Shown piece after piece: positions 1-64,000 of a DNA stretch of 64,000 bases. Both the position numbers and the translations under genes were made by a program. A model generated the notes under the pieces. The model had not been told where the DNA came from. It saw only the letters and a program-made list of their open reading frames with translations, and did not search any database. The number at the start of each line of letters is the position of its first letter. Positions within the stretch are counted from its first letter, which is position 1. The stretch covers positions 1 through 64,000 of the forward strand of contig JAUXYP010000004.1 in NCBI GenBank assembly GCA_030694265.1. The letters are read 5' to 3'. Source of the stretch: Sulfuricurvum sp. (GTDB lineage Bacteria > Campylobacterota > Campylobacteria > Campylobacterales > Sulfurimonadaceae).

Positions 1-256
1 CCGTTGTCCCATCCACTTTCATGCTTAATCCCTCAACATTAAAGAGTTTTGCATCCAATCCTAATGTTGCACGAACCGTATACGCATTGGCTTCCATCTT
101 GCCTGAGTCTTCAACATCAACATTTTCATAACGTGCACGTATTTCACCGTTAAACTTCGCATCACTAAAGAGAGTAAACTCATCCGCACTCAGGGTGCTA
201 GAAAAACCGCTTGCTAGAGAGAGAACAGCCATCGCTGATAAGGTGATTTTTTTCAT
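1..256 (-). CDS. Outer-membrane porin, N-terminal part (runs off the window)
   Basis: About 85 residues are visible, beginning with a Sec signal peptide (MKKITLSAMAVLSLASG, then a hydrophobic/small stretch ending near SADE), followed by DEFTLFSDAKFNGEIRARYE and alternating polar/apolar residues typical of the first strands of a beta-barrel. The RARYEN pattern resembles Opr/OprD-type and campylobacterial major porins. The start is the ATG at 254-256, preceded by AAGGA at good spacing. It lies 29 bases after napD on the same strand, so it may be co-transcribed with nap or have its own promoter. The C-terminal barrel is outside the window, so the exact porin family is not assigned. Confidence 0.6.
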   Translation of the reverse strand, partial: MKKITLSAMAVLSLASGFSSTLSADEFTLFSDAKFNGEIRARYENVDVEDSGKMEANAYTVRATLGLDAKLFNVEGLSMKVDGTT

Positions 257-285
257 TTGTATATCCTTTGCCTGTTCGTTAAAAA

Positions 286-636
286 TTAAAAACGATCTTT
301 GAGATCGCCGTTGTATTTGATATCACGCTTGGTTGCATTTTCGTCATTCAGCCATGCCGGAAGAGCAGTCCCTTCCATTTCCAACTTATCACGCTCTGCA
401 TTGAGTTCATCTTCACTGTAAGCAAAGGACATATCTGCAGCGATAACATGCGCCATCTCCTGAATTTTAACCAATTTCAGAATTTCCTCTTCAACTCCAG
501 CACCTTCGATAGTGACAATAATACGTCCTTTTTCATCATGAAAATGGTAATCGCAGTAATCAGCATTTTTAAGCAATTCAACTACTTCTTCTGTATACTT
601 TGGGTTCGTCTGAACCACGATGCTCGAAATATTCAT
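286..636 (-). CDS. napD: NapD, chaperone for NapA maturation
   Basis: Predicted 116-residue cytoplasmic protein with the ferredoxin-like fold of NapD, which binds the twin-arginine signal of NapA and holds back export until the molybdenum cofactor is inserted. The start MNISSIVVQTNP is the typical NapD N-terminus, and GRIIVTIEG matches the second strand of the family. The ATG at 634-636 has GGAG at good spacing; a TTG 12 bases further up has none. The C-terminus is extended compared with short NapD proteins (SYSEDELNAERDK onward), as in campylobacterial homologues. Last gene of the napA-B-F-D series. Confidence 0.85.
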   Translation of the reverse strand: MNISSIVVQTNPKYTEEVVELLKNADYCDYHFHDEKGRIIVTIEGAGVEEEILKLVKIQEMAHVIAADMSFAYSEDELNAERDKLEMEGTALPAWLNDENATKRDIKYNGDLKDRF

Positions 637-662
637 AGGTTTCTCCAATAATGATTTTATTT

Positions 663-1139
663 TTATGCCGATAAAGTTATCGCAGCGCTAGGGCATACAG
701 CAACACAATAACCGCATCCTGTACATTTGTCCGGAATGATGATCGGACGAAACATCCCCTCAAAGACAATCGCATTTTCCAAACACGGCTCTTTACACGA
801 AAAGCAAATCGTTTCGTGATGCGACATACAACTCATCGTAGAGATACGCGCTTTTGCCCCAATAAATTTTTGCGGGTCATTGAGAACATTTGGGGTGCAG
901 GCTTCAAGACATTTTTTGCAGTCACTGCATCCATTGGCAGAAAAATCTAGGAACGGAATACCTTGAGAATCTATTCGAATAATTTTTTCCTCACACACAT
1001 TCACACACAATGCGGCGCAGGTTTTACACGCTTCAAATGTCGTATCCGCCACAGCATAAGGGGGACGGATTACGGTGCTCTCCTGTTTGAAAAGCTGTGA
1101 AATCGTGCCAAAAAAACCACCGCGCACTGCACCTGACAT
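663..1139 (-). CDS. napF: NapF-type ferredoxin
   Basis: A 158-residue iron-sulfur protein with several cysteine clusters: an N-terminal CKTCAALCVNVC, a middle CSDCKKCLEAC, and a C-terminal CTGCGYCVAVCP that is a textbook [4Fe-4S] motif. A further CxxC (CFSCKEPC) lies between them. There is no export signal, so it should be cytoplasmic; NapF proteins interact with NapA before export and are thought to assist its iron-sulfur or redox maturation. The gene starts one base after the napB stop codon, so the two are certainly in one transcript. The N-terminal GGFFGTISQLF segment is family-like. NapG was considered but this protein is too short and lacks a Tat signal. Confidence 0.8.
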   Translation of the reverse strand: MSGAVRGGFFGTISQLFKQESTVIRPPYAVADTTFEACKTCAALCVNVCEEKIIRIDSQGIPFLDFSANGCSDCKKCLEACTPNVLNDPQKFIGAKARISTMSCMSHHETICFSCKEPCLENAIVFEGMFRPIIIPDKCTGCGYCVAVCPSAAITLSA

Positions 1140-1140
1140 A

Positions 1141-1755
1141 TTAGAGTCCGTTTCCGACTTTTACACCGATCTCGAGGTCTTCATGAAGGTACGATCTTTT
1201 TTCGTATTTGCGTCCTACTGGATCAAGACAATCGGTTTTGAACTTGTTCTCTACACGTAGCTTTCCTTGGGATTGCGGTGCATGACACTGGGTACAGTTA
1301 AATCTACCCTGCCATAATGCCCCTTTGAGATCTTGTTTAACGATTTTATCATGATCTACTTCTACAAAACGTCCACTTTTATCCAATGCCACATTCGGTC
1401 TAAAACTCGTAAAGTGCGTTGGTGGGATCGGGGTTGCCTGCACTGTTGTGGCGACATCTGGCATATGACACCCCAGACACGCATTGTTGTCTTTCGTAAT
1501 CTCTCCAAAGTCACTAATGTCATGTGGAATCATCGGCGGAGCATCAGGATACGCACGCTGAATTTTTTTGGACGTTCCAGCAGCATCTGTACTGTACCTT
1601 GTTCCATCAGGCTTAGCGTTAACTTCACTGTACAGATCAGATGATCTCATCCCTAACTGATTTTCATCAATCGGTTTCTTTGCTACGGCGGCATAAACAC
1701 CGCTCATTAAAATACTCGCAAGCACTAAACTGCTGATCATTTTATTTGTTTTCAT
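1141..1755 (-). CDS. napB: NapB, dihaem cytochrome c subunit of periplasmic nitrate reductase
   Basis: A 204-residue exported protein. Residues 1-24 form a Sec signal peptide. Two CXXCH haem-binding motifs are present at about residues 93-97 (CLGCH) and 154-158 (CTQCH), with the conserved PxxPPxIPHxI region between the signal and the first haem. NapB passes electrons to NapA in the periplasm. The chosen ATG (1753-1755) has a strong GGGGAGAA ribosome site; a longer frame upstream would reach into napA and destroy the signal peptide. It follows napA by 10 bases and is followed by napF after one base. Confidence 0.95.
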   Translation of the reverse strand: MKTNKMISSLVLASILMSGVYAAVAKKPIDENQLGMRSSDLYSEVNAKPDGTRYSTDAAGTSKKIQRAYPDAPPMIPHDISDFGEITKDNNACLGCHMPDVATTVQATPIPPTHFTSFRPNVALDKSGRFVEVDHDKIVKQDLKGALWQGRFNCTQCHAPQSQGKLRVENKFKTDCLDPVGRKYEKRSYLHEDLEIGVKVGNGL

Positions 1756-1765
1756 GGTTCTCCCC

Positions 1766-4555
1766 TTACGCTTTGTAAATCTTGACCGCACATTTTTTGT
1801 GGTCAATTTGTTTTGAAATTGGGCAGGTATGATCTAAACATACTTTATTGATAAAGACTTTTTCATCAAACCATGGAACGAAGACCAACCCTTTTGGGGG
1901 ACGGTTACGGCCGCGTGTTTCCACGTGTGCTTTTACTTTTCCACGGCGTGATTCTACCCACACCATCTCTCCGCGCTTTACTCCGCGCTTTTCAGCATCT
2001 GCAGGATGCATATAGCACAGCGCCTCAGGAACAGCGCGATAGAGTTCAGGAACACGCATCGTCATCGTTCCGCTATGCCAGTGCTCGAGGACACGCCCCG
2101 TACACAACCAGATATCATAATTCTTATCCGGCACTTCAGTAGGCTCCATATAAGGGCGGAAGAAAATCTTCGCTTTGTTCTCTACATGGACTTTTTCTTT
2201 ATTGGTAACTCCCTTGAGATCACCTTGCTCAAGTTCTTTGAACGCATGCCCGTAGAATGCAAACTCACCGTTATTTGCTTTTTTAGCATACGGATCGTAT
2301 TGGGCGTTATAGCGCCAAAACGTCTCTTTGCCATCGACAACCGGCCATTTTAAGCCGCGTACTTTGTGATAGGTATCGAAATCGGCATAATCATGACCAT
2401 GTCCGTCACCGAATTTACGATACTCCTCCCACAAATATTTTTGCAAAAAGAAACCGTATCCGTTGAAAATTTTTCCATCACTACCGACCACTTTACGTTT
2501 ATCACCCTCAACTTCTGAGTTTTGATACCCTTTTCCCACCGGATCAGGCCACGCAAATGCTTTGGCTTGTTTATTGGAGAACAGTACGTCATATAATGTA
2601 TCCGTATCTTTGTATCCCATTTCTCTTGCTGCTGGCATAATATCCGGCAATCCGCCCTCAAGCCCTGGGATTGTTTGTGCTCCCCATACTTCCTGAATAG
2701 TAAAACGTTTGGAAATTTCAACAATCTGCCATAAATCAGACATTGACTCACCGACGGGTGTGACCTGCTGACGCCAGTGCTGTGTACGACGCTCCGCATT
2801 GCCGTATGCACCCCATTTCTCATACATCATAGCACTTGGTAAAATCAAATCAGAGACTTTTGCCGAAATACCCGGATAACCATCTGACGTTACAATGAAG
2901 TTATCCATTTCACGTGCCGCATGAATCCAGTGCTCCGCATTACCGCTATCTTGGTACGGATTACAAACACTGACCCATGCAAATTTCACTTTTCCATCTT
3001 CGAGGTCACGATGAATCTGCGTGAAATGTGATCCTACTTTTGGATTGATTGTCCCTTGTGGAACAGCCCAAATCTCCTCAGATCGCTTACGATGCGCAGG
3101 ATTGGTAACCACCATGTCCGCAGGTAAACGGTGTGAAAATGTTCCTACTTCACGTGCCGTTCCACATGCCGATGGCTGACCTGTGAGTGAGAATGCCCCG
3201 CTACCAGGTTTTGCTTGTTTTCCGAGCAAGAAGTGGATCATGTAGGCTTGCTCATTGACCCATGTTCCGCGTGTATGCTGGTTGAATCCCATCGTCCAGA
3301 AGGTCAAACATTTACGATTTTTTTCGATATAAAGATCAGCCATTTTTTGAAGCTTCTCTTTGTAGCTCTCTATACTCTCATCTGCATCACCTTTGGAAAC
3401 GTGTGCAACATAATCGAGGGTATATGGTTCAAGCCCTTTTTTAAACTCTTCAAAAGAAATTTGCCAATGCTTATTAGGATTCTGAGTATTCTTCATCTCG
3501 AGCGTATCACCCTCTTTGTAACCCAAATAACCCAAACTCACACCCTCATCTGCCGTGAGTACTTTTGATTTTTGTTTTGCTGCGGTATCGAGTTCTCTGT
3601 CCCCGTATTTAGGGTGGTTAATCTCTTCACGTAATCCGTATCCGATATCCACAACACCCGTAGCAAACACGATATTTTTATTGACAAAATCCCAATCAAT
3701 AGCCTCTGGATGATTGTAAACAATCTCACGGGCAATGTAGTTTTGAATAGCCAAATCAGTATTAGGCTTGAAAACAATCTCGACATCCGCCAAATCCATT
3801 GTTCGGTGTTTGTACGTTGAGAGAACAACGATTTGTACGTTATCAGGATCACTAAGCTTACGATCGCTGACACGTGACCAAAGGATCGGATGCATCTCTG
3901 CCATATTGGAACCAAAGGCCACAATCGTATTGGCAAGCTCAATGTCCTCATAACAGCCCGATGGTTCATCCGCTCCAAACACGTTCATAAATCCGGTAAC
4001 GGCAGATGCCATACAAAGACGCGCATTGGGGTCGATGTTATTGGTACGGAATCCCGCTTTCATCAATTTAAGCGATGCAATCCCTTCAGGAACCGTTTGC
4101 TGACCTGAACTAAACATGGCTACACCGGTCGGTCCTTTTTCTTTGAGCGCAATTTTGATGTGTTTTTCCATCTCATCAAATGCACGCTTCCAGGTAATCG
4201 TTCCAAATTTTCCCTGTTTATCAAATTCACCCTGCTCATTCATACGCAAAAGCGGCTGCGAAAGACGGTCAGCTCCATACATGATCTTGGCGTTAAAGTA
4301 TCCTTTGATACAATTAAGACCACGATTAACGGGTGCCAATGGATCCCCCTTGACCGCAACGATACGGTCATCTTTGGTTGCCATCATGATTCCGCATCCC
4401 GTTCCGCAGAAACGGCATGCCGCTTTATCCCAGCGCCATCCTGCTTGTCCTTGAGCCGCTGCCGCTTCTACTTCAGCGGGAACTGCCATGCCGATTGCTG
4501 TTGCTGCCGATGCAGCTGCGGCGCTTTTTAAAAATTCTCTTCTATCCAATGACAT
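1766..4555 (-). CDS. napA: NapA, catalytic subunit of periplasmic nitrate reductase
   Basis: A 929-residue molybdopterin oxidoreductase that reduces nitrate to nitrite in the periplasm. Residues 1-34 carry a Tat signal ([11 protein letters not shown]). Cys47, Cys50, Cys54 and Cys82 form the N-terminal [4Fe-4S] motif, and Cys181 in [10 protein letters not shown] is the expected molybdenum ligand. Length and C-terminal [13 protein letters not shown] match campylobacterial NapA. The start is the ATG at 4553-4555, preceded by AAAGGAG. First gene of an A-B-F-D series; napG, napH and napL, which usually sit between A and D in this phylum, are missing here. Confidence 0.97.
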
Positions 4556-4634
4556 TAGAACTCCTTTGGTTGAATAATGTTTAATTATAACATTAATATT
4601 ATAATTACCTTGTGCTCTTAAATAACTCTTACAC

Positions 4635-4683
4635 TTCAAGCATTATAAAGGAATTAAAAAATAAAGGTTTTGACTTAAGTCAA
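4635..4683 (-). promoter_or_regulatory. napA promoter with CRP/FNR-type activator box
   Basis: A perfect 14-bp palindrome TTGACTTAAGTCAA lies at 4670-4683, of the TTGAC-N4-GTCAA kind bound by Crp/Fnr proteins. On the minus strand a perfect TATAAT occupies 4647-4642, so transcription should begin near 4635. The centre of the palindrome (4676.5) is then 41.5 bases upstream, the classical class II activator position. The likely binder is the Crp/Fnr protein encoded at 5604-6260. The transcription start is inferred. Confidence 0.7.
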
Positions 4684-4701
4684 GAAGGGGAAAGGAAAAG
4701 C

Positions 4702-5604
4702 TTAAAAAGGATTTCGCATTGCGTTGGCTTTTTCAAGATTGCTTTTGAGCTTTTTGAGACGCGCTGCTGTCTGGTGCAGTTCTTCACCTACTTGAATAAT
4801 CACATCCTCGCTTTGCTCCAGCAAGTTTTTTGCTTCAGGGGTAGCACCGTACAATCCTGAAGTCGCCACCTCGCTTTTTTCTACCGCATCGGTTGCACTT
4901 TGCAGTGCTTCTTCTACATTTTTGAGAAAATAATCGATATGAGAACACGCGATGTCCAACTCATTATTGCTTTTAGCCGTCACGGCCTCTCTTCCACTGA
5001 GGGTTTTAGAGTGCTCTAAAAAGGTGGAAAAGTTACGCTGTATTTGCAGTGTCGTACGTGCCATATACAAAATGATACCAAAAGAGATCAACGCTAAAAA
5101 GATTTGAATTCGATACGCTATAAGCCGTTTTTCCATCATATACTCTTCATACTGCGTTACTGCTTTGTTCATAAGCACAAGAGTACGATCACCGTCTTCA
5201 TAAATACGTTTCAAATCATCCAAATTATGATCTCCTACCAAATAGCGGTCAATCAATCCCCCCATCCGATTCCAATTCGCATGTACGTCCAACATTGTTT
5301 TTTCGATGCTTTCATTGGAAAACCCTCGATAATCGGATGCGGTTGTACTCAATTTTTTAAAGTTTCGATCAAACTCGCTTCTTGCCTGCTGCAGCTTTTC
5401 AAAAGCCGCATCTTCATCTACGAGTAAACGATGCAGTTCCAACACTGTTCGCTGAGAGAGCATCCGCTGTTTTCCGGCGATGTTGATCACTTTGGCATCA
5501 TTTTTTTGATCCATATTGAGCCAAATATCAACCATGATGATAGTGATAAGATTGAGTGATAAAATGGCAACGATCCATCGCACTTTGGTTGTAATAGACT
5601 GCAT
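4702..5604 (-). CDS. PilJ/NarX-type membrane sensor protein without a kinase domain
   Basis: A 300-residue protein with one transmembrane segment at about 9-27 and a second at about 166-182, enclosing a periplasmic four-helix PilJ-type domain. Residues 43-52 (AGKQRMLSQR) match the P-box of NarX/NarQ, where the arginine binds nitrate. The C-terminal 118 residues are cytoplasmic, helical and coiled-coil-like, with no histidine kinase, GGDEF or receiver motif. Its start overlaps the stop of the Crp-family gene by one base, so both are made together. Inference: it perceives nitrate or nitrite and passes the signal to that regulator by contact. Confidence 0.75.
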   Translation of the reverse strand: MQSITTKVRWIVAILSLNLITIIMVDIWLNMDQKNDAKVINIAGKQRMLSQRTVLELHRLLVDEDAAFEKLQQARSEFDRNFKKLSTTASDYRGFSNESIEKTMLDVHANWNRMGGLIDRYLVGDHNLDDLKRIYEDGDRTLVLMNKAVTQYEEYMMEKRLIAYRIQIFLALISFGIILYMARTTLQIQRNFSTFLEHSKTLSGREAVTAKSNNELDIACSHIDYFLKNVEEALQSATDAVEKSEVATSGLYGATPEAKNLLEQSEDVIIQVGEELHQTAARLKKLKSNLEKANAMRNPF

Positions 5605-6260
5605 TAAAGCCCCTCTTTAAAATAACGTGTTAATTCATCGCGTTGTAAAACAACCGTTTTATGATCCGCCTCACTAATGAGTCCCAGCCGCGTAAATTTT
5701 GCCAATACGCGAGAGAGTGTTGCCGGCTGTATATTGAGACGATACGAAATTTCCTGCTTTTTTAGACTATTGTACAAGTCAAGATACGAATAAAGCATTT
5801 TGGCAACTTTTGCCGTAACATCAAACACCATTCCCATATTAATCGTACACTCAACAAGCTGTTTTTGATCCGCGAGGATATTAACCAAATGAATCAGCAG
5901 AGTCATATCGGTTTTTACCACTTCTTTAAAAAGAGCCAGATCACACGACAGTACACGACTTGGGAGCAAAAATTCGATATTGCTGAAACAGCTAATACGA
6001 TCACAATCCAGCGAACCGATATTGGTTAGTAACGATTGGCCGCTGAGAGTATAGAGAAATACTTCCGCATCAAAGCGATCAACTTTATAAAACTTCACTT
6101 CTCCCTCAATGAGGAAAAAAACGCGGCTCATGTCATCCTCTTCGTAGACCATTACGTCGGATACAGCGTATTCTTTGATTTTGGCACTGGATGAAAGAGA
6201 TACCAGTTTTTGAGGATTACACTCTTTGAAAAAGTCCAGTTCATCCAAAATAAATGGCAC
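5604..6260 (-). CDS. Crp/Fnr-family transcriptional regulator, probably nitrate/nap regulator
   Basis: A 218-residue protein with an N-terminal cyclic-nucleotide-binding-like beta-roll (about 10-120, with FFLIEGEVKFYKV) and a C-terminal winged helix (about 165-215) whose recognition helix is in NIQPATLSRVLAKF. There is no N-terminal cysteine cluster like that of Fnr, so oxygen sensing by an iron-sulfur cluster is unlikely. The gene is coupled to the PilJ-type sensor downstream and sits two genes above napA, whose promoter has a Crp/Fnr box. It resembles in role the NssR and nitrate-responsive Crp proteins of this phylum, but the specific effector cannot be read from the sequence. Confidence 0.8.
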   Translation of the reverse strand: MPFILDELDFFKECNPQKLVSLSSSAKIKEYAVSDVMVYEEDDMSRVFFLIEGEVKFYKVDRFDAEVFLYTLSGQSLLTNIGSLDCDRISCFSNIEFLLPSRVLSCDLALFKEVVKTDMTLLIHLVNILADQKQLVECTINMGMVFDVTAKVAKMLYSYLDLYNSLKKQEISYRLNIQPATLSRVLAKFTRLGLISEADHKTVVLQRDELTRYFKEGL

Positions 6261-6301
6261 AGTACCCCTTTTTTAGTTGATCTTCTTTTACGCGTTACTT
6301 T

Positions 6302-8116
6302 CTAATGTAACAAGAGGGCTTTTTCCTCTCCTCTTTTTTGCAAATGAATATTCAGCACATTTCCCTTTGGAAAAATGCTGTATTCCTGATGAGTATTGGG
6401 ATCAATAAATTGTACGCGATTGTTCCCGTAATAAACCCCGTGATGCGTTATGACGCCATGCAAATCAGCCTCATGCAATGTCTTCAACATATCCCGTAGA
6501 ACATACAAAGCATTGTCTTCTTCCACTATCTTTGCACTCAGTAACTGAAGTCTGCCTGCTTCAGCTCTGTACTGCTGTATGCTAAGAACGTCCATTTCCA
6601 GTGGTTCTCTTCCACTGTTTTTTGCATCCGCAATACGCTGCTGAAATCGTTTCATCTGAACATTTTTTTCTTTAAACGCAAACTGTTTCATCCCCAGCTC
6701 TTTTTTATCGTCTCGCAGACGATTTTCTTTTTCCAGAGCTTTAGCCGTCAATTCCGCTATTTGTTCGTGATACACTCCAAAGGAAGCAGGATCTATAATC
6801 ATCGTATTGCCTTCCCCCTCGATATTGTCAACTTCAATACTTTCAAGTGCAATAATTTTACCGTGTGCAAAAAGAGTTTCAATGTACACTTTTCGTGCAA
6901 TAATCTCTCCTCCAAGCATTTTCTTAATCCGAACGATGTCACCCTCAATCGTCCCCCCCTCAAGAACATCAATATTGGCCTCTTTCGCCCTTAAATCACC
7001 CCGATGAAGTTTGATATTGGCTACTCCGCTCACATCAATGGTTGATTTTTTATGGGTTTGTGCGTCAATACTCAGATCACATGCTTTGATTTTCGTATTT
7101 TCCCCTACCGTTCCGCTAATATCAACCGTTTTGATGTCAATACGCAAGCCTGCTCCTACGGCATCTTCACCAGCATTCTTCTGTTCTACCGTAAGCGTTA
7201 TCTCCTTGTCAGAACCTGGCACGATGGAACCGGTTTTCATGCTGACAGCTTCGAGGTATAAATCTTGGGCAACGACAAAAATTCCTTTTTCCCGCTTTAC
7301 GAATCCTGAGACAAGGGAAAAATAACTAACGCCCTTTTCATCTTGAGTACTCCGAATGCTTTTCTCGTCAATCTTCATAACTCCGGCATACTTAATCGTT
7401 GGTTCAGGAACAACAATAGGAGCTCCATCTAATCCGCGTCCATTACGACCTTTTTTGGGAAAGATATATTCCATTATAAAATCTCCGGGCTGTACCCCAT
7501 GAATATAACTAGGATCTTCCGGATTTTCATCCTGCTTTTTGTAATGCAAAACAACTTTATCATCTATGGTATTAATGGGGGGAAAGAAGCTTCCGATCGG
7601 TAACGAGTAGGGTTCTGTAAGGGGGCCTTGTTTTTGTATCCTTGCTAGAAGACGCAGTATCTCTTTGTCAAGCTGCTCATCATCGGTCCCAATCAAATAC
7701 CCAAGGCGAAGCTTTTTTTTGTTGATGACGGTTTTAATCCACTCTTGCACCCCTTTTTTGAGAGGAATGGTCGAAGAGGGGTCAATAATCGCTGTCAGAA
7801 TCCCCTTGGCCTTGCTGATCCCGACAGAAAAGCGCAGATCCAGATAGAGGATTGGAACCGAGGGACGTATTGTAATTTGATATTCTTGGCTGAGTACATA
7901 TTCGTCACTGTAAAGGTCTTCTGGTGTTATTTGTGCATACACGTCACCGCTTGGCATAACATGCCACTCTTTGTCTGCAACTCTTTTATAGTAGGTTTCA
8001 TAAGAAAGCAGATCAAAATCAACCTCATCTGCGCTTAGCTTACGATCACTCGCAGCAAAGCGCAAATCCTCTTTAACATTCGTAGATGCCTTGGTAATAG
8101 GTGTAAATTCTGCCAT
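6302..8116 (-). CDS. FapA-family (DUF342) polymer-forming protein
   Basis: A 604-residue cytoplasmic protein. The central part (about 270-440) has the repetitive beta-helix pattern of DUF342/FapA, with GEIIARKVYIETLF and similar turns. It is followed by a charged coiled-coil region (about 455-560, ALEKENRLRDDKKELG) and a small C-terminal beta domain. FapA proteins influence flagellar assembly or placement in Vibrio and Campylobacterota; the exact mechanism is not established. The N-terminal 100 residues resemble no domain I recognise. The neighbours are not flagellar genes, though a flagellar hook cluster lies 9 kb away. The start is the ATG at 8114-8116. Confidence 0.75.
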   Translation of the reverse strand: MAEFTPITKASTNVKEDLRFAASDRKLSADEVDFDLLSYETYYKRVADKEWHVMPSGDVYAQITPEDLYSDEYVLSQEYQITIRPSVPILYLDLRFSVGISKAKGILTAIIDPSSTIPLKKGVQEWIKTVINKKKLRLGYLIGTDDEQLDKEILRLLARIQKQGPLTEPYSLPIGSFFPPINTIDDKVVLHYKKQDENPEDPSYIHGVQPGDFIMEYIFPKKGRNGRGLDGAPIVVPEPTIKYAGVMKIDEKSIRSTQDEKGVSYFSLVSGFVKREKGIFVVAQDLYLEAVSMKTGSIVPGSDKEITLTVEQKNAGEDAVGAGLRIDIKTVDISGTVGENTKIKACDLSIDAQTHKKSTIDVSGVANIKLHRGDLRAKEANIDVLEGGTIEGDIVRIKKMLGGEIIARKVYIETLFAHGKIIALESIEVDNIEGEGNTMIIDPASFGVYHEQIAELTAKALEKENRLRDDKKELGMKQFAFKEKNVQMKRFQQRIADAKNSGREPLEMDVLSIQQYRAEAGRLQLLSAKIVEEDNALYVLRDMLKTLHEADLHGVITHHGVYYGNNRVQFIDPNTHQEYSIFPKGNVLNIHLQKRGEEKALLLH

Positions 8117-8301
8117 AATTAATAATACCTAACCATAAACCTATCTCTCCATTGCAGTAGTGACGTAGTGACTAAAATATAAATTTCCCTGATAATAACG
8201 CGTTTGCGATAAAAAACATCTTGAAACAATTAACATGTAAGATTATTGTCACATTTAATGTATAATATTTTACCTATGTAACAAATGTGAGGAAAGTTAA
8301 T

Positions 8302-11300
8302 GTGCGCCTAAAATCATTTTTAATGATATTACTATGTACCCTTCCTCTCTTTGCAATAGAGCAGGTTTCAGTACAGCTCAAATGGCACCATCAATTTCAG
8401 TTCGCCGGTTATTATGCCGCGATTGAGCAAGGATACTATCGTAATGAAGGGCTGGAAGTTACCCTAAAAGATCGAGATACAGCGCTCAATAACGTCGATC
8501 AAGTTCTCAATGGAAAATCGGGCTATGGAATTGCCGATACCGTTTTACTGTTATATCAAGCACAAAAAAAGCCGGTAGTCATCGTTGCGCCCATTTTTCA
8601 GCACTCCCCAAATGTTCTTATAACTCTGGCATCCAGCGGTATTGACAGTCCTGAGAAATTAATCGGAAAACGTGTTGCCTTCTATCCCAACGATGCTGAT
8701 GGATTGCCCACATTGGCAATGCTTTACGAAACGGGTGTTGTGAAGCGGGGATTTAAACGTGTCCCAACGCAGTTTGATATCAAAGAGCTTTATAACAAAC
8801 AAGTCGATGCAACCCACGGTTATGCAACGAATGAACCCTACGCTTTTCGACAAAAAGGATTTGAAGTTAATGTCCTTTATCCTCAAAACTTTGGGGTTGA
8901 TTTTTATGGCGACATTCTCTTTACAACACACAATGAGCTAGAGCATCATCCAAAACGTGTGGCTGCAATGAAACGTGCTACGATCAAGGGATGGCAGTAT
9001 GCCATTGCGCACAAAGAAGAGATAATTCGTCTCATCCAGACCAAATATCACAGTACTCAAACAACCCAGAAGCTTTTATTTGAGGCCGATGGAGTCATTG
9101 CCGCCATTGCCCCATCATCAATTCCTATTGGAACATTGAATCAAGGCCGTCTGGAGTATATTCACGCTATGCTCAAACGTCATGGGCTGATTGATTCACC
9201 TGTTTCTCTGGAGCACTATATCTACCGCGATGCCCAAGGGTTACGTCTGGCAGTTTTGGAGTACATCTCTTTGGACCAGATGCTCGCTATGGGTAGTATC
9301 TTTGTTATTATCCTGATTACTTTAGTTTACTATATGAGGCAGCTTCGCAAGCGAAGACAGGAACTCATCGGTTTAAGCGACAGTCTCAACCAAGCCCAAA
9401 GTATCGCCCATTTAGGCAATTGGGAATGGGATATTCAAAAAAATACACTTTGGTGGTCAGATGAAATTTATCGGATTTTCGGATTTAAACCACAGGAATT
9501 TAGTCCAACCTATGATCTGTTTTTAACACAAGTTCATCCTGATGACAGGATAATGGTACAAGAAGCGGTGTCTAATGCCCTTAACGATGAAGCCCTATAC
9601 CATTGCGTACACCGCATTGTTCTCCCCGATAAAATGCTTCGATATATTTTAGAAGAAGGTGTTGTACAGTACGATGACCATCAAAATCCGATCAAAATGA
9701 TGGGAACTGTACACGATATTACAGAACGTAAAAAAGTAGAAATCCTCTTGGCCGAAAAAGAAGGGTCACTTCAAACACTCCTAAACTCTGTGGCAGAAGG
9801 GATCTACGGAGTCGATGTTAATGGCTATTGTACCTTTGTAAACCGATCTTTTTTACGCATACTTAAGTTTGAGCATGAAAATCAAATATTGGGAAAACAT
9901 ATCCATGAATTGATCCACCATTCGCATAAAGACGGCTCGGTCTATCCAAGCCCTGAATGTAAAATGTATAAAGCCAACAAAACCCACCTAGCATCTCATG
10001 TCGATGACGAGGTCTTCTGGTGTCAGGACGGCACCAGCGTAGCAGTAGAGTATTGGTCCTATCCTATGCTGGAGAATGGTGAATTTGTAGGCGCCGTAGC
10101 CACATTTCTTGATATTACGGAACGTATAGCTGCACGAGAACAATTGATCAAGGCCAAAGAATCAGCAGAAGCATCCACACGTTCAAAATCAGAATTTTTA
10201 GCGGCCATGAGCCATGAGATACGAACACCTATGAATGGTGTTTTAGGAATGCTTGGGCTACTGGAACAATCCAATTTGGATACCACCCAAAAACATCAAG
10301 TGCGTGTAGCAACATCCAGTGCAACCTCTTTGCTGGGACTTATCAACGACATCCTTGATTTTTCAAAAATAGAAGCAGGTAAAATGACTTTGGAAAACAT
10401 CCAATTCAATCTGCACGATGAGCTTAAAGAGCTTACCGAAGCCATTGCTTTTAAAGCCCACGAAAAAGGGCTGCAACTTCTCCTGAATATTATGGATATC
10501 AAACACCAAAACATCATAGCCGATCCAGGGCGATTGCGTCAGATTCTCACCAATCTAGTAAGCAATGCGATCAAATTCACCCATCAGGGAACCATTGCCA
10601 TCGATGTTTTCATCAACGAGATTGATGAAAACCATGGACTTCTGCACATCGATGTTATCGACAGTGGAATAGGAATACCTGCTGATAAGATCAGAATACT
10701 TTTCGATGCCTTTACCCAAGCTGATGGGTCTACTACCCGTAAATACGGAGGAACAGGCCTAGGACTTTCTATCGTCAAGCAGCTGTGCGAACTCATGGAA
10801 GGCTCCATTAGCGTTGCCAGTATCCCCAACGAAGGAAGCACTTTTAGTATCGATTTGAGAGTTGAATTTGGAAATAATGAAAGGATTAGCACCAAAAGAC
10901 CTTCTCCAATACATTCCGATGACAAAGTGCTATGGCCAGTGCATACCCGTATTCTTTTAGTAGAAGACAACCCCACCAATCAAATGGTAGCCCAAGCAAT
11001 GCTTGAAACAATGGGGCTAAGCGCAGATATCGCAACAAACGGGCATGAAGCCATAGAGTCTATCAAACATGCAAGCAACATTTTTCCCTACTCCATCATA
11101 CTAATGGATTGTCAAATGCCGGACATGGATGGATACGATGCCACGCGTGGTATACGCTCCGGTAAAGCGGGGGAAAAGAACACACAAATTCCCATCATCG
11201 CTATGACCGCTAACGCGATGAGCGGAGATCGTGAAAAATGTATGATCGCTGGAATGGACGACTATATTGCCAAACCCATCAATACCGTTACGCTCAAACA

Positions 11301-11967
11301 AACCCTCATTAAATGGCTTTTTAACCAAGAAATCCAAACTCTCACAACTGTACAAAATGAATCTCAGCTTGCGCAGTTGAAAGTAGTACTATGGGATGAA
11401 CAAGAGGCTCTTGCACGTATGGGAGGCAACAGGGAACTGCTCATCAAAATCATTCGGTCCTTCCTCCTTGACAGTAACAACAGCTTAAATGCCTTGCGTA
11501 CAGCCATCGAAGATGAAAACACTAATGATGCTCAACTTCATGCCCATTCAATCAAAGGCGCAGCAGGAAATGTAGGAGCACTCAAACTCCAAGCCATTGC
11601 CAAAACACTCGAAGATGCCGCTCACAAGAAAAACTTAGTCGTACTGAAAGAAGCTTTTCCAGAGTGTGAAGCTATCCTCAAAGCAACACAGCACCTGCTC
11701 GAAGAGTATGTAGCAAGAGAGATTCAACCAACTAAAGAGAAGAAACATCTTGATCCGCCAAAGATGGTTATAGCACTGCAATCACTCAAAAACGACCTTG
11801 AAAGCGGCACATTTATTGATACAGATACTATGGAACTGTTTACAGAATCTTCTGACACAGACATGAATACAAAGCTAGATGGACTCAGAAACTTCGTAGA
11901 AAGATTTGAAAATCAACAAGCAATTGAAGTAATCGAAACGATTATGAGCGAATTAGAGCGGTATTGA
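8302..11967 (+). CDS. Hybrid histidine kinase with NMT1/THI5 sensor, two PAS, receiver and Hpt domains
   Basis: A protein of about 1221 residues. After a signal peptide comes a periplasmic NMT1/THI5-like binding domain (about 20-300; QLKWHHQFQFAGYYAA is the hallmark), then a transmembrane helix near 330-348, two PAS domains (about 367-480 and 490-610), HisKA with the phospho-acceptor in SHEIRTPMNGV (near 637), HATPase with the N-box near 749, a receiver with Asp in ILMDCQMPDMDG, and an Hpt domain with HSIKGAAGN near 1081. It therefore carries a complete phosphorelay. The GTG at 8302 is preferred because GAGGAA precedes it; the GTG at 8287 has none. TATAAT lies at 8261-8266. The ligand, perhaps a pyrimidine-like or other small molecule, is unknown. 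Confidence 0.9.
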   Translation: MRLKSFLMILLCTLPLFAIEQVSVQLKWHHQFQFAGYYAAIEQGYYRNEGLEVTLKDRDTALNNVDQVLNGKSGYGIADTVLLLYQAQKKPVVIVAPIFQHSPNVLITLASSGIDSPEKLIGKRVAFYPNDADGLPTLAMLYETGVVKRGFKRVPTQFDIKELYNKQVDATHGYATNEPYAFRQKGFEVNVLYPQNFGVDFYGDILFTTHNELEHHPKRVAAMKRATIKGWQYAIAHKEEIIRLIQTKYHSTQTTQKLLFEADGVIAAIAPSSIPIGTLNQGRLEYIHAMLKRHGLIDSPVSLEHYIYRDAQGLRLAVLEYISLDQMLAMGSIFVIILITLVYYMRQLRKRRQELIGLSDSLNQAQSIAHLGNWEWDIQKNTLWWSDEIYRIFGFKPQEFSPTYDLFLTQVHPDDRIMVQEAVSNALNDEALYHCVHRIVLPDKMLRYILEEGVVQYDDHQNPIKMMGTVHDITERKKVEILLAEKEGSLQTLLNSVAEGIYGVDVNGYCTFVNRSFLRILKFEHENQILGKHIHELIHHSHKDGSVYPSPECKMYKANKTHLASHVDDEVFWCQDGTSVAVEYWSYPMLENGEFVGAVATFLDITERIAAREQLIKAKESAEASTRSKSEFLAAMSHEIRTPMNGVLGMLGLLEQSNLDTTQKHQVRVATSSATSLLGLINDILDFSKIEAGKMTLENIQFNLHDELKELTEAIAFKAHEKGLQLLLNIMDIKHQNIIADPGRLRQILTNLVSNAIKFTHQGTIAIDVFINEIDENHGLLHIDVIDSGIGIPADKIRILFDAFTQADGSTTRKYGGTGLGLSIVKQLCELMEGSISVASIPNEGSTFSIDLRVEFGNNERISTKRPSPIHSDDKVLWPVHTRILLVEDNPTNQMVAQAMLETMGLSADIATNGHEAIESIKHASNIFPYSIILMDCQMPDMDGYDATRGIRSGKAGEKNTQIPIIAMTANAMSGDREKCMIAGMDDYIAKPINTVTLKQTLIKWLFNQEIQTLTTVQNESQLAQLKVVLWDEQEALARMGGNRELLIKIIRSFLLDSNNSLNALRTAIEDENTNDAQLHAHSIKGAAGNVGALKLQAIAKTLEDAAHKKNLVVLKEAFPECEAILKATQHLLEEYVAREIQPTKEKKHLDPPKMVIALQSLKNDLESGTFIDTDTMELFTESSDTDMNTKLDGLRNFVERFENQQAIEVIETIMSELERY

Positions 11968-11986
11968 AAAAAGAGCGACTTTTTTA
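11965..11986 (+). terminator. Weak terminator-like hairpin after the hybrid kinase
   Basis: AAAAAAG and CTTTTTT flank a five-base loop immediately after the stop codon. The stem is only A/T plus one G-C pair, so it is a weak candidate; the run of T after the stem supports it. Confidence 0.3.
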
Positions 11987-12066
11987 TCTGCTTAACTGAC
12001 ATGCTTTGGGTACAGTAGGATAATTTATCTTTAGGGAGTCCGCGTACAGGGGGTTCTATAAGGATA

Positions 12067-12154
12067 TGGCGGACAGCTAGGGATTCGAACCCTAGAAAGG
12101 TTGCCCTTTACACGCGTTCCAGGCGTGCGCCTTCGACCACTCGGCCAGCTGTCC
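12067..12154 (-). tRNA. tRNA-Ser (anticodon GGA)
   Basis: On the minus strand an 88-base type II tRNA starts GGACAGCTGGCCGAGTGG and ends GTCCGCCA. The acceptor stem GGACAGC pairs with GCTGTCC, the T-loop is GGTTCGAATCC, and the anticodon loop is CTGGAAC, giving GGA. A long variable arm, as expected for serine, lies between the anticodon and T arms. CCA is encoded. Confidence 0.97.
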
Positions 12155-12188
12155 GTAAAAGGAGAGCGGTATTGTAATGTATTGAAGC

Positions 12189-12629
12189 TTAATTCCTAAA
12201 TCGCGGAGAAATCCCTCTGCTTCCCCTTGTTCCACGTGTGGAGGTATCATCAGAATTTTTGTCTGAAAACCATGCGTACAACAATATTATGATAGCCGCT
12301 ATCGCACATATTTCATACCCTATTGCCCAAATGACTAAAAAAGAGGCCAAATTAAACTCTAAAAAAAGCTGATAATGTGCTTTTGCAATAAAAACAAACA
12401 AAAAGGACAAAGAGACTAAATAAGGGATGATCATACTATAGAGAAAGAGCATAATGCCCTCATACCCTTCCGGTGCAAATATGTAATCTCGGTAGTCAAA
12501 TTCTCGATTCAAAAAAGCTTCTTTTTCTCGACGAACTTTTTTGCTTTTTTCCTGATAATCTTCCACGCTTGCATGAGTCGTGTTGGCGCTTTTTAACGAA
12601 CGGTTATACTTGTCTGCATAATGACTCAT
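12189..12629 (-). CDS. Small membrane protein of unknown function
   Basis: A 146-residue protein starting MSHYADKYNRSLK, with a charged N-terminal half (EKSKKVRREKEAFLNREFDY) and two strong transmembrane segments at about 73-93 and 103-127. The C-terminal tail is rich in Ser, Arg and Gly. The ATG at 12627-12629 has GGAGTGAG before it, which is why it is chosen over a frame extending 16 residues further. It is alone on its strand between the tRNA and dgt. I do not recognise a family; conserved small inner-membrane proteins of this plan are common in the phylum. Confidence 0.6.
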   Translation of the reverse strand: MSHYADKYNRSLKSANTTHASVEDYQEKSKKVRREKEAFLNREFDYRDYIFAPEGYEGIMLFLYSMIIPYLVSLSFLFVFIAKAHYQLFLEFNLASFLVIWAIGYEICAIAAIIILLYAWFSDKNSDDTSTRGTRGSRGISPRFRN

Positions 12630-12778
12630 ACTCACTCCATCGCTTCGGAATAATACACAATTCCTTATAATACTCAAATATTACTGATTTTCCATCATTT
12701 ATTTTTATTATAATGTCCGATTGAGCCTATGCACATTGTATAATAAACAATACAATCTTTTAAAAAGAGTAGGTCTTT

Positions 12779-13879
12779 ATGCGTGCCGAAGAACGTTTTT
12801 ATGCCATCAGCGATGATTTTCGCTCCCCTTATGCACGTGATCGTGATCGTATTATTCACTCCGGAAGTTTTCGACGTCTTGAATACAAAACACAAGTTTT
12901 TCTCAATTCTCAAGGCGATTTTTTTCGTACCCGACTCACACACAGTATTGAAGTAAGCCAAATTGCCCGTTCCATCAGTTCCCATCTGGGACTGCAAGAG
13001 GCACTTGCTGAATCGATTGCACTGGCACATGATTTGGGGCATACTCCTTTTGGACATATCGGCGGAGATACATTGGATGAATGCCTGAAAAAAGAGGGAT
13101 TCAAGAATGGGTTTGAACATAATCTGCAAAGTTTTCGTGTTGTAACCCTATTAGAACAGCGTTATAAAGCATTTTTGGGTCTTAATCTCACCTATGCAAC
13201 GCTAGAGGGGATACTCAAACATTCCTATCCGTATAACAAACCGTTTTTGAGCAGTACCATCCGCGAGGCGTTTTCTCTGGATACCCACCCTAGCATCGAG
13301 GCGATGATTGTCGATCGTGCTGATGAGATTGCCTATATCAGCCATGATATTGATGATGGAATTGCGTCAGGACTTATCAGCTTTGAAACACTCAAAAAAA
13401 GCGAACTGATTCAAACCATTTTGCAAAAAGTGTATGACGAAGGTATTCACGAAGATGAAGATGAGATGTTCCGCTACCGCTTCAGTTCCCATCTCATCAA
13501 CCATCTTGTCTATTCGCTCCTCGAATACTCCAAAGGTAAAATAGATAACAGCCGTGTGTTAGCCTCTGTTATCCCTGCCTCCCAAGACATCCCAATCGGA
13601 TTTACCAAAGAGCTGGAGACACAGATCAAAAAACTCAAAAAAATCCTCTTCCAAGAGTTGTACCAACACAAACACATCGTCCGTAAGATGTTTTCAGGAA
13701 AACAAGCCATTATCGGCCTCTTTAATGCTCTGATGGAACAGCCAAAAATGCTACCACGTTATTATGTCGAACAGCTAGATCGACGTAACAAACACCGTAT
13801 TATCAGTGACTACATTGCGAGTATGTCCGATCGATATGCAATGAAACTTTACAATGAGCTGTATGGGAGAGAGGGGTGA
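12779..13879 (+). CDS. dgt: dGTP triphosphohydrolase-like HD-domain protein
   Basis: A 366-residue protein of the dGTPase family, which cleaves dNTPs to nucleoside and tripolyphosphate and so limits nucleotide pools. The N-terminal FRRLEYKTQVF and RTRLTHSIEVSQIAR motifs are hallmarks, and LAHDLGHTPFGHIG supplies the metal-binding HD pair. DRADEIAYISHDIDDGI is the third conserved block. Length is that of the short, type 2 dGTPase-like proteins. A TATAAT at 12739-12744 could serve as its promoter. The next gene starts inside its last four bases, so the two are translationally coupled. Confidence 0.92.
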   Translation: MRAEERFYAISDDFRSPYARDRDRIIHSGSFRRLEYKTQVFLNSQGDFFRTRLTHSIEVSQIARSISSHLGLQEALAESIALAHDLGHTPFGHIGGDTLDECLKKEGFKNGFEHNLQSFRVVTLLEQRYKAFLGLNLTYATLEGILKHSYPYNKPFLSSTIREAFSLDTHPSIEAMIVDRADEIAYISHDIDDGIASGLISFETLKKSELIQTILQKVYDEGIHEDEDEMFRYRFSSHLINHLVYSLLEYSKGKIDNSRVLASVIPASQDIPIGFTKELETQIKKLKKILFQELYQHKHIVRKMFSGKQAIIGLFNALMEQPKMLPRYYVEQLDRRNKHRIISDYIASMSDRYAMKLYNELYGREG

Positions 13880-15099
13880 GTCAAAAAATCGCCATTATCG
13901 GCGGTGGAGCAGCGGGGCTTATGGCAGCCATCACCGCTGCACGTGAAAATGCTGATGTTACCATTTATGAGCATAATCAAAGTGTCGGAAAAAAGATTTT
14001 AGCCTCAGGAAACGGCCGCTGCAATATCATTAACACCACAGCAACGGCAGATGATTATTTCGGCTCCAATCCCGATTTCACATCTTATGCGCTGAAACAA
14101 CTCACCTTTGAAGATTTTATTAGCTTCTGCCACTCGATTGGGCTACTGTTAGATATCAAGGATGACGGGCGCTGTTATCCACTCTCAAATGAAGCAAAAG
14201 CGGTTCTTTATGCCCTAAGCAGTGCAGCGAAAGATGCTGGGGTAAATATCTTGACTGACAAGAAAGTGGTCATGCTCTCCCATGCTAAAGGGCGTTTTGT
14301 TGTTCATACTGATAATGATAAAATGCAATTTGATAAAGTCCTTATAGCCACGGGGTCCGAAGCAGCACCACAGCTAGGCTCTAGCGATGATGGCTACCGT
14401 TTTGCAAGCGCATTAGGCCACACACTTATTCCTACCTACCCCTGCTTAGTTCAACTGCACCTAAATTCAAAAATCCACCACAAAATGGCAGGAGTCAAAA
14501 CGTTTGCCGAAGTCACTCTTTATGTCAATAACAAAGAAGTAGAAAAAGTACAAGGCGATATTCTCTTCGCCAGCTACGGTATTTCTGGATTAGCAATCTT
14601 AGACATTAGTCAAAAAGCATCTTTGGCTCTGCTCAACCATCAAAATATTATGCTGAGCATCAATCTACTTCCACGATACAATGTCCAAAAACTCAACGAT
14701 ATCTTCCATCAACTCATTTCTGCTGTTCCTAACCATACACTTGAAACGGTACTCGGCGGTTTAGTTCCTGCTAAAACCGTTAACTATCTGTGCGAAAGTG
14801 TCGTTATCAGTCCCGCTAAAATCGTATCATTACTCACACCCAAAGAGATAACAAAACTCACACAGCTCATCCAAAACTGGAAATTTGAAGTCATTGACAC
14901 TCATGGATTTAAACATGCAGAAGTCAGTGGTGGCGGAGTTGCTACAGCAGATGTTAATGAACAAACGATGGAATCAAAACTGGTTAAAAATCTGTATTTT
15001 GCGGGTGAAGTTTTGGATATTGTAGGACGTCGTGGAGGTTATAATTTTAACTTTGCGTGGGCTAGCGGTATGATTGCGGGAAAAGAGATGGTGAAGTAA
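13876..15099 (+). CDS. BaiN/RdsA-family NAD(P)/FAD-dependent oxidoreductase
   Basis: A 407-residue flavoprotein of the HI0933/BaiN family. The dinucleotide-binding GGGAAGLMAA is at residues 8-17, GKKILASGNGRCN follows near 37-49, and the C-terminal GEVLDIVGRRGGYNFNFAWASG binds FAD. Substrates are unknown for most members; BaiN itself acts on bile-acid intermediates and others have been linked to sulfur or quinone chemistry, so no substrate is named. GTG start overlaps the dgt stop by four bases (GTGA). The end of the gene forms half of a hairpin shared with the convergent typA. Confidence 0.85.
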   Translation: MSQKIAIIGGGAAGLMAAITAARENADVTIYEHNQSVGKKILASGNGRCNIINTTATADDYFGSNPDFTSYALKQLTFEDFISFCHSIGLLLDIKDDGRCYPLSNEAKAVLYALSSAAKDAGVNILTDKKVVMLSHAKGRFVVHTDNDKMQFDKVLIATGSEAAPQLGSSDDGYRFASALGHTLIPTYPCLVQLHLNSKIHHKMAGVKTFAEVTLYVNNKEVEKVQGDILFASYGISGLAILDISQKASLALLNHQNIMLSINLLPRYNVQKLNDIFHQLISAVPNHTLETVLGGLVPAKTVNYLCESVVISPAKIVSLLTPKEITKLTQLIQNWKFEVIDTHGFKHAEVSGGGVATADVNEQTMESKLVKNLYFAGEVLDIVGRRGGYNFNFAWASGMIAGKEMVK

Positions 15100-15128
15100 G
15101 CGCGTAACGCGCACTTACTTACTTTTTA
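15094..15128. terminator. Shared terminator hairpin between convergent genes
   Basis: AAGTAAG and CTTACTT, with an inner CGCG/CGCG pairing and a TAA loop, form a stem at 15094-15120 with a two-base bulge. CTTTTT follows on the plus strand. The stem contains the stop codons of both convergent genes, suggesting bidirectional termination. Confidence 0.55.
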
Positions 15129-16927
15129 GTTGCGTAACGTTTACGGTCAGTTGGATCCAACCATTTTTTACGGATACGGATACTAAGAGGAGTTACTTCA
15201 AGAAGCTCATCATCTTCGATCCACTCGAGCGCACGCTCAAGGTTCATATCACGAGGTGGTACGAGCTTGATCGCTTCATCAGCGCCCGATGAACGGACAT
15301 TTGATTGTGCTTTTCCTTTAATCGGGTTAACATCAAGGTCATTGGTACGGCTATGCTCACCAACGATCATCCCTTTGTAAACTTTTGTTTGAGGATTAAC
15401 AAACAACACGCCGCGCTCTTGCAAGTTTGCAAGGGAGAACGCCAAGGTAACACCGTCTTCCATAGAAGTCAACGCTCCGTATTGACGACTCTCAACACCG
15501 CTTGCAGTGTATGGGCGGAACTCCAAGAAAGAGTGATTCATAACACCCTCTCCTTTGGTTTCAGTCAAGAATTGTCCACGGAAACCAATAAGCCCACGCG
15601 CAGGGATAACGAACTCTACGCGAGTAAAGCCCTCACCCATTGGAACCATCGCTGTCATTTCTGCTTTACGACGACCCAAACGCTCGATGATACTTCCTGC
15701 AAACTCTTGAGGAAGGTCAACAACGAGGTGCTCAAACGGCTCACATTTGACCCCTTCCATTTCACGTATGATAACTTCAGGACGTCCAATACCGAACTCA
15801 AAGCCTTCACGACGCATATTTTCTGCCAAAATAGTGATTTGAAGCTCTCCACGTCCTGAAACTTGGAATTTACCTTCGCCGATTACTTCACAACGCATTG
15901 CAACGTTGGTGTTCATTTCTGCTTCAAGACGCTCTTTGATCTTGTTAGAAGTGATATGCTTCCCTTCTTGACCTGCAAGTGGAGAATCATTAACCGAGAA
16001 GAAAACGTTCAACGTAGGCTCTTCAACGTGCATTGGATCCAAAGGCATAGGATTGATAGGATCACAAATAGTGTCTCCAACGTCTACGGTTTCGATACCT
16101 GCAAGCGCAACGATATCGCCCGCTTCTGCCGTTTGAATTTCTGTACGGTTAAGTCCCATAAACCCGATGAGTTTAGAGATTTTACCTTTAACCATTTCAC
16201 CGTCTGCTTTTGCAAGGAGGATATTATCCCCTTTTGAAATTCGTCCGTTGAAAATACGGGCAATACCGATCTTACCAACATAGTTATCATAGTCAAGAGT
16301 AAAGACTTGCAATTGTGTTGGGTTTTCAGCATCACCTGTAGGCTCAGGCACTTTTTCAAGGATTGTGTTAAACAAACAGGTGAAATCGCCATCAGGATCA
16401 GACATGTTTAGTTTTGCCATACCATCACGAGCTGCTGCATAGATGATTGGGAAGTCAAGTTGATCTTCCGTTGCATCCATTGCTACGAATAGGTCAAATA
16501 CTTCATCAACTACACGCTCAGGATCAGCGGAAGGTTTGTCGATTTTGTTAATAACAACGATTGGCTTGAGTCCAAGCGCAAGCATCTTCTTAACAACGAA
16601 CTTAGTCTGAGGCATAACCCCTTCATAAGCGTCAACGAGGATTAAAGCCCCGTCAACCATTTTCAATACGCGCTCAACTTCTCCACCGAAATCGGCGTGG
16701 CCCGGAGTATCGATAACGTTGATTTTGTGATCACCGTAACGAATTGCAGTATTTTTAGAAAGAATCGTGATCCCACGCTCTTTTTCAAGAGCATTAGAGT
16801 CCATTGCTCTTTCATTGACTTGCTCGTGGCTGCCAAATGTTCCAGATTGCTGAAGCAATCCATCAACTAGAGTCGTTTTACCATGGTCAACGTGCGCGAT
16901 GACGGCGATGTTACGAATTTTTTGCAC
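15119..16927 (-). CDS. typA: TypA/BipA ribosome-associated GTPase
   Basis: A 602-residue translational GTPase that helps assemble the 50S subunit and is needed under stress and at low temperature. The G1 loop is [10 protein letters not shown] (residues 10-19), G3 is [11 protein letters not shown] and G4 is NKID. The C-terminal domain has [20 protein letters not shown] and the conserved [13 protein letters not shown]. Length matches the family exactly. It is a single gene, convergent with the BaiN-type gene. ATG start with AAGGATAT before it. Confidence 0.97.
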
Positions 16928-17013
16928 TGAATATCCTTATAGGTAGGCCGTGATTTTCGCGAATTATATCTTTTTAAAAGTTAAGGATGGTTTAAGTGAG
17001 TCGGATAGGTTAA

Positions 17014-17031
17014 CTGGAATAAATTTTGCTT
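17014..17031 (+). promoter_or_regulatory. Sigma-54 promoter upstream of fliK-flgD-flgE-like
   Basis: CTGGAATAAATTTTGCTT has the invariant GG (17016-17017) and GC (17028-17029) separated by exactly 10 bases, as required for RpoN. It is 43 bases upstream of the fliK start. In this phylum, hook genes are RpoN-dependent, which makes the match credible. Confidence 0.75.
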
Positions 17032-17073
17032 GCTACTATAATCTACTATATCTTTTGGTACAAGGATCGCATT

Positions 17074-18441
17074 ATGGTCGTACAAAGCAAAGAAACCAAA
17101 ACGTCCGCCTCTTTAGCAGAATTGCTGGGTGGAACGTCAAAATCAAAAAATGCCAAATCGAATAATGCATTTGCACAGCTGCTTTCTACTTTTAATGAGT
17201 CAGGAAAGAGCAGTAAAACAATTGCTAAAAAAACGGATTTTACAGCGATTATTGACCCTAAACAAGAGACACTCGTCACTGCAAAATCGCCTGATATCAA
17301 ATCCATTGATACTAAAAAACTCAGTGCTAAAGGTCTTAGCGAACTGCTTATGGGCAAAGACGAGGAAGCAAAGATACTGCCCAAAGAGCTTCTCAATGCA
17401 TTGAGCAACGATCAGGTTCATTCTCTTATCCATAAAGCCAAAGAGTATCTTAAAAATGCCATTATGGAAAAATCGCCCCAACTCAAAGCCGATGAAAAAG
17501 CGATCCCTAAAACACTGATAGGGCTTGTTGAACTCGCCCACAAGATAGGCATTGATTTAACTGAAATTACCCTCTCTACGGTGGATAAAAATCTGGCAAG
17601 CCCTCTCAAAGAGCTGCCAACCTCTCTGCTGACTAAGCCGATGTTGGATTTCAAAGGACCGCTCAAAGAGGCCACTTTGGAAAACACCAAAGGGTTTGAG
17701 GCGATTGTACAGCTGCTCAAAGAAGCTAAGCCTGTCCAAGAAGAAGTGAAGCCCTCCAAAGAATCTGTAAAAACTCAGCCACTTCAATCGCTCCTTAAAG
17801 GCTTGGAAAAAGCGTCAGAAATCGTAGCTGAACTCCCAAAAGAAACCGTTAAAGAGCTCCCTAAAGCTGTCGGTCCCATCGTCCATACAGACGCACTGAG
17901 CACTCTCTTGCGCGGTAACAATGAAGGTGAAACTCATCAGAGCAAAGAAGAAGTCAAGCCATTGAGTGAGTCCACCAAAACACACCAGCCGCTCAAAGCA
18001 GATTCTCTCGAAGTTAAGGGTAAAGAAGCCGTCCAAAGTATGCGCCATTTTGCCATCGACCTCAAAGAGGCTGCTGAAAACTACAAGCCGCCCTTTACAC
18101 GTCTTACTATGAAACTCAACCCGGAGCGACTGGGTGAAGTAGATGTCACACTCATACAGCGCGGCAATAATGTCCACGTGACTATCCAATCCAACAATGC
18201 TGCCAGTGTCGCATTTTTAGCGCACAATGCGACTGAACTCAAAGCCCAACTAGCTCAACAAGGGGTAACTAATAGCACAATGAACTTTATGACAAGTTCG
18301 GATAATCAACAGCAAACTCCGCAGCAACAGCAGCAGCAACAAAATCAGAATCGCTTTCGCTCATATCAGTCACTCGAAGAACTTCAACACAGCAGTGAAG
18401 AGCTAAGTGCTCTTGAAATCATCATTCCGCATTACGCGTAA
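17074..18441 (+). CDS. fliK: Flagellar hook-length control protein FliK
   Basis: A 455-residue protein. The C-terminal Flg_hook domain (about 325-400) has the motif LTMKLNPERLGEVDVTL followed by VHVTIQSNN. The N-terminal two thirds are Lys/Glu/Ser-rich and of low complexity, as expected of the molecular-ruler part of FliK, with several EEVKP and SLLKGLEK repeats. A glutamine-rich segment (about 408-420) follows the C-terminal domain. The ATG at 17074 has AAGGA at good spacing; a frame starting 16 residues earlier lacks one. It lies just downstream of a sigma-54 promoter and heads an operon with flgD and a hook protein gene. Confidence 0.85.
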   Translation: MVVQSKETKTSASLAELLGGTSKSKNAKSNNAFAQLLSTFNESGKSSKTIAKKTDFTAIIDPKQETLVTAKSPDIKSIDTKKLSAKGLSELLMGKDEEAKILPKELLNALSNDQVHSLIHKAKEYLKNAIMEKSPQLKADEKAIPKTLIGLVELAHKIGIDLTEITLSTVDKNLASPLKELPTSLLTKPMLDFKGPLKEATLENTKGFEAIVQLLKEAKPVQEEVKPSKESVKTQPLQSLLKGLEKASEIVAELPKETVKELPKAVGPIVHTDALSTLLRGNNEGETHQSKEEVKPLSESTKTHQPLKADSLEVKGKEAVQSMRHFAIDLKEAAENYKPPFTRLTMKLNPERLGEVDVTLIQRGNNVHVTIQSNNAASVAFLAHNATELKAQLAQQGVTNSTMNFMTSSDNQQQTPQQQQQQQNQNRFRSYQSLEELQHSSEELSALEIIIPHYA

Positions 18442-18456
18442 CACAAGGAGAATATT

Positions 18457-19119
18457 ATGGCAATCAATTCAGTAGGGGCTAATGCAGCTACCACCGCATC
18501 ATCAACAACAGTCAATCCTAAAGGTGTTTTGGGGAAAGACGATTTTCTCAAATTGTTGCTCTTGGAACTTAAATATCAAGACCCTACCTCCCCTATGGAC
18601 AGTGAAAAGATTTTGACACAAACGTCTCAACTCGCATCTTTAGAATCTTCGGAAAATACCAATAAATCACTCGCTGCGCTATCCACATCGCTCGCGGCAT
18701 CCATGCAGTATTCTACCATTTCAGCTATCGGTAAAATCGCTGATACGGGAAGTAATGCCGTTGTCTTCGAAAAAGGCAGTGCAACCAATTTTGAGGTTTA
18801 TTATCCTACCAACGTTGTTAGCGGCTCTGTAAATGTATTGGACGTTAATGGCTCTATTGTTAAAACAATGCCTCTAGATCCTCTAACGAAAGGTGTTCAA
18901 CCGTTCAGCTGGAATGGTACCAATGACAAAGGGGATACCGTTGATGATGGTACCTATTATATTGAATCAAACTATACCGATGACAACCATCTGGATCACA
19001 AAGTTCGGCTAGGAACGTACCCCATCACCTCCGTTCGATTTGATAATGGAACTGCGTCCGTGAAGATGGGTTCAAATTATGTTCCATTTGACTCAATCAA
19101 AGAGATTGTAGGAGGCTGA
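18457..19119 (+). CDS. flgD: Flagellar hook-capping scaffold protein FlgD
   Basis: A 220-residue protein required for hook assembly. The conserved N-terminal block DFLKLLLLELKYQDPTSPMD (about 28-47) is diagnostic and is followed by TQTSQLASLESSEN. The C-terminal half (about 95-200) is the FlgD Ig-like/tudor region with QPFSWNGTNDKGDTVDDGTY. CAAGGAG precedes the ATG by suitable spacing. It follows fliK by 15 bases and precedes the hook protein gene by two. Confidence 0.95.
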   Translation: MAINSVGANAATTASSTTVNPKGVLGKDDFLKLLLLELKYQDPTSPMDSEKILTQTSQLASLESSENTNKSLAALSTSLAASMQYSTISAIGKIADTGSNAVVFEKGSATNFEVYYPTNVVSGSVNVLDVNGSIVKTMPLDPLTKGVQPFSWNGTNDKGDTVDDGTYYIESNYTDDNHLDHKVRLGTYPITSVRFDNGTASVKMGSNYVPFDSIKEIVGG

Positions 19120-19121
19120 TC

Positions 19122-20723
19122 ATGACGCAGGGATTTTATTCAGGCTTGTCCGGTATTCAGACTCATCAATATGGTATTGATGTCGTTTCGGACAATTTGG
19201 CCAACGTTAATACCGTAGGTTTCCGTGGATCCAATACCGAATTCGCTTCTCTGCTTTCCACCAAGGTTGTCAGTGCCAGCGGTAAAACGCCTACCTCTAA
19301 CGATATTGAATTAGGCGTGCGACTTCAAGCCACTACAATGAATACGACCACCGGTTCGTTGATCAATACCGATCGCTTCAATGACCTCGCAATCGGTGGA
19401 AATGGCTGGTTTGGTGTTGTATCCGGAAACAACAATTATTTTACACGTGCCGGTAATTTTGTTTTTGACGAATACCAACAAACTCCGGGCGATGGAAACT
19501 CCTCTATAGCAAGGCTCACTACCGGTGATGGGATGTACGTCACTGGAACAATGCTAGGCAACTATACCTATAATCCTGCTGCAGGTGCCTTTGTGGTTAA
19601 CCCCGCAAACAATGTACCCTTAGCTGCTGTCAGCGCGCAGGGACCTCTTGAATTTCCTACACTTTTAACCTACCCTGTAGAACCCTCTACTATCGCTAAA
19701 TTTTCAGGTAATCTCGGATTTACTCCCGGTGTTCGTACCGTTAATGCGGTTGTGCCTAATGCGTTAAATGAACAAAACAACCTTAGTCTTGTTTTTGTTA
19801 AAAGTGCAATTCAACCTTCCATAGGGACGTCGTGGGATGTCACTGCAACGCTTAAATCTGCTGATAATCAAACGACCTATGATTTACAAACAGGGCAGGT
19901 TGCTTTTTCAGACACAGGAACACTCATAAGCTCCACGTTGCCTGTTCTTAATAATAATGGGACTGCTCTAACTATCGATGCCAGTAACTATTTTGCCAAC
20001 GCGAACAATCTCGGACTTGCAGAGGACACACGTACCATGAGTGCAGATGTGATTAGCGGAAACAATGAGCGTAACCGTCTCAAACTCGTCTTTACCCAAA
20101 GTGCTGTTCAGCCTCTGACCGGCGTTGCCTGGGATATCGCCGCCACTATAACCTCTACCGACGGAAAAACACTCTACGACACACAAACAGGTCAGGCTGT
20201 TTTTGCAGCATCAGGAGCATTACTCAGTTCCTCGTTATCCACTATGAACAACGATGGGTCTCCCGTTGCTGTTGATCTGGCCAGTTATGTGGGTGGTGTG
20301 AGATCAAGCTTTGGGGTTCCCGTTAGTGCATCAACTACCTCTGATGGTAATATGGGCGGGACACTAACCAAATACGGGATAAGTGCTGATGGTACGATCA
20401 TCGCTGATTTTTCCAACGGTCGACAAAGTGCGATCGGCCGTGTCGCCGTGTATCATTTTCAAAATGACCAGGGACTCGAGCGAAATGGCGGAACATTGTA
20501 CGCTCAAAGCTCTAACAGCGGCGCACCTACCTTTTGGACCGATAAAAACGGAAATGCGATCACTGGTGCAACCGTCACGGCAGGACAACTGGAGAACTCC
20601 AATGTTCGTCTCGACGTAGGACTCACGGATATGATTATCTTGCAGCGTGCCTATCAGGCCAATGCCAAAACAATCACTGCGGTTGATGAAATGATCCAAA
20701 AAGCACTGCAAATGCACCGCTAA
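19122..20723 (+). CDS. FlgE-like flagellar hook/basal-body protein with an internal duplication
   Basis: A 533-residue hook-type protein. The N-terminal flagellar rod/hook helix (SGLSGIQTHQYGIDVVSDNL) and the C-terminal helix (TDMIILQRAYQANAKTITAV) are complete. Between them two segments of about 87 residues, coded near 19730-19990 and 20025-20290, resemble each other (LVFVKSAIQPS / LVFTQSAVQPL; DLQTGQVAF / DTQTGQAVF). Campylobacterota commonly carry two hook-family genes; this one, in the fliK-flgD operon, is the second or minor form, possibly a hook-associated component. RBS GGAGG sits just before the start. Confidence 0.85.
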   Translation: MTQGFYSGLSGIQTHQYGIDVVSDNLANVNTVGFRGSNTEFASLLSTKVVSASGKTPTSNDIELGVRLQATTMNTTTGSLINTDRFNDLAIGGNGWFGVVSGNNNYFTRAGNFVFDEYQQTPGDGNSSIARLTTGDGMYVTGTMLGNYTYNPAAGAFVVNPANNVPLAAVSAQGPLEFPTLLTYPVEPSTIAKFSGNLGFTPGVRTVNAVVPNALNEQNNLSLVFVKSAIQPSIGTSWDVTATLKSADNQTTYDLQTGQVAFSDTGTLISSTLPVLNNNGTALTIDASNYFANANNLGLAEDTRTMSADVISGNNERNRLKLVFTQSAVQPLTGVAWDIAATITSTDGKTLYDTQTGQAVFAASGALLSSSLSTMNNDGSPVAVDLASYVGGVRSSFGVPVSASTTSDGNMGGTLTKYGISADGTIIADFSNGRQSAIGRVAVYHFQNDQGLERNGGTLYAQSSNSGAPTFWTDKNGNAITGATVTAGQLENSNVRLDVGLTDMIILQRAYQANAKTITAVDEMIQKALQMHR

Positions 20724-20725
20724 TT

Positions 20726-20743
20726 TTGGAATATTTATTGCTT
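20726..20743 (+). promoter_or_regulatory. Sigma-54 promoter upstream of flgE
   Basis: TTGGAATATTTATTGCTT has GG (20728-20729) and GC (20740-20741) separated by 10 bases. It starts three bases after the stop of the previous gene and lies 34 bases before flgE. Hook genes of Campylobacter and Helicobacter are RpoN-dependent. It implies separate strong transcription of flgE. Confidence 0.75.
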
Positions 20744-20776
20744 ATACATTTTACTATGTGAATCAAAGGACTTATT

Positions 20777-22915
20777 ATGTTACGATCACTCTTTGCGGGC
20801 GTCACTGGATTGCAAGCACACCAAATTGCAATGGACGTTGAGTCCAACAATATTGCCAACGTCAACACGATCGGGTACAAGTACTCACGTGCCAACTTCT
20901 CCGATTTGCTCGCACAAACCGCTCAGATTGCTACTGCTCCGCAAGGGCAGCTTGGTGGTAAGAATGCTGTTCAAATCGGTCTGGGAACTACCATCAACTC
21001 CGTGACGCGTATCATGACGCAAGGTTCTATCCAAAACACGGACAAAAATACCGATGTCGCGATCCAAGGCGACGGCTTTTTTATCGTCAGTTCAGACAGT
21101 GGAAGTACCTACAAATACAGCCGTTCTGGAGATTTTAAATTTGATGCCGGCGGAAATTTTGTCGATAATGGCGGGTTTATTGTTCAGGGGTGGCTTCGTG
21201 ATCCAATCACTAATAAGGTTGATTCTACCGCTCCGATCACCAACATCAATATCCCGCCAGGGCTAACAACACCAGCCAATCCTACGGCGGATGTCAACCT
21301 AAAAGCCAATCTTGATTCAGGAGAGACAGTAGAGACCTATAATGTTACCAAGCCTTTGGAAACCTACAGTCTCACGAATTATTTACTTAATGTCCCAGCT
21401 GATGTTGCTTTGCATACCGCGAATACCGCAGCAGCTGAAGACATGAAAGTTATGTTCAACGATCAGGGAAAATCATTGACGCTTCAAAACAACCAAGGGA
21501 TTTACGTCAGCTATAAAACTGCCGTAGAAAATAAAACCGTTCTCCCTATTGTCGGGCCTTCTTCCTTTTCATTTGTCATTAATGGAACTACTGTAAGTGG
21601 TACAACGCCGGGGACAGGTGCCGCTGCAGATGCTGGCTACATCGCTCAGCAGATCAACTCTAAAACAGCACTGACGGGCGTCGTTGCTACGGCGACGTTA
21701 ACTGCTTTGAGGCTTACCAATGATAACACAAGAGAAAGTAATTTGGATTCTACAAAAAATATTCGGATTACCGGTGCTGATGCCAATTCGATTGCATTAG
21801 GTGTTACTGATAGTGTTGCGACTACTGTTAATACGACAGCCTATAAATACCAGTATGATCCCAATGCTGTCGATCTTTCCAATACAGCGGCACCTATTGA
21901 TTACACGTTTAAAACCACAGAGCAGTTACGTCTGATCATGCAAGAGCATGCAGGCCTTGTTGCGGGTGCAACAGGAACGGAAGTCATCATCAACAGTCGC
22001 GGACAATATGAGTTTAAGAACAATGCAGTCGGTGCTCTTGGCAATGATTTGCAGCTTCAGGTCACTGCTTTTGCCGATTCTGTGGGTAATATCACCAAAA
22101 ACACACGTTTTACGGAAGTAATGCAGGCAATAGATGGCGCACTTATCGAAGGAAGCACCGGGATTCGTCTTTCTCAGTCACTTAATGCCGCAACCCACTC
22201 GGCCAGTATTGACATTTATGACTCACTGGGTAGTAAACACACCCTCAAAATGGATTTTCGCAAAACGAACGTCAATTCGACGACTGGAGCCACATGGAGT
22301 ATGCACCTCTCTGTACCTGTTCCAGGAGAGATCAATACCATTGCACCCTTCAATGAGATCAATGGTCAAGTCAGCTTTTCCGCAGATGGATCATTGTCAT
22401 CCTACACGCCTACGAGTGTTAACTTTAGCGGAAACAATGGTTCTGCTCCTAACCAAAACGTGAATATCAAACTCGGAACTTCCAATTCATTTGATGGAAT
22501 TACAAGCTTTGATGCGACTTCTGGAACCAGCGGTATCTCTCAGGATGGTTTCCCAGGCGGTGACTTAGTCGGAATTCGTATTGACCAAAGCGGTACATTA
22601 GTCGGATCGTTCTCAAATGGGCGTTCATTTGGTCTCGCACAAATCGGTATGGCAAAGTTTACCAATAACGAAGGTCTCGTTGCAGATGGCGGAAATGTTT
22701 TCTTGCAATCGGCCAACTCTGGCGATCCGATCATCGGTACGGCAGCCACAGCAGGACGCGGCTTTATGCAGTCCTCGGCACTGGAAGCTTCCAACGTTGA
22801 CTTGTCAAAATCATTGACGAACCTCATCATTATTCAACGCGGTTATCAGGCGAACGGTAAAACGATTACCACTTCCGATACACTTCTAGAAACATTGCTG
22901 GGAATTAAACGATAA
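20777..22915 (+). CDS. flgE: Flagellar hook protein FlgE
   Basis: A 712-residue hook subunit, exported by the flagellar type III apparatus. The N-terminus LRSLFAGVTGLQAHQIAMDV and NIANVNTIGYKYSRANF are conserved, and the C-terminus ends SLTNLIIIQRGYQANGKTIT. The length, with long Ala/Thr-rich variable domains between about 150 and 560, agrees with the large hook proteins of Campylobacterota, which are exposed to sequence diversification. It has its own sigma-54 promoter. AAAGGA precedes the ATG. Confidence 0.95.
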   Translation: MLRSLFAGVTGLQAHQIAMDVESNNIANVNTIGYKYSRANFSDLLAQTAQIATAPQGQLGGKNAVQIGLGTTINSVTRIMTQGSIQNTDKNTDVAIQGDGFFIVSSDSGSTYKYSRSGDFKFDAGGNFVDNGGFIVQGWLRDPITNKVDSTAPITNINIPPGLTTPANPTADVNLKANLDSGETVETYNVTKPLETYSLTNYLLNVPADVALHTANTAAAEDMKVMFNDQGKSLTLQNNQGIYVSYKTAVENKTVLPIVGPSSFSFVINGTTVSGTTPGTGAAADAGYIAQQINSKTALTGVVATATLTALRLTNDNTRESNLDSTKNIRITGADANSIALGVTDSVATTVNTTAYKYQYDPNAVDLSNTAAPIDYTFKTTEQLRLIMQEHAGLVAGATGTEVIINSRGQYEFKNNAVGALGNDLQLQVTAFADSVGNITKNTRFTEVMQAIDGALIEGSTGIRLSQSLNAATHSASIDIYDSLGSKHTLKMDFRKTNVNSTTGATWSMHLSVPVPGEINTIAPFNEINGQVSFSADGSLSSYTPTSVNFSGNNGSAPNQNVNIKLGTSNSFDGITSFDATSGTSGISQDGFPGGDLVGIRIDQSGTLVGSFSNGRSFGLAQIGMAKFTNNEGLVADGGNVFLQSANSGDPIIGTAATAGRGFMQSSALEASNVDLSKSLTNLIIIQRGYQANGKTITTSDTLLETLLGIKR

Positions 22916-22930
22916 TTTTAGGGGGATGGC

Positions 22931-22951
22931 TGTCGAGGGAGAAGCTCGACA
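22931..22951 (+). terminator. Perfect hairpin after flgE
   Basis: TGTCGAG and CTCGACA form a perfect 7-bp stem with a seven-base loop. No clear T run follows, so it may be a transcript-stabilising structure or attenuator rather than a classical terminator. A 13-codon reading frame begins 25 bases downstream. Confidence 0.45.
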
Positions 22952-22975
22952 TGCTTGAAACTTAAGGAGTATACA

Positions 22976-23017
22976 ATGAAAAAACACCCCTTGACTTGCT
23001 GCTGTCAATTGGGCTGA
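22976..23017 (+). CDS. Possible 13-residue cysteine-rich leader peptide
   Basis: ATG at 22976 is preceded by TAAGGAG at near-ideal spacing, and the frame encodes MKKHPLTCCCQLG then TGA. Three consecutive cysteines in so short a frame, plus the strong ribosome site and an upstream hairpin, suggest a leader peptide whose translation could report cysteine supply. The downstream gene is an RDD membrane protein and no clear attenuator hairpin is seen after it. It could equally be the remnant of a lost gene. Confidence 0.35.
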   Translation: MKKHPLTCCCQLG

Positions 23018-23069
23018 TCAAATTATAAGCCAGCTAAGTAAACGAATGGTAATATAGCTATAATTGCAC

Positions 23070-23576
23070 ATGCGATGGCGAACACTTAAAAAAACAAAAC
23101 AATCATTCCCCAATAAAAGTCCTTCTGTTGACTATGCCCCGTTTGCTCCCCGTGCACTCGGATTTTTGACCGATATTTTCATGCTAGGCTTACCTATTTC
23201 TCTTATTCTAATGGCTGTTTTCGGATACGACCAGATGCATACTGCTAGTGCCGTGGATGTCATCACAAACAATCAAGAAGCACTCAAAAATCCTCCCAAT
23301 CCGCTTAGCTCACTACTGCAGATGGTTTTATTTATGGTCATCACGGTGGAACTGTGGCACCGATATACGCAAACACCGGGTAAAAAGCTCACACACATCT
23401 GTGTCGTAGATGCCAAAACACTCAAGCGTGCTTCTTACTGGAAACTCTCTTTACGTTTTATAGGCTATTTTCTCTCCCTCATCACGGTAGTAGGGTTTTT
23501 TATCGGTCTTTTCCGTAATGACAAACGCACTCTTCACGACCTCATCAGCGGTACGGCCGTCATACGCGAAGCCTGA
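23070..23576 (+). CDS. RDD-family membrane protein
   Basis: A 168-residue protein with three to four hydrophobic segments. The start of the RDD domain (APFAPRALGFLTDIFML, with conserved Arg and Asp) is at about 22-38, and GKKLTHICVVDAKT with RFIGYFLS follow, ending in FRNDKRTLHDLISGTAVI, which closes the family signature. RDD proteins are poorly characterised membrane proteins, a few being Na+/H+ antiporters. ATG at 23070 is preferred to TTG at 23064. A TATAAT box ends only five bases before the ATG and there is no Shine-Dalgarno sequence. Confidence 0.85.
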   Translation: MRWRTLKKTKQSFPNKSPSVDYAPFAPRALGFLTDIFMLGLPISLILMAVFGYDQMHTASAVDVITNNQEALKNPPNPLSSLLQMVLFMVITVELWHRYTQTPGKKLTHICVVDAKTLKRASYWKLSLRFIGYFLSLITVVGFFIGLFRNDKRTLHDLISGTAVIREA

Positions 23577-23577
23577 T

Positions 23578-24693
23578 ATGTCCCTCATCATTGGAACTTT
23601 TTATTTTTTCTATTTTGCCCTTATAGGGGTACATATTATCTTCGTTCCTAAAATTCTTTCTATGGTCGGATACAATGCTATGGATATCGGCATTATCTTT
23701 GCCTCTGCCCCACTGGTACGCTTTATTGTCCCCTTTTTATTCCTAAAAGGCTTTAAACTTGATCACAAAGCGTTTATAGCAGCACTCATTCTCATGGTCT
23801 TGGGCGCAATCGCGTTTTACCCAGCCCTCACCTCTTTTTGGCCGCTACTCATCAGTAATATCGTCTTTGGTATCGGTATATCATTGCTGTTGCCCTATAT
23901 CGAAGTCATTGCATTGGAACATATCGGAAAAGAATCGTATGGAAAAATCCGTTTATTTGGATCACTTGGTTTTATTGCCGTAGCATTAGTGCTGGTACGC
24001 TATTTGGATGAGCCTAAAATTGGTATCGACTTCTTAATAGCTATGGCATTGGCAACAAGCATACTAGGAGCGCTTATCGGCTCTCTCGAAAACAAAAAAA
24101 ATGCGGCGACACTTGAGATTACCGAAAACATTCACGCCTTCAATCCCTTGGCTCATCTGGGACTTTGGATCGGATTTTTGCTGATGCAGGTCAGTTTCGG
24201 CCCTTTTTACAATTTTTTCACCATTTACGCTACCGATCATGGTATTTCGCTAAACATGACCGTGTGGTTGTGGAGTTTTGGGGTCGTCGTTGAGATTCTC
24301 ATGTTTTATTTCCAAGGACCTCTTTTACGCACGAATCTTTACAGGCTCTTACAGTTAACGGCATTTTTTACCGCACTTCGCTGGCTTATCGTGGCTGCTT
24401 TTCCCGACAATATCACCCTTTTATTTGTCTCTCAGAGCTTGCATGCGCTGAGTTTTGCCCTGTTTCATACCGTATCCATCAGTATCTTGTTTTCTCTCTA
24501 TGGCGCTAAACGCCTCGCTCAGCAGTTTTTCTTCGGTATCTCGTACGGGCTTGGGGGATTTTTGGGAGCATTGGGGTCGGGTATACTGTATCAATACGCC
24601 CCTAGTTGGCTATTTATCGGAGGTGCGGTTGCGGCTTTTGGTGCTGTAATCGCATTTGGAATACACCGTAAACATTTACGCCAAGCGGTGTAG
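23578..24693 (+). CDS. MFS transporter, 3-phenylpropionate permease-like
   Basis: A 371-residue integral membrane protein with about 12 hydrophobic helices and the family pattern of MFS_1_like carriers (N-terminal GTFYFFYFALIGVHIIFVP; GKESYGKIRLFGSLGFIAVA is the conserved loop). Substrate unknown. The start is taken at MSLIIGTF, one base after the RDD stop codon, since the longer frame would overlap the RDD gene. The last 18 bases overlap the convergent mscS-type gene. Confidence 0.85.
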   Translation: MSLIIGTFYFFYFALIGVHIIFVPKILSMVGYNAMDIGIIFASAPLVRFIVPFLFLKGFKLDHKAFIAALILMVLGAIAFYPALTSFWPLLISNIVFGIGISLLLPYIEVIALEHIGKESYGKIRLFGSLGFIAVALVLVRYLDEPKIGIDFLIAMALATSILGALIGSLENKKNAATLEITENIHAFNPLAHLGLWIGFLLMQVSFGPFYNFFTIYATDHGISLNMTVWLWSFGVVVEILMFYFQGPLLRTNLYRLLQLTAFFTALRWLIVAAFPDNITLLFVSQSLHALSFALFHTVSISILFSLYGAKRLAQQFFFGISYGLGGFLGALGSGILYQYAPSWLFIGGAVAAFGAVIAFGIHRKHLRQAV

Positions 24694-25524
24694 ATCAATC
24701 GGTGAAGTGGCAATCGCGATAGTGTGTTTATCAAACTCATTTTTGATGGCTTCAGTCACTTCAAACTTCACATCCGCGTAATCATCCACTTTGACCCATG
24801 GCTGAACCACCAAATGAACGCCATCACGCCCCAATGTTTCAACCGCAACGATGTACGCAGGGGACTTTAGCACTCGGGTATTGTTCTCCAAAACAGTTAT
24901 CACCGCTTGCCTCACCACTGACAAGTCATCTTTGTAATCAATGAGAAAAACCATATCAATACGGCGAGTGCTATTCCCGGTATTGTTGATAATATTACCG
25001 CCGATCAACGATCCATTTGGGATTATTATCGACCGATTATCGGGCGTTGTAAGTGTTGTAGAAAAAAGGTCAATCGTCTTTACCGTTCCCATCACCCCAG
25101 CGGTTTCAATAGAATCCCCCACTTTAAACGGTCGGAAAAAGATAATCAACACTGCCGCACCGACATTCGCCAAGGTGTCTTTGAGCGCAAGACCCACAGC
25201 TAAGCCTGCCGAGGCAAAGATGGCAACAAAAGAGGTAGTATTAACCCCTATGTTGCTCGCAGCCATGGTAATAACAACGAGAATCAACGCGGCATACGCT
25301 ACGTGAGCTGCAAATGAGATGAGTGTTTCATCGACACGTGCCCGTGTCATCATCCCTTTCATTAGCTTCAAAACAACCTTAACAATCCACCGTCCAATAA
25401 TGAAAATAGCGATAGCACCCAAAAGTTTTAGCCCGTACTCGGTGGCAAAACCCATCGCGGCATCAGCATAGTGCTCCGCCGTCGTGCTGTAGTTTTCTAT
25501 TTTATGCTCAATCTTTTGCAACAT
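24676..25524 (-). CDS. MscS-family mechanosensitive channel
   Basis: A 282-residue small-conductance channel that releases solutes under hypo-osmotic stress. Three transmembrane helices fall in about 25-115. The pore-lining helix has SAGLAVGLALKDTLANVGAA, and the beta domain begins FFRPFKVGDSIETAGVMGTV, both typical of MscS. The C-terminal alpha/beta domain is complete. Its 3' end overlaps the convergent MFS gene by 18 bases. It is followed upstream on the strand by a nitroreductase gene 11 bases away. Confidence 0.95.
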   Translation of the reverse strand: MLQKIEHKIENYSTTAEHYADAAMGFATEYGLKLLGAIAIFIIGRWIVKVVLKLMKGMMTRARVDETLISFAAHVAYAALILVVITMAASNIGVNTTSFVAIFASAGLAVGLALKDTLANVGAAVLIIFFRPFKVGDSIETAGVMGTVKTIDLFSTTLTTPDNRSIIIPNGSLIGGNIINNTGNSTRRIDMVFLIDYKDDLSVVRQAVITVLENNTRVLKSPAYIVAVETLGRDGVHLVVQPWVKVDDYADVKFEVTEAIKNEFDKHTIAIATSPIDLHRLA

Positions 25525-25535
25525 TATCCGCTCGC

Positions 25536-26156
25536 TTATCGATACTCTACGATTTTGCTCATCGGTAATCTCATCTGAGGGGTTTGCGGATCAACACGAT
25601 AGCCAAAGGCACAGATCAACGCGACACTTCTCCCCTGTGGAAGATCAAGGACTGCTTCAACTTGCTCTTTTTCAAAACCTTCGATCGGACAGCTATCAAT
25701 CTCAAGCGTAGCCGCATAGGTCATCATGTTGGCACAGGCGATGTAACACTGCTTTGCCGTCCAGTTTTCCAATAGATCTTCGTGACATTCGATCAATGAA
25801 AGATAGCTTTTATAGATGCTCATGTAGGTATCCAAGCCCTCGCCCTCCAACCCTCTGCGCTCAAACATACTGCGGACATAGGGCGTGCCGCTGCGTACCT
25901 CGTCGTTATCGGTCGTAAAGATGACAAGCTCTGAAGCTTCGGTGATTTGTGCTTGGTTCCAGCACGAAGATTTCAGCGCTTTGCGCAAAGCGGGATCACG
26001 CACCACAATCAATCGCCACGGCTCCATACCAAATGAGGAAGGAGACATTCGAGCCACTTCTAAAATCGAGTCAAGCTGCTCTTGGGGAATCGTTTTGGAC
26101 ACATCAAAATGTTTGCACGCATGACGAAAAGCCATCGCTTTCATAAAATCGGACAT
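25536..26156 (-). CDS. NAD(P)H-dependent nitroreductase-family oxidoreductase
   Basis: A 206-residue FMN protein of the NfsB/Frm2-like nitroreductase family. FRHACKHFD near residue 10 and RMSPSSFGMEPWRLIVV near 33 are the FMN-binding blocks, and the C-terminal CAFGYRVD is typical. It likely reduces quinones or nitroaromatic compounds using NAD(P)H in the cytoplasm; no physiological substrate is implied. The first 16 bases overlap the DUF309 gene upstream, so the two are coupled. Confidence 0.88.
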   Translation of the reverse strand: MSDFMKAMAFRHACKHFDVSKTIPQEQLDSILEVARMSPSSFGMEPWRLIVVRDPALRKALKSSCWNQAQITEASELVIFTTDNDEVRSGTPYVRSMFERRGLEGEGLDTYMSIYKSYLSLIECHEDLLENWTAKQCYIACANMMTYAATLEIDSCPIEGFEKEQVEAVLDLPQGRSVALICAFGYRVDPQTPQMRLPMSKIVEYR

Positions 26157-26482
26157 AATTTACCTCGCTGTAGTTCTATAAAGTGCATCATTGTAACGTA
26201 TATGTGTTTATGCTCAGGTCCCAAACCCTCCAAGAGCGCCACATATTTTAAATACGTTCTCCATGGAGTTTCGGATGGCTTTGGACGCCCTTTTTTAATC
26301 AGCTCGAAACTTACTGCCGCATTGATAAACCCTTTCCAGAGTTTCACCTCATCGTCTTGCTCAAAACGTCTCGGAAACCATAGCGCTTCAAGATCCTCAT
26401 GGGCATCATAATAGCGCTCTTCAGCCAGCGATTTTAAAAATGCCGCACACGCTTGGGTTACTGTTGGAGATATTTGCGCCAA
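26141..26482 (-). CDS. DUF309 domain protein
   Basis: A small protein of about 113 residues with the DUF309 signature RYYDAHEDLEALWFP and a following LWKGFINAAVSFELIKKGR. DUF309 is an all-helical family of unknown function. I start it at the TTG near 26482 because GGGAGGA sits eight bases before it; the ATG at 26510-26512 has no ribosome site and would lengthen the overlap with the upstream gene. It overlaps both neighbours, forming a chain of three coupled genes. Confidence 0.75.
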   Translation of the reverse strand: MAQISPTVTQACAAFLKSLAEERYYDAHEDLEALWFPRRFEQDDEVKLWKGFINAAVSFELIKKGRPKPSETPWRTYLKYVALLEGLGPEHKHIYVTMMHFIELQRGKLCPIL

Positions 26483-26766
26483 TATCCGCGTCCTCCCTTT
26501 AAACTGATACATACATGATGGGGAAACTTCGCTCGGAACTCTTTGAGCCTTGAGTGCGTACCCTTCCCACTGTCACAATAAAAAACAAATACACTGCCTA
26601 CAGGCTCCTGCTTCATCAACGGAGGGCTGTAAGTCATCGCATCGGCACCCTCTATGCTGTTTAAAATCGTATCGACCAAAATGACTTTGATCCCCTGCGA
26701 TGCTAACACCTGTTTGTTAGTGAGGTATTCTTTTTGTGTCCATTCATCGACCGTTAAATCAACCAT
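26458..26766 (-). CDS. Rhodanese-like domain protein
   Basis: A protein of about 102 residues with the fold pattern of a single rhodanese domain: VILVDTILNSIEGADAMTY is the substrate-binding strand region, VFVFYCDSGKGTHS the active-site loop, and ISLKGGRGYW the closing motif. The loop CDSGKGT places a cysteine where the sulfur-transferring residue sits, but the usual CxxGxRS spacing is altered, so activity is uncertain. The ATG at 26764-26766 is chosen over a longer frame that would cross the divergent helicase promoter. Confidence 0.65.
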   Translation of the reverse strand: MVDLTVDEWTQKEYLTNKQVLASQGIKVILVDTILNSIEGADAMTYSPPLMKQEPVGSVFVFYCDSGKGTHSRLKEFRAKFPHHVCISLKGGRGYWRKYLQQ

Positions 26767-26850
26767 AATAGCTATCCGTTCATAAAGTTTTTGTAAGTTT
26801 ATCAAAACTAAAAAAGCATACCCCTTAGAGTTTTTAGCTACACTTACACT

Positions 26851-29670
26851 ATGGCTAAGAAAAAGAAAAAAATGATCAAACTCAATCAATCCATCCGCCA
26901 TTTTTTCGGCGATGAAGGATTTGACGAGGGGATTGAGCGCGTTCCTACCGAAACGCTCATCGCCCTTTCCCATACATTGGGACTCTTCAATGACATAACC
27001 GACAAACCGACGCTTGTCAGGAATTTTCGCCGTTTATGGTCGGAGGGGGAAAGCGATAATCGTGAGTATATTGTCGATTTTTTTCGCAACGATCAAAGAA
27101 CCTACCCCAATCCAAAGCCCAAAGAAAAACCCCACGAGCGGGAAGAAAAAATCGACGAACTGCTGGAAGGGATGGATATTAACCCCTCAGAACGCCTCGC
27201 ATTGCATTCGGCCTTTATCGATGTGCGTATTCGCAAAATCACTCCTGAAAAGATTGCTTCTAAACTGGAACACATTCGTGTCTCTTTAAAGCGTGAAAGG
27301 CTTGAAAAAGCACTGGAAGGAAAATTCAATTACGATGATTCTCTCGAATTTTATGCCTCCATCCAGTATGCCATCGGTAATGAGCAATTCACTAAAATTC
27401 ACGTTCTCAAAACACCTCCTATAGAGAACCAACGGATCCAAGAAGAAGCACCCGAAATATTGGTTGAAGAGATTTCCAAGCTAAAAATAGCACTCATGCT
27501 TCAAAAACAAGAACAGATTAATCAGTTTTTAGCCGCCATCCCTTTGCGTACGCATCGCTATCTCAGCGAGGATGAGATTATCAGCGCACTAAAAAGTGCT
27601 CCCCCATCCGCATCCACTATAACCAACGTACTGGACAATGAACTGCTGCAAAAAGTATTGTCCACCTATTTTCCCTCCGCCAAAACATCCCTCAGGGGCG
27701 ATGATTTAATGATTGAGATTCAAAAGAGCCTTAATCTGCCTCATTCTTCGACACCGTTTCACTACACCTTGCATCTTCACCTCGATGCGCTTGAATTGAG
27801 TCGAAATATTTGGGAAGGCAATGAAATCACCTTCGCTGAAGTGACGTTGGCGCAAACCCGCGAAGCAGAGCAGATCTTTCTTAGTGAACTCTCCGATCTT
27901 ATCCGTAAATGCGACGAGCGGGCCAAACTTCTCAACCTAAGCGAAACCAGACTCTACGAACTCGTCTACGAACTGCTTGCCCCCCATTTCACTGACACAC
28001 TGCACATTGGTGCTAAAACGCAAAAAAGAGTCCTCTATGCGTTTGATCAGCTTATTGCCACAGAACTGCTCAAACGCCAAAGACAGGAGCTTTTGGCACG
28101 CAGTATCCGCGATTTTAAAAACCTTTTTCCCCTCGCACGTTCATTGCGCCGCAAGCTCGTTTTTCATATAGGGCCTACCAACAGCGGAAAGACCTATACC
28201 GCAATGGAAAAACTGCGCAGCGTTGGAACGGGCTACTATCTCGCACCTTTGCGTTTACTGGCACTTGAGGGGTATGAAAGCTTACGGGATGAAGGAATTA
28301 ATGCATCGCTCATCACCGGCGAAGAGCAGATCCTAGATGAAGATGCCACCCATATCAGCTCCACCATCGAGATGCTCAATTTCGAGGTTGAAGTGGATGC
28401 GTGCGTCATTGATGAGGTACAAATGATAGGTGATCGTGACCGTGGATGGGCATGGGCGAATGCCATCATCGGAGCCCCTGCTAAAACCGTTATCATGACA
28501 GGCTCCACCAATGCCCTCGAAGCAATCAGTGCTCTCGCACAGTACCTAGGCGAACCGCTGGAGATTATCGAGTTTGAACGTAAAAATCCCCTTGAACTGA
28601 TGAAAGGTCCTGTTCCTCTCACTAAAATAGAGCCAAAAACGGCGATCATCGCTTTTAGCCGTTCCAGCGCTTTGCGTATCAAACAGCAAATATCCAGTAC
28701 CTACAAAACCAGTATTATCTACGGAAACCTCAGTCCCGAAGTACGCCGTGAAGAGGCGCGCCGTTTTCGCGAGGGGGAAACCGATATTCTTGTTGCCACC
28801 GATGCGATTGCCATGGGTCTGAACCTCCCGATCAAAACGCTTCTTTTTTCCAAAGCCGATAAATTTGACGGGCAATCGCAACGCGATCTTACCGCCAGCG
28901 AAGTACAACAAATTGCAGGCAGAGCAGGACGCTATGGATTGAGCGAACAAGGATATGTCGGGGCGGTAACCAATGAAGTTCTCAAAAAAATAGGCTCTCT
29001 TTTTACCCAAAAAGCCCAAACAATCTCTGTCCCTTTTAATGTTATGGCCAACTTTGATCACATCATGCTCGTCTCAACAATCCTTGAAGAAAAGTCCCTC
29101 TCGGCCATCATAGAATTTTTTGTGGAGAATATGAAATTTGAGGGGCCGTTTCGTGCTGCCAATCTCGAGTCGATGAGCGAAGCCTCTGCCATTGCCGATC
29201 GGTATGATTTGGACATGAAAACCAAATTCACCCTTGCCACTGCTCCCCTATCCACCGGGTCACCCTTGGTAATGGCGGCATTTGAACGGTATGTCAAAGC
29301 ATTGGAGCAGGGAAAACCGATTGCGTATGTTGCCCCTTCACATTTGGGAGCCTATGCCCTTACGATGGAAGATCTCCAAGATGCCGAAGACAGGATTAAA
29401 GAGATTTCACTGTACTTGTGGCTCTCTTATCGTTTGAGTGAGTATTTTATCGACAGTGAGAAAGCACGCTCATTTCGAGGAGAACTCAACCGTTTCATCG
29501 AAAATTCTCTGAAACAAAGCCACTTTACCCCGCGCTGTAAAACATGTTCCAAACCGCTCGCGCCCGGAAGTGAATTCAGCATCTGCCAAAGCTGCTTTAA
29601 CGCTCTCAATCGCTCAAAAAATCGTGCTACCGCCCCAAGACCTCCGAGTAAAGCGTATAAGCGCTCATAG
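26851..29670 (+). CDS. Suv3-like ATP-dependent RNA helicase with N-terminal extension
   Basis: A 939-residue superfamily 2 helicase. Motif I is GPTNSGKTYTAM (near 436-447), motif II is DEVQM, and motif VI is QIAGRAGRYG, all characteristic of the SUV3 group. The C-terminal Suv3 region (near 760-860) and a terminal zinc-ribbon-like CKTCSK/CQSC pair (near 895-915) follow. The first 430 residues are helical and charged with no recognised domain. Such helicases are known from mitochondria and from Campylobacterota and act in RNA decay or structure. Divergent from the rhodanese-like gene. Confidence 0.85.
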   Translation: MAKKKKKMIKLNQSIRHFFGDEGFDEGIERVPTETLIALSHTLGLFNDITDKPTLVRNFRRLWSEGESDNREYIVDFFRNDQRTYPNPKPKEKPHEREEKIDELLEGMDINPSERLALHSAFIDVRIRKITPEKIASKLEHIRVSLKRERLEKALEGKFNYDDSLEFYASIQYAIGNEQFTKIHVLKTPPIENQRIQEEAPEILVEEISKLKIALMLQKQEQINQFLAAIPLRTHRYLSEDEIISALKSAPPSASTITNVLDNELLQKVLSTYFPSAKTSLRGDDLMIEIQKSLNLPHSSTPFHYTLHLHLDALELSRNIWEGNEITFAEVTLAQTREAEQIFLSELSDLIRKCDERAKLLNLSETRLYELVYELLAPHFTDTLHIGAKTQKRVLYAFDQLIATELLKRQRQELLARSIRDFKNLFPLARSLRRKLVFHIGPTNSGKTYTAMEKLRSVGTGYYLAPLRLLALEGYESLRDEGINASLITGEEQILDEDATHISSTIEMLNFEVEVDACVIDEVQMIGDRDRGWAWANAIIGAPAKTVIMTGSTNALEAISALAQYLGEPLEIIEFERKNPLELMKGPVPLTKIEPKTAIIAFSRSSALRIKQQISSTYKTSIIYGNLSPEVRREEARRFREGETDILVATDAIAMGLNLPIKTLLFSKADKFDGQSQRDLTASEVQQIAGRAGRYGLSEQGYVGAVTNEVLKKIGSLFTQKAQTISVPFNVMANFDHIMLVSTILEEKSLSAIIEFFVENMKFEGPFRAANLESMSEASAIADRYDLDMKTKFTLATAPLSTGSPLVMAAFERYVKALEQGKPIAYVAPSHLGAYALTMEDLQDAEDRIKEISLYLWLSYRLSEYFIDSEKARSFRGELNRFIENSLKQSHFTPRCKTCSKPLAPGSEFSICQSCFNALNRSKNRATAPRPPSKAYKRS

Positions 29671-29679
29671 CTCTTTGGG

Positions 29680-30306
29680 TTAGCCGATCAAATCAGAATA
29701 ATCAAATTCTCCAGGATTTAAAAAAACTTTTTCATCGCGCATGTAAATGCGAGCATCACTTTGCGCCAGTTTGTCAAAACGCTTTTTTATTTTTTTCTTT
29801 ACCGGATCTTTGATCCGCTTAATTTTTAAAAAGTCTTTGAGGGATATCCATCCATCGGTTTCAACAACGTCTGCATTAATAGCGTCTAATGTCCCTTTTT
29901 CCATCCCCTCCTGCATGACTGCTTCCGGATTCACATGGGAGAGAAATTTTGTCGCAACTACGTGCAAAACACTGCGCAGCTGCGCATCACGCTCTTTGTA
30001 TATCTGTTCCACTTTGATACGCTCGTCAATGAGCATTTGCTCACGCTGATCACGAAGACGGGATGTCTCATTCTCCAATACATCTACACGTCCGCGAAGA
30101 CGCTCGTTTTCTTGCTCAATATACTGCGTATAACGCGGATCAACTCCACTGCTAACACTTTGCGCACTCTTTGGTGCAGCGATCGTAACGTATTTTACCC
30201 CGTCCTCGACGATGCAATTGAGACTCCCGCGGCGGACACGATTGTGTATTGCTTCTTTGGAAACGCCATAATGATCTGCTGCATCCGCTATAGTTAACTT
30301 TTTCAT
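29680..30306 (-). CDS. DUF3972 protein with an N-terminal HTH
   Basis: A 208-residue protein characteristic of Campylobacterota. Residues 1-35 (IADAADHYGVSKEAIHNRVRRG) form an excisionase/MerR-like helix-turn-helix; a coiled coil follows (about 62-115, ENERLRGRVDVLENETSRLR). The C-terminus (about 150-200) is a basic second globular part. The plan suggests a DNA-binding protein with dimerising coil; no function is established. It is 9 bases downstream of the HD-GYP gene on the same strand. Confidence 0.8.
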   Translation of the reverse strand: MKKLTIADAADHYGVSKEAIHNRVRRGSLNCIVEDGVKYVTIAAPKSAQSVSSGVDPRYTQYIEQENERLRGRVDVLENETSRLRDQREQMLIDERIKVEQIYKERDAQLRSVLHVVATKFLSHVNPEAVMQEGMEKGTLDAINADVVETDGWISLKDFLKIKRIKDPVKKKIKKRFDKLAQSDARIYMRDEKVFLNPGEFDYSDLIG

Positions 30307-30315
30307 GTTGTCCCT

Positions 30316-31263
30316 TTATCTGTGTAGCATACGAATTAAGGCATTTACCATGTCAAAATCCAAATGCCCCTTCATCGCTTCTTTCATCAACTTTATCGAG
30401 TCAAAAGTACTCATTGGATCTTTGTACGAACGTTTGGTTGTTAATGCATCAAACACATCACACACCCCAATAATACGAGCAAATTGTGAAATCTTATCGC
30501 CTGAAATACCATCAGGATAACCGTTCCCCACGAGCTTTTCATGATGATGGCGGATCCCGCTCAAAATCCGTTCGTCCGTAATACCTAAATTCAACGCGAT
30601 TTTATGCCCTTGGACAGGATGCGTTTTCATTTCTTCAAACTCAATCTCCGTGAGTGTGCCATTCTTATTAATAATGTCATAATCAACTTTACTTTTTCCG
30701 ATATCGTGCAAAACGGCTGCCATTCCTAACGCTTTTAGATCGTCGCCTTTTATCCCTAAAAAAGCCCCGAGACTTAACGTATAGATACTGACATTGATTG
30801 AATGTGTATGCGTATAGTAATCGTGTGCAGTAATTTTCAGAAGCGATTCAACCGCCTTTGGATCATGTAAAATAATACTTACAAAGCTATCCACAACCGG
30901 CTTAACATTTTTAGCGACTTCCAGTGATTCGGGATTGCGAAACATCTCATCAATCACAGAGCTTGCCTTCTCGTAAACAATAATAGCTTTATCGTCAATG
31001 GAAATATCCTCAGCACGTGCAATTGTTTGGATATGCTTTTGAACGTATGCTTCGTATCGAAGACTCTCTTTATCATCAATATAAAGACGCTCAACTTCTC
31101 GTAGACGAACTTTGGTATTACCATCCACAACCGTATCACTTTGCAGAAATAAACACATCGCGGTTTTCTCATTATTGGGCAAATAAAGCTGAAAATCGAT
31201 TGCTTCACCCTCTGTTATCACCCGCTTATCGATTGATTTATACCGCTTTGATTTACTGCTCAT
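30316..31263 (-). CDS. HD-GYP cyclic-di-GMP phosphodiesterase
   Basis: A 315-residue cytoplasmic protein. An N-terminal part (about 1-110) has no recognised name. The HD-GYP domain (about 140-310) has HDIGK for the metal-binding HD, HHEKLVGNGYPDG with the GYP-type triad, and FARIIGVCDVFDALTTKR for the end. HD-GYP enzymes degrade cyclic-di-GMP, altering motility. It lies 11 bases after the YajQ gene on the same strand, and YajQ is a c-di-GMP binder, which strengthens the assignment. Confidence 0.9.
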   Translation of the reverse strand: MSSKSKRYKSIDKRVITEGEAIDFQLYLPNNEKTAMCLFLQSDTVVDGNTKVRLREVERLYIDDKESLRYEAYVQKHIQTIARAEDISIDDKAIIVYEKASSVIDEMFRNPESLEVAKNVKPVVDSFVSIILHDPKAVESLLKITAHDYYTHTHSINVSIYTLSLGAFLGIKGDDLKALGMAAVLHDIGKSKVDYDIINKNGTLTEIEFEEMKTHPVQGHKIALNLGITDERILSGIRHHHEKLVGNGYPDGISGDKISQFARIIGVCDVFDALTTKRSYKDPMSTFDSIKLMKEAMKGHLDFDMVNALIRMLHR

Positions 31264-31274
31264 CGGATTTTCAC

Positions 31275-31772
31275 TTATCGGAAGTTTTCAAACACTAACG
31301 GAGCTTCCCATTCCATCCCTTTAATATGGGCCATAATCTTTTGAAGTTCATCAATTTGTTTGGATTTTACACGGATGTACTCACCCTCTATAATCGCGGA
31401 TGCTTTTGTTTTGAGCGCTTTAATTTCGGCGATGATTTTTTTCGCTTCTTTGGAATCAATCGTATCCACTATTTTATAGGTGGCTTTTCGAGATCCGCCG
31501 CTTGCATCTTCTGTTTTAAGCTCTTCAAGAGCCTTTGAAGAGAGCCCTCGCTTGATGAGCTTTCCAATAACAATATCTTTAAGCGCATCAAGTTTGTTAT
31601 CGCTAGAAGCCACGAGGATAAGCTGTTTTTCTTTCTCACGGTAGTTGATTTCGTAAGCGACACCTTTGAAATCGTAGCGTCCGATGACTTCTTTTTCCGA
31701 TTGGGCAATCGCGTCTTTAAATGCCTGTAAATCAATTTTTGCAGAAATGTCGAGTGAGTGTTCTGATGCCAT
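31275..31772 (-). CDS. YajQ-family nucleotide-binding protein
   Basis: A 165-residue two-domain protein with ALDISAKIDLQAFKDAI near the N-terminus, and RYDFKGV and GEYIRVKSKQIDELQKIM, all typical of YajQ. YajQ homologues bind cyclic-di-GMP and, in several bacteria, alter gene expression through a partner regulator. Length matches. Downstream on the strand is an HD-GYP phosphodiesterase gene. Confidence 0.93.
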   Translation of the reverse strand: MASEHSLDISAKIDLQAFKDAIAQSEKEVIGRYDFKGVAYEINYREKEKQLILVASSDNKLDALKDIVIGKLIKRGLSSKALEELKTEDASGGSRKATYKIVDTIDSKEAKKIIAEIKALKTKASAIIEGEYIRVKSKQIDELQKIMAHIKGMEWEAPLVFENFR

Positions 31773-31822
31773 ACCATTATCCTAAATAATTTTATAACAG
31801 TTAGTATAACACAAACAAAAGA

Positions 31823-32524
31823 TTAAAACATAGGTGAGCCAAAATCCAAACCGCCGCCGAAACTCATATTGGGGTCTTGATACCCCATCATGGCGCTTTT
31901 GGTCCGTAACATGGTAATGTCCTGCTTAGGCGCAATACCTTGAGGACACACCGGAACACACTCGCCGCACAGGGTACAATCCCAAATTCCGTTTGTTTGT
32001 ACTGCTGTTATTTTGGCATCACTTTGTGTTTGGCGCGGATCGCTGACATAACGCCAAACACGCGTGAGGGCAAAGGGACCAATAAAATCAGGATTTACGG
32101 CATATACAGGACACGCGCTATAACACGCTGCACATAATATACAATCACTTTGCGTTTCGATACCACTCATATCTTCTTCGCTGACGGCACCTGCACGTGA
32201 TTCCTCGCTCCATGCATTGGCCATACGGTTAAAATGCTCAACATTTGAGTTTTCAACCACCAAATCACGAATTACTGTTGCGTTGCGCATCGGCTCTACA
32301 AGATCACCGTCAGCTGGTTTGTATTCACACATCAGAACTTCACGCCCGTTAACACGAACAGCACAGCTTCCGCACACACCACTGCGGCATCCATGCGAAT
32401 AGGTCAGTGTTGAATCGACTTTTGTTTTGACGTGATTGAGGATGGTGAGTAACGTTACGTTCTCAAAATCAACTTCATACCCCCGCGGTTCATCTTCATG
32501 GCTGCGTTTTACTAAAATAGTCAT
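31823..32524 (-). CDS. Succinate dehydrogenase/fumarate reductase iron-sulfur subunit (non-classical)
   Basis: A 233-residue protein. The [2Fe-2S] site is CRSGVCGSCAVRVNGREVLMC (about 46-66). Two further motifs follow: CILCAACYSACP and CTLCGECVPVCP. In classical SdhB/FrdB the last motif lacks one cysteine and holds [3Fe-4S]; here all four are present, so a second [4Fe-4S] is likely. No C-terminal CCG domain is fused. The start codon overlaps the stop of the small acidic gene by one base. In Campylobacterota this enzyme would serve the oxidative or reductive TCA cycle. Confidence 0.85.
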   Translation of the reverse strand: MTILVKRSHEDEPRGYEVDFENVTLLTILNHVKTKVDSTLTYSHGCRSGVCGSCAVRVNGREVLMCEYKPADGDLVEPMRNATVIRDLVVENSNVEHFNRMANAWSEESRAGAVSEEDMSGIETQSDCILCAACYSACPVYAVNPDFIGPFALTRVWRYVSDPRQTQSDAKITAVQTNGIWDCTLCGECVPVCPQGIAPKQDITMLRTKSAMMGYQDPNMSFGGGLDFGSPMF

Positions 32525-32652
32525 CAGTCACACCACTCTCTTTCTTCATCTTCATCTTCATCTTCTTCGTCGTCGTCATAAGCGTCTTCACAGCAAATAT
32601 CTTTGTGATCGCCAGGGATATTTTCTTCCCACTCTTTATTATCACCTGTCAT
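32524..32652 (-). CDS. 42-residue acidic microprotein between SdhA and SdhB
   Basis: The frame begins ATG at 32650-32652, eight bases after the flavoprotein stop, and ends in a TGATG overlapping the iron-sulfur subunit start. The product is MTGDNKEWEENIPGDHKDI followed by a CC pair and then an almost continuous run of Asp and Glu, ending REWCD. It has three cysteines, a very low pI, and no recognised domain. Its position locked between two subunits of one enzyme and the shared stop/start make it likely to be translated. It may be an assembly factor, a missing small subunit or a coupling peptide; I do not recognise a family. Confidence 0.6.
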   Translation of the reverse strand: MTGDNKEWEENIPGDHKDICCEDAYDDDEEDEDEDEEREWCD

Positions 32653-32660
32653 AGTGATCT

Positions 32661-34262
32661 TTAGTTCATAAAATCCGCGCATAGCACTCCATCCTCTTTC
32701 CAAGTAATTGTGTGAGATCCAAACAGTGCATCATTTCGTACAGGCATATCACTGCGATAATGCGCCCCCCTGCTCTCATTGCGACTGATTGCACACACCA
32801 CGATAATCTCTGCGAGCTCAAGCTTATTACCAAACTCAATAAACTCTACGAGATTGGTATTGCATATTTTCGACTTATCCTGTGGCCCCATAAACGGCAG
32901 CTCTTTTTGCATCTGCCCAATCGCGTCAAGAACGGCTTTGAGCCCCATTTCCTCACGTATCACACCGACGTTGTTATAGAAAATGTTTGCTAACATCTCT
33001 TGTTTTTCATAAAAATCAATTTGATTGGTAAAACACATCACCCCATTTACGAAATCAGTATCTTTATCAAACTGTGGATTTTCTAGTTCAGGAGCAGATA
33101 TTTTCACTCCGAACTGTGCCGCATTTTTCCCGCAATGACGTCCGAATACCACGAGTTCCAAAAGTGAATTCCCCCCCAAACGGTTTGCCCCATGTGTTTT
33201 GTGATTTGCGCACTCACCCACAGCAAACAAACCGCTAACACCTGTCATACACTCATCATTAACTTCAATACCACCCATGCTGTAATGCGCTGCGGGTTTG
33301 ATCGCAATGAGATCATATACCGGATCAATCCCCTCATAAATTTTTGCCAATTTTCGCTCTTGCGGTAATTCATGGCTGATAAATTCTTCCCCCAAATGGC
33401 GAATATCCAAATAAACCGCACCACCCGATGCTATCTCATCGTGTATTGCACGTGCGACCATATCGCGAGGCCCCAATTCATCGGTAAAACGTTCTTTTTG
33501 CGCGTTGAGCAAATATCCACCCGCTCCACGAGCACTCTCAGATATCAATATGGAAGAGCTTTTAAGTGCTGTGGGATGAAACTGGATAAATTCCAAATCT
33601 GCTAGCCGTGCACCCGCACGTATCGCAGCGGCGATTCCATCGCCGGTACTTCCTACGGAGTTCGTCGAGTGCTTACCATACAGCGCACCGTATCCGCCCG
33701 TTGCCATTATCACACTGTCCGCACGTATCTCTTCTACATCACCCGTAGGGATATTCAAACACGTCGCACCCAACGCACGATTACTCTCTTCATCCACGAT
33801 AATATTGAGTAAAAACCTCTCATTCATAAACGTAATACCCGCTTTTAAACACTGATCATACAGGGTATGCAACAGTTTTAATCCCGTATAGTCTTGCGCA
33901 TAACATGCTCTTGGCGCTGATGCACCGCCCAAACGTCTACGGGCAATTTCACCCGATGCATCACGGCTAAAAGGAAGCCCAATTGTATTACACCATCGTA
34001 TTGCATCAGGAGCGTTTTCACACAAAAATGCAATCCGCGATTCATTTCCCAACCCTGCACTGGATTTTAGGGTATCGGCTATATGATTCGAAACCGAATC
34101 ATCATCCCCTAAAACTGCATTCATGCCACCCTGCGCCATTGAGGTTTGGGAACGTGTCGGAAGGGTTTTAGTGATAACAATCACTTCGGCACCCGATTCA
34201 TGGGCTGCAAGTGCGCTCACCAATCCAGCACCGCCACCGCCGATAATTAATACTTTAGCCAT
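32661..34262 (-). CDS. Succinate dehydrogenase/fumarate reductase flavoprotein subunit (non-covalent FAD type)
   Basis: A 533-residue FAD enzyme. Residues 8-13 (GGGGAG) bind FAD, and the catalytic block has FHPTALKSSSILISESARGAGG and HKTHGANRLGGNSLLE. There is no Tat or Sec signal, so it is cytoplasmic. The segment PTRSQTSMAQGG has glutamine (residue 39) in place of the histidine that carries covalent FAD in SdhA and FrdA, so FAD should be held non-covalently. L-aspartate oxidase was considered but the neighbouring iron-sulfur subunit argues for the fumarate reductase group. No membrane-anchor gene is adjacent. Confidence 0.85.
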   Translation of the reverse strand: MAKVLIIGGGGAGLVSALAAHESGAEVIVITKTLPTRSQTSMAQGGMNAVLGDDDSVSNHIADTLKSSAGLGNESRIAFLCENAPDAIRWCNTIGLPFSRDASGEIARRRLGGASAPRACYAQDYTGLKLLHTLYDQCLKAGITFMNERFLLNIIVDEESNRALGATCLNIPTGDVEEIRADSVIMATGGYGALYGKHSTNSVGSTGDGIAAAIRAGARLADLEFIQFHPTALKSSSILISESARGAGGYLLNAQKERFTDELGPRDMVARAIHDEIASGGAVYLDIRHLGEEFISHELPQERKLAKIYEGIDPVYDLIAIKPAAHYSMGGIEVNDECMTGVSGLFAVGECANHKTHGANRLGGNSLLELVVFGRHCGKNAAQFGVKISAPELENPQFDKDTDFVNGVMCFTNQIDFYEKQEMLANIFYNNVGVIREEMGLKAVLDAIGQMQKELPFMGPQDKSKICNTNLVEFIEFGNKLELAEIIVVCAISRNESRGAHYRSDMPVRNDALFGSHTITWKEDGVLCADFMN

Positions 34263-34352
34263 AATAAAGACTCCTTGAATGGGGTGATTGTAGCGAAATG
34301 GGTTTTAGTGCTTACTCAAAAAGATTGACTAATTTTTAGGATAAAATATCCT

Positions 34353-35258
34353 ATGCAAACATTGTTCTCAATTCTTGGTATTTATCTTTTTATCGCTGTG
34401 GGCTTTGGTGCCAAATGGACGTTTAAAGAAAAAATAGATGACCGCACGATAACGTTGCTCAGTGTCTATTTTTTACAAATTTTTCTCACCTTTTGGGGAT
34501 TGTTAAAGCGTCCCATCGACATGGGTCTTCTTTTGGCCCCTTCCGTTTATCTTGGCATCACCCTTCTTTCGCTTTTGCTTATGATACCCCTTTCCAAACT
34601 GCTCTTCAAAGACACCAAAGAACGCTCTATCGCAACCGTTGCCGCACTCATTGGAAATACTGGAAATTTGGGTATCCCCTTAGGAATTGCTTTGTTCGGA
34701 GAGGTGTGCGTCCCATATCTCACCCTTATCAATCTCGCCAATGTATTCGTTGTTTATACAATTGGTGTTTTCTATTATTCTCGCGGAGAGTTCAGTGTTC
34801 ATGATTCCCTCATGAACATCGTCAAACTTCCGGTTCTTTGGGCAGCAATGGGAGCTATTGCTTTAAATTTAGTAGGGTATATCCCAAGCCCTGCGGTCGA
34901 TAAAACGTTAATGATGGGTGCGTATGCGTCTATGACGATGCAGTTGGTGCTGTTTGGGATTTATCTCTATGGGATCAAACTGGGGGAACTCAATGCGAAA
35001 CTTTCCCTTTGGGTCAGTGGAACAAAATTCATTCTCATTCCAATCCTTGCATGGATCGTCTTGAGACAAATTGAGATGGAAAGTTCGGTCAAGGGGATGG
35101 TATTTTTGGAGCTGATGGTTCCACTAGCCGTGGCAAACGTCAATCTAGCCTCTCTGTACAATTGTGCACCTCGTACCGTAACGATACAGGTGTTTGTTAC
35201 GTCAGTGCTGTTTTTAGGTATTGCGTTTATTTTGCCGTTGATTCTGCAAACGTTTTAA
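34353..35258 (+). CDS. AEC-family (auxin efflux carrier-like) transporter
   Basis: A 301-residue protein with about ten hydrophobic helices and the AEC signature ATVAALIGNTGNLGIPLGIALFG near residue 90. Members transport small dicarboxylates such as malate. Substrate cannot be told from sequence, though its location beside the succinate/fumarate genes is suggestive. ATG at 34353. Its last 32 bases overlap the convergent hydroxyacid dehydrogenase gene. Confidence 0.85.
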   Translation: MQTLFSILGIYLFIAVGFGAKWTFKEKIDDRTITLLSVYFLQIFLTFWGLLKRPIDMGLLLAPSVYLGITLLSLLLMIPLSKLLFKDTKERSIATVAALIGNTGNLGIPLGIALFGEVCVPYLTLINLANVFVVYTIGVFYYSRGEFSVHDSLMNIVKLPVLWAAMGAIALNLVGYIPSPAVDKTLMMGAYASMTMQLVLFGIYLYGIKLGELNAKLSLWVSGTKFILIPILAWIVLRQIEMESSVKGMVFLELMVPLAVANVNLASLYNCAPRTVTIQVFVTSVLFLGIAFILPLILQTF

Positions 35259-36165
35259 TATTCTCTGCCGTAGCAGCAATAAGCCGCTCACGCGCTTCAA
35301 CTGATGTCCACGCAATATGCGGCGTGATGTAAAGACGTTGAGGATGCTTAATGCCTAACAGCGAATGAGGTTTGCTCATCGGCTCTTTGACTAACACATC
35401 TAACCCTACATAGATCGGCTTGACGTCAATAATAACCGAGAGTGCCTCTTCATCCACAATTCCGCCGCGACCGAGATTAAGTAATACGGCGCCGTCTTTG
35501 AGCTGCAACAGTTCCGAATGAGAAATAAGATTCTCCGTAGAGGCATTAAGCGGAGCATGAATGGAAATGATGTCGCTGGTCTCGATCAAACGGCTCAGCG
35601 TCGTTTTTTCAAATTCGCTGTTCTCATTTTTACCCGAGGTCGAATAGTAAATCACTTTGGCACCAAATGCTTTTGCGATCAGAGCAACACCTCGCCCGAT
35701 CTCACCCAAACCTATAATACCCCATGTCTTACCCCGCAATTCGCTAAATGAGCGGCCGATATGGGTAAATACCGCCTCGTCTTGCCATTGACCGCTTTTA
35801 ACATACTCATCGTAATAGCGTGAATGCCCCATCAGATAAAAGAGCATCGAAAACGTATGTTGCACTACGGCATCAGTCGAATAGCCCGCCACGTTTTTGA
35901 CGATAATACCACGACGTGCTGCCGCATCATGATCAATGTTATTCATCCCTGTAGCAGCAACACAGATGAGCTTTAGATTAGGTGCGGCTTGCATCACGGC
36001 ATCGCTAATAACCACTTTGTTGCTCACTATCACATCGGCATTCACAACCCGTGGTAATAGCTCTTCGGGTGGCGTAGTTGCGTATGCACTAACACTTCCC
36101 AATGTGTTAAATACTTCCAAAGAGGTATCCCCAAATGTCAGCGTGTCTAATAAGACTATTTTCAT
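35227..36165 (-). CDS. D-2-hydroxyacid dehydrogenase (glycerate/hydroxypyruvate type)
   Basis: A 312-residue NAD-dependent enzyme. The Rossmann motif [17 protein letters not shown] is near 150-166, the catalytic arginine region [14 protein letters not shown] near 232-245, and [14 protein letters not shown] with the catalytic His near the C-terminus. It is likely glycerate dehydrogenase or a related 2-hydroxyacid dehydrogenase. Its ATG overlaps the purT stop by four bases, so it is co-translated with purT; the 3' end overlaps the AEC gene on the opposite strand. Confidence 0.88.
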
Positions 36166-37325
36166 GCGTCTTTGATCCCTTTGATCAATTTTTTCGCTTT
36201 TTTGAGTGCTTTATTGACCTTATCAAAGACCAATACCACAGCCATTCGTCGTCCGATATGTGCTTCAGGCTTCCCAAAAACCCGTACAAATGTTTTGTCA
36301 TCAAACAAGGTATCGTCAACATCGATAACAGGCTCATGCGATTCAACAGTCGATTTAAACGCTGCACTTGCACCGTCACCATAAAAAGTGAATCCCAATG
36401 GAAGACCCAAAACCGCACGCACATGAAGTGCAAACTCGCTTTGACTTTGCGTAATGAGCGTGACCATCCCCGTATCATGAGGGCGAGGGCTCACTTCGCT
36501 AAAATAGACCTCATCGCCCTTGACAAACAACTCAACACCAAACAGCCCGCGTCCGCCCAAACCATCCGTAATGGATTTAGCAATCGCTTTGGAGCGTTTA
36601 AGCGCTTTTTTCGACATTTCCATCGGCTGCCAGCTGTAGATGTAATCGCCGTCTTTTTGGATGTGCCCGATCGGCTCACAAAATACGGTCTCTTTTCCAT
36701 TGCGTACCGTCAACAGTGTGATCTCATAATCAAATCGGATAAACTCCTCAACGATCAGTTCACTTGCATCACCGCGTGCTTCTTTGGCGATTTCCCATGA
36801 ATTTTCCAAATCAAAAGGGGTCCTAGCAATACTCTGTCCATGTCCGGATGAACTCATAACGGGCTTGATAACACACGGAAATCCAACATCTTCTGCTGCA
36901 TAACACATATCTTCATAGGTACACACAAAATGGTAACGGCTTGTTTTAATTTCCAGCTCTTCGGCCGCAAAACGACGGATATTTTTACGATTCATCGTTT
37001 TATTGACTGCTTCCGCATTAGGGATAACACAAAACCCTTCCTCTTCAGCTGCAAAAAGAGCATCAATACTGATTGCTTCAATCTCCGGCAAAATATAGTC
37101 CGGCTTTTCAAGACGAATAATCTCTAATACCGCCTCTTTATCCTGCATGTTTACCACATACGAGCGGTTACTGACAAGATGTGCTGGAGCATTCTCATAG
37201 CGATCCACCGCAACGACTTCGATCCCTAAGCGTTGAGCCTCAATGGCAACTTCTTTACCGAGTTCGCCAGAACCCAACAACATGATTTTTTTGGAGCTTG
37301 TTTTAAGAGGTGCGCTAAAGAGCAT
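36162..37325 (-). CDS. purT: Formate-dependent phosphoribosylglycinamide formyltransferase PurT
   Basis: A 387-residue ATP-grasp enzyme that makes formyl-GAR from GAR, formate and ATP in purine synthesis. The N-terminal [21 protein letters not shown] is the PurT/PurK start, [15 protein letters not shown] the ATP-binding loop, and [16 protein letters not shown] the C-terminal signature. Length is that of the family. It uses formate instead of formyl-tetrahydrofolate, which fits an autotroph or formate user. Confidence 0.95.
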
Positions 37326-37430
37326 AAGAATAGCCTTGCGTATAAATTTAGTTAGCGCAATTGTATCATAGGGATTGTAAGGGGTTTGTTACGTGTGAAA
37401 AAAATGAAGGAGAGAAATTAAAGGGGTAAC

Positions 37431-37450
37431 TCAAGTGCCGAAGCACTTGA
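37431..37450 (-). terminator. rpsU terminator hairpin with UUCG loop
   Basis: TCAAGTGC and GCACTTGA make a perfect 8-bp stem two bases after the rpsU stop. On the transcribed strand the loop is UUCG closed by C-G, a very stable tetraloop. The following sequence is only partly T-rich, so termination strength is unsure. Confidence 0.65.
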
Positions 37451-37452
37451 AA

Positions 37453-37665
37453 TTACAGGCGAGATTCGTAACGTCGCATCATATAGAGACGTTTTAACAT
37501 CTTCTTGCGAGCGCTGATTTTGAACTGTTTGCGTTTTTCGGTCTCTGTAACGTGGTTACGACGAGCACGAGCTTCAGTAACAACCAGATTACGATCTGTT
37601 TGTTTCTTGAAACGACGGTATGCAGCATCAAAATTATCATCTTGGCGTAAGATAATTCCAGGCAT
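37453..37665 (-). CDS. rpsU: 30S ribosomal protein S21
   Basis: A 70-residue basic protein with the S21 pattern: [14 protein letters not shown] near the N-terminus and a C-terminus rich in Lys/Arg ([17 protein letters not shown]). It binds the 30S platform near the mRNA start region. Followed by a strong hairpin. It is monocistronic here. Confidence 0.96.
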
Positions 37666-37750
37666 CTACAATCACCCACTTTCTATTTAAAATTTTCGAA
37701 CTGCAATTCTACCATAGTTAAACTAATTTTAAGCCTTAGAGGAGGATATT

Positions 37751-37792
37751 ATGAAGATAGACTTATATATAAGGAATTTTAATGTCTCCTAA
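37751..37792 (+). CDS. Possible 13-residue leader peptide overlapping the chemoreceptor start
   Basis: ATG at 37751 follows an almost consensus GAGGAGG and encodes [13 protein letters not shown] then TAA. The chemoreceptor ATG lies inside its last codons, so 11 bases overlap. The arrangement would allow ribosomes to be handed on, raising or controlling receptor synthesis. It could be coincidental, but the strong upstream ribosome site is otherwise unexplained. Confidence 0.35.
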
Positions 37793-39446
37793 AAAATCGT
37801 TAATGTGGCTCGTATTTACCGGAATGATGATTCCGCCTATGGGATGGCTCTTTTTGCTCTCCTATTCCTCATTGTTTACCTTTGATCAACTCACCCAAAT
37901 CGTCATCTCGTGGTCGATGTTGGGATACATGCTTATTGCTACAGCCGCTATGCTCATCGGATTTTCCAACAAATTTACACTGCTTGAAGGGTTCCTAAGT
38001 AACAGAAATAAGGAGGATAAAACGGCGCAATTAATCGGAAAAATTCCTTATTATTTTTTGGCTGGACAAATGATGTACAACCTCTTTGGTCCCGCAGTCG
38101 TCTTATGGGGAAAACCGTTTATGAACATTGAGCGTTTTGTATTGGCTGAATTAGCCGTACTGCCTCTCCTCTTTTTATTCATTATTCCCGTCTTTATCCT
38201 CTTTGTCCAAAAACTCGAGACATGGGTAAATGCTGTTCCGCTCAATATCCGCTACCCTTTTATTTCGTTTGGCAAAAAAATGCTTCTTTCTCTTTTTACC
38301 ACGATTATCGGGAGCAGTACATTACTCGTATTGCTAAACGTGATTTTGCTCTACAATAACCCCTCTATCACACTGCATGAGCTTATTCTTAAAAACATTA
38401 TCGTAGCATCCATAGGAATCGCCATATCTGCTCTCAACATTGCGTTGCTCATATCCCAAGTCACCAAGCCCGTTACCAGTCTTACACACAAACTGAGCAC
38501 CGATCTGTACGATCTCACCAAATCTTTTTGCGTGGTAAGTCGAGATGAAACAGGGACGATGGCAAACTCACTGGGCCAGTTTTTAAGTGCTATTGAGAGT
38601 TCCACGGGCCATTCAAAAAAAATTGCAACTGCCAACCTCTCTGCGGCTCATAATCTCGAAACCTTGTCTGAAGAGATCAAACAGCGCGTTCACACCGAAA
38701 ACGCTATTGCCGCAACCTCTACCGAAAATGCCCGCTCCATCCAAGTGATTGTTGAACAGGGAGTTCGTGATTTTGCGGACACGCAGGAAAATATGGATTA
38801 TGCGTTTTTACAATTGCGTAACGGGCGTCACGAGGTCGAGGCACTTCTCTCTACCATTAATCACAGTGCCCAACTTGAGGGTGAGTTGAGCCAAAAAATG
38901 GAGCATCTCAATTCCGAAGCTTCCCAAGTCAAGAGCATTCTTCAAGTCATTGGCGACATTGCCGATCAAACCAATCTTTTGGCACTCAATGCCGCTATCG
39001 AGGCTGCCCGGGCAGGAGAACACGGTCGCGGATTTGCCGTCGTTGCCGATGAGGTGCGAAAACTGGCAGAACGTACTCAAAAAAGCCTCGTGGAAATCAA
39101 TGCCACCATCAACGTAATTGTTCAAAACATCTCCGATGCGACCGAACAAATGCGCCAAAATATCGATGCTATGGAAAACGTCACCACTATCTCGGATAAA
39201 GTGGATCGTAATATCAATGAAACAGTGAAAGCGATGGAAAAAACAGCCTTGCTCACCACTCAAAGCGTTGAAAACTCAAAATTTATTGCCGAACATATCC
39301 ATTCAATGCTGGCACAAATCGAATCACTTAGTAGCATTGCGAACCTCAATGAATCTTCCGTCGAAAATCTTTCCAATATAGCCAAAGCAATCGCTGAATC
39401 CGCCGACAGTCTTCATCGTCAACTGGGACAATTCAAGACACATTAA
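37782..39446 (+). CDS. Methyl-accepting chemotaxis protein
   Basis: A 554-residue receptor. Its N-terminal 230 residues have about six hydrophobic helices, so sensing is probably through the membrane part rather than a periplasmic domain. The signalling hairpin has [20 protein letters not shown] followed by [20 protein letters not shown], which contacts CheA/CheW. A HAMP-like region (near 225-265, [15 protein letters not shown]) connects them. The C-terminus has no pentapeptide for CheR. ATG at 37782 has AAGGAA. It is separated by 14 bases from the following phospholipase gene. Confidence 0.92.
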
Positions 39447-39460
39447 GCTAGAATCGTATC

Positions 39461-40768
39461 ATGAACTATAAAGATTGTATAGGTGGTTGCACCAAAAAAT
39501 TTATCGTGGCAGTATGCATCTGGATTCCCTGTTTACTGCTAGCCAATGAGCATCTTGTAGATGACAATATAAGCGGCGAAAAATATTTTAATGAAAAACA
39601 GTATGAAAAAGCACTTCCTTTATTGGAAGAGGAAGCTATAAAAGGGATAAAACCTTCCATCTATCGCCTGGCACACATGTATCAAAATGGGCTTGGAGTA
39701 AAGGTAAATTATCAGAAAGCAGCCTTTTGGTTTCAGCAGGCAGCTTCAGAGTACAGTTATACATTGGTGATGGACACTAAAGCCGAAATAGCCAAAAAAT
39801 CATTTTTAGAAAGCCTGCATGCCCAGATGACTCCTGCTACCAATAAAGAGGGTAATGCTTATATCTTACGAACAATGGATACAAATACACCAGAAACAAG
39901 TAAATTATTTGATGCTATTTCGGGTGGCGATTTCTTCGGATTGCATCCATATGAAACTAATTTTCTCTTGCCTTTTGGTTACTCAACCCATAAATATCCA
40001 CATATAGCATCAGACACTCCCACTAATATCTATCCTTCACAAGACGCTTATTATAATAAAAATTTGGAATCAGAATTTCAGATTAGTCTAACAAAAATGC
40101 TGACTTATAATCTTTTTGGTTGGAATGAATATATCAATTTTGCCTACACACAAAAAGTCTGGTGGCAAATATACAGTGATTCTGCTCCGTTTCGTGAAAC
40201 AAATTACCTACCAGAGCTATTTATAGGAGTCCCAACATCGGGAGTTATCAATACCGCCTCCGGTCTCAAGCTGACAAAACTTGGTTTTATACACGAATCT
40301 AACGGGCAAGACGGTTATAGGTCCCGCTCTTGGAATCGCCTTTATTTAGCTGGCCTGTGGCAGTGGCATGAGCTTTTCCTCTCCACTCGTGTGTGGTATA
40401 GAATTCCTGAAAATAAAAAGTACGACGGCTATTATGATGCTAGTGTGTCCCCTGTAACAGGCCAGTTTGAACCAAACTATCCAGGAGATGACAATCCTGA
40501 CATTCAAGACTATCTCGGGTATGGTGATATTAAACTAAGGTACCTGTATGACAAACATGAGATTGGCGCACTGTTTCGTTATAATTTTGGAGCAGGGGGA
40601 ATGAATAGAGGGGCAATTGATGCTCACTGGTCTTACCCATTCTTAAATTCAGAAAATACATTTTGGTATCTCAAGCTCTTTAGCGGATATGGCGAGAGTT
40701 TGATTGATTATGATCGCTCTGTAACGAAAGCTGTATTTGGTTTTTCGTTCTCACGAGACTTATTTTAA
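39461..40768 (+). CDS. pldA: Outer-membrane phospholipase A with N-terminal Sel1-like repeats
   Basis: A 435-residue exported protein. Residues 1-30 are a signal peptide. A short Sel1/TPR-like region (about 38-105: EEAIKGIKPSIYRLAHMYQN, then GVKVNYQKAAFWFQQAA) precedes the OMPLA barrel (about 165-435). The catalytic motif HESNGQDGYRSRSWNR holds the His-Ser pair, and the protein ends in an aromatic, FSRDLF, as outer-membrane barrels do. OMPLA normally lacks the Sel1 part. No Shine-Dalgarno sequence precedes the ATG. The gene is more AT-rich than its neighbours. Confidence 0.85.
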   Translation: MNYKDCIGGCTKKFIVAVCIWIPCLLLANEHLVDDNISGEKYFNEKQYEKALPLLEEEAIKGIKPSIYRLAHMYQNGLGVKVNYQKAAFWFQQAASEYSYTLVMDTKAEIAKKSFLESLHAQMTPATNKEGNAYILRTMDTNTPETSKLFDAISGGDFFGLHPYETNFLLPFGYSTHKYPHIASDTPTNIYPSQDAYYNKNLESEFQISLTKMLTYNLFGWNEYINFAYTQKVWWQIYSDSAPFRETNYLPELFIGVPTSGVINTASGLKLTKLGFIHESNGQDGYRSRSWNRLYLAGLWQWHELFLSTRVWYRIPENKKYDGYYDASVSPVTGQFEPNYPGDDNPDIQDYLGYGDIKLRYLYDKHEIGALFRYNFGAGGMNRGAIDAHWSYPFLNSENTFWYLKLFSGYGESLIDYDRSVTKAVFGFSFSRDLF

Positions 40769-40816
40769 TCCTCAAAAGAGATCTTAATCCTTATCTCTTT
40801 TGGTTAAAATTGCAGC

Positions 40817-42460
40817 ATGATAACTACGGATTCCATCGAAGGGCTCAAAGCCCGTCTTGATATTGTTGATGTTGTGGGCTCCTATATTGAGCTTAAACGT
40901 GCCGGTGCTAATTTCAAAGCACCTTGCCCGTTTCACGATGAGAAATCCCCCAGCTTTACCGTCAACCCCTCTCGCCAAAAATATCACTGTTTTGGATGTG
41001 GCGTAGGGGGTGATTCGATTAGCTTTGTTATGGAATACGAAAAACTCAATTATCCCGAAGCCATCGAAAAACTGGCAACCTCTGTCAACTATTCCCTCCA
41101 ATATACTGATAACAATGAGCGCCGTGAACGCTCCAATCTCCTCGATCAACTCAGCGGATGGTATCAAAAACTCCTCGATGAACAGACAACCGCCAAAACC
41201 TACCTCACCGATCGCGGTATTTTTGCCTCCAGCATCGAGCGGTTTGGAATCGGTTATGCACCCTCCTCCACTCAAACGTTAGAGTTTTTAAAACAGCATC
41301 GTTATTCGATCAAAGAGGCGGTTGAACAAGGAGCTATCGGCAGTGACGGTGGTCGAGAATTTGCCCGATTCATCGAACGTATCACGTTTCCCATTCATGC
41401 TCCTAACGGCTCTATTGTCGGTTTTGGAGGACGTACTATTACGGGGCATCAGGCCAAATACGTCAATTCCGCCCAAAATGCAATTTTTAACAAATCACGC
41501 CTTTTATATGCCTATCCTCTTGCGCGTGATGCTATCTATAAACACAAAGAGATCATCGTCACCGAGGGTTATCTCGATGTCGTGATGCTGCATCAAGCAG
41601 GCTTTACCCAAAGCGTTGCAACACTGGGAACCGCGCTGACCACAGAACACCTGCCGCTGTTACGCAAAGGGGAACCTCGTGTCCTTGTAGCGTACGATGG
41701 GGATAAGGCAGGACGTGCCGCCGCACTCAAAGCCTCGAAATTGCTTAGCATGGGTGGATTTGAGGGTGGGGTTATCCTCTTTGACGGGGGGAAAGACCCT
41801 GCCGATATGATCAAAGAGGGGCTGATTGAAGAACTCAACGCCCTGCTGCGCCATCCAATTCCATTTGCACAATTTACGCTTGATGAAATAATCGCACAAT
41901 ATGACTTACAAGACTTTCAAGCTAAAGAAACTGCCTTACATGAAGCAGCTGGATATCTAAAAACGCTTTCACCTCTTATGCAAGAAGAATATACTAAGTA
42001 TTTAGCTCCTCAAATTCCTGGGATACGCCCTGAGTTAGTCCCCCATGGAACTACTAAAAATGTACAATTAAATTTAAAAACTTCATTGGGACAAGACATA
42101 TGGGAGTTAAGTCTTATAAAAACTATTGTTGACCATCCGTATATTGTCAATTCATTACTTGACTATTTAGATGCATCAATGCTTCAATATCATTCTTCAG
42201 AATTCAAAGCAGCTATCACTAATCAAATAAATGACCCTCGTATTGGCGCACTCATGATGAATGAGGCAATTCGAGTATTCAATGGAGATGAAGGAATTAA
42301 AAATGAGCTTATGACCTTCTTAAGTGCCCATTACAACCGCGAACTCAAAAAACTAGCCAGCGAAAATTCGCTATCATTCGACCAGAAATCATACGCAATA
42401 CGTCAAATGCGTGAAAAAATAGCGCGGCTTAAACGAGGCGAACTCGTACCGCTCACCTAA
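40817..42460 (+). CDS. dnaG: DNA primase DnaG
   Basis: A 547-residue primase that makes RNA primers for replication. The zinc-binding domain has CPFHDEKSPSFTVNP and YHCFGCGVGGD (residues about 36-70), and the TOPRIM core has VTEGYLDVVMLHQAGF and YDGDKAGRAAA. The C-terminal DnaB-binding part (about 355-500) is poorly conserved and its DNA (near 41880-42320) is clearly more AT-rich than the first two thirds. ATG at 40817. The PP-loop gene follows after 10 bases. Confidence 0.95.
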   Translation: MITTDSIEGLKARLDIVDVVGSYIELKRAGANFKAPCPFHDEKSPSFTVNPSRQKYHCFGCGVGGDSISFVMEYEKLNYPEAIEKLATSVNYSLQYTDNNERRERSNLLDQLSGWYQKLLDEQTTAKTYLTDRGIFASSIERFGIGYAPSSTQTLEFLKQHRYSIKEAVEQGAIGSDGGREFARFIERITFPIHAPNGSIVGFGGRTITGHQAKYVNSAQNAIFNKSRLLYAYPLARDAIYKHKEIIVTEGYLDVVMLHQAGFTQSVATLGTALTTEHLPLLRKGEPRVLVAYDGDKAGRAAALKASKLLSMGGFEGGVILFDGGKDPADMIKEGLIEELNALLRHPIPFAQFTLDEIIAQYDLQDFQAKETALHEAAGYLKTLSPLMQEEYTKYLAPQIPGIRPELVPHGTTKNVQLNLKTSLGQDIWELSLIKTIVDHPYIVNSLLDYLDASMLQYHSSEFKAAITNQINDPRIGALMMNEAIRVFNGDEGIKNELMTFLSAHYNRELKKLASENSLSFDQKSYAIRQMREKIARLKRGELVPLT

Positions 42461-42470
42461 AAGGAAACCC

Positions 42471-43445
42471 ATGAAAGCCATAGCCCTCTTTAGCGGTGGT
42501 CTCGACTCAACACTCGCGATGAAACTCATCATCAATCAAGGCATCGAAGTCATCGCCTGCAACATCAGTACCGGATTCGGCTCCGTCAAAGACCGCCGTG
42601 AACACATGCAAAACATGTGTGATCAAGTAGGGGCTAAACTTCGTATCGTTGATATCCAAGACGAATACTTGGAGAAAGTCCTCTTTACCCCAAAACACGG
42701 CTACGGCAAACATTTTAATCCGTGCATTGATTGCCATGCCAAAATGTTTGAAGTCGCCAAACGCCTTATGGTCGAAGAAGGGGCTGATTTTCTTATTAGT
42801 GGTGAAGTACTGGGTCAACGCCCGATGAGTCAGAATGGCGAATCCTTGCAAAAAGTACTTCAAATGAGCGATTGTGAGGGTCTACTGCTGCGTCCGATGA
42901 GTGCGAAATTGCTCGAACCTACCATCCCTGAAATCAACGGATGGGTGGATCGCGAGAAACTTGAGGAGATTGTAGGGCGTACGCGCGATCGTCAAATGGA
43001 ACTGGCAAAAGAGTTTGAGCTCAAAGATTTTGAAGCACCGGGCGGCGGATGTTTACTTACCGATGAGCATTTTTCGCGCAAAATTCGCGATATTCTGGCG
43101 CACGACGATGCGTTTATCAAAGCCGATATCCCAACTCTAAAATACGGTCGCCAATTGCGCTTACCTGATGGTGCCAAGCTTATAATCGGACGTACTGAAG
43201 AAGAAAATACCAAGCTCGAGGGAATCGAAAATCCCAAATTCATGCACATCAATACTGAACTTTTTGGACCTCACTGTTTGATTTCACTAAGCGCAAGCGA
43301 AGCAGACAAAACATTGGCAGCAAAGTTAGTATTGGCCTATTGTAAGCCTGATTTCGAAGGAGAGCAAGCGCTAGAGTTTGGACAAGAAACCATTCTAAGC
43401 ATTTGCGACCTCAGCCGTAACGACGCACAGAAATACTTTATATAA
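42471..43445 (+). CDS. ThiI-like PP-loop ATP pyrophosphatase
   Basis: A 324-residue protein. The N-terminal PP-loop FSGGLDSTLAMKL (residues 7-19) binds and cleaves ATP; CIDCHAKMF near 85-93 gives two cysteines that may handle sulfur; FEAPGGGCLLTDE is a conserved middle motif. The C-terminal 110 residues resemble an NFACT-R/DUF814 domain. It is close to ThiI-type tRNA sulfurtransferases but lacks THUMP and rhodanese domains. A tRNA-thiolation role is likely but not proven. AAGGAAAC precedes the ATG. Confidence 0.7.
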   Translation: MKAIALFSGGLDSTLAMKLIINQGIEVIACNISTGFGSVKDRREHMQNMCDQVGAKLRIVDIQDEYLEKVLFTPKHGYGKHFNPCIDCHAKMFEVAKRLMVEEGADFLISGEVLGQRPMSQNGESLQKVLQMSDCEGLLLRPMSAKLLEPTIPEINGWVDREKLEEIVGRTRDRQMELAKEFELKDFEAPGGGCLLTDEHFSRKIRDILAHDDAFIKADIPTLKYGRQLRLPDGAKLIIGRTEEENTKLEGIENPKFMHINTELFGPHCLISLSASEADKTLAAKLVLAYCKPDFEGEQALEFGQETILSICDLSRNDAQKYFI

Positions 43446-43484
43446 ACGCTATCAGAACATGTCCCGATTGGCTACGTTAACACT

Positions 43485-43507
43485 AGGTTTACTTCGGCAG
43501 TAAGCCT
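43485..43507. terminator. Hairpin between convergent genes
   Basis: AGGTTTAC and GTAAGCCT (one G-U pair) form an 8-bp stem with a seven-base loop, followed by ATTTATTT on the plus strand. It would end the dnaG/PP-loop transcript and lies two bases before the stop of the convergent HMA gene. Confidence 0.55.
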
Positions 43508-43509
43508 AT

Positions 43510-43773
43510 TTATTTAACTACGGTACAGCCGTAACCCAGTTTCTTAACCGCGTCGCACATCTCTTCGGGCTTTGCCCCTTTTTGTACTTTAACCTGTGCG
43601 CGCCCCTCTTTAAGATAAACCGTCGTATCGTTCACCCCTTTTACTTTGCCAACCGAATCTTTGATATCACCGATGCACATAGGACATGTCATCCCATCAA
43701 TTTTTAGATTGACCAACTTATCAGCACTGGCAATCGTAACTATCGCAATCATCGCAATTAAAACATTTTTCAT
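43510..43773 (-). CDS. Exported heavy-metal-associated (HMA) domain protein
   Basis: An 87-residue protein with a Sec signal (MKNVLIAMIAIVTIASA) and one HMA domain. The metal site is GMTCPMC at about 27-33, matching MerP/CopZ-type carriers; DAVKKLGYGCTVV ends the fold. It probably binds Cu(I) or another soft metal in the periplasm. It is divergent from a TauE/SafE-type membrane protein gene, and a large palindrome lies between them, so the two are likely controlled together. Confidence 0.85.
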   Translation of the reverse strand: MKNVLIAMIAIVTIASADKLVNLKIDGMTCPMCIGDIKDSVGKVKGVNDTTVYLKEGRAQVKVQKGAKPEEMCDAVKKLGYGCTVVK

Positions 43774-43816
43774 TTTCTATCCTTCTTAGTCATTTAATGC
43801 TATTGTTACATAATAC

Positions 43817-43853
43817 TGTTACAAAAGTGTTAAGACTTAACACTTTTGTAACA
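43817..43853. promoter_or_regulatory. Perfect 37-bp palindrome between divergent HMA and TauE/SafE genes
   Basis: TGTTACAAAAGTGTTAAG, one central A, then its exact reverse complement. It lies 43 bases from the HMA start and 41 from the TauE/SafE start. An extra TGTTACA occurs at 43804-43810. Perfect symmetry and central placement suggest a two-way operator, possibly for a dimeric metal regulator; a hairpin function in RNA is possible. Confidence 0.6.
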
Positions 43854-43894
43854 AATATTATTTATAATTTTAATAATATTTAGAAGGATTACTA

Positions 43895-44584
43895 ATGAGT
43901 GGTATTGATTGGTGGGTTATCATCTCTATCGCATTTGCAGGAAGTTTTGGCCACTGCATTGGAATGTGCGGTGGGTTTATTTTCGCATACAGTTCCACCA
44001 AAATTGATGTATCCATGAGTCGCACTGCTCAACTCATACGCCACAGTGCGTATAATTTGGGTCGTATCAGCTCTTACACATTGTTAGGAATCTTTTTTGG
44101 TACACTGGGTTCACTGTTTTTAATAACCCCTGAATTTCATGGCGCTTTATTTTTGCTTGCAGGGGCATTAATGATTATTACCGCTTTGGGAATGCTGGGA
44201 ATATCTTCCATAATCCACTCCTTCGAACGCTCATTTTCTACTATGCCCCTCTTTAAACTACTCTTCTCAAAATTGATCAAAAGTAAAAGCATCCGCAGCT
44301 TTTTTGCCCTAGGAATGATGAATGGATTTTTTCCGTGCGGATTTGTCTTTTTCTTCGCGGCCAAAGCGGCCGCTTCCGCATCACCTCTAACTGGGGGAGC
44401 TATCATGGCCGTTTTTGGACTTGCCACCGTTCCCACTCTCTTGGCACTTGGGCAATCGATCAATTTTATGAGGGACGTTGCTTTTCGTACCAGCATGAAC
44501 CGTATCGCTGCCCTAGCCATCCTCATTTATGGTGCGTACAGCACCTATCATGGATTGGCCTATTTTTTCGAATTACCTATGTAA
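43895..44584 (+). CDS. TauE/SafE-like (DsbD_2) membrane protein
   Basis: A 229-residue protein with about six transmembrane helices and the motif FGHCIGMCGG at residues 18-27, conserved in the DsbD_2/sulfite-exporter-like group. A second motif, MMNGFFPCGFVFFFAAKAAA, carries a further cysteine. Members near copper proteins and cytochrome oxidase genes are implicated in copper delivery; that fits the divergent HMA gene. ATG at 43895 with AAGGATT. Confidence 0.82.
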   Translation: MSGIDWWVIISIAFAGSFGHCIGMCGGFIFAYSSTKIDVSMSRTAQLIRHSAYNLGRISSYTLLGIFFGTLGSLFLITPEFHGALFLLAGALMIITALGMLGISSIIHSFERSFSTMPLFKLLFSKLIKSKSIRSFFALGMMNGFFPCGFVFFFAAKAAASASPLTGGAIMAVFGLATVPTLLALGQSINFMRDVAFRTSMNRIAALAILIYGAYSTYHGLAYFFELPM

Positions 44585-44639
44585 ACCATTTTAAAAGAAT
44601 TAACGTTATACTCTGTGGAATGTAATTAGAGGAGTCAAT

Positions 44640-45062
44640 ATGGCTGGTGTAGCTTTTTCATTTTACAATTTTTCGGCGTTGGTTGATCTCAATATCGGTA
44701 TGGCTTTTCGGCTTGATGAAAATCGTTCGGAAAGTTTCACCATTCTTTTTTGCGATTTTACAGGGATATCTCAAGAGGCGATTGATCTTAATCTGCCAAG
44801 TCTCTTGAGAACGTCAGATTCCATTGTCCACTACGAAGATTATTACTTCTTCATAATGCCCTATACCGATCGTTTCGGTACAGGCATCGTTAAGCGAATG
44901 ATAGAAGAGAGCTTTGCCGCTCCTATCCCCTCATGCGCAGTTTGTTATCCAAGTAACGGGGAAAACTCTCTTGAGCTTTTCGAAGCACTGCATGCAGAGG
45001 CCAAGAAAATGCACCGCATCGATCTTGATTGCCTCTACAGCGCTCTTAACAAAGAGCCTTGA
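44640..45062 (+). CDS. Hypothetical protein, possibly a degenerate GGDEF-like fold
   Basis: A 140-residue soluble protein preceded by a strong AGAGGAG. The pattern of strands (FTILFCDFTGI, HYEDYYFFIMPYTD, CAVCYPSNG) and the end ALHAEAKKMHRIDLDCLYSA resemble the layout of a nucleotidyl-cyclase fold, but no GGDEF, metal or I-site residues are present. I do not recognise a family. It is 55 bases after the TauE/SafE gene and may be co-transcribed; its stop is three bases from the convergent SPOR-like gene. Confidence 0.5.
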   Translation: MAGVAFSFYNFSALVDLNIGMAFRLDENRSESFTILFCDFTGISQEAIDLNLPSLLRTSDSIVHYEDYYFFIMPYTDRFGTGIVKRMIEESFAAPIPSCAVCYPSNGENSLELFEALHAEAKKMHRIDLDCLYSALNKEP

Positions 45063-45065
45063 TTG

Positions 45066-45635
45066 CTATTGCTGTAGCTTCACGGGTTCAAATCGGTGAT
45101 AGGGTGAGTTTTTATAATAATTAATCGCTTCTGCAATTTCATTTCTATACGCTTCTTTTTTCTCTGATGAAGAAGTGGAAACTGCCGTAGCTACAGAAGA
45201 ATTTTTCACCTCCACAACCACAGGCTTAACCTGCACAATCACAACATGCTCCTCTTTATGTGCTGCTACGGCTGCCACTTCCTTAACCTCTGCATGAGCA
45301 ACCACTGGCTGCTTTGCCGCTACTGTTTCATGTGCTACTGCGACCTGATTTCTATTTACAGGACGGATAAAGGCTTCTTTACACACAATGCCTCGCGCCT
45401 TCTTAAGCGCCGCTTGAGCAGATTTTGCATCTTTGTAGGTACCTAAGGTGACTATGTATCGACCGCCTTCAACTACTTTATGGATACTTAATCCGCTTTT
45501 TGCCAATTTCTTATCAAATTCAGCAGTAATCGAGCGCTCTTTGACCGCATTAATCACCTGAATCGTCACATCACCCGAACCCCAAAGAAGACCTATTGTC
45601 CCCATAGCCGCTATCAAAACTATTTTTTTAATCAT
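45066..45635 (-). CDS. SPOR-like domain protein with Sec signal
   Basis: A 189-residue protein. Residues 1-20 form a signal peptide or membrane anchor. Residues about 22-80 (DVTIQVINAVKERSITAEFD, then RYIVTLGTYKDAKSAQAALK) have the pattern of a SPOR domain, which binds denuded peptidoglycan. A Val/Ala/Glu-rich linker follows (about 95-155), and the last part has IAEAINYYKNSPYHRF. The ATG at 45633-45635 has AGGG before it and preserves the signal peptide. Confidence 0.6.
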   Translation of the reverse strand: MIKKIVLIAAMGTIGLLWGSGDVTIQVINAVKERSITAEFDKKLAKSGLSIHKVVEGGRYIVTLGTYKDAKSAQAALKKARGIVCKEAFIRPVNRNQVAVAHETVAAKQPVVAHAEVKEVAAVAAHKEEHVVIVQVKPVVVEVKNSSVATAVSTSSSEKKEAYRNEIAEAINYYKNSPYHRFEPVKLQQ

Positions 45636-45784
45636 ACCCTGCCCTTTTTCCGCATCTACACCTGCGGGAATATTCACCCTATATCGGCATAGCGAATTTA
45701 AAACTTTAAATAGCAGCCCTTTGAACCGTAAATTAAGAACACACTGCGTATAATTCAGTTCCTTTCCAAGAAGAATCTCTTTTT

Positions 45785-45860
45785 GGGCCCTTAGCTCAGC
45801 TGGGAGAGCGCGTCGCTGGCAGCGACGAGGTCAGCGGTTCGATCCCGCTAGGGTCCACCA
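45785..45860 (+). tRNA. tRNA-Ala (anticodon GGC)
   Basis: A 76-base cloverleaf from GGGCCCTTAGCTCAG to GGGTCCACCA. GGGCCCT pairs with AGGGTCC, the anticodon loop is CTGGCAG (GGC), the T-loop is GGTTCGATCCC and CCA is encoded. An integrase gene ends 59 bases downstream, so this is a probable attachment site. Confidence 0.97.
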
Positions 45861-45903
45861 GTAAATAGCCACTTTTAAGCTACCATTCCCTTAAAAAGTC
45901 TTC

Positions 45904-45927
45904 ACTTCAAGTAAAACTTCAAGTAAA
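45904..45927. repeat. Tandem 12-bp direct repeat at the integrase end
   Basis: ACTTCAAGTAAA occurs twice with no gap (45904-45915 and 45916-45927). The second copy contains the integrase stop codon. It lies 43 bases from the tRNA, where arm-type binding sites of tyrosine integrases are expected. Confidence 0.6.
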
Positions 45928-47061
45928 AATATTAATTTCTCTACGTATGTTTTCGTGATCGTTTCCTAGATATCTGGCATAGTTCTGCCATAACATTCTA
46001 AGCGTTGTGTGTCCAAGAATATTAGCAATCTCTTGAGGCGTAAACTGTTTTGACTTCAAAGCTAAGATGGCCCAAGTGTGCCGAACATTCATGATTTGGC
46101 GATAAGGTAAATTAGCTTCTTTTAAAAGAGCTGTCCAATCTCCGTTTTTATACTTTTTTCCACGAAGATCTTCGATATCATTTAAACGTTTCCCATCTTC
46201 ATTAGAAAAAAGCCATATCGTTCCCTTTTGCTTTGCAATTTCTATTTGTGCCTGAACAAAAGGAATTCCCGAATCAAATACCGGAACAGTCCTATTACTA
46301 TCATCTGTCTTCGTCTTTTTTAATGCGCCCTTACTAATCGCCCTTTCAATAATGATCAATTTTTTTACAGAATCGAAATCATCAATCTGCAATGCTATGA
46401 GTTCCTCTGGCCTTAACCCACATGAAAATCCTATTCCAAGATAGTTTCGCAAATCTCCTGTTGCCTTATCAAGTAAATGCAGCACTTCTTCTTTGGTAAA
46501 AGGTTTTCGATCAGCCTCAGTCCTCTTTGATGGGCTTGCTGTAACATTATCCATGATGTTTTCACTTTGCATAGGGTTTTTTGTAATAGCTCGATCATCG
46601 ACTGCGCATTGAAAAATTCCTCTTACGTCTGATCGCCACTCCTTAAGTGTAGATTTACACACTTTTAAATCATTTAAAAACTTTTTGATTTTAAGATCAC
46701 TAACCCCTGATGGAATTTGATCTCCATAAGTGTCGTCTTTCTCATATTCAGCTTTTATGAATCGATTAACTCGATATTCAATTGCTTTATAACGAGTCAA
46801 TTCCTTTTTAAAGCTAAGGTACACTTTCGCATAATCTCGTATTGTTTTAGGACGCTTAAGCAGAAGTGACTTTTCACCTAGCCTTGCAATAAGTTTTGGA
46901 ACAATCTTATTTTTAATATCTCTCCGATTTGATAAAGTATCATCCATCCCTGTAGATTTTTGCCGTATTTTTCCGCTTTCATCCCAAAACTCTATATACA
47001 GTTTTTTAGTTTTTGGATGAACAAAAATCGTACGTAATTCAGAGTATTTAACTGTTTTCAT
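45919..47061 (-). CDS. Tyrosine-type integrase of the island
   Basis: A 380-residue phage-type integrase. An N-terminal arm-binding domain (about 1-55, FWDESGKIRQKSTGMDD) is followed by a core-binding part and the catalytic domain (about 185-375). Catalytic residues seen: Arg in GLRPEELIALQ, His/Arg in NVRHTWAILAL, His in ILGHTTLRMLWQNYARY, and Tyr in the last segment. The ATG at 47059-47061 has GAGAGGA; a TTG 18 bases earlier is less likely. Its 3' end faces the tRNA-Ala, as usual for tRNA-integrating elements. Confidence 0.9.
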   Translation of the reverse strand: MKTVKYSELRTIFVHPKTKKLYIEFWDESGKIRQKSTGMDDTLSNRRDIKNKIVPKLIARLGEKSLLLKRPKTIRDYAKVYLSFKKELTRYKAIEYRVNRFIKAEYEKDDTYGDQIPSGVSDLKIKKFLNDLKVCKSTLKEWRSDVRGIFQCAVDDRAITKNPMQSENIMDNVTASPSKRTEADRKPFTKEEVLHLLDKATGDLRNYLGIGFSCGLRPEELIALQIDDFDSVKKLIIIERAISKGALKKTKTDDSNRTVPVFDSGIPFVQAQIEIAKQKGTIWLFSNEDGKRLNDIEDLRGKKYKNGDWTALLKEANLPYRQIMNVRHTWAILALKSKQFTPQEIANILGHTTLRMLWQNYARYLGNDHENIRREINIFT

Positions 47062-47124
47062 CTTTATCCTCTCTTTCAATAGAAAAAATGGACGCTGGCA
47101 AGTTGTATAAATACTTTTCCCAAT

Positions 47125-47355
47125 TCATGATACCAACCTATCAAGTAGTGCCTGCTCTTCAGTGCTTGTGCTTTGACCCATCATCCAAAGCTCCATAGCT
47201 GAAACAATCCATCTCAACATCCGAATATTTTCTTTGTCGGGGTATGTATAGTGAACTCCGTCAAAAAACAATGTATTCCTATTTTTTTTAAGAAAGCTTG
47301 GATCTACCGACAAATATTCAGCAATCTCATCTGTTTTCATTGTAAATTTTTTCAT
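47125..47355 (-). CDS. AlpA/excisionase-like small HTH protein
   Basis: A 76-residue protein with MKTDEIAEYLSVDPSFLKKN, a helix-turn-helix of the excisionase/AlpA kind, followed by YPDKENIRMLRW. It abuts the RepA-like gene (start one base after that stop) and lies 63 bases before the integrase, the usual position of an excisionase or integrase regulator. It is short and the assignment rests on pattern and location. Confidence 0.6.
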   Translation of the reverse strand: MKKFTMKTDEIAEYLSVDPSFLKKNRNTLFFDGVHYTYPDKENIRMLRWIVSAMELWMMGQSTSTEEQALLDRLVS

Positions 47356-48609
47356 TTATTCACCTTCACAACTTTTATTAACATGTCGTTTGTATAAGCT
47401 ATCTGAACACGCTGATTCAAGAGTGGATGGGTTATGGCCTATATTTATGCTATTTTCTAAGCAATCTGACTTATCTGATGTCTCTGCTATCATCAATTCA
47501 AAAACGTCTTTATTATTTTGTTCACGGATTTTTTTAGCGATCCAGTAGCGTTCTTTACCATTTTGAATTACCTTATTGATCTTGTTGTTATCCTTGCAAA
47601 GCCCGCTCTCACAGACATGCTTAAAAATTTGTGAATAGCAGGGGGGTTCTTTGCAACTTTTCAGATAATCCTGAATCTCTAGCCGAATTGCCTCATCTGT
47701 AAACAATTCTTTCGCCCACATCAACTCTACTTTTCTAAGGGAATGTGATTTAGGATGATAGGTAAATGCAGTATCTTGAGTCTGGCCAACACGATTTTTT
47801 CTCTTCTCTAAGACAAACGTTTTCCGAAATTGATTGTGTTTTAATAGAAATGTATTACCAGAATCCTCTTCAAATGCAGACGATCCAGCATAATCAGATT
47901 CCTGTAAATCTTTCTGAGGCTTGTTGGTATGATGCAAAAAAATGACTGTTGCCCCTTTCGATCGCAACTCCTTTAGCACCTGCAAAACTTCACTTACGTC
48001 TTTATTTTTATCTCGATCTTTTCCACCCATAAAGTTTTTTATTGAGTCTATAACAATCAACACATTCTGTAGGTTCGTCGACTTAAGTGTCTTAATCAGT
48101 TGCCACATCTGCGCCTTTGTCGATGTAGAATCATGAATATAACGAAAGTTTTTCCCATGACGTTGCTTGACCATAGAAATTCCACGCTCACTAAGTGTCG
48201 TACCTCCATTGTCCGCATCAAAATAAATTACCTTTTCAACTGATCCAGCGATCAATCCCATATTGCAAATTGCCAATGTAATTAAACTTTTACCTTCACC
48301 AGGCTTAGCAGCTATCATCGTGATTTCAGCTTTTACAATCATGCCACCAATGATGTATTCAACTTTCAATTTTTCAATTTTTTCAACATCTATGTCGAGT
48401 TGATCGAGCATTTTTTCAAGTTTTTGCTCATATCCTTCGCTATCCACAATATGAAGCTGAGAACGTAACTGTACTATCTCTTTATTGATTTCCTCAACTT
48501 CTGAAAATGAAGTGAATTCATTCCTGGCAAGTGTTTCAAGGTTACCTATGCGCGTTTTAATACCTTCAAGCTTTTTAACTTTCTCTTGAATATGCGTTAT
48601 ACTTCCCAT
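47356..48609 (-). CDS. RepA-like hexameric ATPase/helicase
   Basis: A 417-residue protein. An N-terminal coiled part (about 1-75) precedes a RecA-like domain with Walker A AAKPGEGKS (near 99-107), Walker B VLIVIDSI (near 185-192), and an HHTNKPQ motif near 226-232, typical of RSF1010 RepA-type and phage/plasmid helicases. The C-terminus (about 300-417) resembles a winged-helix DNA-binding region. It probably serves replication or excision of the element. Confidence 0.75.
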   Translation of the reverse strand: MGSITHIQEKVKKLEGIKTRIGNLETLARNEFTSFSEVEEINKEIVQLRSQLHIVDSEGYEQKLEKMLDQLDIDVEKIEKLKVEYIIGGMIVKAEITMIAAKPGEGKSLITLAICNMGLIAGSVEKVIYFDADNGGTTLSERGISMVKQRHGKNFRYIHDSTSTKAQMWQLIKTLKSTNLQNVLIVIDSIKNFMGGKDRDKNKDVSEVLQVLKELRSKGATVIFLHHTNKPQKDLQESDYAGSSAFEEDSGNTFLLKHNQFRKTFVLEKRKNRVGQTQDTAFTYHPKSHSLRKVELMWAKELFTDEAIRLEIQDYLKSCKEPPCYSQIFKHVCESGLCKDNNKINKVIQNGKERYWIAKKIREQNNKDVFELMIAETSDKSDCLENSINIGHNPSTLESACSDSLYKRHVNKSCEGE

Positions 48610-48642
48610 TTAATTCTTCCTTATTTCGGTGGGTTTAAAAAC

Positions 48643-48668
48643 GAGTTACAAGTTCCAGCTTGTAGCTC
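48643..48668 (-). terminator. Intrinsic terminator-like hairpin upstream of the RepA-like gene
   Basis: GAGCTACAAG and CTTGTAACTC (one G-U pair) form a 10-bp stem on the minus strand, followed by GTTTTT. It lies between the 139-residue gene and the RepA-like gene and could separate or attenuate their transcription. Confidence 0.6.
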
Positions 48669-48694
48669 ACTCTCCTATTTATTGCAAAAATTTT

Positions 48695-49114
48695 TTATAA
48701 AAAGCCCTCCTCATATGGAATAAATTTCACAGCTTCTAAATGATTTTTATAGCGAGAATCAAAAAGATTTTTTAGCTCATTCACATATCTATCCATTAGC
48801 CACTTTGCTGTCGTTTCTGTATCGCAAAGCTTTTTTGATAATCCACCAGAGCCTAGTAAAGCTTTGAATAACCATTTATTTAATTTAGCGCGCATGCGCT
48901 CTTCAACTTCGATTGCAAAATCATCAGATTGATCATTGAGCCAAATCCATTTTTCATCTTTTGAAAGGATTTCTTTTGAAAATTCCCTGCATGCCCCACC
49001 TGAACCCCAAAAAGGGTGCTCGTTAGAATCTAAAACACCCTCAATAAACTGAAATGGGTCAGGCCATTTTTTGGCGAACAATTTTGAATATAAATCTTTT
49101 GCCTTGTATTGCAT
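48695..49114 (-). CDS. Hypothetical island protein
   Basis: A 139-residue soluble protein beginning MQYKAKDLYSKLFAKKWPDP. It is rich in Trp, Lys and Glu, with WIWLNDQSDDFAIEVEERMR and TAKWLMDRYVNELKNLF. No domain is recognised. It is divergent from the repressor gene across a palindromic operator, the position of an early regulated phage/ICE gene. Confidence 0.55.
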   Translation of the reverse strand: MQYKAKDLYSKLFAKKWPDPFQFIEGVLDSNEHPFWGSGGACREFSKEILSKDEKWIWLNDQSDDFAIEVEERMRAKLNKWLFKALLGSGGLSKKLCDTETTAKWLMDRYVNELKNLFDSRYKNHLEAVKFIPYEEGFL

Positions 49115-49154
49115 TCAATACCTCAATTCAGATAAAATAGAATAAATCAATGTT

Positions 49155-49177
49155 AATACCCTTATTTGGGGTATTAT
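49155..49177. promoter_or_regulatory. Inverted-repeat operator between divergent genes
   Basis: TAATACCC and GGGTATTA are perfect 8-bp arms around a 7-base centre. They lie between the 139-residue gene and the Xre-type repressor gene, where a lambda-like repressor would bind to control both. Confidence 0.55.
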
Positions 49178-49220
49178 ACAAAATATGAAGTACATTGTCA
49201 ACAAATGGGGTGTGAATTAA

Positions 49221-49922
49221 ATGGTTTCGGAAAAAATTAGAGAAATAAGAGAACTTAGCGGATTGAACCAAAGTAATTTTGGCGCAAAATTAGGTGTTAA
49301 TCAACGAACTGTTAGCAATTGGGAAGCTGACAGAAATCAGCCACCTATCGAGATACTACAGCTTATGCTACGCACATGGGATATTTCAGCATCATGGTTA
49401 TTATTAGATGAAGGTGAAATAAATTCTCCTATTGATAAACTTTTTCTTCAAGCTAAAAAGTATTCATTTCAAAATAAAAGTGAATATGATTTACAAAATG
49501 ACTTAACACTTTTTCTCAATAAGCAATATGCTATCGCAGTCACAAAAAAAATTGAAAAGATTAAAGGTCAAACTGTCTTGGAAAAAATTTCAGAGGCTTG
49601 GACAGGAAAAGGAGAGCGTATGCTGAGGGTACTTTACTATTTTTTAGAATATCTACAAAAGCAAAATATCCAATTTAATCAAATTAGCATGAAAAATGAC
49701 TTTATCGAAGCATTAAAAAGTTTTGATATACCCAGTGATGCGAAAATTATATTCATCTCATCTATGGCCAAAGATCATAAAGCGCTAATAGAATGGGCAT
49801 CGAAAGAGCTGGATGAATCATCAATTTTTGAAATTTTATCTGCATTACCCGTTCTGATAACTGATACCAAAGAACGTATGAATTTATTTGACCAATTTTT
49901 GATTAAAATCACTTCGAAATAA
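49221..49922 (+). CDS. Xre-family phage-type repressor
   Basis: A 233-residue protein with an N-terminal lambda-repressor-like HTH (about 3-60: IREIRELSGLNQSNFGAKLG, VNQRTVSNWEADRNQPP). The C-terminal 170 residues are mostly helical and do not show the LexA/CI autoprotease motifs, so induction by RecA is unlikely. Divergent from an unknown gene across a palindromic operator. It likely keeps the island silent. Confidence 0.75.
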   Translation: MVSEKIREIRELSGLNQSNFGAKLGVNQRTVSNWEADRNQPPIEILQLMLRTWDISASWLLLDEGEINSPIDKLFLQAKKYSFQNKSEYDLQNDLTLFLNKQYAIAVTKKIEKIKGQTVLEKISEAWTGKGERMLRVLYYFLEYLQKQNIQFNQISMKNDFIEALKSFDIPSDAKIIFISSMAKDHKALIEWASKELDESSIFEILSALPVLITDTKERMNLFDQFLIKITSK

Positions 49923-49928
49923 TTTGAA

Positions 49929-50102
49929 TCATTTAATATGTTTATTTACAAAATGTAAAAAAGCGTTGTAGCTGATCTCTTTCTGATTTTTTATTCTTCG
50001 TTCATATATGATGATCCGCCACGCGGATCTAATTGATACTCCTTTCCCCAACAACTCACTAATTTCACTTTTATGATTTTCCAATTGACTTTTTAATGCC
50101 AT
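49929..50102 (-). CDS. 57-residue basic HTH-like protein
   Basis: The ATG at 50100-50102 has GGAG seven bases before it. The product includes ELLGKGVSIRSAWRIIIYER and ISYNAFLHFVNKHIK, the pattern of small helix-turn-helix modules in plasmid TraK/KfrA-like proteins (a helix, a GxS turn, then an SYxxFxxxV helix). It is too short to be certain. It is convergent with the repressor gene and divergent from the next gene. Confidence 0.5.
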   Translation of the reverse strand: MALKSQLENHKSEISELLGKGVSIRSAWRIIIYERRIKNQKEISYNAFLHFVNKHIK

Positions 50103-50193
50103 TTTATTTCTCCAAAATGTTCATTTCTTTATCTATATTCATAAATCCTACCAATTATGAATGTAGATGAAAAGACATCCAATAGGAGCATAT

Positions 50194-50712
50194 ATGCAAT
50201 TACAAATTGACCGTTTATTAAAACTGTCTCAAGATCAGCAAAGTAGTGAGCTGAGATATTACTCACGTTGTCCACCGGAAATTAGAATATCAATTTTGGA
50301 AAATAAGACTCAAATTTTTCATAAATTTCGTCAAGAAAATAGCGATGTCGATAAGGCTATAGTCGAATATTGTGCCTTGATATTAGCTATCTCAGCACAG
50401 CATACTGAAGAACAGTCTTTATCAAATAAATCATACACCGGTATGACTCTCGAAGAGATTCGCGCTGTATCAGATAAAAAAGCCTCGCTGTTTTTACTTA
50501 ATTCAAAAAAACAAGCCAAACAGCGGGAACGTACTTTGACGCTATGGGCTGATATCCGTGTTGCAAAGCTCGATCACGGTATGAGTTTTAGAAAAATCGT
50601 TATTTTTCTTAAAAAGAAACATCGTTTTGAAGTATCTCGGTCACTTATAAATGTCATGTGGCATGAAATCGAAGAAAATAAATTAAAGGAACAAAAATGC
50701 TCGATGAATTAA
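50194..50712 (+). CDS. Hypothetical protein with C-terminal HTH, first gene of a three-gene unit
   Basis: A 172-residue soluble protein. The ATG at 50194 has GGAG and is preferred to one 27 bases earlier. The C-terminal part (about 115-160) has WADIRVAKLDHGMSFRKIVI then SRSLINVMWHEIEE, consistent with a helix-turn-helix of the type seen in small plasmid proteins. No other domain recognised. Its 3' end overlaps the next gene by 16 bases. Confidence 0.55.
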   Translation: MQLQIDRLLKLSQDQQSSELRYYSRCPPEIRISILENKTQIFHKFRQENSDVDKAIVEYCALILAISAQHTEEQSLSNKSYTGMTLEEIRAVSDKKASLFLLNSKKQAKQRERTLTLWADIRVAKLDHGMSFRKIVIFLKKKHRFEVSRSLINVMWHEIEENKLKEQKCSMN

Positions 50713-51227
50713 TTACAGACCTGTGTGACGAAGATCGGCTGAGAGTAAATGATAAGCCCTTGTCAACATTTTTGGATTTTAAATTGGTCCGAATAATCGA
50801 GGATGACCCAATAAACCATAAGTCATATATTCGACTTATCATAATCATGATAGGAAACGAGATGATCACTACGATAAACGCAGATGCAAACCAAATGAAG
50901 GCGGAGATCAGACTCTTTGACAGGGGCAATATCTACAATCGCTTTTTCAAAATAGCAAGTCTCAATTCAAAAAGCAAAAAGTTCAAACAGTTGGGCTATA
51001 CCGATGAAGACAAGTCGGATGGTCCCGGTAAAAATTTTATTTCTCTGACCAATATGTTTTCATTAAAGCAGAAAATGTTTATAGGAATTGCAGATTCCAT
51101 TGCAATTATCGACAATTGGAATGAAGCTTTTGTTAGTTACTCAAAAAGCAGATTGATTGAATTTCCATCAGAGCAAACATTAGTATCTATGGCAAAGTTA
51201 CTTAAAAAATATGGGTATATCGCATGA
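50697..51227 (+). CDS. Hypothetical protein, second gene of the three-gene unit
   Basis: A 176-residue soluble protein, with hydrophobic strands (SYIRLIIIMIGNEMITTI) and IGIADSIAIIDNWNEAF. No recognised motif. It overlaps the preceding gene by 16 bases and the following by four (ATGA), so the three products are made together, and in stoichiometric amounts if coupled. Confidence 0.55.
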   Translation: MLDELITDLCDEDRLRVNDKPLSTFLDFKLVRIIEDDPINHKSYIRLIIIMIGNEMITTINADANQMKAEIRLFDRGNIYNRFFKIASLNSKSKKFKQLGYTDEDKSDGPGKNFISLTNMFSLKQKMFIGIADSIAIIDNWNEAFVSYSKSRLIEFPSEQTLVSMAKLLKKYGYIA

Positions 51228-52078
51228 GTATAGGACTGTCAACGTTGATTGAGTATAGTGTAGCATTTGTTGTTCTGATCATAATCGTCAATCGTTCCGT
51301 AGATGAATATTTTGCTAGATATACTAAAAAAGAGGGAGCTTTAGAACAATCCGAAGAAATTCAAAAAATTGAAGTTGCGCCCATTATACCTCCAGCACCT
51401 CCGCTATATGATATCTATCCTCCCACTATCTTTTCAAAACAGCGTACCCGACAATTTTATTGGAATATCACATTTAAAAAGGAGTATTTTCTTGACGAGC
51501 CATGGTTGAGTACCCTGGTGGAAATTTTATCTCTTTTGGAATTGGCAACGGATGAGAGTGTGATCAAAAATGACGGTAGAACTATTAAAATGGTAATAGG
51601 AACATTGGGAACACCTGGGGTAAAAACAGGAGAAATTTTTGAAGCGTATAATTTATATGAACTTACCTTAGCAATAGCGGAAGACTTTGTAAGATATGAA
51701 GAAGATAAAGCTAATTTTCGCGAGATGGTATTGGCAATTCTTTTATTATATATCGATCATATTCCTCAAATTCATCATTGGATTCCTTTAGAAGAACAAG
51801 AAAGTTTACTTGGATTATTAGCTGAATATATGACAAGAAATATGCCGTTTGAAAACCAAGAAATAGTACTTCATCTGATCAATGAGATACATAATTCACT
51901 TGGCGATATGGGGATTATTGAAGAGCTTCAATCTCGGATCAGCATGATACAAAATGATATGGAATTGGTTACAAAGTTGATCGATGAGAATCAAAAAAAT
52001 TATTCATGGCCAAAAACATGGCTTACTCATAAGATGCAAAAACAGTCTCTTACGATGATTGAAATCCGTAGATTTTAG
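51224..52078 (+). CDS. Hypothetical membrane-anchored protein, third gene of the three-gene unit
   Basis: A 284-residue protein with one N-terminal transmembrane helix (about 9-23), a proline-rich stretch near 53-66 (PIIPPAPPLYDIYPP), then a long helical cytoplasmic domain. ETLGTPGVKTG-like residues in the middle do not form a P-loop. It is not homologous to a known transfer or defence protein as far as I can tell. Its start overlaps the previous stop. Confidence 0.55.
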   Translation: MSIGLSTLIEYSVAFVVLIIIVNRSVDEYFARYTKKEGALEQSEEIQKIEVAPIIPPAPPLYDIYPPTIFSKQRTRQFYWNITFKKEYFLDEPWLSTLVEILSLLELATDESVIKNDGRTIKMVIGTLGTPGVKTGEIFEAYNLYELTLAIAEDFVRYEEDKANFREMVLAILLLYIDHIPQIHHWIPLEEQESLLGLLAEYMTRNMPFENQEIVLHLINEIHNSLGDMGIIEELQSRISMIQNDMELVTKLIDENQKNYSWPKTWLTHKMQKQSLTMIEIRRF

Positions 52079-52494
52079 CAAAAAGTTGTCCGATTTTTTC
52101 AAATCGACTGTCCAATCATCTGTCTATAAATTGTCTTTTTTGCTGTCTTTACATTTTCAATCCTATCAAGCAAAATATTCCCACTATAGGGTTACTTTTA
52201 CAACTTTTAGGCAAAAATAGAAACTGTGAAAGACAGCATGCAAGCCTGACAAAAAAACTTCGAGAATAATGGACAAAATTCTCATTTATACTTTCCTCAT
52301 TAAAACAACAACAAAACAAAAAAGTGTATTAATCGGTGGAGCTCAAAATCTACCCTATTAGGCGATTTCTCCCATCGTAACCAAAAGAGCCAAGTGGATG
52401 CTAACTTGTGAAACAGAGCCGAATGACTTAACTAACTTTGCCTAATATAGAACAGAGGCTTAAACTGTTCAAAATTTAAATCAAAGAGGAAAGC
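52079..52494. other. 416-base non-coding stretch with phased TGTCY motifs
   Basis: No gene is seen. TGTC is found at 52087, 52109, 52121, 52132 and 52144, i.e. spaced 22, 12, 11 and 12 bases, or one and two helical turns. Inverted GACA copies lie at 52232, 52248 and 52272. A perfect hairpin CGATTT-TTTC-AAATCG is at 52091-52106. Origin, partition or recombinase site are candidates. The last 180 bases are less AT-rich and hold no recognised element. Confidence 0.4.
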
Positions 52495-53421
52495 ATGAGG
52501 GGATCTCCAGAATTTCAAGCCGGAAATTTGGCACGGACGCTATTTCGCTCTGGAGCAAAAAAGATAGAGAGAATAAATCCTGAACATCAGCATCATGGTA
52601 AAACTGGCAGTTACTTAACCACCGAAACTTATAAAAAGACCTGGATCAATTTATTTTATTTTGCCAAAGATTATTGGAAAATAAAGGATTGTACTCAGCT
52701 TAATGAGGATGTTATTGAAGACTACCTTTATGATAAAATTTACAGCGACAAAGGTATTAGTCAACAGTATCTTGAAAAGCTCAGCAGTGCGATCGGTAAA
52801 CTTGAAATTGCATTAACTCATTTTATGCGAGACGAATGTGGGAAGGAAAGTCATTATGATTTTAGTATTAGACTCAAAATCGTCAATGATGCCAGGAGGA
52901 CTGATATGGTGGCTGACAACTACCACAATAGAGCCTATCAAAATCCTCAACAACTCATTGACTCTCTCATCAATCCACTTCATCAAATCGCTGCGGCTAT
53001 GGAGTATGAAGGATCGGCTCGTTTGGCCGCGACCACATTAATTATGCCTAAGCAGTTGCATGGGTACCGTATTGATTTAATCACTGGAATCGAAAAAGGT
53101 TTGATAATGTCCAAAGAAAAAGGCGGTATCAGTAAAGAGGTGATGGTATCTAAAAAAACATATACCCAAATCGAAGAATACATTGAAAAAAATGGCAAAT
53201 TCAAGATAGATCGGCAACAATATATGACTGATATTCGCAAAACGTGCAATGCTCTTGGCGTAAAGCCGTCTGGATCACACGGGCTTCGCTGGTCGTTTTG
53301 TAGACGTCGGATGATGGAATACGCGAAAGCTGGCTATACCTATGAGCAGAGCCTGCAAGCAGTATCATGGGAGATGAAGCATAACAGAGCGAGTATCACG
53401 GAACATTATCTCGGAAGTTAA
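52495..53421 (+). CDS. Second tyrosine recombinase-like protein
   Basis: A 308-residue protein with the layout of a tyrosine recombinase: an N-terminal helical domain (about 1-130), then catalytic Arg in EGSARLAATT, Lys in SKEKGGISKEV, HxxR in SHGLRWSFCRRRM, and a final MKHNRASITEHYLG with His and the nucleophile Tyr. It is remote from the integrase at 45919. It may be a resolvase of the element or a separate insertion. Its promoter region is the long non-coding stretch upstream. Confidence 0.65.
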   Translation: MRGSPEFQAGNLARTLFRSGAKKIERINPEHQHHGKTGSYLTTETYKKTWINLFYFAKDYWKIKDCTQLNEDVIEDYLYDKIYSDKGISQQYLEKLSSAIGKLEIALTHFMRDECGKESHYDFSIRLKIVNDARRTDMVADNYHNRAYQNPQQLIDSLINPLHQIAAAMEYEGSARLAATTLIMPKQLHGYRIDLITGIEKGLIMSKEKGGISKEVMVSKKTYTQIEEYIEKNGKFKIDRQQYMTDIRKTCNALGVKPSGSHGLRWSFCRRRMMEYAKAGYTYEQSLQAVSWEMKHNRASITEHYLGS

Positions 53422-53428
53422 ATCCAAC

Positions 53429-54022
53429 TTATTTTCGTTTATACTGTTTGACTAATATCTCCAATAAGAATTTGACCGGTTTTGTAAAATATCGCTTTCC
53501 TCTCACGTAATTTGCCACTTTTGGAGACCATCGATAATACCATTCTACAAACCATATACCTATTGTATTGGTGAGTAATTTCTTATCCCTGAATTCTCTG
53601 AGTACCACTACGCTTGGATGATCGATATCACCGTATACAGCTGTAGCAATGAAACAGCCTTCTCGAAAATTTTTCACAGTTGCAGCACAATACGGGCAAA
53701 CGCTTTTGTCCGGTTTTCCTCTAAATGTAATCATTCGTGGAACGATTTTTTTACTGCATGATGGACATAAAACTCTATCATCTTTTGCATTGGTCGTATA
53801 GGCCGCGTTGCACTTCTCAACTGCTGATGAGATTAACCTAATATTATCGGCACGGAAGCCACGCTTATCGTCTTGTAGTTCAAACTCAATATCATCATTG
53901 CCTACGGGAACTGATGGGTGTTTCCAGTCATTGATATGAAAATAGATATCTTGTTTAAGACCTTCGGAAAAGATAAAACCGAACCCTTTTTCACTATTAT
54001 AAAATTTTACAGTTCCCTTCAT
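53429..54022 (-). CDS. Cold-shock domain, zinc ribbon and CFI-box fusion protein
   Basis: A 197-residue protein. Residues 1-65 are a cold-shock domain with the RNP1-like KGFGFIF and a YFHINDW in place of RNP2. Residues about 83-112 hold two CxxC pairs (CPSC, CPYC) forming a zinc ribbon. From residue 122 comes [16 protein letters not shown] and [15 protein letters not shown], the CFI-box domain, which is often a C-terminal attachment on bacterial proteins of unknown function. The combination suggests nucleic-acid binding tied to a membrane-like or processing tail. Confidence 0.75.
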
Positions 54023-54063
54023 AGGCTAACCCTCATTATATTAACCGTTTGTGATGGCATCCA

Positions 54064-55413
54064 TCACTTCGCACAATCAAACGACTCTTTTCCTGCAAAC
54101 TGATCGCCTCTTGTATAAATCATATTAGCAACACAACCTGAACCAAGAGATTGTTTTTCACATGAAGCTGAATAATTATCAATCATGAGTCTTGAAGCAC
54201 CATAAACAGTACACTGTGCCACTAGCTTTTGCTTGGCATCTATAAGCTTTTGTGGTAGTTTTAGGTTGGCAAATGCCCAATTACGATCTGTAATATCGAC
54301 TGCTTCGCCATTGGCAACGCGATAATTTTTGAAAGCTGAATTACCGCCAACCTCTGTAATGTTAATAAGTTTTGAACTGCCATCATTTTTATAGACAGTT
54401 GAAACTAATTTCATGTTTCCAATATTTGTTTCGGATGTGCTGCCGGTAGGCATATCGCCAACTGACGCTGCGAAGTTTTTACGAACATCAAGATTGTCAT
54501 TAGAGATTGATTTGTGTGCGCTCACGCTTGAAGGCATAGCCCCTTTAGTGAGAAGGTAAAATATATTATATTTAGTCAGGTAAAACGGCTCATTGATATT
54601 TGTACATGCCATACTTTTACTAAAACTAGATGATGACCCAGCCCTTACTTGCTCATTTCCATCAATAAATAATTTGCCGCTAGATGAGTCACAAAAATCA
54701 GTAACTATTTTCAAATAACTTTCAATTGATGGTCTTAAAAGTATTTTCCCTTCTTTTTTGTCATGCACAAATTTTGATACAACATCATCAATAGACTGCG
54801 TTGATGTTTTTTTAGCAAACGTTGTATTTGCATATTCTCCAAAGGTAACATCAAGGCGATGAGAGTCGAAGTATCCGTTTTCAGTTGGTGTTTTTGCAGT
54901 ATAAATTAGTTTATCACCAGATGCTTTACAAGTCGTATTGTAATATCCGTTTGCTGGCATGAAATTATCTACATCAAGGAGTGAAAATACCCCTTTTTTG
55001 ATTCTTTGTTCTGAAAAAAGACTAGCGTATTCTTGCTTCCCAATTAAATAACCGTTATCGCTTTTTGGATCAAGTTGAATGTATTTATTTTTTTGTTCTG
55101 GTGTCATAATGTCTAGTGATTCTTGCTTGAATGCAGGAATGGACTTCTTGTCACCAAAAGAATCTTTTATATTAGTATATAAATTACCCCCATAAGCAAC
55201 ACACATACGTTCCATCAGATACTTAGCTTGGCCCATTGTTGGTGTTTTTACGCTTGGCGCAAAAAGACTTAGGCTATTTTTATCAATTTGCTTTACGGCT
55301 AGATCTGTGCCGTAATCAGCATACATTTCTATCATCGTTTCGTTGATTGGCTTTTGGTCAGCAGATAATACGGCAGATACCAAAAGAGATAAAACTACTT
55401 TTTTACTAATCAT
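54064..55413 (-). CDS. Secreted protein of unknown function
   Basis: A 449-residue exported protein. Residues 1-19 (MISKKVVLSLLVSAVLSAD) are a signal peptide. Several cysteines are present in the mature part (near 75, 225, 300, 330, 430), suggesting disulfides in the periplasm. There are no recognised domains, lipobox or membrane segments. The ATG at 55411-55413 has AAAGGA; a longer frame would abolish the signal. It is divergent from a small Xre regulator across two palindromes, so it is probably controlled by it. Confidence 0.6.
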   Translation of the reverse strand: MISKKVVLSLLVSAVLSADQKPINETMIEMYADYGTDLAVKQIDKNSLSLFAPSVKTPTMGQAKYLMERMCVAYGGNLYTNIKDSFGDKKSIPAFKQESLDIMTPEQKNKYIQLDPKSDNGYLIGKQEYASLFSEQRIKKGVFSLLDVDNFMPANGYYNTTCKASGDKLIYTAKTPTENGYFDSHRLDVTFGEYANTTFAKKTSTQSIDDVVSKFVHDKKEGKILLRPSIESYLKIVTDFCDSSSGKLFIDGNEQVRAGSSSSFSKSMACTNINEPFYLTKYNIFYLLTKGAMPSSVSAHKSISNDNLDVRKNFAASVGDMPTGSTSETNIGNMKLVSTVYKNDGSSKLINITEVGGNSAFKNYRVANGEAVDITDRNWAFANLKLPQKLIDAKQKLVAQCTVYGASRLMIDNYSASCEKQSLGSGCVANMIYTRGDQFAGKESFDCAK

Positions 55414-55446
55414 ATGGGCGTTCCTTTGATGTAAATAATCTTTTAC

Positions 55447-55509
55447 ATAGTAATCACTATTTGAGTGATGAGTATAACATAAGTACACTCCAAATAGTAA
55501 TTACTATTT
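55447..55509. promoter_or_regulatory. Paired palindromic operators between the secreted protein and Xre genes
   Basis: AAATAGTAATTACTATTT is an 18-bp perfect palindrome at 55492-55509. A near copy ATAGTAATCACTAT is at 55447-55460. Both share ATAGT...ACTAT. They lie in the divergent intergenic region and probably bind the Xre protein encoded at 55521. Confidence 0.65.
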
Positions 55510-55520
55510 ATGGAGTCTTA

Positions 55521-55769
55521 TTGAAAACCGTCGATGATATCAACGATACTGACATTGATAATTTGCATAAGCGCATAGGCGTAAACGTAAAAAAATACCG
55601 TGAACTGCGTGGAATAACACAGCTTCAGCTTTCACTCGCCATGAACCTCAAATCTCCTGGACTGATTTCACAATCTGAACTCTACACCAACAAACAACAC
55701 TTCAATATCAAGCATCTCTATCAACTTGCCTATATTCTAGAATGCGAGATCACCGATTTTTTTGAATAA
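55521..55769 (+). CDS. Small Xre-family regulator
   Basis: An 82-residue protein. Residues about 20-75 (VNVKKYRELRGITQLQLSLA, GLISQSELYTNKQHFN, LYQLAYILECEITDFF) form a five-helix lambda-repressor-like HTH. The start is TTG at 55521, preceded by GGAG five bases away; a longer frame from 55461 would run through both operators. It probably represses itself and the secreted-protein gene. Confidence 0.7.
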   Translation: MKTVDDINDTDIDNLHKRIGVNVKKYRELRGITQLQLSLAMNLKSPGLISQSELYTNKQHFNIKHLYQLAYILECEITDFFE

Positions 55770-55796
55770 TACTAACACTTCCCTGTTTCTACATAT

Positions 55797-56138
55797 TTAA
55801 AACTTTGTTTTACGCTGAATCTTTGATTGCTTTATTGCCTTTGCTTTGCGCATTTTCCCATGATAAAAGTGCTCCCATTCCGAGCTCTTATCATCATTAC
55901 ATGCCGTGATCATCAGCATAGCAGGTTGGTGAGTAATAGAATCTTCCACTTTTGCAAACACAAAGCTATGCCCGCGTCGTACAATCGTGATCAACTCCGA
56001 TCGCATCGGTATCACCGTTCCATTTTTAACTATGTCTTCGGCGAAGCGTTGCGCAGCTTCTTTGCTTTTTATGCCAAACCTTTTACTGAGCCGCTTTTGC
56101 GCATGACTGGTAAGTTTAACCGGTAATAATATTTGCAT
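55797..56138 (-). CDS. Hypothetical small protein, DUF4258-like
   Basis: A 113-residue protein starting MQILLPVKLTSHAQKRLSKR. The pattern HAQKRLSKRFGI, followed by ELITIVRRGHSFVFAKV and TACNDD, recalls DUF4258/RelE-superfamily toxins, but no partner antitoxin is adjacent. The ATG at 56136-56138 has AGGGG; a GTG one codon earlier is possible. Low-confidence family. Confidence 0.5.
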   Translation of the reverse strand: MQILLPVKLTSHAQKRLSKRFGIKSKEAAQRFAEDIVKNGTVIPMRSELITIVRRGHSFVFAKVEDSITHQPAMLMITACNDDKSSEWEHFYHGKMRKAKAIKQSKIQRKTKF

Positions 56139-56150
56139 CACAATCCCCTT

Positions 56151-56261
56151 TTAATGTGCACTTAATGCCATATAGGCGCATATGAGAGATCCGCCGCCAA
56201 AGACGACAATATCTAATCCTATGAGAAACAGAATAATTCGTTTCCAATGACGTTTAATCAT
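56151..56261 (-). CDS. 36-residue membrane peptide
   Basis: The ATG at 56259-56261 has a strong GGAGG. The product has a basic start (MIKRHWKR) and one hydrophobic helix (IILFLIGLDIVVFGG) before a short polar end. It overlaps the WGR gene by eight bases and is thus translationally coupled. Longer frames in the same phase begin inside the WGR gene and lack a ribosome site. Unknown function. Confidence 0.55.
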   Translation of the reverse strand: MIKRHWKRIILFLIGLDIVVFGGGSLICAYMALSAH

Positions 56262-56496
56262 ATTTTTCCTCCAGTAGCGTATAGCCTCGTTTATATTTAT
56301 TCTCCAATAAACTCTCCCACACTCTATAAGCGTTGACATACGTTTCAAAGCTCTGAGATATGATCCGTGTCGGTTTGGCTCTTCTACACCCTCCATACGT
56401 TCTTATAAGAAGGAATTCACCAAATAAATTGGCAACAAGTTCCAGACAATAGTAACGTTCCCGTTTATTGACGGTACGGTTCAATAGGATCTTCAT
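56254..56496 (-). CDS. WGR-domain small protein
   Basis: An 80-residue protein. YYCLELVANLFGEFLLIRTY followed by GG and FETYVNAYRVWESLLENKYK matches the WGR fold, in which the signature WGR-like strand is RTYGGCRRAK here. WGR domains bind nucleic acid ends or occur in PARP1 and bacterial regulators. The start at 56494-56496 is inside the previous gene and its ribosome site is weak. Next in a chain of overlapping small genes. Confidence 0.65.
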   Translation of the reverse strand: MKILLNRTVNKRERYYCLELVANLFGEFLLIRTYGGCRRAKPTRIISQSFETYVNAYRVWESLLENKYKRGYTLLEEKYD

Positions 56497-56746
56497 CAGA
56501 TTGTTGTGTCCCTTGTACTTTTTTATTGTGTTCTTCATCCTCTTCAAGCTTCTGAACATTGATGCCGCTTGGACAATGTCCTTTCTTAATATCTTGATTA
56601 TTAAGATACCTTCCAATTAGGAGAATTATTCCGACAATGGCTAATATCCCGCCAATGATTACAATAGGATCGATTTTATAATTGCTGATCAATCCGATCA
56701 TTATGCCTACACTGGCAGCTACTCTAAATGCAACTCTTTTATTCAT
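56465..56746 (-). CDS. Small membrane protein
   Basis: A 93-residue protein with two transmembrane segments (about 5-22 and 27-47) and an acidic cytoplasmic tail (LEEDEEHNKKVQGTQQSDED). It overlaps the WGR gene by 32 bases. I do not recognise a family. Its location suggests a membrane partner of the WGR or the 36-residue peptide. Confidence 0.5.
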   Translation of the reverse strand: MNKRVAFRVAASVGIMIGLISNYKIDPIVIIGGILAIVGIILLIGRYLNNQDIKKGHCPSGINVQKLEEDEEHNKKVQGTQQSDEDPIEPYRQ

Positions 56747-56807
56747 GACTTTGATTCCAATACTGAATCAATACCGTAGGTTATGGTGGTATGTACAGAA
56801 GGTATCA

Positions 56808-57209
56808 TTACTCCTCCTCAAAGGTACAACTTAGGATCTTCACCCGCTCTTCAATCTGATAGACTGCGTGTTGGCACACGTAACGGCTTTGAACTTCACG
56901 CTTCATCACTCCATCCACAGAGTAGTAGGTGAATCCCAAAAAGTTTCGTTTACGAACAAGCTCTTCAGGGTGTTCACACAAAAGCTTTTCACGGCTAAAG
57001 TCCCATTCATCATGTTCGGTATAAAGGGTTTGATCCCCTTGGATGACATAACGGCCTTCTTCATTGATGCTGAGTGTCGCGTTACAGTAAATCTGACTTT
57101 GTCGCGAACACGACATTAAGTAAAAACGTTCTCCTTTTGGATTAATCGTAATATGTTTGCTTCCCTCATATATGATGAGATTCACATCGCTGTATAGAAT
57201 TTTTGACAT
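56808..57209 (-). CDS. Hypothetical soluble protein
   Basis: A 133-residue soluble protein of mainly beta pattern, beginning MSKILYSDVNLIIYEGSKHI. It has five cysteines (three near CSRQSQIYC and LLCEH, one in YVCQH and one in LSCTFEEE). There is no signal. It is 61 bases before the small membrane protein gene on the strand and may lead the chain. No family is recognised. Confidence 0.5.
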   Translation of the reverse strand: MSKILYSDVNLIIYEGSKHITINPKGERFYLMSCSRQSQIYCNATLSINEEGRYVIQGDQTLYTEHDEWDFSREKLLCEHPEELVRKRNFLGFTYYSVDGVMKREVQSRYVCQHAVYQIEERVKILSCTFEEE

Positions 57210-57545
57210 AGGAATATCCTCCTCTGATTGGGTCTTTTTTTAAATTGGTAGACAATGGTAAAAATCTGATCAGGATTTAAAGCAATTTTATGAAAAGAGA
57301 TAAGCAGCTAATTTATCTCAGTTTCATGTGAAATTTGAAAACGTTTTCGGTTGCAACTAGAGAAAATTGTAGCCCAATCCAGTGGGCTCGTCAATAGGTT
57401 TTTTAAAAGAATTTGCATATCAAAAAGAGTATTGATTTATGGAGAGAAGTATGCGATAATAAGTGATTTTACTAATTTTACGATCAGAACTTGATTACTG
57501 TCGTAAAACTACTATTATTCGTACAAGCAAACAAGTGTGAGGTGT
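57210..57545. other. 336-base intergenic stretch
   Basis: No gene is seen. A hairpin AGCCCA-N6-TGGGCT lies at 57371-57388. A pair of 8-bp inverted repeats, TTTTACGA at 57476-57483 and TCGTAAAA at 57501-57508, encloses 17 bases. The rest is AT-rich without motifs. It separates the island genes from the sulfur locus and may hold the missing junction. Confidence 0.4.
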
Positions 57546-57864
57546 TTAATATATTAAACCTCTATCCCTTGCTATTACCCATTGAGTTAGCTGATCCATC
57601 GTAGAAAAGATTTCTTCACTAAAATATGGAGTATTTTTATAAACCACACAACTAGCGCTACGCGTACGTATGCATGGACACACTGACACCTTCTTCATAC
57701 ACCACAATATGGCATGGTATAAACTGGGCAAAATGTGGGTTGGATGTCAACATGATCGAAGCTAATTTTGCCTGACATACTTCATAAATATAGACCTTCC
57801 GATCAATCGGAAATCCTTTACTGGCAACGACTTCATGATAGTTATAATGATGAAGCAATACCAT
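57546..57864 (-). pseudogene. Decayed DUF302::DsrE fusion remnant
   Basis: One frame (57864 downwards) matches the DUF302 gene at 59277-59717: over 57 residues, from LLHHYNYHEVV to VYEEG, 49 are identical. After YEEG the sequence switches, in another frame, to the C-terminus of the DsrE-like gene (58920-59273): PYF, STM and WVIA recur and 16 of 30 terminal residues match. The N-terminal 45 residues of DUF302 and the N-terminal 76 or so of DsrE are missing. It is in line with the operon but frameshifted with in-frame stops. Confidence 0.75.
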
Positions 57865-57867
57865 GTT

Positions 57868-58323
57868 CTATATAGGAATTTCATTTTCCTCTTTTAATAA
57901 GAGTTTTGAGCTTTCGATATCAAAGGTAAATTTCCTCTCCATCGGCTCATAGCATAGCCCTTGTTGGGAACATCCCTGATACCCGACTACCAGTGTGATC
58001 GGGACGATGTCATTTATTTCTTTGGTTTTAACTAAAGGAATATCAAAAGTTACTGAAGAGGTGTACACTTTTTCCCCGTCATGGTCAATTGGCTTAGGAA
58101 GAATAAGATGATCAACCATGATTCCACTGTTTTTTTCCAAAACTTTGGCTGTGATTTTAGATTGATAGAGATAAATATTCTCTCCAAGTTCAATAGTCAC
58201 TGATGCTGTACACTGTTTTTTCATATGGGCCGAGGCTTTGAATGTCTCTTCGAACATTAAGAATTTTGGTTCAACAAATACCATAAATGTTAGTATTACC
58301 AAAAAAACTAAGATGTATCTCAC
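57868..58323 (-). CDS. Stand-alone DsbD alpha-domain-like protein
   Basis: A 151-residue exported protein. The first 20 residues are hydrophobic (MRYILVFLVILTFMVFVE). The body resembles the immunoglobulin-like alpha domain of DsbD, ending YQGCSQQGLCYEPMERKFTF, whose two cysteines are the thiol pair that passes electrons to periplasmic partners. The membrane and thioredoxin domains of DsbD are missing here. GTG start with GAGGAG; three bases after the methyltransferase stop. It likely reduces or feeds a periplasmic thiol protein. Confidence 0.7.
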   Translation of the reverse strand: MRYILVFLVILTFMVFVEPKFLMFEETFKASAHMKKQCTASVTIELGENIYLYQSKITAKVLEKNSGIMVDHLILPKPIDHDGEKVYTSSVTFDIPLVKTKEINDIVPITLVVGYQGCSQQGLCYEPMERKFTFDIESSKLLLKEENEIPI

Positions 58324-58326
58324 TCA

Positions 58327-58920
58327 TTACTCCTCTGTCAGTTTAAAACATTTGATGAAAGTAAAAGCCTTATTCGTCATTGCCACTCCAGTGGAAGAGC
58401 AATTAAAAAAACCAGCTTTTTGGGCTAATGTCATTATTTCTTGAACAGAATAGAAGGTGGCTTTACTGTAGAAACGACTTTTGTTCTTGTCCGCTTCGTA
58501 CATCTGTCCCAACAATGAATTTTTATCGACTATCCCAATAATCAAAAATCCATTTTTGCAGATAACCCGATAAGCCTCTTTCAATGCTTTAAGAGGATCA
58601 TCCACAAAACAAATCACCGTTATCATGATGGCAAACTCGAAAGTTTCATCATTAAAAGGAAGTTTCTCAGCTCTCCCCTTAATCGGATGCAATCCTTTAG
58701 TAATAGCAATATTTCTCATAACCTGAGAAGGCTCAACGCCAATCTTTATACCAAGTGGTAGAGCAAATCTGCCGCTTCCCATCCCGATATCAAGACCGTT
58801 TATATTTTTTTCTACGAGCCGTTTAAGAGTCTGAACTTCATCTGCATAAATAAGCGGATTTTTTTCAAACCATTGTTCATACTCATTGCCATTAAGATCG
58901 AAACTTTCTGTTTTTGCCAT
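58327..58920 (-). CDS. Class I SAM-dependent methyltransferase
   Basis: A 197-residue soluble enzyme. Motif I is GLDIGMGSGRFALPLGI (near 40-56), then GRAEKLPFNDETFEFAIMIT, LKEAYRVICKNGFLIIGI and a C-terminal helical part typical of Methyltransf_11. Substrate unknown; its place amid thiol/sulfur genes suggests a thiol or sulfide methylase. Its ATG overlaps the DsrE-like stop by one base (TAATG). No signal peptide. Confidence 0.8.
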   Translation of the reverse strand: MAKTESFDLNGNEYEQWFEKNPLIYADEVQTLKRLVEKNINGLDIGMGSGRFALPLGIKIGVEPSQVMRNIAITKGLHPIKGRAEKLPFNDETFEFAIMITVICFVDDPLKALKEAYRVICKNGFLIIGIVDKNSLLGQMYEADKNKSRFYSKATFYSVQEIMTLAQKAGFFNCSSTGVAMTNKAFTFIKCFKLTEE

Positions 58921-59273
58921 TAAAACGTCAAAACCTTATTGCTCGCTATGACCCAATCGGCCAGAACCTGCATTGTTGACGAAATACTCTCATCAAAATA
59001 GGGCTGATTTTTGAAAAGTCCGCATCGTGCATTACAGGTTCCACATACTTGTAGCGAAACACCCTCTTCATAAAGCTTTTTCAACATATCCACCAAATCA
59101 TGATCATAACTCTCAGGCTTGACAGTCATATCTCGGGCGAGATCGACAGCATCGTTCATCAAAAAGATATTGACCTTTTCACCGCTTTTGTAAAGTGTTT
59201 TAGCTAGACGCAGTGCATTCCACGCGACATCAGAACCGTCGTAAGGTTGGTGGTTTAATATGAAGGTAATCAT
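58920..59273 (-). CDS. DsrE-like sulfur carrier protein
   Basis: A 117-residue cytoplasmic protein with the DsrE/TusD-like fold: ITFILNHQPYDGSDVAWNALRLA at the start and VNIFLMNDAVDLAR in the middle. Cysteines lie in LQVCGTCNARCGLF near 76-89, where DsrE-group proteins carry the persulfide-holding residue. The ATG at 59271-59273 has AAAGGATAA. It abuts the DUF302 gene. It may pick up sulfane sulfur from the upstream rhodanese or other carrier. Confidence 0.78.
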   Translation of the reverse strand: MITFILNHQPYDGSDVAWNALRLAKTLYKSGEKVNIFLMNDAVDLARDMTVKPESYDHDLVDMLKKLYEEGVSLQVCGTCNARCGLFKNQPYFDESISSTMQVLADWVIASNKVLTF

Positions 59274-59276
59274 CAC

Positions 59277-59717
59277 TTATCCTTTTAATTTTTTCATCAT
59301 GTTTTGTAAAGCGGTAAAAAGTCTTATCGCTTCACTATGTAACTGCTCTTGTGATTGAATCAAATCAATCATCATTTGCATGTTTTGTGTTGAAATTATC
59401 GTCGTATCCCCTTCTTCATACACCGCAATACGACATGGCATAAAAGGGGCAAAATGTGGATTTGATGTTAACATCATAGAAGCAACTTTGGCTTGACATA
59501 TTTCATAGATATAGACTTTTCGATCAATAGGAAACCCTTTATTCGCAACGACTTCATGATAGTTATAATGATGTAGTAATGCAAATCTATATTCTGCGCA
59601 CACTTCCTCTACGTCGTCAACAATTGATTGAATGCTCCGTTTGCTTTTAAATGCAATCGTAAACATTTTAAGCATCTGTTTTTTTGGCATTAATGCCATC
59701 ATTAACTTTGCTAACAT
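59277..59717 (-). CDS. DUF302 domain protein
   Basis: A 146-residue protein. The DUF302 domain (about 20-125) has FALLHHYNYHEVV, YIYEICQAKVASMMLTSNP and CRIAVYEEG, and a helical tail follows. DUF302 is associated with sulfur and redox genes; its function is not established, though a role with DsrE-type proteins is often proposed. It follows the rhodanese by two bases and abuts the DsrE-like gene. A truncated copy of it survives at the 3' end of the operon. Confidence 0.8.
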   Translation of the reverse strand: MLAKLMMALMPKKQMLKMFTIAFKSKRSIQSIVDDVEEVCAEYRFALLHHYNYHEVVANKGFPIDRKVYIYEICQAKVASMMLTSNPHFAPFMPCRIAVYEEGDTTIISTQNMQMMIDLIQSQEQLHSEAIRLFTALQNMMKKLKG

Positions 59718-59719
59718 AA

Positions 59720-60181
59720 TTATTCTTCTTTAGTGAGTAAGGTAACGCCTAACCCCGTTTCAATCGGGTAACCCTCTTGGGCCCATCCTTTGAGTCCACC
59801 TTTTAGATTTGTCGCATTGACGTAGCCTAGTTTTTTAAGCGTCTGAGCAGCTAGTGCACCTCGTCCGCCGCTGCGACAATAGGTCACAATGACTGCGTTT
59901 TTATCTTTGATTTTATTGAGTACTTCAAACTCTAAATTGCCGCGCGTGATTGCCATGGTTGTCGTGGTGTAAATTTCACCTTCTGCCCGCTGGTTCTCTT
60001 CGCGTACGTCCATGACGATAACGTTTTTTTCCGCGTCAATCATCTGCTTCAACTCTTTAGGAGCCATTTCTCCTGCCTCTTGCTTTGCCGCAGAAACTAA
60101 TTTTTCTGCTTCTGCTTGACCTGCCATAAGTGATGAGCATGTTAGTAAACTTGCTATCAATAGAATTTCTTTTAACTTCAT
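59720..60181 (-). CDS. Exported rhodanese
   Basis: A 153-residue protein with a Sec signal peptide (residues 1-20, cut after MAG). The rhodanese domain has IVMDVREENQRAEGEI near 56-71, and the active-site loop TYCRSGGRGALAA near 100-112, with Cys in the consensus position CRSGGRG. LKGGLKGW is the conserved end. It should transfer sulfane sulfur in the periplasm. It heads the operon and has a strong AAGGAG. Tandem 8-bp operator-like units lie directly upstream. Confidence 0.92.
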   Translation of the reverse strand: MKLKEILLIASLLTCSSLMAGQAEAEKLVSAAKQEAGEMAPKELKQMIDAEKNVIVMDVREENQRAEGEIYTTTTMAITRGNLEFEVLNKIKDKNAVIVTYCRSGGRGALAAQTLKKLGYVNATNLKGGLKGWAQEGYPIETGLGVTLLTKEE

Positions 60182-60208
60182 TGGGTACTCCTTATATGTA
60201 TTATGTTA

Positions 60209-60232
60209 TTAGCTAATTAACTAATTAACTAA
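60209..60232 (-). promoter_or_regulatory. Three tandem 8-bp operator units upstream of the rhodanese operon
   Basis: TTAGCTAA at 60209-60216, then TTAACTAA twice (60217-60232). TATAAT on the minus strand (60240-60235) lies just upstream, so bound protein would cover the transcription start. The same repeated unit occurs in the divergent control region at 60788. Confidence 0.65.
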
Positions 60233-60266
60233 TTATTATAGTGCAATCAAAAAAAAATATCAAGTC

Positions 60267-60728
60267 TTAATGAATCGGGATATAAGCAAAATGTTCGTTT
60301 TGTTTATCGATCAACCCGATGGTCGAGTTCGGGGTCAGTTTGACGAAATCGTACACATTGCTTTGATCAATTTTGAGTGTTCTCATGGTTGCTTCACACA
60401 TCAAAAATTCTACCTCATACGTATTTGCCATCGTTGCGAGCCGTTTACCCAACTGCTCCTGTGCAAGTGAGAGCTTTTTATCATTTTTGTATGGTGAATT
60501 TTTGAGATCTTTGACGAAAAATTTGTACGCATCACCATGAATTACAACGGAAACATCGAGCTTTTCGAGTTTTCCCTCGTAATGCCCTTTATGATAGGCA
60601 ATCCCTTTTAGCACTTTTTTTTCAAAAGTAGCAATATCTCCGGTTTTTAAATCGAATACAACCTGTTTAACCCCTTCTTCGGCAAAGAGTATCCCGCATA
60701 GAGCAAGCATAAGTAACCATTTTTTCAT
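60267..60728 (-). CDS. Exported DsrE/DsrF-like protein
   Basis: A 153-residue protein with a signal peptide (MKKWLLMLALCGILFAEE). The body has VVFDLKTGDIATFEKKVLKG, VSVVIHGDAYKFFVKDL and VEFLMCEATMRTL, the DsrE-like fold with a cysteine at about residue 117. It is a periplasmic relative of the DsrE gene in the adjacent operon. It is separate (38 bases before the operator of the rhodanese gene) and divergent from the ArsR gene, whose promoter region it shares. Confidence 0.75.
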   Translation of the reverse strand: MKKWLLMLALCGILFAEEGVKQVVFDLKTGDIATFEKKVLKGIAYHKGHYEGKLEKLDVSVVIHGDAYKFFVKDLKNSPYKNDKKLSLAQEQLGKRLATMANTYEVEFLMCEATMRTLKIDQSNVYDFVKLTPNSTIGLIDKQNEHFAYIPIH

Positions 60729-60787
60729 TGATGAGCCTTTTAACTGATTTGATGCATTATAAAGGAGAAATGTAAAAATAAAGTTAA

Positions 60788-60862
60788 AAAACTAATTAGC
60801 TAATTTGCTAATGTATACACTTGTGTTATAATCAAACAACTACAAAATAGGTATCACCTATT
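60788..60862 (+). promoter_or_regulatory. ArsR/DsrE divergent control region
   Basis: Tandem AAAACTAA, TTAGCTAA and TTTGCTAA occupy 60788-60811. TATAAT at 60827-60832 is the arsR -10 box, so the units sit about 28-51 bases upstream of its start. AATAGGT-ATC-ACCTATT, a perfect 7-bp inverted repeat, is at 60846-60862, just downstream of the transcription start. Probable autoregulation. Confidence 0.65.
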
Positions 60863-60878
60863 CGAAACAAGGCGATTG

Positions 60879-61259
60879 ATGTTAGATATGGAACAAAAGA
60901 TCAAAATTTTTAAAGCGCTCAGCAATCAAACCCGTTTTATGATTTTTAAGAATGTTTTTACGGGTGGATACACTTGCTCGCTGGATAAAATACAGCCTGG
61001 GGTTAAAGTAAATCCTATCGCGACGTGTGTCAGTACCGTCGCGGAACATTTTAATTTTTCCCTTCCTACCATCTCTGCCCATATCAAAGAGCTCAAAGAA
61101 GCAAAAATCATTACCGTTGAGAAAAAAGGAAATAAAGTTTACATCGAACCCAATATTGAGACGATCCGAGAGCTTGCTGAATGCTTTGGAACCTTGGTCA
61201 ATAATTTCGATAATAACAGAGAATTGTTTTTTGGAGACACATTAGTAGTAAAAAGTTAG
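60879..61259 (+). CDS. ArsR-family regulator with two cysteines, probable sulfur or metal sensor
   Basis: A 126-residue winged-helix protein. FKALSNQTRFMIFKN is the ArsR start, and FSLPTISAHIKELKEAKIIT the DNA-recognition helix. Cys33 (GYTCSLD) and Cys50 (IATCVST) lie in a segment before the recognition helix, which is longer than in typical ArsR. They could form a disulfide or polysulfide bridge, or bind a metal. It is not like ArsR of arsenic operons. ATG at 60879 has AAGG; TTG one codon before is also possible. Divergent from DsrE-like gene. Confidence 0.82.
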   Translation: MLDMEQKIKIFKALSNQTRFMIFKNVFTGGYTCSLDKIQPGVKVNPIATCVSTVAEHFNFSLPTISAHIKELKEAKIITVEKKGNKVYIEPNIETIRELAECFGTLVNNFDNNRELFFGDTLVVKS

Positions 61260-61337
61260 CCACTTTATCTAAATCACTTTTATCGAATCAGTTATTATAT
61301 TATTCGAAGAGATAACAAGATCGTATGTCATGAGGCT

Positions 61338-62564
61338 TCACATAAGATTTAAATCATTTGAAAAGATTAATTCGATTCGAAAAAATGTTTCATTTTGGGT
61401 AATAGAGTATTCAAAGCCAATTTCATGACTCAGCCGTTTTAACATTTTTTCTCCAATCCTAGAACTGAATAAATACTTCTCATCCCCAACAATATTATCT
61501 ATCCAAACTTTTCGTTCCACAGGATCGCATCCGACTTTCACAATACTTTTTTCCTTAGCATAGGTAATCGCATTTTCGAGTAAAGCGCTCAAAACTTTAG
61601 AAAGTAGTTTTTCAGAAGCTACTATTAAAAAAGTTTCCATCTGAAGTTGTAGCACTAGCTGTTTACGCTGAATTAAAATGTCCATTTTTCGAACAATAGC
61701 TTTTAAGACTTCAAGAAGATTGATGCTAATGGGCTCCTCAAAATCGGAACTTTCTAAAAATAAGACATTTTTAAGTTCGCTTGTGAGTCTTTCAATATCA
61801 TGACCTAAATCCACTATAAACTTATTCTTCGGATAGTTAGCATTGTTTTCATAAACATCGAGCCGTGAACGCATTAATGCCAAGGGGGTTTTGAGTTCAT
61901 GTGCTGCCTCTTTAAACAACTCGGCTTCTTTAGTACGAAATATCTCCAAACGATGAATTAACATGCCAAATGCGTGAGAAACCTCTATGATCTCTTTGCC
62001 GGGGTTACCAAGTGAAAAATCAAAGGGCTCTTGGTTATTCCATTCTCGTGTTTTTTTTGCTAAGACAGCTAAAGGCTTCATATAATAATCCAACAAAACA
62101 ATACTAATCAGTAAAATAACCAGCAGTGAAACTAAATAACGCAGAAGAAGTTTCTGCGCGTATTTATCAAGTGCAAGTTCAATTTTTTCTGTATTGCTAA
62201 TAGCATAAAGATAGATACCATTACGTTGCTGCACCGAGGATACGACTTCATTTTCTCGTGAAATATAAGGCTCTTTTGAGACAAGAAAACGTAGTTTTGA
62301 TGCTTCTGAATCGTTTAAAATCATCTTATTATGAGGAATGGCGTATAAATAACTAAGACAACTTTTTGGAGTGAGTGGTTGTAAAATATGGTCGCTCATA
62401 CTCTCATTTAACAAATGATTCAGTACCTTTTCGAGGTCATGTATTTTTTCACTGCGCATCGTATGAAGTGCCACTATCCAATTGAGTCCAAAAGCAATAG
62501 CTATGAGAATAGAAAAAATAAATGTTATTTTTACTTTAAGCGATCCTGTCCATTTATTTTTCAA
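61338..62564 (-). CDS. Sensor histidine kinase (CusS-like)
   Basis: A 408-residue membrane kinase with transmembrane helices at about 10-28 and 140-160, and a periplasmic domain of about 110 residues between. HAMP-like MKPLAVLAKKTREWN follows. The dimerisation box AAHELKTPLALMRSRL carries the phospho-His. HATPase motifs: LLENAITYAKE (N-box); the G1/G2 boxes are weak at the end (DNIVGDEKYLFSS), so the C-terminal part is divergent. It overlaps the regulator gene by 11 bases. Confidence 0.85.
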   Translation of the reverse strand: MKNKWTGSLKVKITFIFSILIAIAFGLNWIVALHTMRSEKIHDLEKVLNHLLNESMSDHILQPLTPKSCLSYLYAIPHNKMILNDSEASKLRFLVSKEPYISRENEVVSSVQQRNGIYLYAISNTEKIELALDKYAQKLLLRYLVSLLVILLISIVLLDYYMKPLAVLAKKTREWNNQEPFDFSLGNPGKEIIEVSHAFGMLIHRLEIFRTKEAELFKEAAHELKTPLALMRSRLDVYENNANYPKNKFIVDLGHDIERLTSELKNVLFLESSDFEEPISINLLEVLKAIVRKMDILIQRKQLVLQLQMETFLIVASEKLLSKVLSALLENAITYAKEKSIVKVGCDPVERKVWIDNIVGDEKYLFSSRIGEKMLKRLSHEIGFEYSITQNETFFRIELIFSNDLNLM

Positions 62565-63201
62565 TAATGTATCCTCGTGTTTTAATCGTTTTTATAAGGG
62601 AAGGATGTAGCTTACGGCGAAGACGTGCAACCAGTTCATCAATGGCATTAGTAGTGACATTTTGAGGGTTATCATAAAGAGTATCCATAATTTCGTCTCG
62701 CGAAGCAATAGCGTTGCGATTGAGCAGATAAAACAGTAAAGTATGCTCATTTTTAGAAAGGACAATCTGGGTTCCGTCTTTCTGAACACTTTGACGAATA
62801 AGATCGATTTCAAACCCCTGAAGTTCCAATGTCTTTGGTGAGAATCGGCGTGATAGTGCAATGATTCGCGCTCGAAGTTCTTTAACATCAAATGGTTTTT
62901 CAAGGTAGTCATCCGCTCCAAACTCTAATCCTTGAACTTTGTCATCTACCGTCCCAAGGGCACTAAGAATCAAAACAGGCTGTGCAGGATTCTTTTGTTT
63001 GGCATAGAGAATTAATTCTTTCACTCTGTCTTCACCATGAAAGGTGCGGTCTAAAACGATCACGGCATACGTGAATGCATCCAAATGGATTTTTACTTCA
63101 TCTATTTCGCTTGCGGCATCGACAATCCAGCCTTCCTTTTGCAAAGAAAACGTCAACAGTTCCAAAAGCTCTTTTTCATCGTCTGCAATTAAAATACGCA
63201 T
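62554..63201 (-). CDS. OmpR-family response regulator (CusR-like)
   Basis: A 215-residue regulator. The receiver (1-115) has DDEKELLEL, the phospho-Asp in VIVLDRTFHG and the conserved Lys in YLEKPFDVKEL. The winged helix (about 125-212) ends with RLRRKLHPSLIKTIKTRGYI. It lies in a cluster with a CusA/CzcA pump, so it probably controls metal-efflux genes. It starts one base after the DUF3240 stop codon. Confidence 0.92.
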   Translation of the reverse strand: MRILIADDEKELLELLTFSLQKEGWIVDAASEIDEVKIHLDAFTYAVIVLDRTFHGEDRVKELILYAKQKNPAQPVLILSALGTVDDKVQGLEFGADDYLEKPFDVKELRARIIALSRRFSPKTLELQGFEIDLIRQSVQKDGTQIVLSKNEHTLLFYLLNRNAIASRDEIMDTLYDNPQNVTTNAIDELVARLRRKLHPSLIKTIKTRGYIIEK

Positions 63202-63489
63202 TTACAATTCACTGACCCCGTACGTGTACATTTTGATATTTTTCCCATGAAGATTTTGTTTGATTGATGAAGAGAGGGACATGATATTCTCCTGAACTAA
63301 AAAGAGTTTAAAAACACCAAAATCGGCTCTTGCACTTACTTGTTCTTTGGCACTTATTAAAAAAGCTCCCACTCCATAGCGATTGCAGGCAAAAAAGTAA
63401 AAATCATTATACCCCTCCGCCAGCAAAAAATCCACCAAAGTATCTTTATGCGTAATTTCAAAATAAATATCCATTGCATTCAAACTCAT
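63202..63489 (-). CDS. DUF3240 PII-like protein
   Basis: A 95-residue protein with the ferredoxin-like plan of DUF3240 (MDIYFEITHKDTLVDFLLAE, then FFACNRYGVGAFLISAKEQV). The family is found beside CusA/CzcA pumps and is thought to bind a metal or nucleotide, but this is not proven. It overlaps the pump gene by four bases, so it is co-translated. Confidence 0.72.
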   Translation of the reverse strand: MSLNAMDIYFEITHKDTLVDFLLAEGYNDFYFFACNRYGVGAFLISAKEQVSARADFGVFKLFLVQENIMSLSSSIKQNLHGKNIKMYTYGVSEL

Positions 63490-64000
63490 TTGTTTCCTCG
63501 CTTATAAATCATTTTAAAGGCAGGTGGTAATATCAAAAGAGTCAAAATGGTTGATGTGACCAATCCGCCCAATACAACGATTGCCAAAGGCTTTTGAATC
63601 TCACTTCCAACACCGGATGCAAATAATAACGGCAAGAGTCCTAATGCCGCGATAAATGCTGTCATGAGCACGGGACGAAGCCGTCTTCGGGCCCCCTGAC
63701 TTACTGCATCATCAATACTCAATCCGTTTCCAAGAAGAGTATTAAAATAACTCACCATCACAACGCCGTTAAGCACAGCAATACCAAACAGTGCAATAAA
63801 TCCGACCGATGCTGGAACCGATAAATACTGACCGCTCAAGAATAGAGAAATAATTCCCCCCGTCACGGCAAAAGGGATATTAAGCAAGATTAGCAACGTT
63901 TCACTGACCGAACGGAAAGTGAAAAAGAGAATTAAAAATATTACTCCGATACTCACAGGAACAACTGCCATCAAGCGTGCAGATGCGCGTTGCTGATTTT
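63486..64000 (-). CDS. CusA/CzcA-type RND heavy-metal efflux pump, C-terminal part
   Basis: The last 171 residues of a large inner-membrane pump are seen. Four to five transmembrane helices, with FAVTGGIISLFLSGQYLSVP and GIAVLNGVVMVSYFN, then DAVSQGARRRLRPVLMTAFI and GSEIQKPLAIVVLGGLVTST, are typical of CusA/CzcA. The gene continues past the right edge. Linked with DUF3240, response regulator and kinase genes downstream. Confidence 0.9.
   Translation of the reverse strand, partial: NQQRASARLMAVVPVSIGVIFLILFFTFRSVSETLLILLNIPFAVTGGIISLFLSGQYLSVPASVGFIALFGIAVLNGVVMVSYFNTLLGNGLSIDDAVSQGARRRLRPVLMTAFIAALGLLPLLFASGVGSEIQKPLAIVVLGGLVTSTILTLLILPPAFKMIYKRGNK

What the first reader, a model, noticed from the sequence alone, without database searches (positions are those of the whole stretch)
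32524..32652. Acidic 42-residue microprotein locked between SdhA and SdhB
The frame fills the gap between the two enzyme genes precisely and overlaps the SdhB start by one base. The product is very acidic with three cysteines, one a CC pair. Known assembly factors of this enzyme (SdhE flavinylation factor) have a different sequence. It could be a cluster-handling, assembly or regulatory subunit missed by standard gene-calling.
Basis: partly seen in the sequence, partly recalled or inferred. Interest (0 to 1): 0.62.

Follow-up and report, generated by a model that had tools for sequence, protein, structure and literature searches.

The report
Conserved acidic microprotein between sdhA and sdhB
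A tiny, very acidic protein with no known relatives in the libraries searched is encoded between the two genes of an anchor-less fumarate reductase-like enzyme in Sulfuricurvum and some related bacteria, and its conservation shows it is a real gene, probably a dedicated helper of that enzyme.

Summary
The ORF is real. All 40 Sulfuricurvum genomes with an orthologous sdhB were examined: in 37 an acidic ORF lies at the sdhA-sdhB junction, in one it stays with sdhA while sdhB lies about 2.7 kb away, one is degenerate, one lacks it. It also occurs in five other genera of the family, but in none of the loci named Sulfurimonas, Sulfurovum or Arcobacter. Coding evidence is strong: dN/dS 0.10-0.14, purifying selection in this frame only, and an A-ending sdhA leucine codon creating the ATG in 41 of 41 comparable loci. 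Constant features are an acidic tract and the C-terminus E-[RK]-E-[WYM]-C-D; the CC pair is in only 23 of 52 junction ORFs. No Pfam, NCBIfam or PDB match. The enzyme resembles an anchor-less two-subunit fumarate reductase placed in the reductive TCA cycle; its SdhA lacks the FAD-linking histidine, so an SdhE-type role is unlikely. Best reading: a trans-acting accessory or assembly protein. Main rival: an acidic nascent peptide tuning sdhB translation; genomes where it is decoupled from sdhB argue against that. Function is untested.

The parts
   Evidence: coding constraint; single match in own genome
32661..32682 (-). overlap of the microprotein N-terminus with the sdhA C-terminus; the ATG is made by the sdhA Leu codon CTA followed by TGC
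32687..32690 (-). GGAG, Shine-Dalgarno-like, 4 nt upstream of ATG 32682, inside sdhA
   Evidence: read from the sequence; not tested
32542..32577 (-). run of 12 consecutive Asp/Glu codons (DDDEEDEDEDEE)
32527..32544 (-). C-terminal motif EREWCD before TGA
32661..34262 (-). sdhA-like flavoprotein subunit, 533 aa, RSQT in place of the RSHT of complex II (no covalent-FAD His)
31823..32524 (-). sdhB-like iron-sulfur subunit, 233 aa, third cluster motif CTLCGECVPVCP (Cys in place of Val)

Best explanation
The ORF encodes a short, largely disordered, strongly acidic protein made together with an anchor-less two-subunit SdhAB/FrdAB-like enzyme. It most likely acts in trans as that enzyme's dedicated accessory or assembly protein: its acidic tract and C-terminal E-[RK]-E-[WYM]-C-D motif would bind immature or assembled SdhA/SdhB, keep the iron-sulfur subunit competent or gate access of its electron partner, and its Cys residues may help with metal or thiol chemistry. 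Shown: the coding gene, its conservation, its tie to the sdhA/sdhB locus, the conserved C-terminal Cys-Asp, and retention when decoupled from sdhB. Inferred: binding to SdhAB, the assembly or gating step, and any metal or thiol role.
For: Frame-specific purifying selection. Acidic ORF at the junction in 51 of 89 loci, 52 if degenerate L007 is counted, and at no other genomic place in 228 family genomes or 398 order genomes, so it belongs to this enzyme's locus. C-terminus E-[RK]-E-[WYM]-C-D kept with synonymous codon changes (GAA/GAG, AGA/CGN, TGT/TGC, GAC/GAT, TGA/TAA/TAG). It is kept where the stop is not at the sdhB start: L040 (135 nt), L048 and L057 (19 nt), L065 (12 nt), L091 (3 nt); G124, where three other genes, one on the opposite strand, lie between it and sdhB; and G048, where no sdhB follows in about 145 nt held. 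In L048 it overlaps neither neighbour. That points to the peptide, not only the junction. [quoted passage not shown]
Against: No homology to any assembly factor. The predicted structure is of low confidence and without fold (mean pLDDT 59.8), so nothing shows a binding surface. SdhA and SdhB of carriers are not more basic than those of non-carriers (P 0.67 and 0.21). Many relatives, including all loci named Sulfurimonas, have the enzyme without it, and L017 lost it within Sulfuricurvum, so it is not essential to the enzyme. Length varies from 26 to 78 aa, and in-frame repeat insertions are tolerated. No expression evidence was available.
Confidence: 0.55

Rival explanations
1. Cis-acting nascent peptide: the acidic run destabilises or pauses the ribosome, and with the conserved residues before the stop it sets how much sdhB is translated, like the acidic leader or intergenic ORFs MgtL and MgtQ.
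For: Runs of up to 12 D/E. In most carriers the stop overlaps the sdhB start. Acidic nascent chains pause ribosomes, and EttA relieves this for some E. coli TCA and glyoxylate-shunt enzymes (PMC11282234, abstract and one section read). MgtQ is an 8-aa acidic ORF between mgtC and mgtB that promotes mgtB translation (PMC8092293, outline and discussion read).
Against: The C-terminal motif and acidic tract persist when sdhB is 135 nt or about 2.7 kb away or not following. No unusual RNA structure at the junction (z -0.07) and no Rfam match. In the EttA study acidic residues had to lie within the first 30 aa; here the 12-residue run starts at residue 36, though in the short forms it lies earlier. 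No EttA-family hit passes the cut-off in the own genome (best 439.5 against 806.75 bits). CCED conservation far from the stop is not predicted.
Confidence: 0.2
2. Stable small third subunit of the enzyme, for example a docking surface for the unknown electron donor of the cytoplasmic fumarate reductase, rather than an assembly factor.
For: One gene placed between the two subunit genes; no evident membrane anchor beside the pair; acidic chains are common docking surfaces for redox proteins (own knowledge).
Against: Predicted disorder, strong length variation, absence from many genomes with the same enzyme.
Confidence: 0.15
3. Passive translational relay: the frame only has to stay open so that ribosomes run from sdhA to sdhB.
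For: One-base stop/start overlaps; insertions of dispersed repeats keep a frame open up to the sdhB start, in some loci by a new second ORF (L005, L018, L034, L036); loss in L017 leaves direct sdhA-sdhB overlap.
Against: A relay does not need purifying selection on residues, CCED, or the EREYCD/EKEWCD end in decoupled loci.
Confidence: 0.07
4. Chance open frame or ribosome-binding-site artefact.
For: A GA-rich stretch gives an acidic frame easily; openness alone has a chance of 1.5% to 14%.
Against: dN/dS near 0.1 and no such signal in the other frames; start codon held at a synonymous sdhA site.
Confidence: 0.02

Closest known systems
SdhE / SdhAF2 / Sdh5 (PF03937) flavinylation factor
   Same: small protein tied to a complex II flavoprotein
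   Different: no PF03937 match in the own genome and no Pfam hit for the microprotein; SdhE acts at the FAD-linking His (FrdA H44; PMC5773532 passages), which this SdhA lacks; the microprotein is acidic and predicted disordered
MgtQ / MgtL acidic regulatory ORFs (ribosome destabilisation)
   Same: short acidic ORF; MgtQ lies in an intergenic region just upstream of the gene it affects
   Different: MgtQ has 8 codons and works through mRNA structure; here 26-78 aa, no structure signal, motif kept when decoupled from the downstream gene
Small accessory subunits of respiratory enzymes such as CydX or mycobacterial SdhF (recalled, not searched)
   Same: very small ORF in the operon of the enzyme it serves
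   Different: those named are membrane peptides by recall; this one is acidic and looks soluble by sequence

Membership tests
SdhE/Sdh5 flavinylation factors | match to PF03937 or the RGxxE motif | tested here: not met
   no Pfam family for three microproteins at E up to 1; no RGxxE in the window sequence; own genome has no PF03937 match
SdhE/Sdh5 flavinylation factors | client flavoprotein with a covalent-FAD histidine | tested here: not met
   Gln aligned to the His of 6lum_A; RSQT in 26 of 27 SdhA of L107-L133, the other (L110) being cut short
Acidic ribosome-destabilising regulatory ORFs (MgtL, MgtQ) | acidic residues early in the ORF and a cis effect on the downstream gene | tested here: inconclusive
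   acidic run present but late in the long forms, earlier in the short ones; cis effect cannot be measured; decoupled loci argue against
Acidic ribosome-destabilising regulatory ORFs (MgtL, MgtQ) | alternative mRNA structures over the downstream ribosome-binding site (MgtQ type) | tested here: not met
   z-score -0.07, no Rfam match
SdhAB-dedicated accessory protein (functional class) | gene confined to the enzyme's locus | tested here: met
   one site per genome, at sdhA/sdhB; G124 shows two matches at the overlapping ends of two contigs; the G171 match at E 0.058 holds stops
SdhAB-dedicated accessory protein (functional class) | physical binding to SdhA or SdhB and effect on assembly or activity | not testable with these tools
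   needs co-purification and knockouts

The most novel reading that the evidence does not exclude
A new family of disordered acidic Cys-Asp-tailed proteins serves as an assembly chaperone or electron-donor gate for the cytoplasmic fumarate reductase of the reductive TCA cycle, an enzyme whose electron donor is not named in the passages I read.
Probability: 0.35. Interest if true: 0.7.

Novelty: new variant of a known kind. Interest (0 to 1): 0.5.

Why it matters
If it acts on the enzyme, it gives a handle on how the anchor-less fumarate reductase of CO2-fixing Campylobacterota is assembled and which partner feeds it electrons. It would also be an example of a family-specific small protein that keeps only charge and a C-terminal motif while length and middle drift. 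A start-codon knockout in a cultivable Sulfuricurvum would test this directly.

Tried and rejected
Charge compensation between the peptide and SdhA/SdhB: no difference between carriers and non-carriers. mRNA structure or a known RNA family at the junction: none. Solved structures by sequence profile: none at E up to 5. Structure prediction: low confidence, no fold. Fusion to SdhA by frameshifting was considered and set aside: in L048 the ORF starts after the sdhA stop and the sdhA end varies in the overlap. The CCG-domain protein as a missing subunit of this enzyme: in the own genome it sits beside a second SDH set with a His-bearing SdhA, so it is not evidence for this pair. Papers: 7 answered searches; none of the titles or abstract starts listed described this microprotein. 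This is no proof that it is unpublished.

Limits. The ORF filter required a Cys next to the end, so the constant Cys-Asp is partly circular; the unfiltered frame listings were read first, and in them I saw no acidic junction ORF with another ending except degenerate L007. L062 has no start codon in the frame found and may be broken. The dN/dS count left out the seven loci with in-frame insertions and used only codons after the sdhA stop; the pooled Sulfuricurvum and other-genera sets were saturated and gave no ratio. Profile A1 misses many of the short forms, so the tallies are lower bounds. The 50 loci outside the genus were picked by hand from the ranked list, which was itself cut short, so their 14 carriers are not a frequency. 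The promoter, the age of the G124 rearrangement and expression were not studied.

Full report
What is there. On the minus strand the window carries sdhA (34262-32661), a short ORF, and sdhB (32524-31823). The short frame is open, acidic and ends TGATG, its stop overlapping the sdhB start by one base. A start codon 21 nt further upstream, present in many but not all, was not excluded.

Is it coding? All 40 Sulfuricurvum genomes with an orthologous sdhB (of 41 genus genomes; G098 gave only a weak match and was not fetched) were examined. In 37 an intact-looking acidic ORF lies at the junction. In G124 it is intact but separated from sdhB. L007 is degenerate. L017 lacks it and its sdhA runs directly into sdhB. 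After the sdhA stop, 13 CCED-bearing Sulfuricurvum sequences give dN/dS 0.10 and 17 short ones 0.14. Over 39 pairs of equal gap pattern pN/pS is 0.18 in frame, against 2.43 and 0.83 in the shifted frames. The start ATG depends on an A-ending sdhA leucine codon: 41 of 41 carriers with Leu-Cys at that place have CTA or TTA, against 4 of 12 non-carriers (Fisher P 6e-7, not corrected for relatedness), while such codons are 23.5% of leucine codons in 38 large window ORFs.

Where it occurs. Among 50 further loci from other genera of the family, hand-picked, 14 have such an ORF: genera g7, g11, g14, g15 (L062, without a start) and g16. In the named collection 28 of 63 sdhB loci have it, all from records with SdhB at least 68% identical, except L137 (57%). 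None of the loci named Sulfurimonas, Sulfurovum or Arcobacter has it, nor have two records named Sulfuricurvum (L139, L145) whose SdhB is only 59% and 51% identical. Profile searches found it in 12 of 398 genomes of the order and 34 of 228 of the family at the E-values used (one of the 34, G171, holds stops and is probably chance), one site per genome apart from the two overlapping contig ends of G124. On an SdhB tree of 121 rows carriers and non-carriers need 7 changes, against about 40 for shuffled labels; direction was not inferred.

What is conserved. Length is 26-78 aa, median 44, median net charge -14 (50 sequences). The end E-[RK]-E-[WYM]-C-D varies synonymously; exceptions are E-V-E-W-C-D in L047 and L049, E-K-G-W-C-D in L036 and E-H-D-W-C-D in L058. 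A WxxGCCED-like block is present in many forms and absent in short ones; CC is in 23 of 52 junction ORFs by my count. The middle tolerates in-frame insertions of dispersed repeats. The predicted structure is without fold. No Pfam, NCBIfam or PDB relative was found.

Natural tests of the junction hypothesis. The C-terminal motif stays when the stop is 3, 12, 19, 19 or 135 nt from the sdhB start. In G124 one contig ends with sdhA and the peptide gene, and its last 149 bases equal the first 149 of a second contig, where a gene on the opposite strand and two others precede sdhB; how old this arrangement is, I cannot say. In G048 no sdhB follows in the roughly 145 nt held. These cases favour a peptide that acts in its own right, but each could be recent.

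The enzyme. SdhA (533 aa) aligns Gln with the FAD-linking His of complex II, and SdhB has Cys in place of Val at the third cluster site, which by general knowledge suggests a [4Fe-4S] rather than [3Fe-4S] cluster. No evident membrane-anchor gene lies beside the pair in the window or in the six relatives in which both genes were listed; I judged this by reading ORFs, not by a family search. The own genome also holds a second set: a 570-aa SdhA with RSHS, a 317-aa SdhB and a CCG-domain protein. PMC4674564 (passages read) reports two fumarate reductase/succinate dehydrogenase copies in a related population genome, one of two subunits, and cites the proposal that the latter is cytoplasmic and part of the reductive TCA cycle. 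That the window's enzyme is of that type is my inference.

Mechanism. I rank a trans-acting accessory or assembly protein first (0.55), a cis-acting acidic nascent peptide second (0.20), a stable third subunit third (0.15). Precedents for the second are read in PMC8092293 and PMC11282234. Against it stand the decoupled loci, the lack of RNA structure and of an EttA hit above the cut-off. Against the first stand the lack of any binding evidence, equal charge of SdhA and SdhB in carriers and non-carriers, and the many relatives that do without the peptide.

Verdict. A real small gene that no library searched here classifies; the function is plausible but unproven.

Noticed in passing
L003, L033 (inside the ORF); L004, L015, L028, L034 (inside); L005, L018, L034, L036, L038 (after it): Dispersed repeat-like elements sit repeatedly at this junction, in frame inside the peptide or after it, where some create a second ORF ending GWCD or GCD that again overlaps the sdhB start; the flanks look like short target-site duplications.
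   Followed up: partly
window:31823-34262: The sdhA/sdhB pair lacks the FAD-linking His and has an extra Cys at the third cluster site, so it is unlikely to be a canonical quinone-linked complex II.
   Followed up: partly
L170:4695-8282: The own genome holds a second succinate dehydrogenase/fumarate reductase set with a His-bearing SdhA, a longer SdhB and a CCG-domain protein.
   Followed up: partly
L062: The acidic frame follows the sdhA stop in the same frame and has no start codon; it looks frameshifted or broken.
   Followed up: no
L055: In this relative a repeat-like insertion seems to have broken the peptide frame; a GAGTGGTGTGACTGATG remnant remains before sdhB.
   Followed up: no
window:31275-31772: A YajQ-like gene follows sdhB, an arrangement also seen in L171, L172, L173 and L175 (gene name by recall, not searched).
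   Followed up: no

Follow-up and report, generated by a model that had tools for sequence, protein, structure and literature searches.

The analysed window, a 64,000-nucleotide stretch of Sulfuricurvum DNA, contains a compact group of sulfur-transfer genes. All seven open reading frames listed in the initial annotation lie where it placed them, and their names agree with Pfam matches above the curated cut-offs (DsrE, 61 and 45 bits; Rhodanese, 61; DUF302, 49; Methyltransf_11, 61; DsbD_N, 65). An exported DsrE-like protein (exDsrE; 60267-60728, minus strand, 153 aa, invariant C111) forms its own unit under a predicted operator, O1. A second unit, also on the minus strand, encodes an exported single-domain rhodanese (59720-60181, 153 aa, active-site loop CRSGGR), a DUF302 protein (59277-59717, 146 aa, with C74 and C95), a cytoplasmic YchN-like DsrE (58920-59276, 118 aa, motif CGTCxARCG), a class I SAM-dependent methyltransferase of the Thermotoga TM1293 (1vlm) family (58327-58920) and a truncated DsbD of 151 codons (57868-58323) that has the DsbD_N (alpha) domain only and keeps its C-x5-C. 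The gaps between these five genes measure 2, 0, -1 and 3 bases, exactly the range of -1 to 3 described before. Divergent from both units, on the plus strand, stands an ArsR/SmtB-type repressor with three cysteines (60876-61259). The start of the locus had been set at 57546, past the last intact gene of the operon: the segment 57546-57864 (minus strand) is a decayed, frameshifted DUF302'-DsrE' remnant, fused at a common YEEG stretch.

Campylobacterota searches were run on sampled genomes, and the counts given here are sample counts. The same ArsR lies within 2 kb in 19 of the 20 Sulfuricurvum genomes that have DsrE, and across the class sample ArsR and DsrE are at most 3 kb apart in 19 of the 29 genomes having ArsR. 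This arrangement goes far beyond chance, and the ArsR-linked sulfur-transfer neighbourhood, for which co-occurrence had been chosen in advance as the test, is conserved. Coverage of the genus is patchy, with DsrE in 20/41 genomes. Two versions recur. Rhod-DUF302-DsrE is found in six other genomes of the genus, five of them with an intact ArsR adjoining; in the class-wide sample DUF302 had looked like an insertion private to the window's genome, a view overturned by these six genomes with their identical gene order. The second version, (exDsrE)-(Rhod)-DsrE-(MT)-DsbD-DUF255-OprD beside ArsR, where MT is the methyltransferase, is carried by about a dozen genomes. The window locus is a mosaic of the two.

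Perfect 45-bp repeats, 27.6 kb apart and situated in tRNA-Ala, bound an island that carries the locus. The left copy, the tRNA-Ala 3' end, lies at 45816-45860 (plus strand) and its identical counterpart at contig positions 73397-73441, beyond the window; the tyrosine integrase of the island is encoded at 45919-47079 (minus strand). Probable empty sites are present in two genomes, G407 and G425, whose joined flanks match 260-280 of 317 bases at 81-82% identity. The tRNA repeat, the integrase and the probable empty sites indicate an integrative genomic island, which also holds genes for RND efflux and for two-component signalling.

The rhodanese appears to be of the Sud-like exported type: it has the domain, an active-site cysteine, C102, present in 20 of 21 relatives, and an N-terminus that is signal-like when read by eye, and it aligns with Wolinella Sud (1qxn) at 49 bits across 113 residues. 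Wolinella Sud is a periplasmic polysulfide-sulfur transferase. The two proteins seem alike in being exported and single-domain; the locus rhodanese differs in its linkage to DsrE, DUF302 and ArsR. In the cytoplasmic DsrE, C78 is invariant (18/18), and the nearest solved structures are YchN (1jx7), then TusD (2d1p) and DsrE (2hy5). Its Pfam domain, conserved cysteine and fold suggest a sulfur-relay protein of the DsrE/TusD kind. It does not belong to a recognisable DsrEFH/TusBCD set, as no EFH or BCD partners occur among the operon genes and the TusD model gives 34.5 bits against 89. Both DUF302 cysteines, C74 and C95, are kept in 35/35 relatives. A plasmid search with DUF302 returned Firmicutes matches of only about 25%, and comparison with PHROGs gave no useful name.

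The ArsR protein scores 21.4 bits for the Pfam HTH domain, just under the cut-off of 22, and 52 bits against NCBIfam HTH_metalloreg (cut-off 55). A PDB search with the single sequence found no match. Its AlphaFold model (pLDDT 83) has the order alpha1-alpha2-alpha3-alpha4-beta1-beta2-alpha5, and Foldseek matches it to ArsR/CzrA/HlyU; this modelled winged-helix order and a predicted dyad operator would place the repressor in the ArsR/SmtB superfamily. It contains an insertion of about 16 residues between alpha2 and alpha3. Three cysteines, C34, C51 and C103 (127-aa reading), are invariant or nearly so across 28 relatives. One is in the strand that follows alpha2, the second at the beginning of alpha3 and the third within alpha5; the predicted alpha2 contains none. 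Genome G407 carries a decayed ArsR. BigR/SqrR persulfide sensors use a cysteine pair in alpha2 and alpha5 (PMC10509353), and the initial annotation had seen here a two-cysteine protein of that type. This assignment is not supported: of the three cysteines that are invariant in the family, alpha2 holds none, the BigR family model NF040642 gives 17 bits (cut-off 155), and in the fold search with the ArsR model SqrR and BigR come no higher than ranks 36 and 45. The As(III) motif C-(V/A)-C of alpha3 is missing as well, reading C-V-S in the window; C51 is invariant and the next-but-one residue is not a cysteine in the relatives aligned. The cysteine pattern, as aligned, thus differs from both the BigR/SqrR pair and the As(III) motif.

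A conserved dyad, TTAGC-N6-GCTAA, precedes arsR and is repeated before the rhodanese gene. Predicted operator O1 (60795-60812; ATTAGC-TAATTT-GCTAAT) lies between the arsR and exDsrE genes and shares bases with the first hexamer of the arsR promoter-like site TTGCTA-16-TATAAT (plus strand). Predicted operator O2 (60208-60225; ATTAGC-TAATTA-ACTAAT) lies about 10 bases past the second hexamer of a promoter-like TTGATA-17-TATAAT (minus strand, 60263-60235). Allowing one mismatch at most, the dyad occurs in 38 of 49 regions upstream of ArsR relatives, against 0.5% of shuffles, and in 11 of 12 exDsrE-rhodanese gaps. The earlier proposal of two control regions under one ArsR is strengthened by this single, strongly conserved ArsR-type dyad predicted at both. 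Scanning the whole genome for the operator revealed no regulon outside the locus: there was one further exact match, and total matches were fewer than for the control pattern.

The DsbD_N gene had been described as a DsbD alpha-domain protein. Rather than being a one-domain gene by nature, it is a cut-down DsbD: its 151 codons correspond to the beginning of a gene which, in the equivalent position of four other Sulfuricurvum loci, runs to 592-600 codons. Judged from its domains, the window protein is not a DsbD proper (alpha domain, eight transmembrane segments and gamma thioredoxin domain); the membrane relay is therefore missing from this copy, and, with the membrane and thioredoxin domains lacking, the relay from periplasm to cytoplasm via DsbD that had been envisaged is not supported here. 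A further N-terminal piece of DsbD occurs in genome G416. The remnant downstream comprises DUF302' (57658-57864, N-terminus missing) and the 3' part of DsrE' (57546-57731), with DNA identities of 83-89% and 78-80%, respectively, to DUF302-DsrE pairs in further Sulfuricurvum genomes. An origin by tandem duplication of the pair in the operon itself was rejected, since DsrE' resembles the DsrE of other genomes more closely. The truncation and the frameshifted remnant, along with the G416 fragment and the decayed ArsR of G407, could mean that the locus is a decaying mosaic left by repeated recombination, its operon no longer a working unit. We regard this as improbable: arsR and the six genes in the two units retain intact frames, with invariant cysteines, two conserved predicted operators and promoter-like sites, and changes relative to relatives fall mostly on the third codon position (positions 1/2/3: DUF302, 9/5/31; methyltransferase, 39/29/91; DsbD_N, 33/14/75).

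With a profile, the methyltransferase matches 1vlm at E 1e-74, and together with the SAM motif GxGxGRFAxPLGI this points to a TM1293-type SAM methyltransferase. Adjacent DsrE-methyltransferase pairs also occur in Sulfuricurvum STA_65, Sulfurimonas, Arcobacter-like, Nitratifractor-like and Atribacteria loci, and around a dozen loci, one of them in the window's own genome, have an ArsM-like double methyltransferase next to the same ArsR; a methyltransferase is indeed a recurring partner. The neighbours of the TM1293-type enzyme over 80 loci are mixed (MBL fold, Mrp/ParA, DnaJ, DsrE), and its substrate therefore cannot be read from gene context.

ArsM has three substrate cysteines, C72, C174 and C224 in CmArsM numbering. 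In the ArsM-like partner and its relatives two of these are absent (SNC is replaced by SNG, and the GCGNP cysteine by V), and the third alone aligns. The enzyme, and a MerT-rhodanese fusion beside the same ArsR in two loci, would fit a response to thiophilic metal(loid)s (arsenic, thioarsenate, selenium, tellurium or mercury) equally well: ArsR would bind the ion via C34, C51 and C103, rhodanese and DsrE would protect or sequester with sulfide, and the methyltransferase would methylate the ion. Likewise, a Legionella plasmid has DsrE adjoining an arsenic permease and Cus-like efflux, the window's island has its RND efflux and two-component systems, and arsenite alters DsrE-like genes in Thioalkalivibrio (PMC6620896). 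We nevertheless consider this explanation rather unlikely, given the C-V-S in place of the canonical arsenite-sensor motif, the lost ArsM cysteines, partners (OprD, DsbD, DUF255) atypical for ars loci, and the Legionella permease probe, which found no homologue at any Campylobacterota locus searched.

We favour an accessory, horizontally moving locus that handles sulfane sulfur (persulfide or polysulfide) and is repressed by the three-cysteine ArsR, with a probability of roughly 0.55; most likely, its function is to deal with sulfane sulfur or polysulfide when induced. This reading is preferred because the neighbourhoods are conserved in genus and class, the rhodanese, DsrE and exDsrE each keep an invariant cysteine in or close to the expected active site, DUF302 has its cysteine pair, the rhodanese resembles Sud, the predicted operators are conserved against controls, and the arsenic-permease probe is unmatched. 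It also draws on the additions in relatives' loci, namely DsbD, a Trx-like DUF255 protein and OprD porins, for which a role in S0/polysulfide uptake has been proposed in Campylobacterota (PMC10045233), and on the occurrence of DUF302 genes within sox clusters of sulfur-oxidising Proteobacteria (PMC5037610, PMC11034169). Against it count the position of ArsR, by sequence, outside the recognisable BigR/SqrR group with the alpha2 cysteine absent, the commonness of the methyltransferase family (at least 513 confirmed relatives, mostly away from DsrE), and the neighbourhood of the locus, in which no gene for a persulfide dioxygenase, SQR, TusA or Hdr could be recognised.

Without inducer, ArsR bound to TTAGC-N6-GCTAA would shut the promoters of arsR, exDsrE and the rhodanese gene. 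Its release would follow the reaction of C34, C51 and C103 with reactive sulfur or, with lower probability, with a thiophilic metal(loid). In the periplasm, the exported rhodanese (C102) and exDsrE (C111) may draw sulfur from polysulfide, while in the cytoplasm DsrE (C78) and DUF302 (C74/C95) may carry or buffer it. The methyltransferase would methylate a small thiol, persulfide or chalcogen product. Intact DsbD in relatives could supply electrons to the periplasmic carriers; for the window, a chromosomal DsbD (contig C20) is the sole candidate.

The same parts could instead serve energy metabolism, acquiring and activating sulfur or polysulfide for S0 oxidation or reduction and not for detoxification; the copy in the window would then be a trimmed one. 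Relatives do have an OprD porin, a Sud-like rhodanese, DsbD and Trx-like partners, and S0 raises OprD and rhodanese genes in Sulfurovum indicum (PMC10045233), a likeness of gene kind with no homology established to the locus genes. The window copy lacks OprD and a full DsbD, and the patchy presence in the genus (DsrE in 20/41), on plasmids and islands, is unlike core energy genes; we hold this to be quite unlikely.

No published description of this locus was found in the literature. The closest relative compared, SULKU_RS13745-13775 on S. kujiense plasmid pSULKU02, is annotated, with no described function found. It shares the divergent layout and predicted operators (ArsR 87%, exDsrE 83%, rhodanese 77%, DsrE 73%), but has full DsbD, DUF255 and OprD and lacks DUF302 and the methyltransferase. 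BigR/SqrR operons (bigR, sqrR, ygaVP) similarly place a cysteine-bearing ArsR-type repressor, with one alpha5 cysteine, beside rhodanese or sulfur-transfer genes; the locus ArsR differs by an insertion, by the absence of a cysteine from alpha2 and by additional ones after that helix and in alpha3, and no persulfide dioxygenase or SQR was recognised nearby. In Hyphomicrobium, sHdrR and SoxR are ArsR repressors that respond to sulfane sulfur and govern sulfur-trafficking genes, DsrE and rhodanese among them, a comparable regulation, although SoxR is reportedly restricted to Proteobacteria (PMC10451225, PMC12423496) and no Hdr, LbpA, TusA or Sox gene was recognised adjoining our locus. The NCBI 'tso' selenoprotein operon (TsoA/B/C, TsoR) also combines an ArsR-type regulator with rhodanese and DsbD domains; here TsoR scores 34 bits against a cut-off of 115 and TsoB 27 against 805, and selenocysteine reading is unneeded. 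Azonexus and Azotobacter plasmid clusters group the same kinds of parts (ArsR-rhodanese fusion, DsrE, rhodanese, SAM methyltransferase, and in Azotobacter MBL and MFS), yet their DsrE is only about 40% identical and the methyltransferase and ArsR families differ.

More tentatively, the ArsR may represent a new thiol-sensor class, with cysteines after alpha2, in alpha3 and in alpha5 and the operator TTAGC-N6-GCTAA, that runs a mobile, modular sulfane-sulfur system of Campylobacterota in which DUF302 would carry sulfur and the product would be capped through methylation by a TM1293-type or ArsM-like methyltransferase. Modelling the window locus as a DsbD relay would mislead, as the relay is cut in this copy. 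One operon unites three families without assigned function (DUF302, YchN-like DsrE and TM1293-type methyltransferase), and its ArsR offers a cysteine pattern outside both the persulfide and the arsenite groups. Altogether, the locus provides a small regulon that is conserved and open to testing in sulfur-oxidising Campylobacterota, where sulfane-sulfur trafficking and its regulators are poorly known.

All seven open reading frames of the initial annotation are present as described, with Pfam support. ArsR (60876-61259, forward strand) is divergent from an exported DsrE-like gene (60267-60728, reverse strand), which is separated by 85 bases from an operon on the same strand (60181 to 57868) encoding an exported rhodanese, DUF302, DsrE, a SAM methyltransferase and a DsbD alpha-domain protein, with spacings of 2, 0, -1 and 3 bases. 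The genes initially assigned to the locus stand; its left boundary does not, since the included stretch 57546-57864 holds no intact gene. We found no published description of the locus in the open-access literature.

The neighbourhood recurs in other genomes, a check that the initial annotation had named. In a class-wide sample of 397 genomes, window-type ArsR occurs in 29 and window-type DsrE in 63; the two lie at most 3 kb apart in 19 of the 29 ArsR-bearing genomes, against a chance expectation, by our own arithmetic, of about one per 370 genomes for any two genes when the genome measures 2.2 Mb. Maps drawn for 40 regions show ArsR and rhodanese-DsrE pointing away from each other in Sulfurimonadaceae and in other groups. 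Within the genus Sulfuricurvum, DsrE is found in 20 of 41 genomes, in 19 of them within 2 kb of ArsR. In the twentieth, G407, a decayed ArsR frame adjoins the rhodanese on contig C143 (region L249, upstream of it, after position 8191). The operator next to this frame is intact, and a different contig carries an intact ArsR.

Two predicted operators were identified in the window: ATTAGCTAAT has two copies in the 64 kb, where 0.14 would be expected, once before arsR and the exported DsrE-like gene (O1, 60795-60812) and once before the rhodanese (O2, 60208-60225). With at most one mismatch, the dyad TTAGC-N6-GCTAA is present in 38 of 49 ArsR upstream regions, compared to 2.4% of windows drawn at random and 0.5% of shuffled sequences, and a second copy falls in the gap between the exported DsrE-like gene and the rhodanese in 11 of 12 loci. 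In promoter scans of the window, weak evidence when taken alone, the arsR promoter-like site and O1 overlap at the site's first hexamer, and O2 lies downstream of the second hexamer in the rhodanese promoter-like site. Given where the operators lie, one repressor, whose binding we infer, probably controls two or three units.

Three ArsR cysteines are conserved among aligned relatives (28/28, 28/28 and 27/28); an AlphaFold model (pLDDT 83) puts one after alpha2, one where alpha3 begins and one within alpha5. This pattern matches neither the alpha2/alpha5 pair of persulfide sensors nor the C-(V/A)-C motif of canonical As(III) sensors (PMC10509353), and the BigR/SqrR label first given to the protein is not retained; in fold searches its matches are of a general kind (ArsR/CzrA/HlyU), and SqrR and BigR rank further down. 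The genome of the window carries a second ArsR (94%; region L134, contig C9:109000-126000, at 7119-9403), from which a rhodanese (91%) diverges and towards which an ArsM-like methyltransferase of two domains converges; neither DUF302 nor DsrE is present there.

The exported rhodanese is similar to Sud, and the cytoplasmic DsrE has YchN as its closest match. Two DUF302 cysteines are kept in 35 of 35 relatives; some sulfur oxidisers have DUF302 genes within their sox clusters (PMC5037610, PMC11034169). The methyltransferase is of the widespread TM1293 family, a member of which adjoins or lies near DsrE in 7 of 80 loci from several phyla, distant DsrE types included. In a Nitrospirae region (L217, 1078-2940), a DsrE-like gene, an Azotobacter-type methyltransferase (55%) and a TM1293-type methyltransferase follow one another on one strand. 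The ArsM-like neighbour at other loci lacks two of three ArsM cysteines, which speaks against plain arsenite methylation. A rhodanese that begins with a MerT-like transport domain (L139, 7017-8015; MerTP_fusion 138 bits, cut-off 180) and a protein of similar length and context (L110, 6571-7587) each adjoin a window-type ArsR and an ArsM-like methyltransferase. The mechanism first proposed, with putative sensing of reactive sulfur or a soft metal, inward sulfur relay and methylation of a thiol product, holds in outline for the wider family; besides the sensor label, its DsbD relay fails for the window copy, in which DsbD is truncated before the membrane domain.

The last 45 bases of tRNA-Ala (45816-45860) are repeated exactly at contig 73397-73441; the 27.6 kb between the repeats contain an integrase (45919-47079) and have 37.7% GC, versus 41.7% outside. 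The flanks of this island, joined into 317 bases, match genomes G407 and G425 along 260-280 of them, consistent with a putative empty site. Next to ArsR, the island also carries a two-component system and an RND efflux system of AcrB family, CusB/HlyD adaptor and outer membrane factor (61338-63974; likewise L242, 2545-4784). Resolvase genes flank the locus on S. kujiense plasmid pSULKU02. On a Legionella oakridgensis conjugative plasmid (L037, 10001-12504), a 57%-identical DsrE adjoins a DMT-family transporter and an arsenic permease.

Two modules can be told apart. DUF302 (81-90% identity) occurs in six further Sulfuricurvum genomes, always in the order rhodanese-DUF302-DsrE (module 1), with intact ArsR alongside in five, where an ArsM-like double methyltransferase stands on the opposite side of ArsR. 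Module 2 reads (exported DsrE)-(rhodanese)-DsrE-(methyltransferase)-DsbD-DUF255-OprD: pSULKU02 has ArsR / exported DsrE-rhodanese-DsrE-DsbD-DUF255-OprD, and Sulfuricurvum sp. STA_65 (L140) has DsrE-methyltransferase-DsbD, in the window's order. The window locus is a mosaic, with exported DsrE and methyltransferase-DsbD of module 2 joined to rhodanese-DUF302-DsrE of module 1.

By alignment, its DsbD is truncated: the 151-codon gene matches, from its start, the N-terminus of 592-600-residue DsbD proteins (L036, L100, L108, L140) and ends before their membrane domain, DNA similarity to L140 stopping about 20 bases ahead of the stop codon. The C-x5-C cysteine pair is retained. The genome encodes one other full-type DsbD, on contig C20, with 54% identity across the core. 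Compared with L108 (72% identity), differences at codon positions 1/2/3 number 33/14/75; as a codon-level signal, this third-position excess shows past selection on the domain and says nothing for stand-alone function now. Downstream, the decayed stretch at 57546-57864 corresponds to the DUF302-DsrE pair of module 1, its DUF302 portion being 83-89% identical and its DsrE portion 78-80%; its DUF302 lacks the N-terminus and joins DsrE at a common YEEG stretch, with a frameshift. Such a structure indicates repeated recombination at the window locus. Another stand-alone DsbD N-terminal fragment, between an ArsM-like gene and ArsR in genome G416 (L248, contig C196, around 1591-1869), suggests recombination of the same kind elsewhere.
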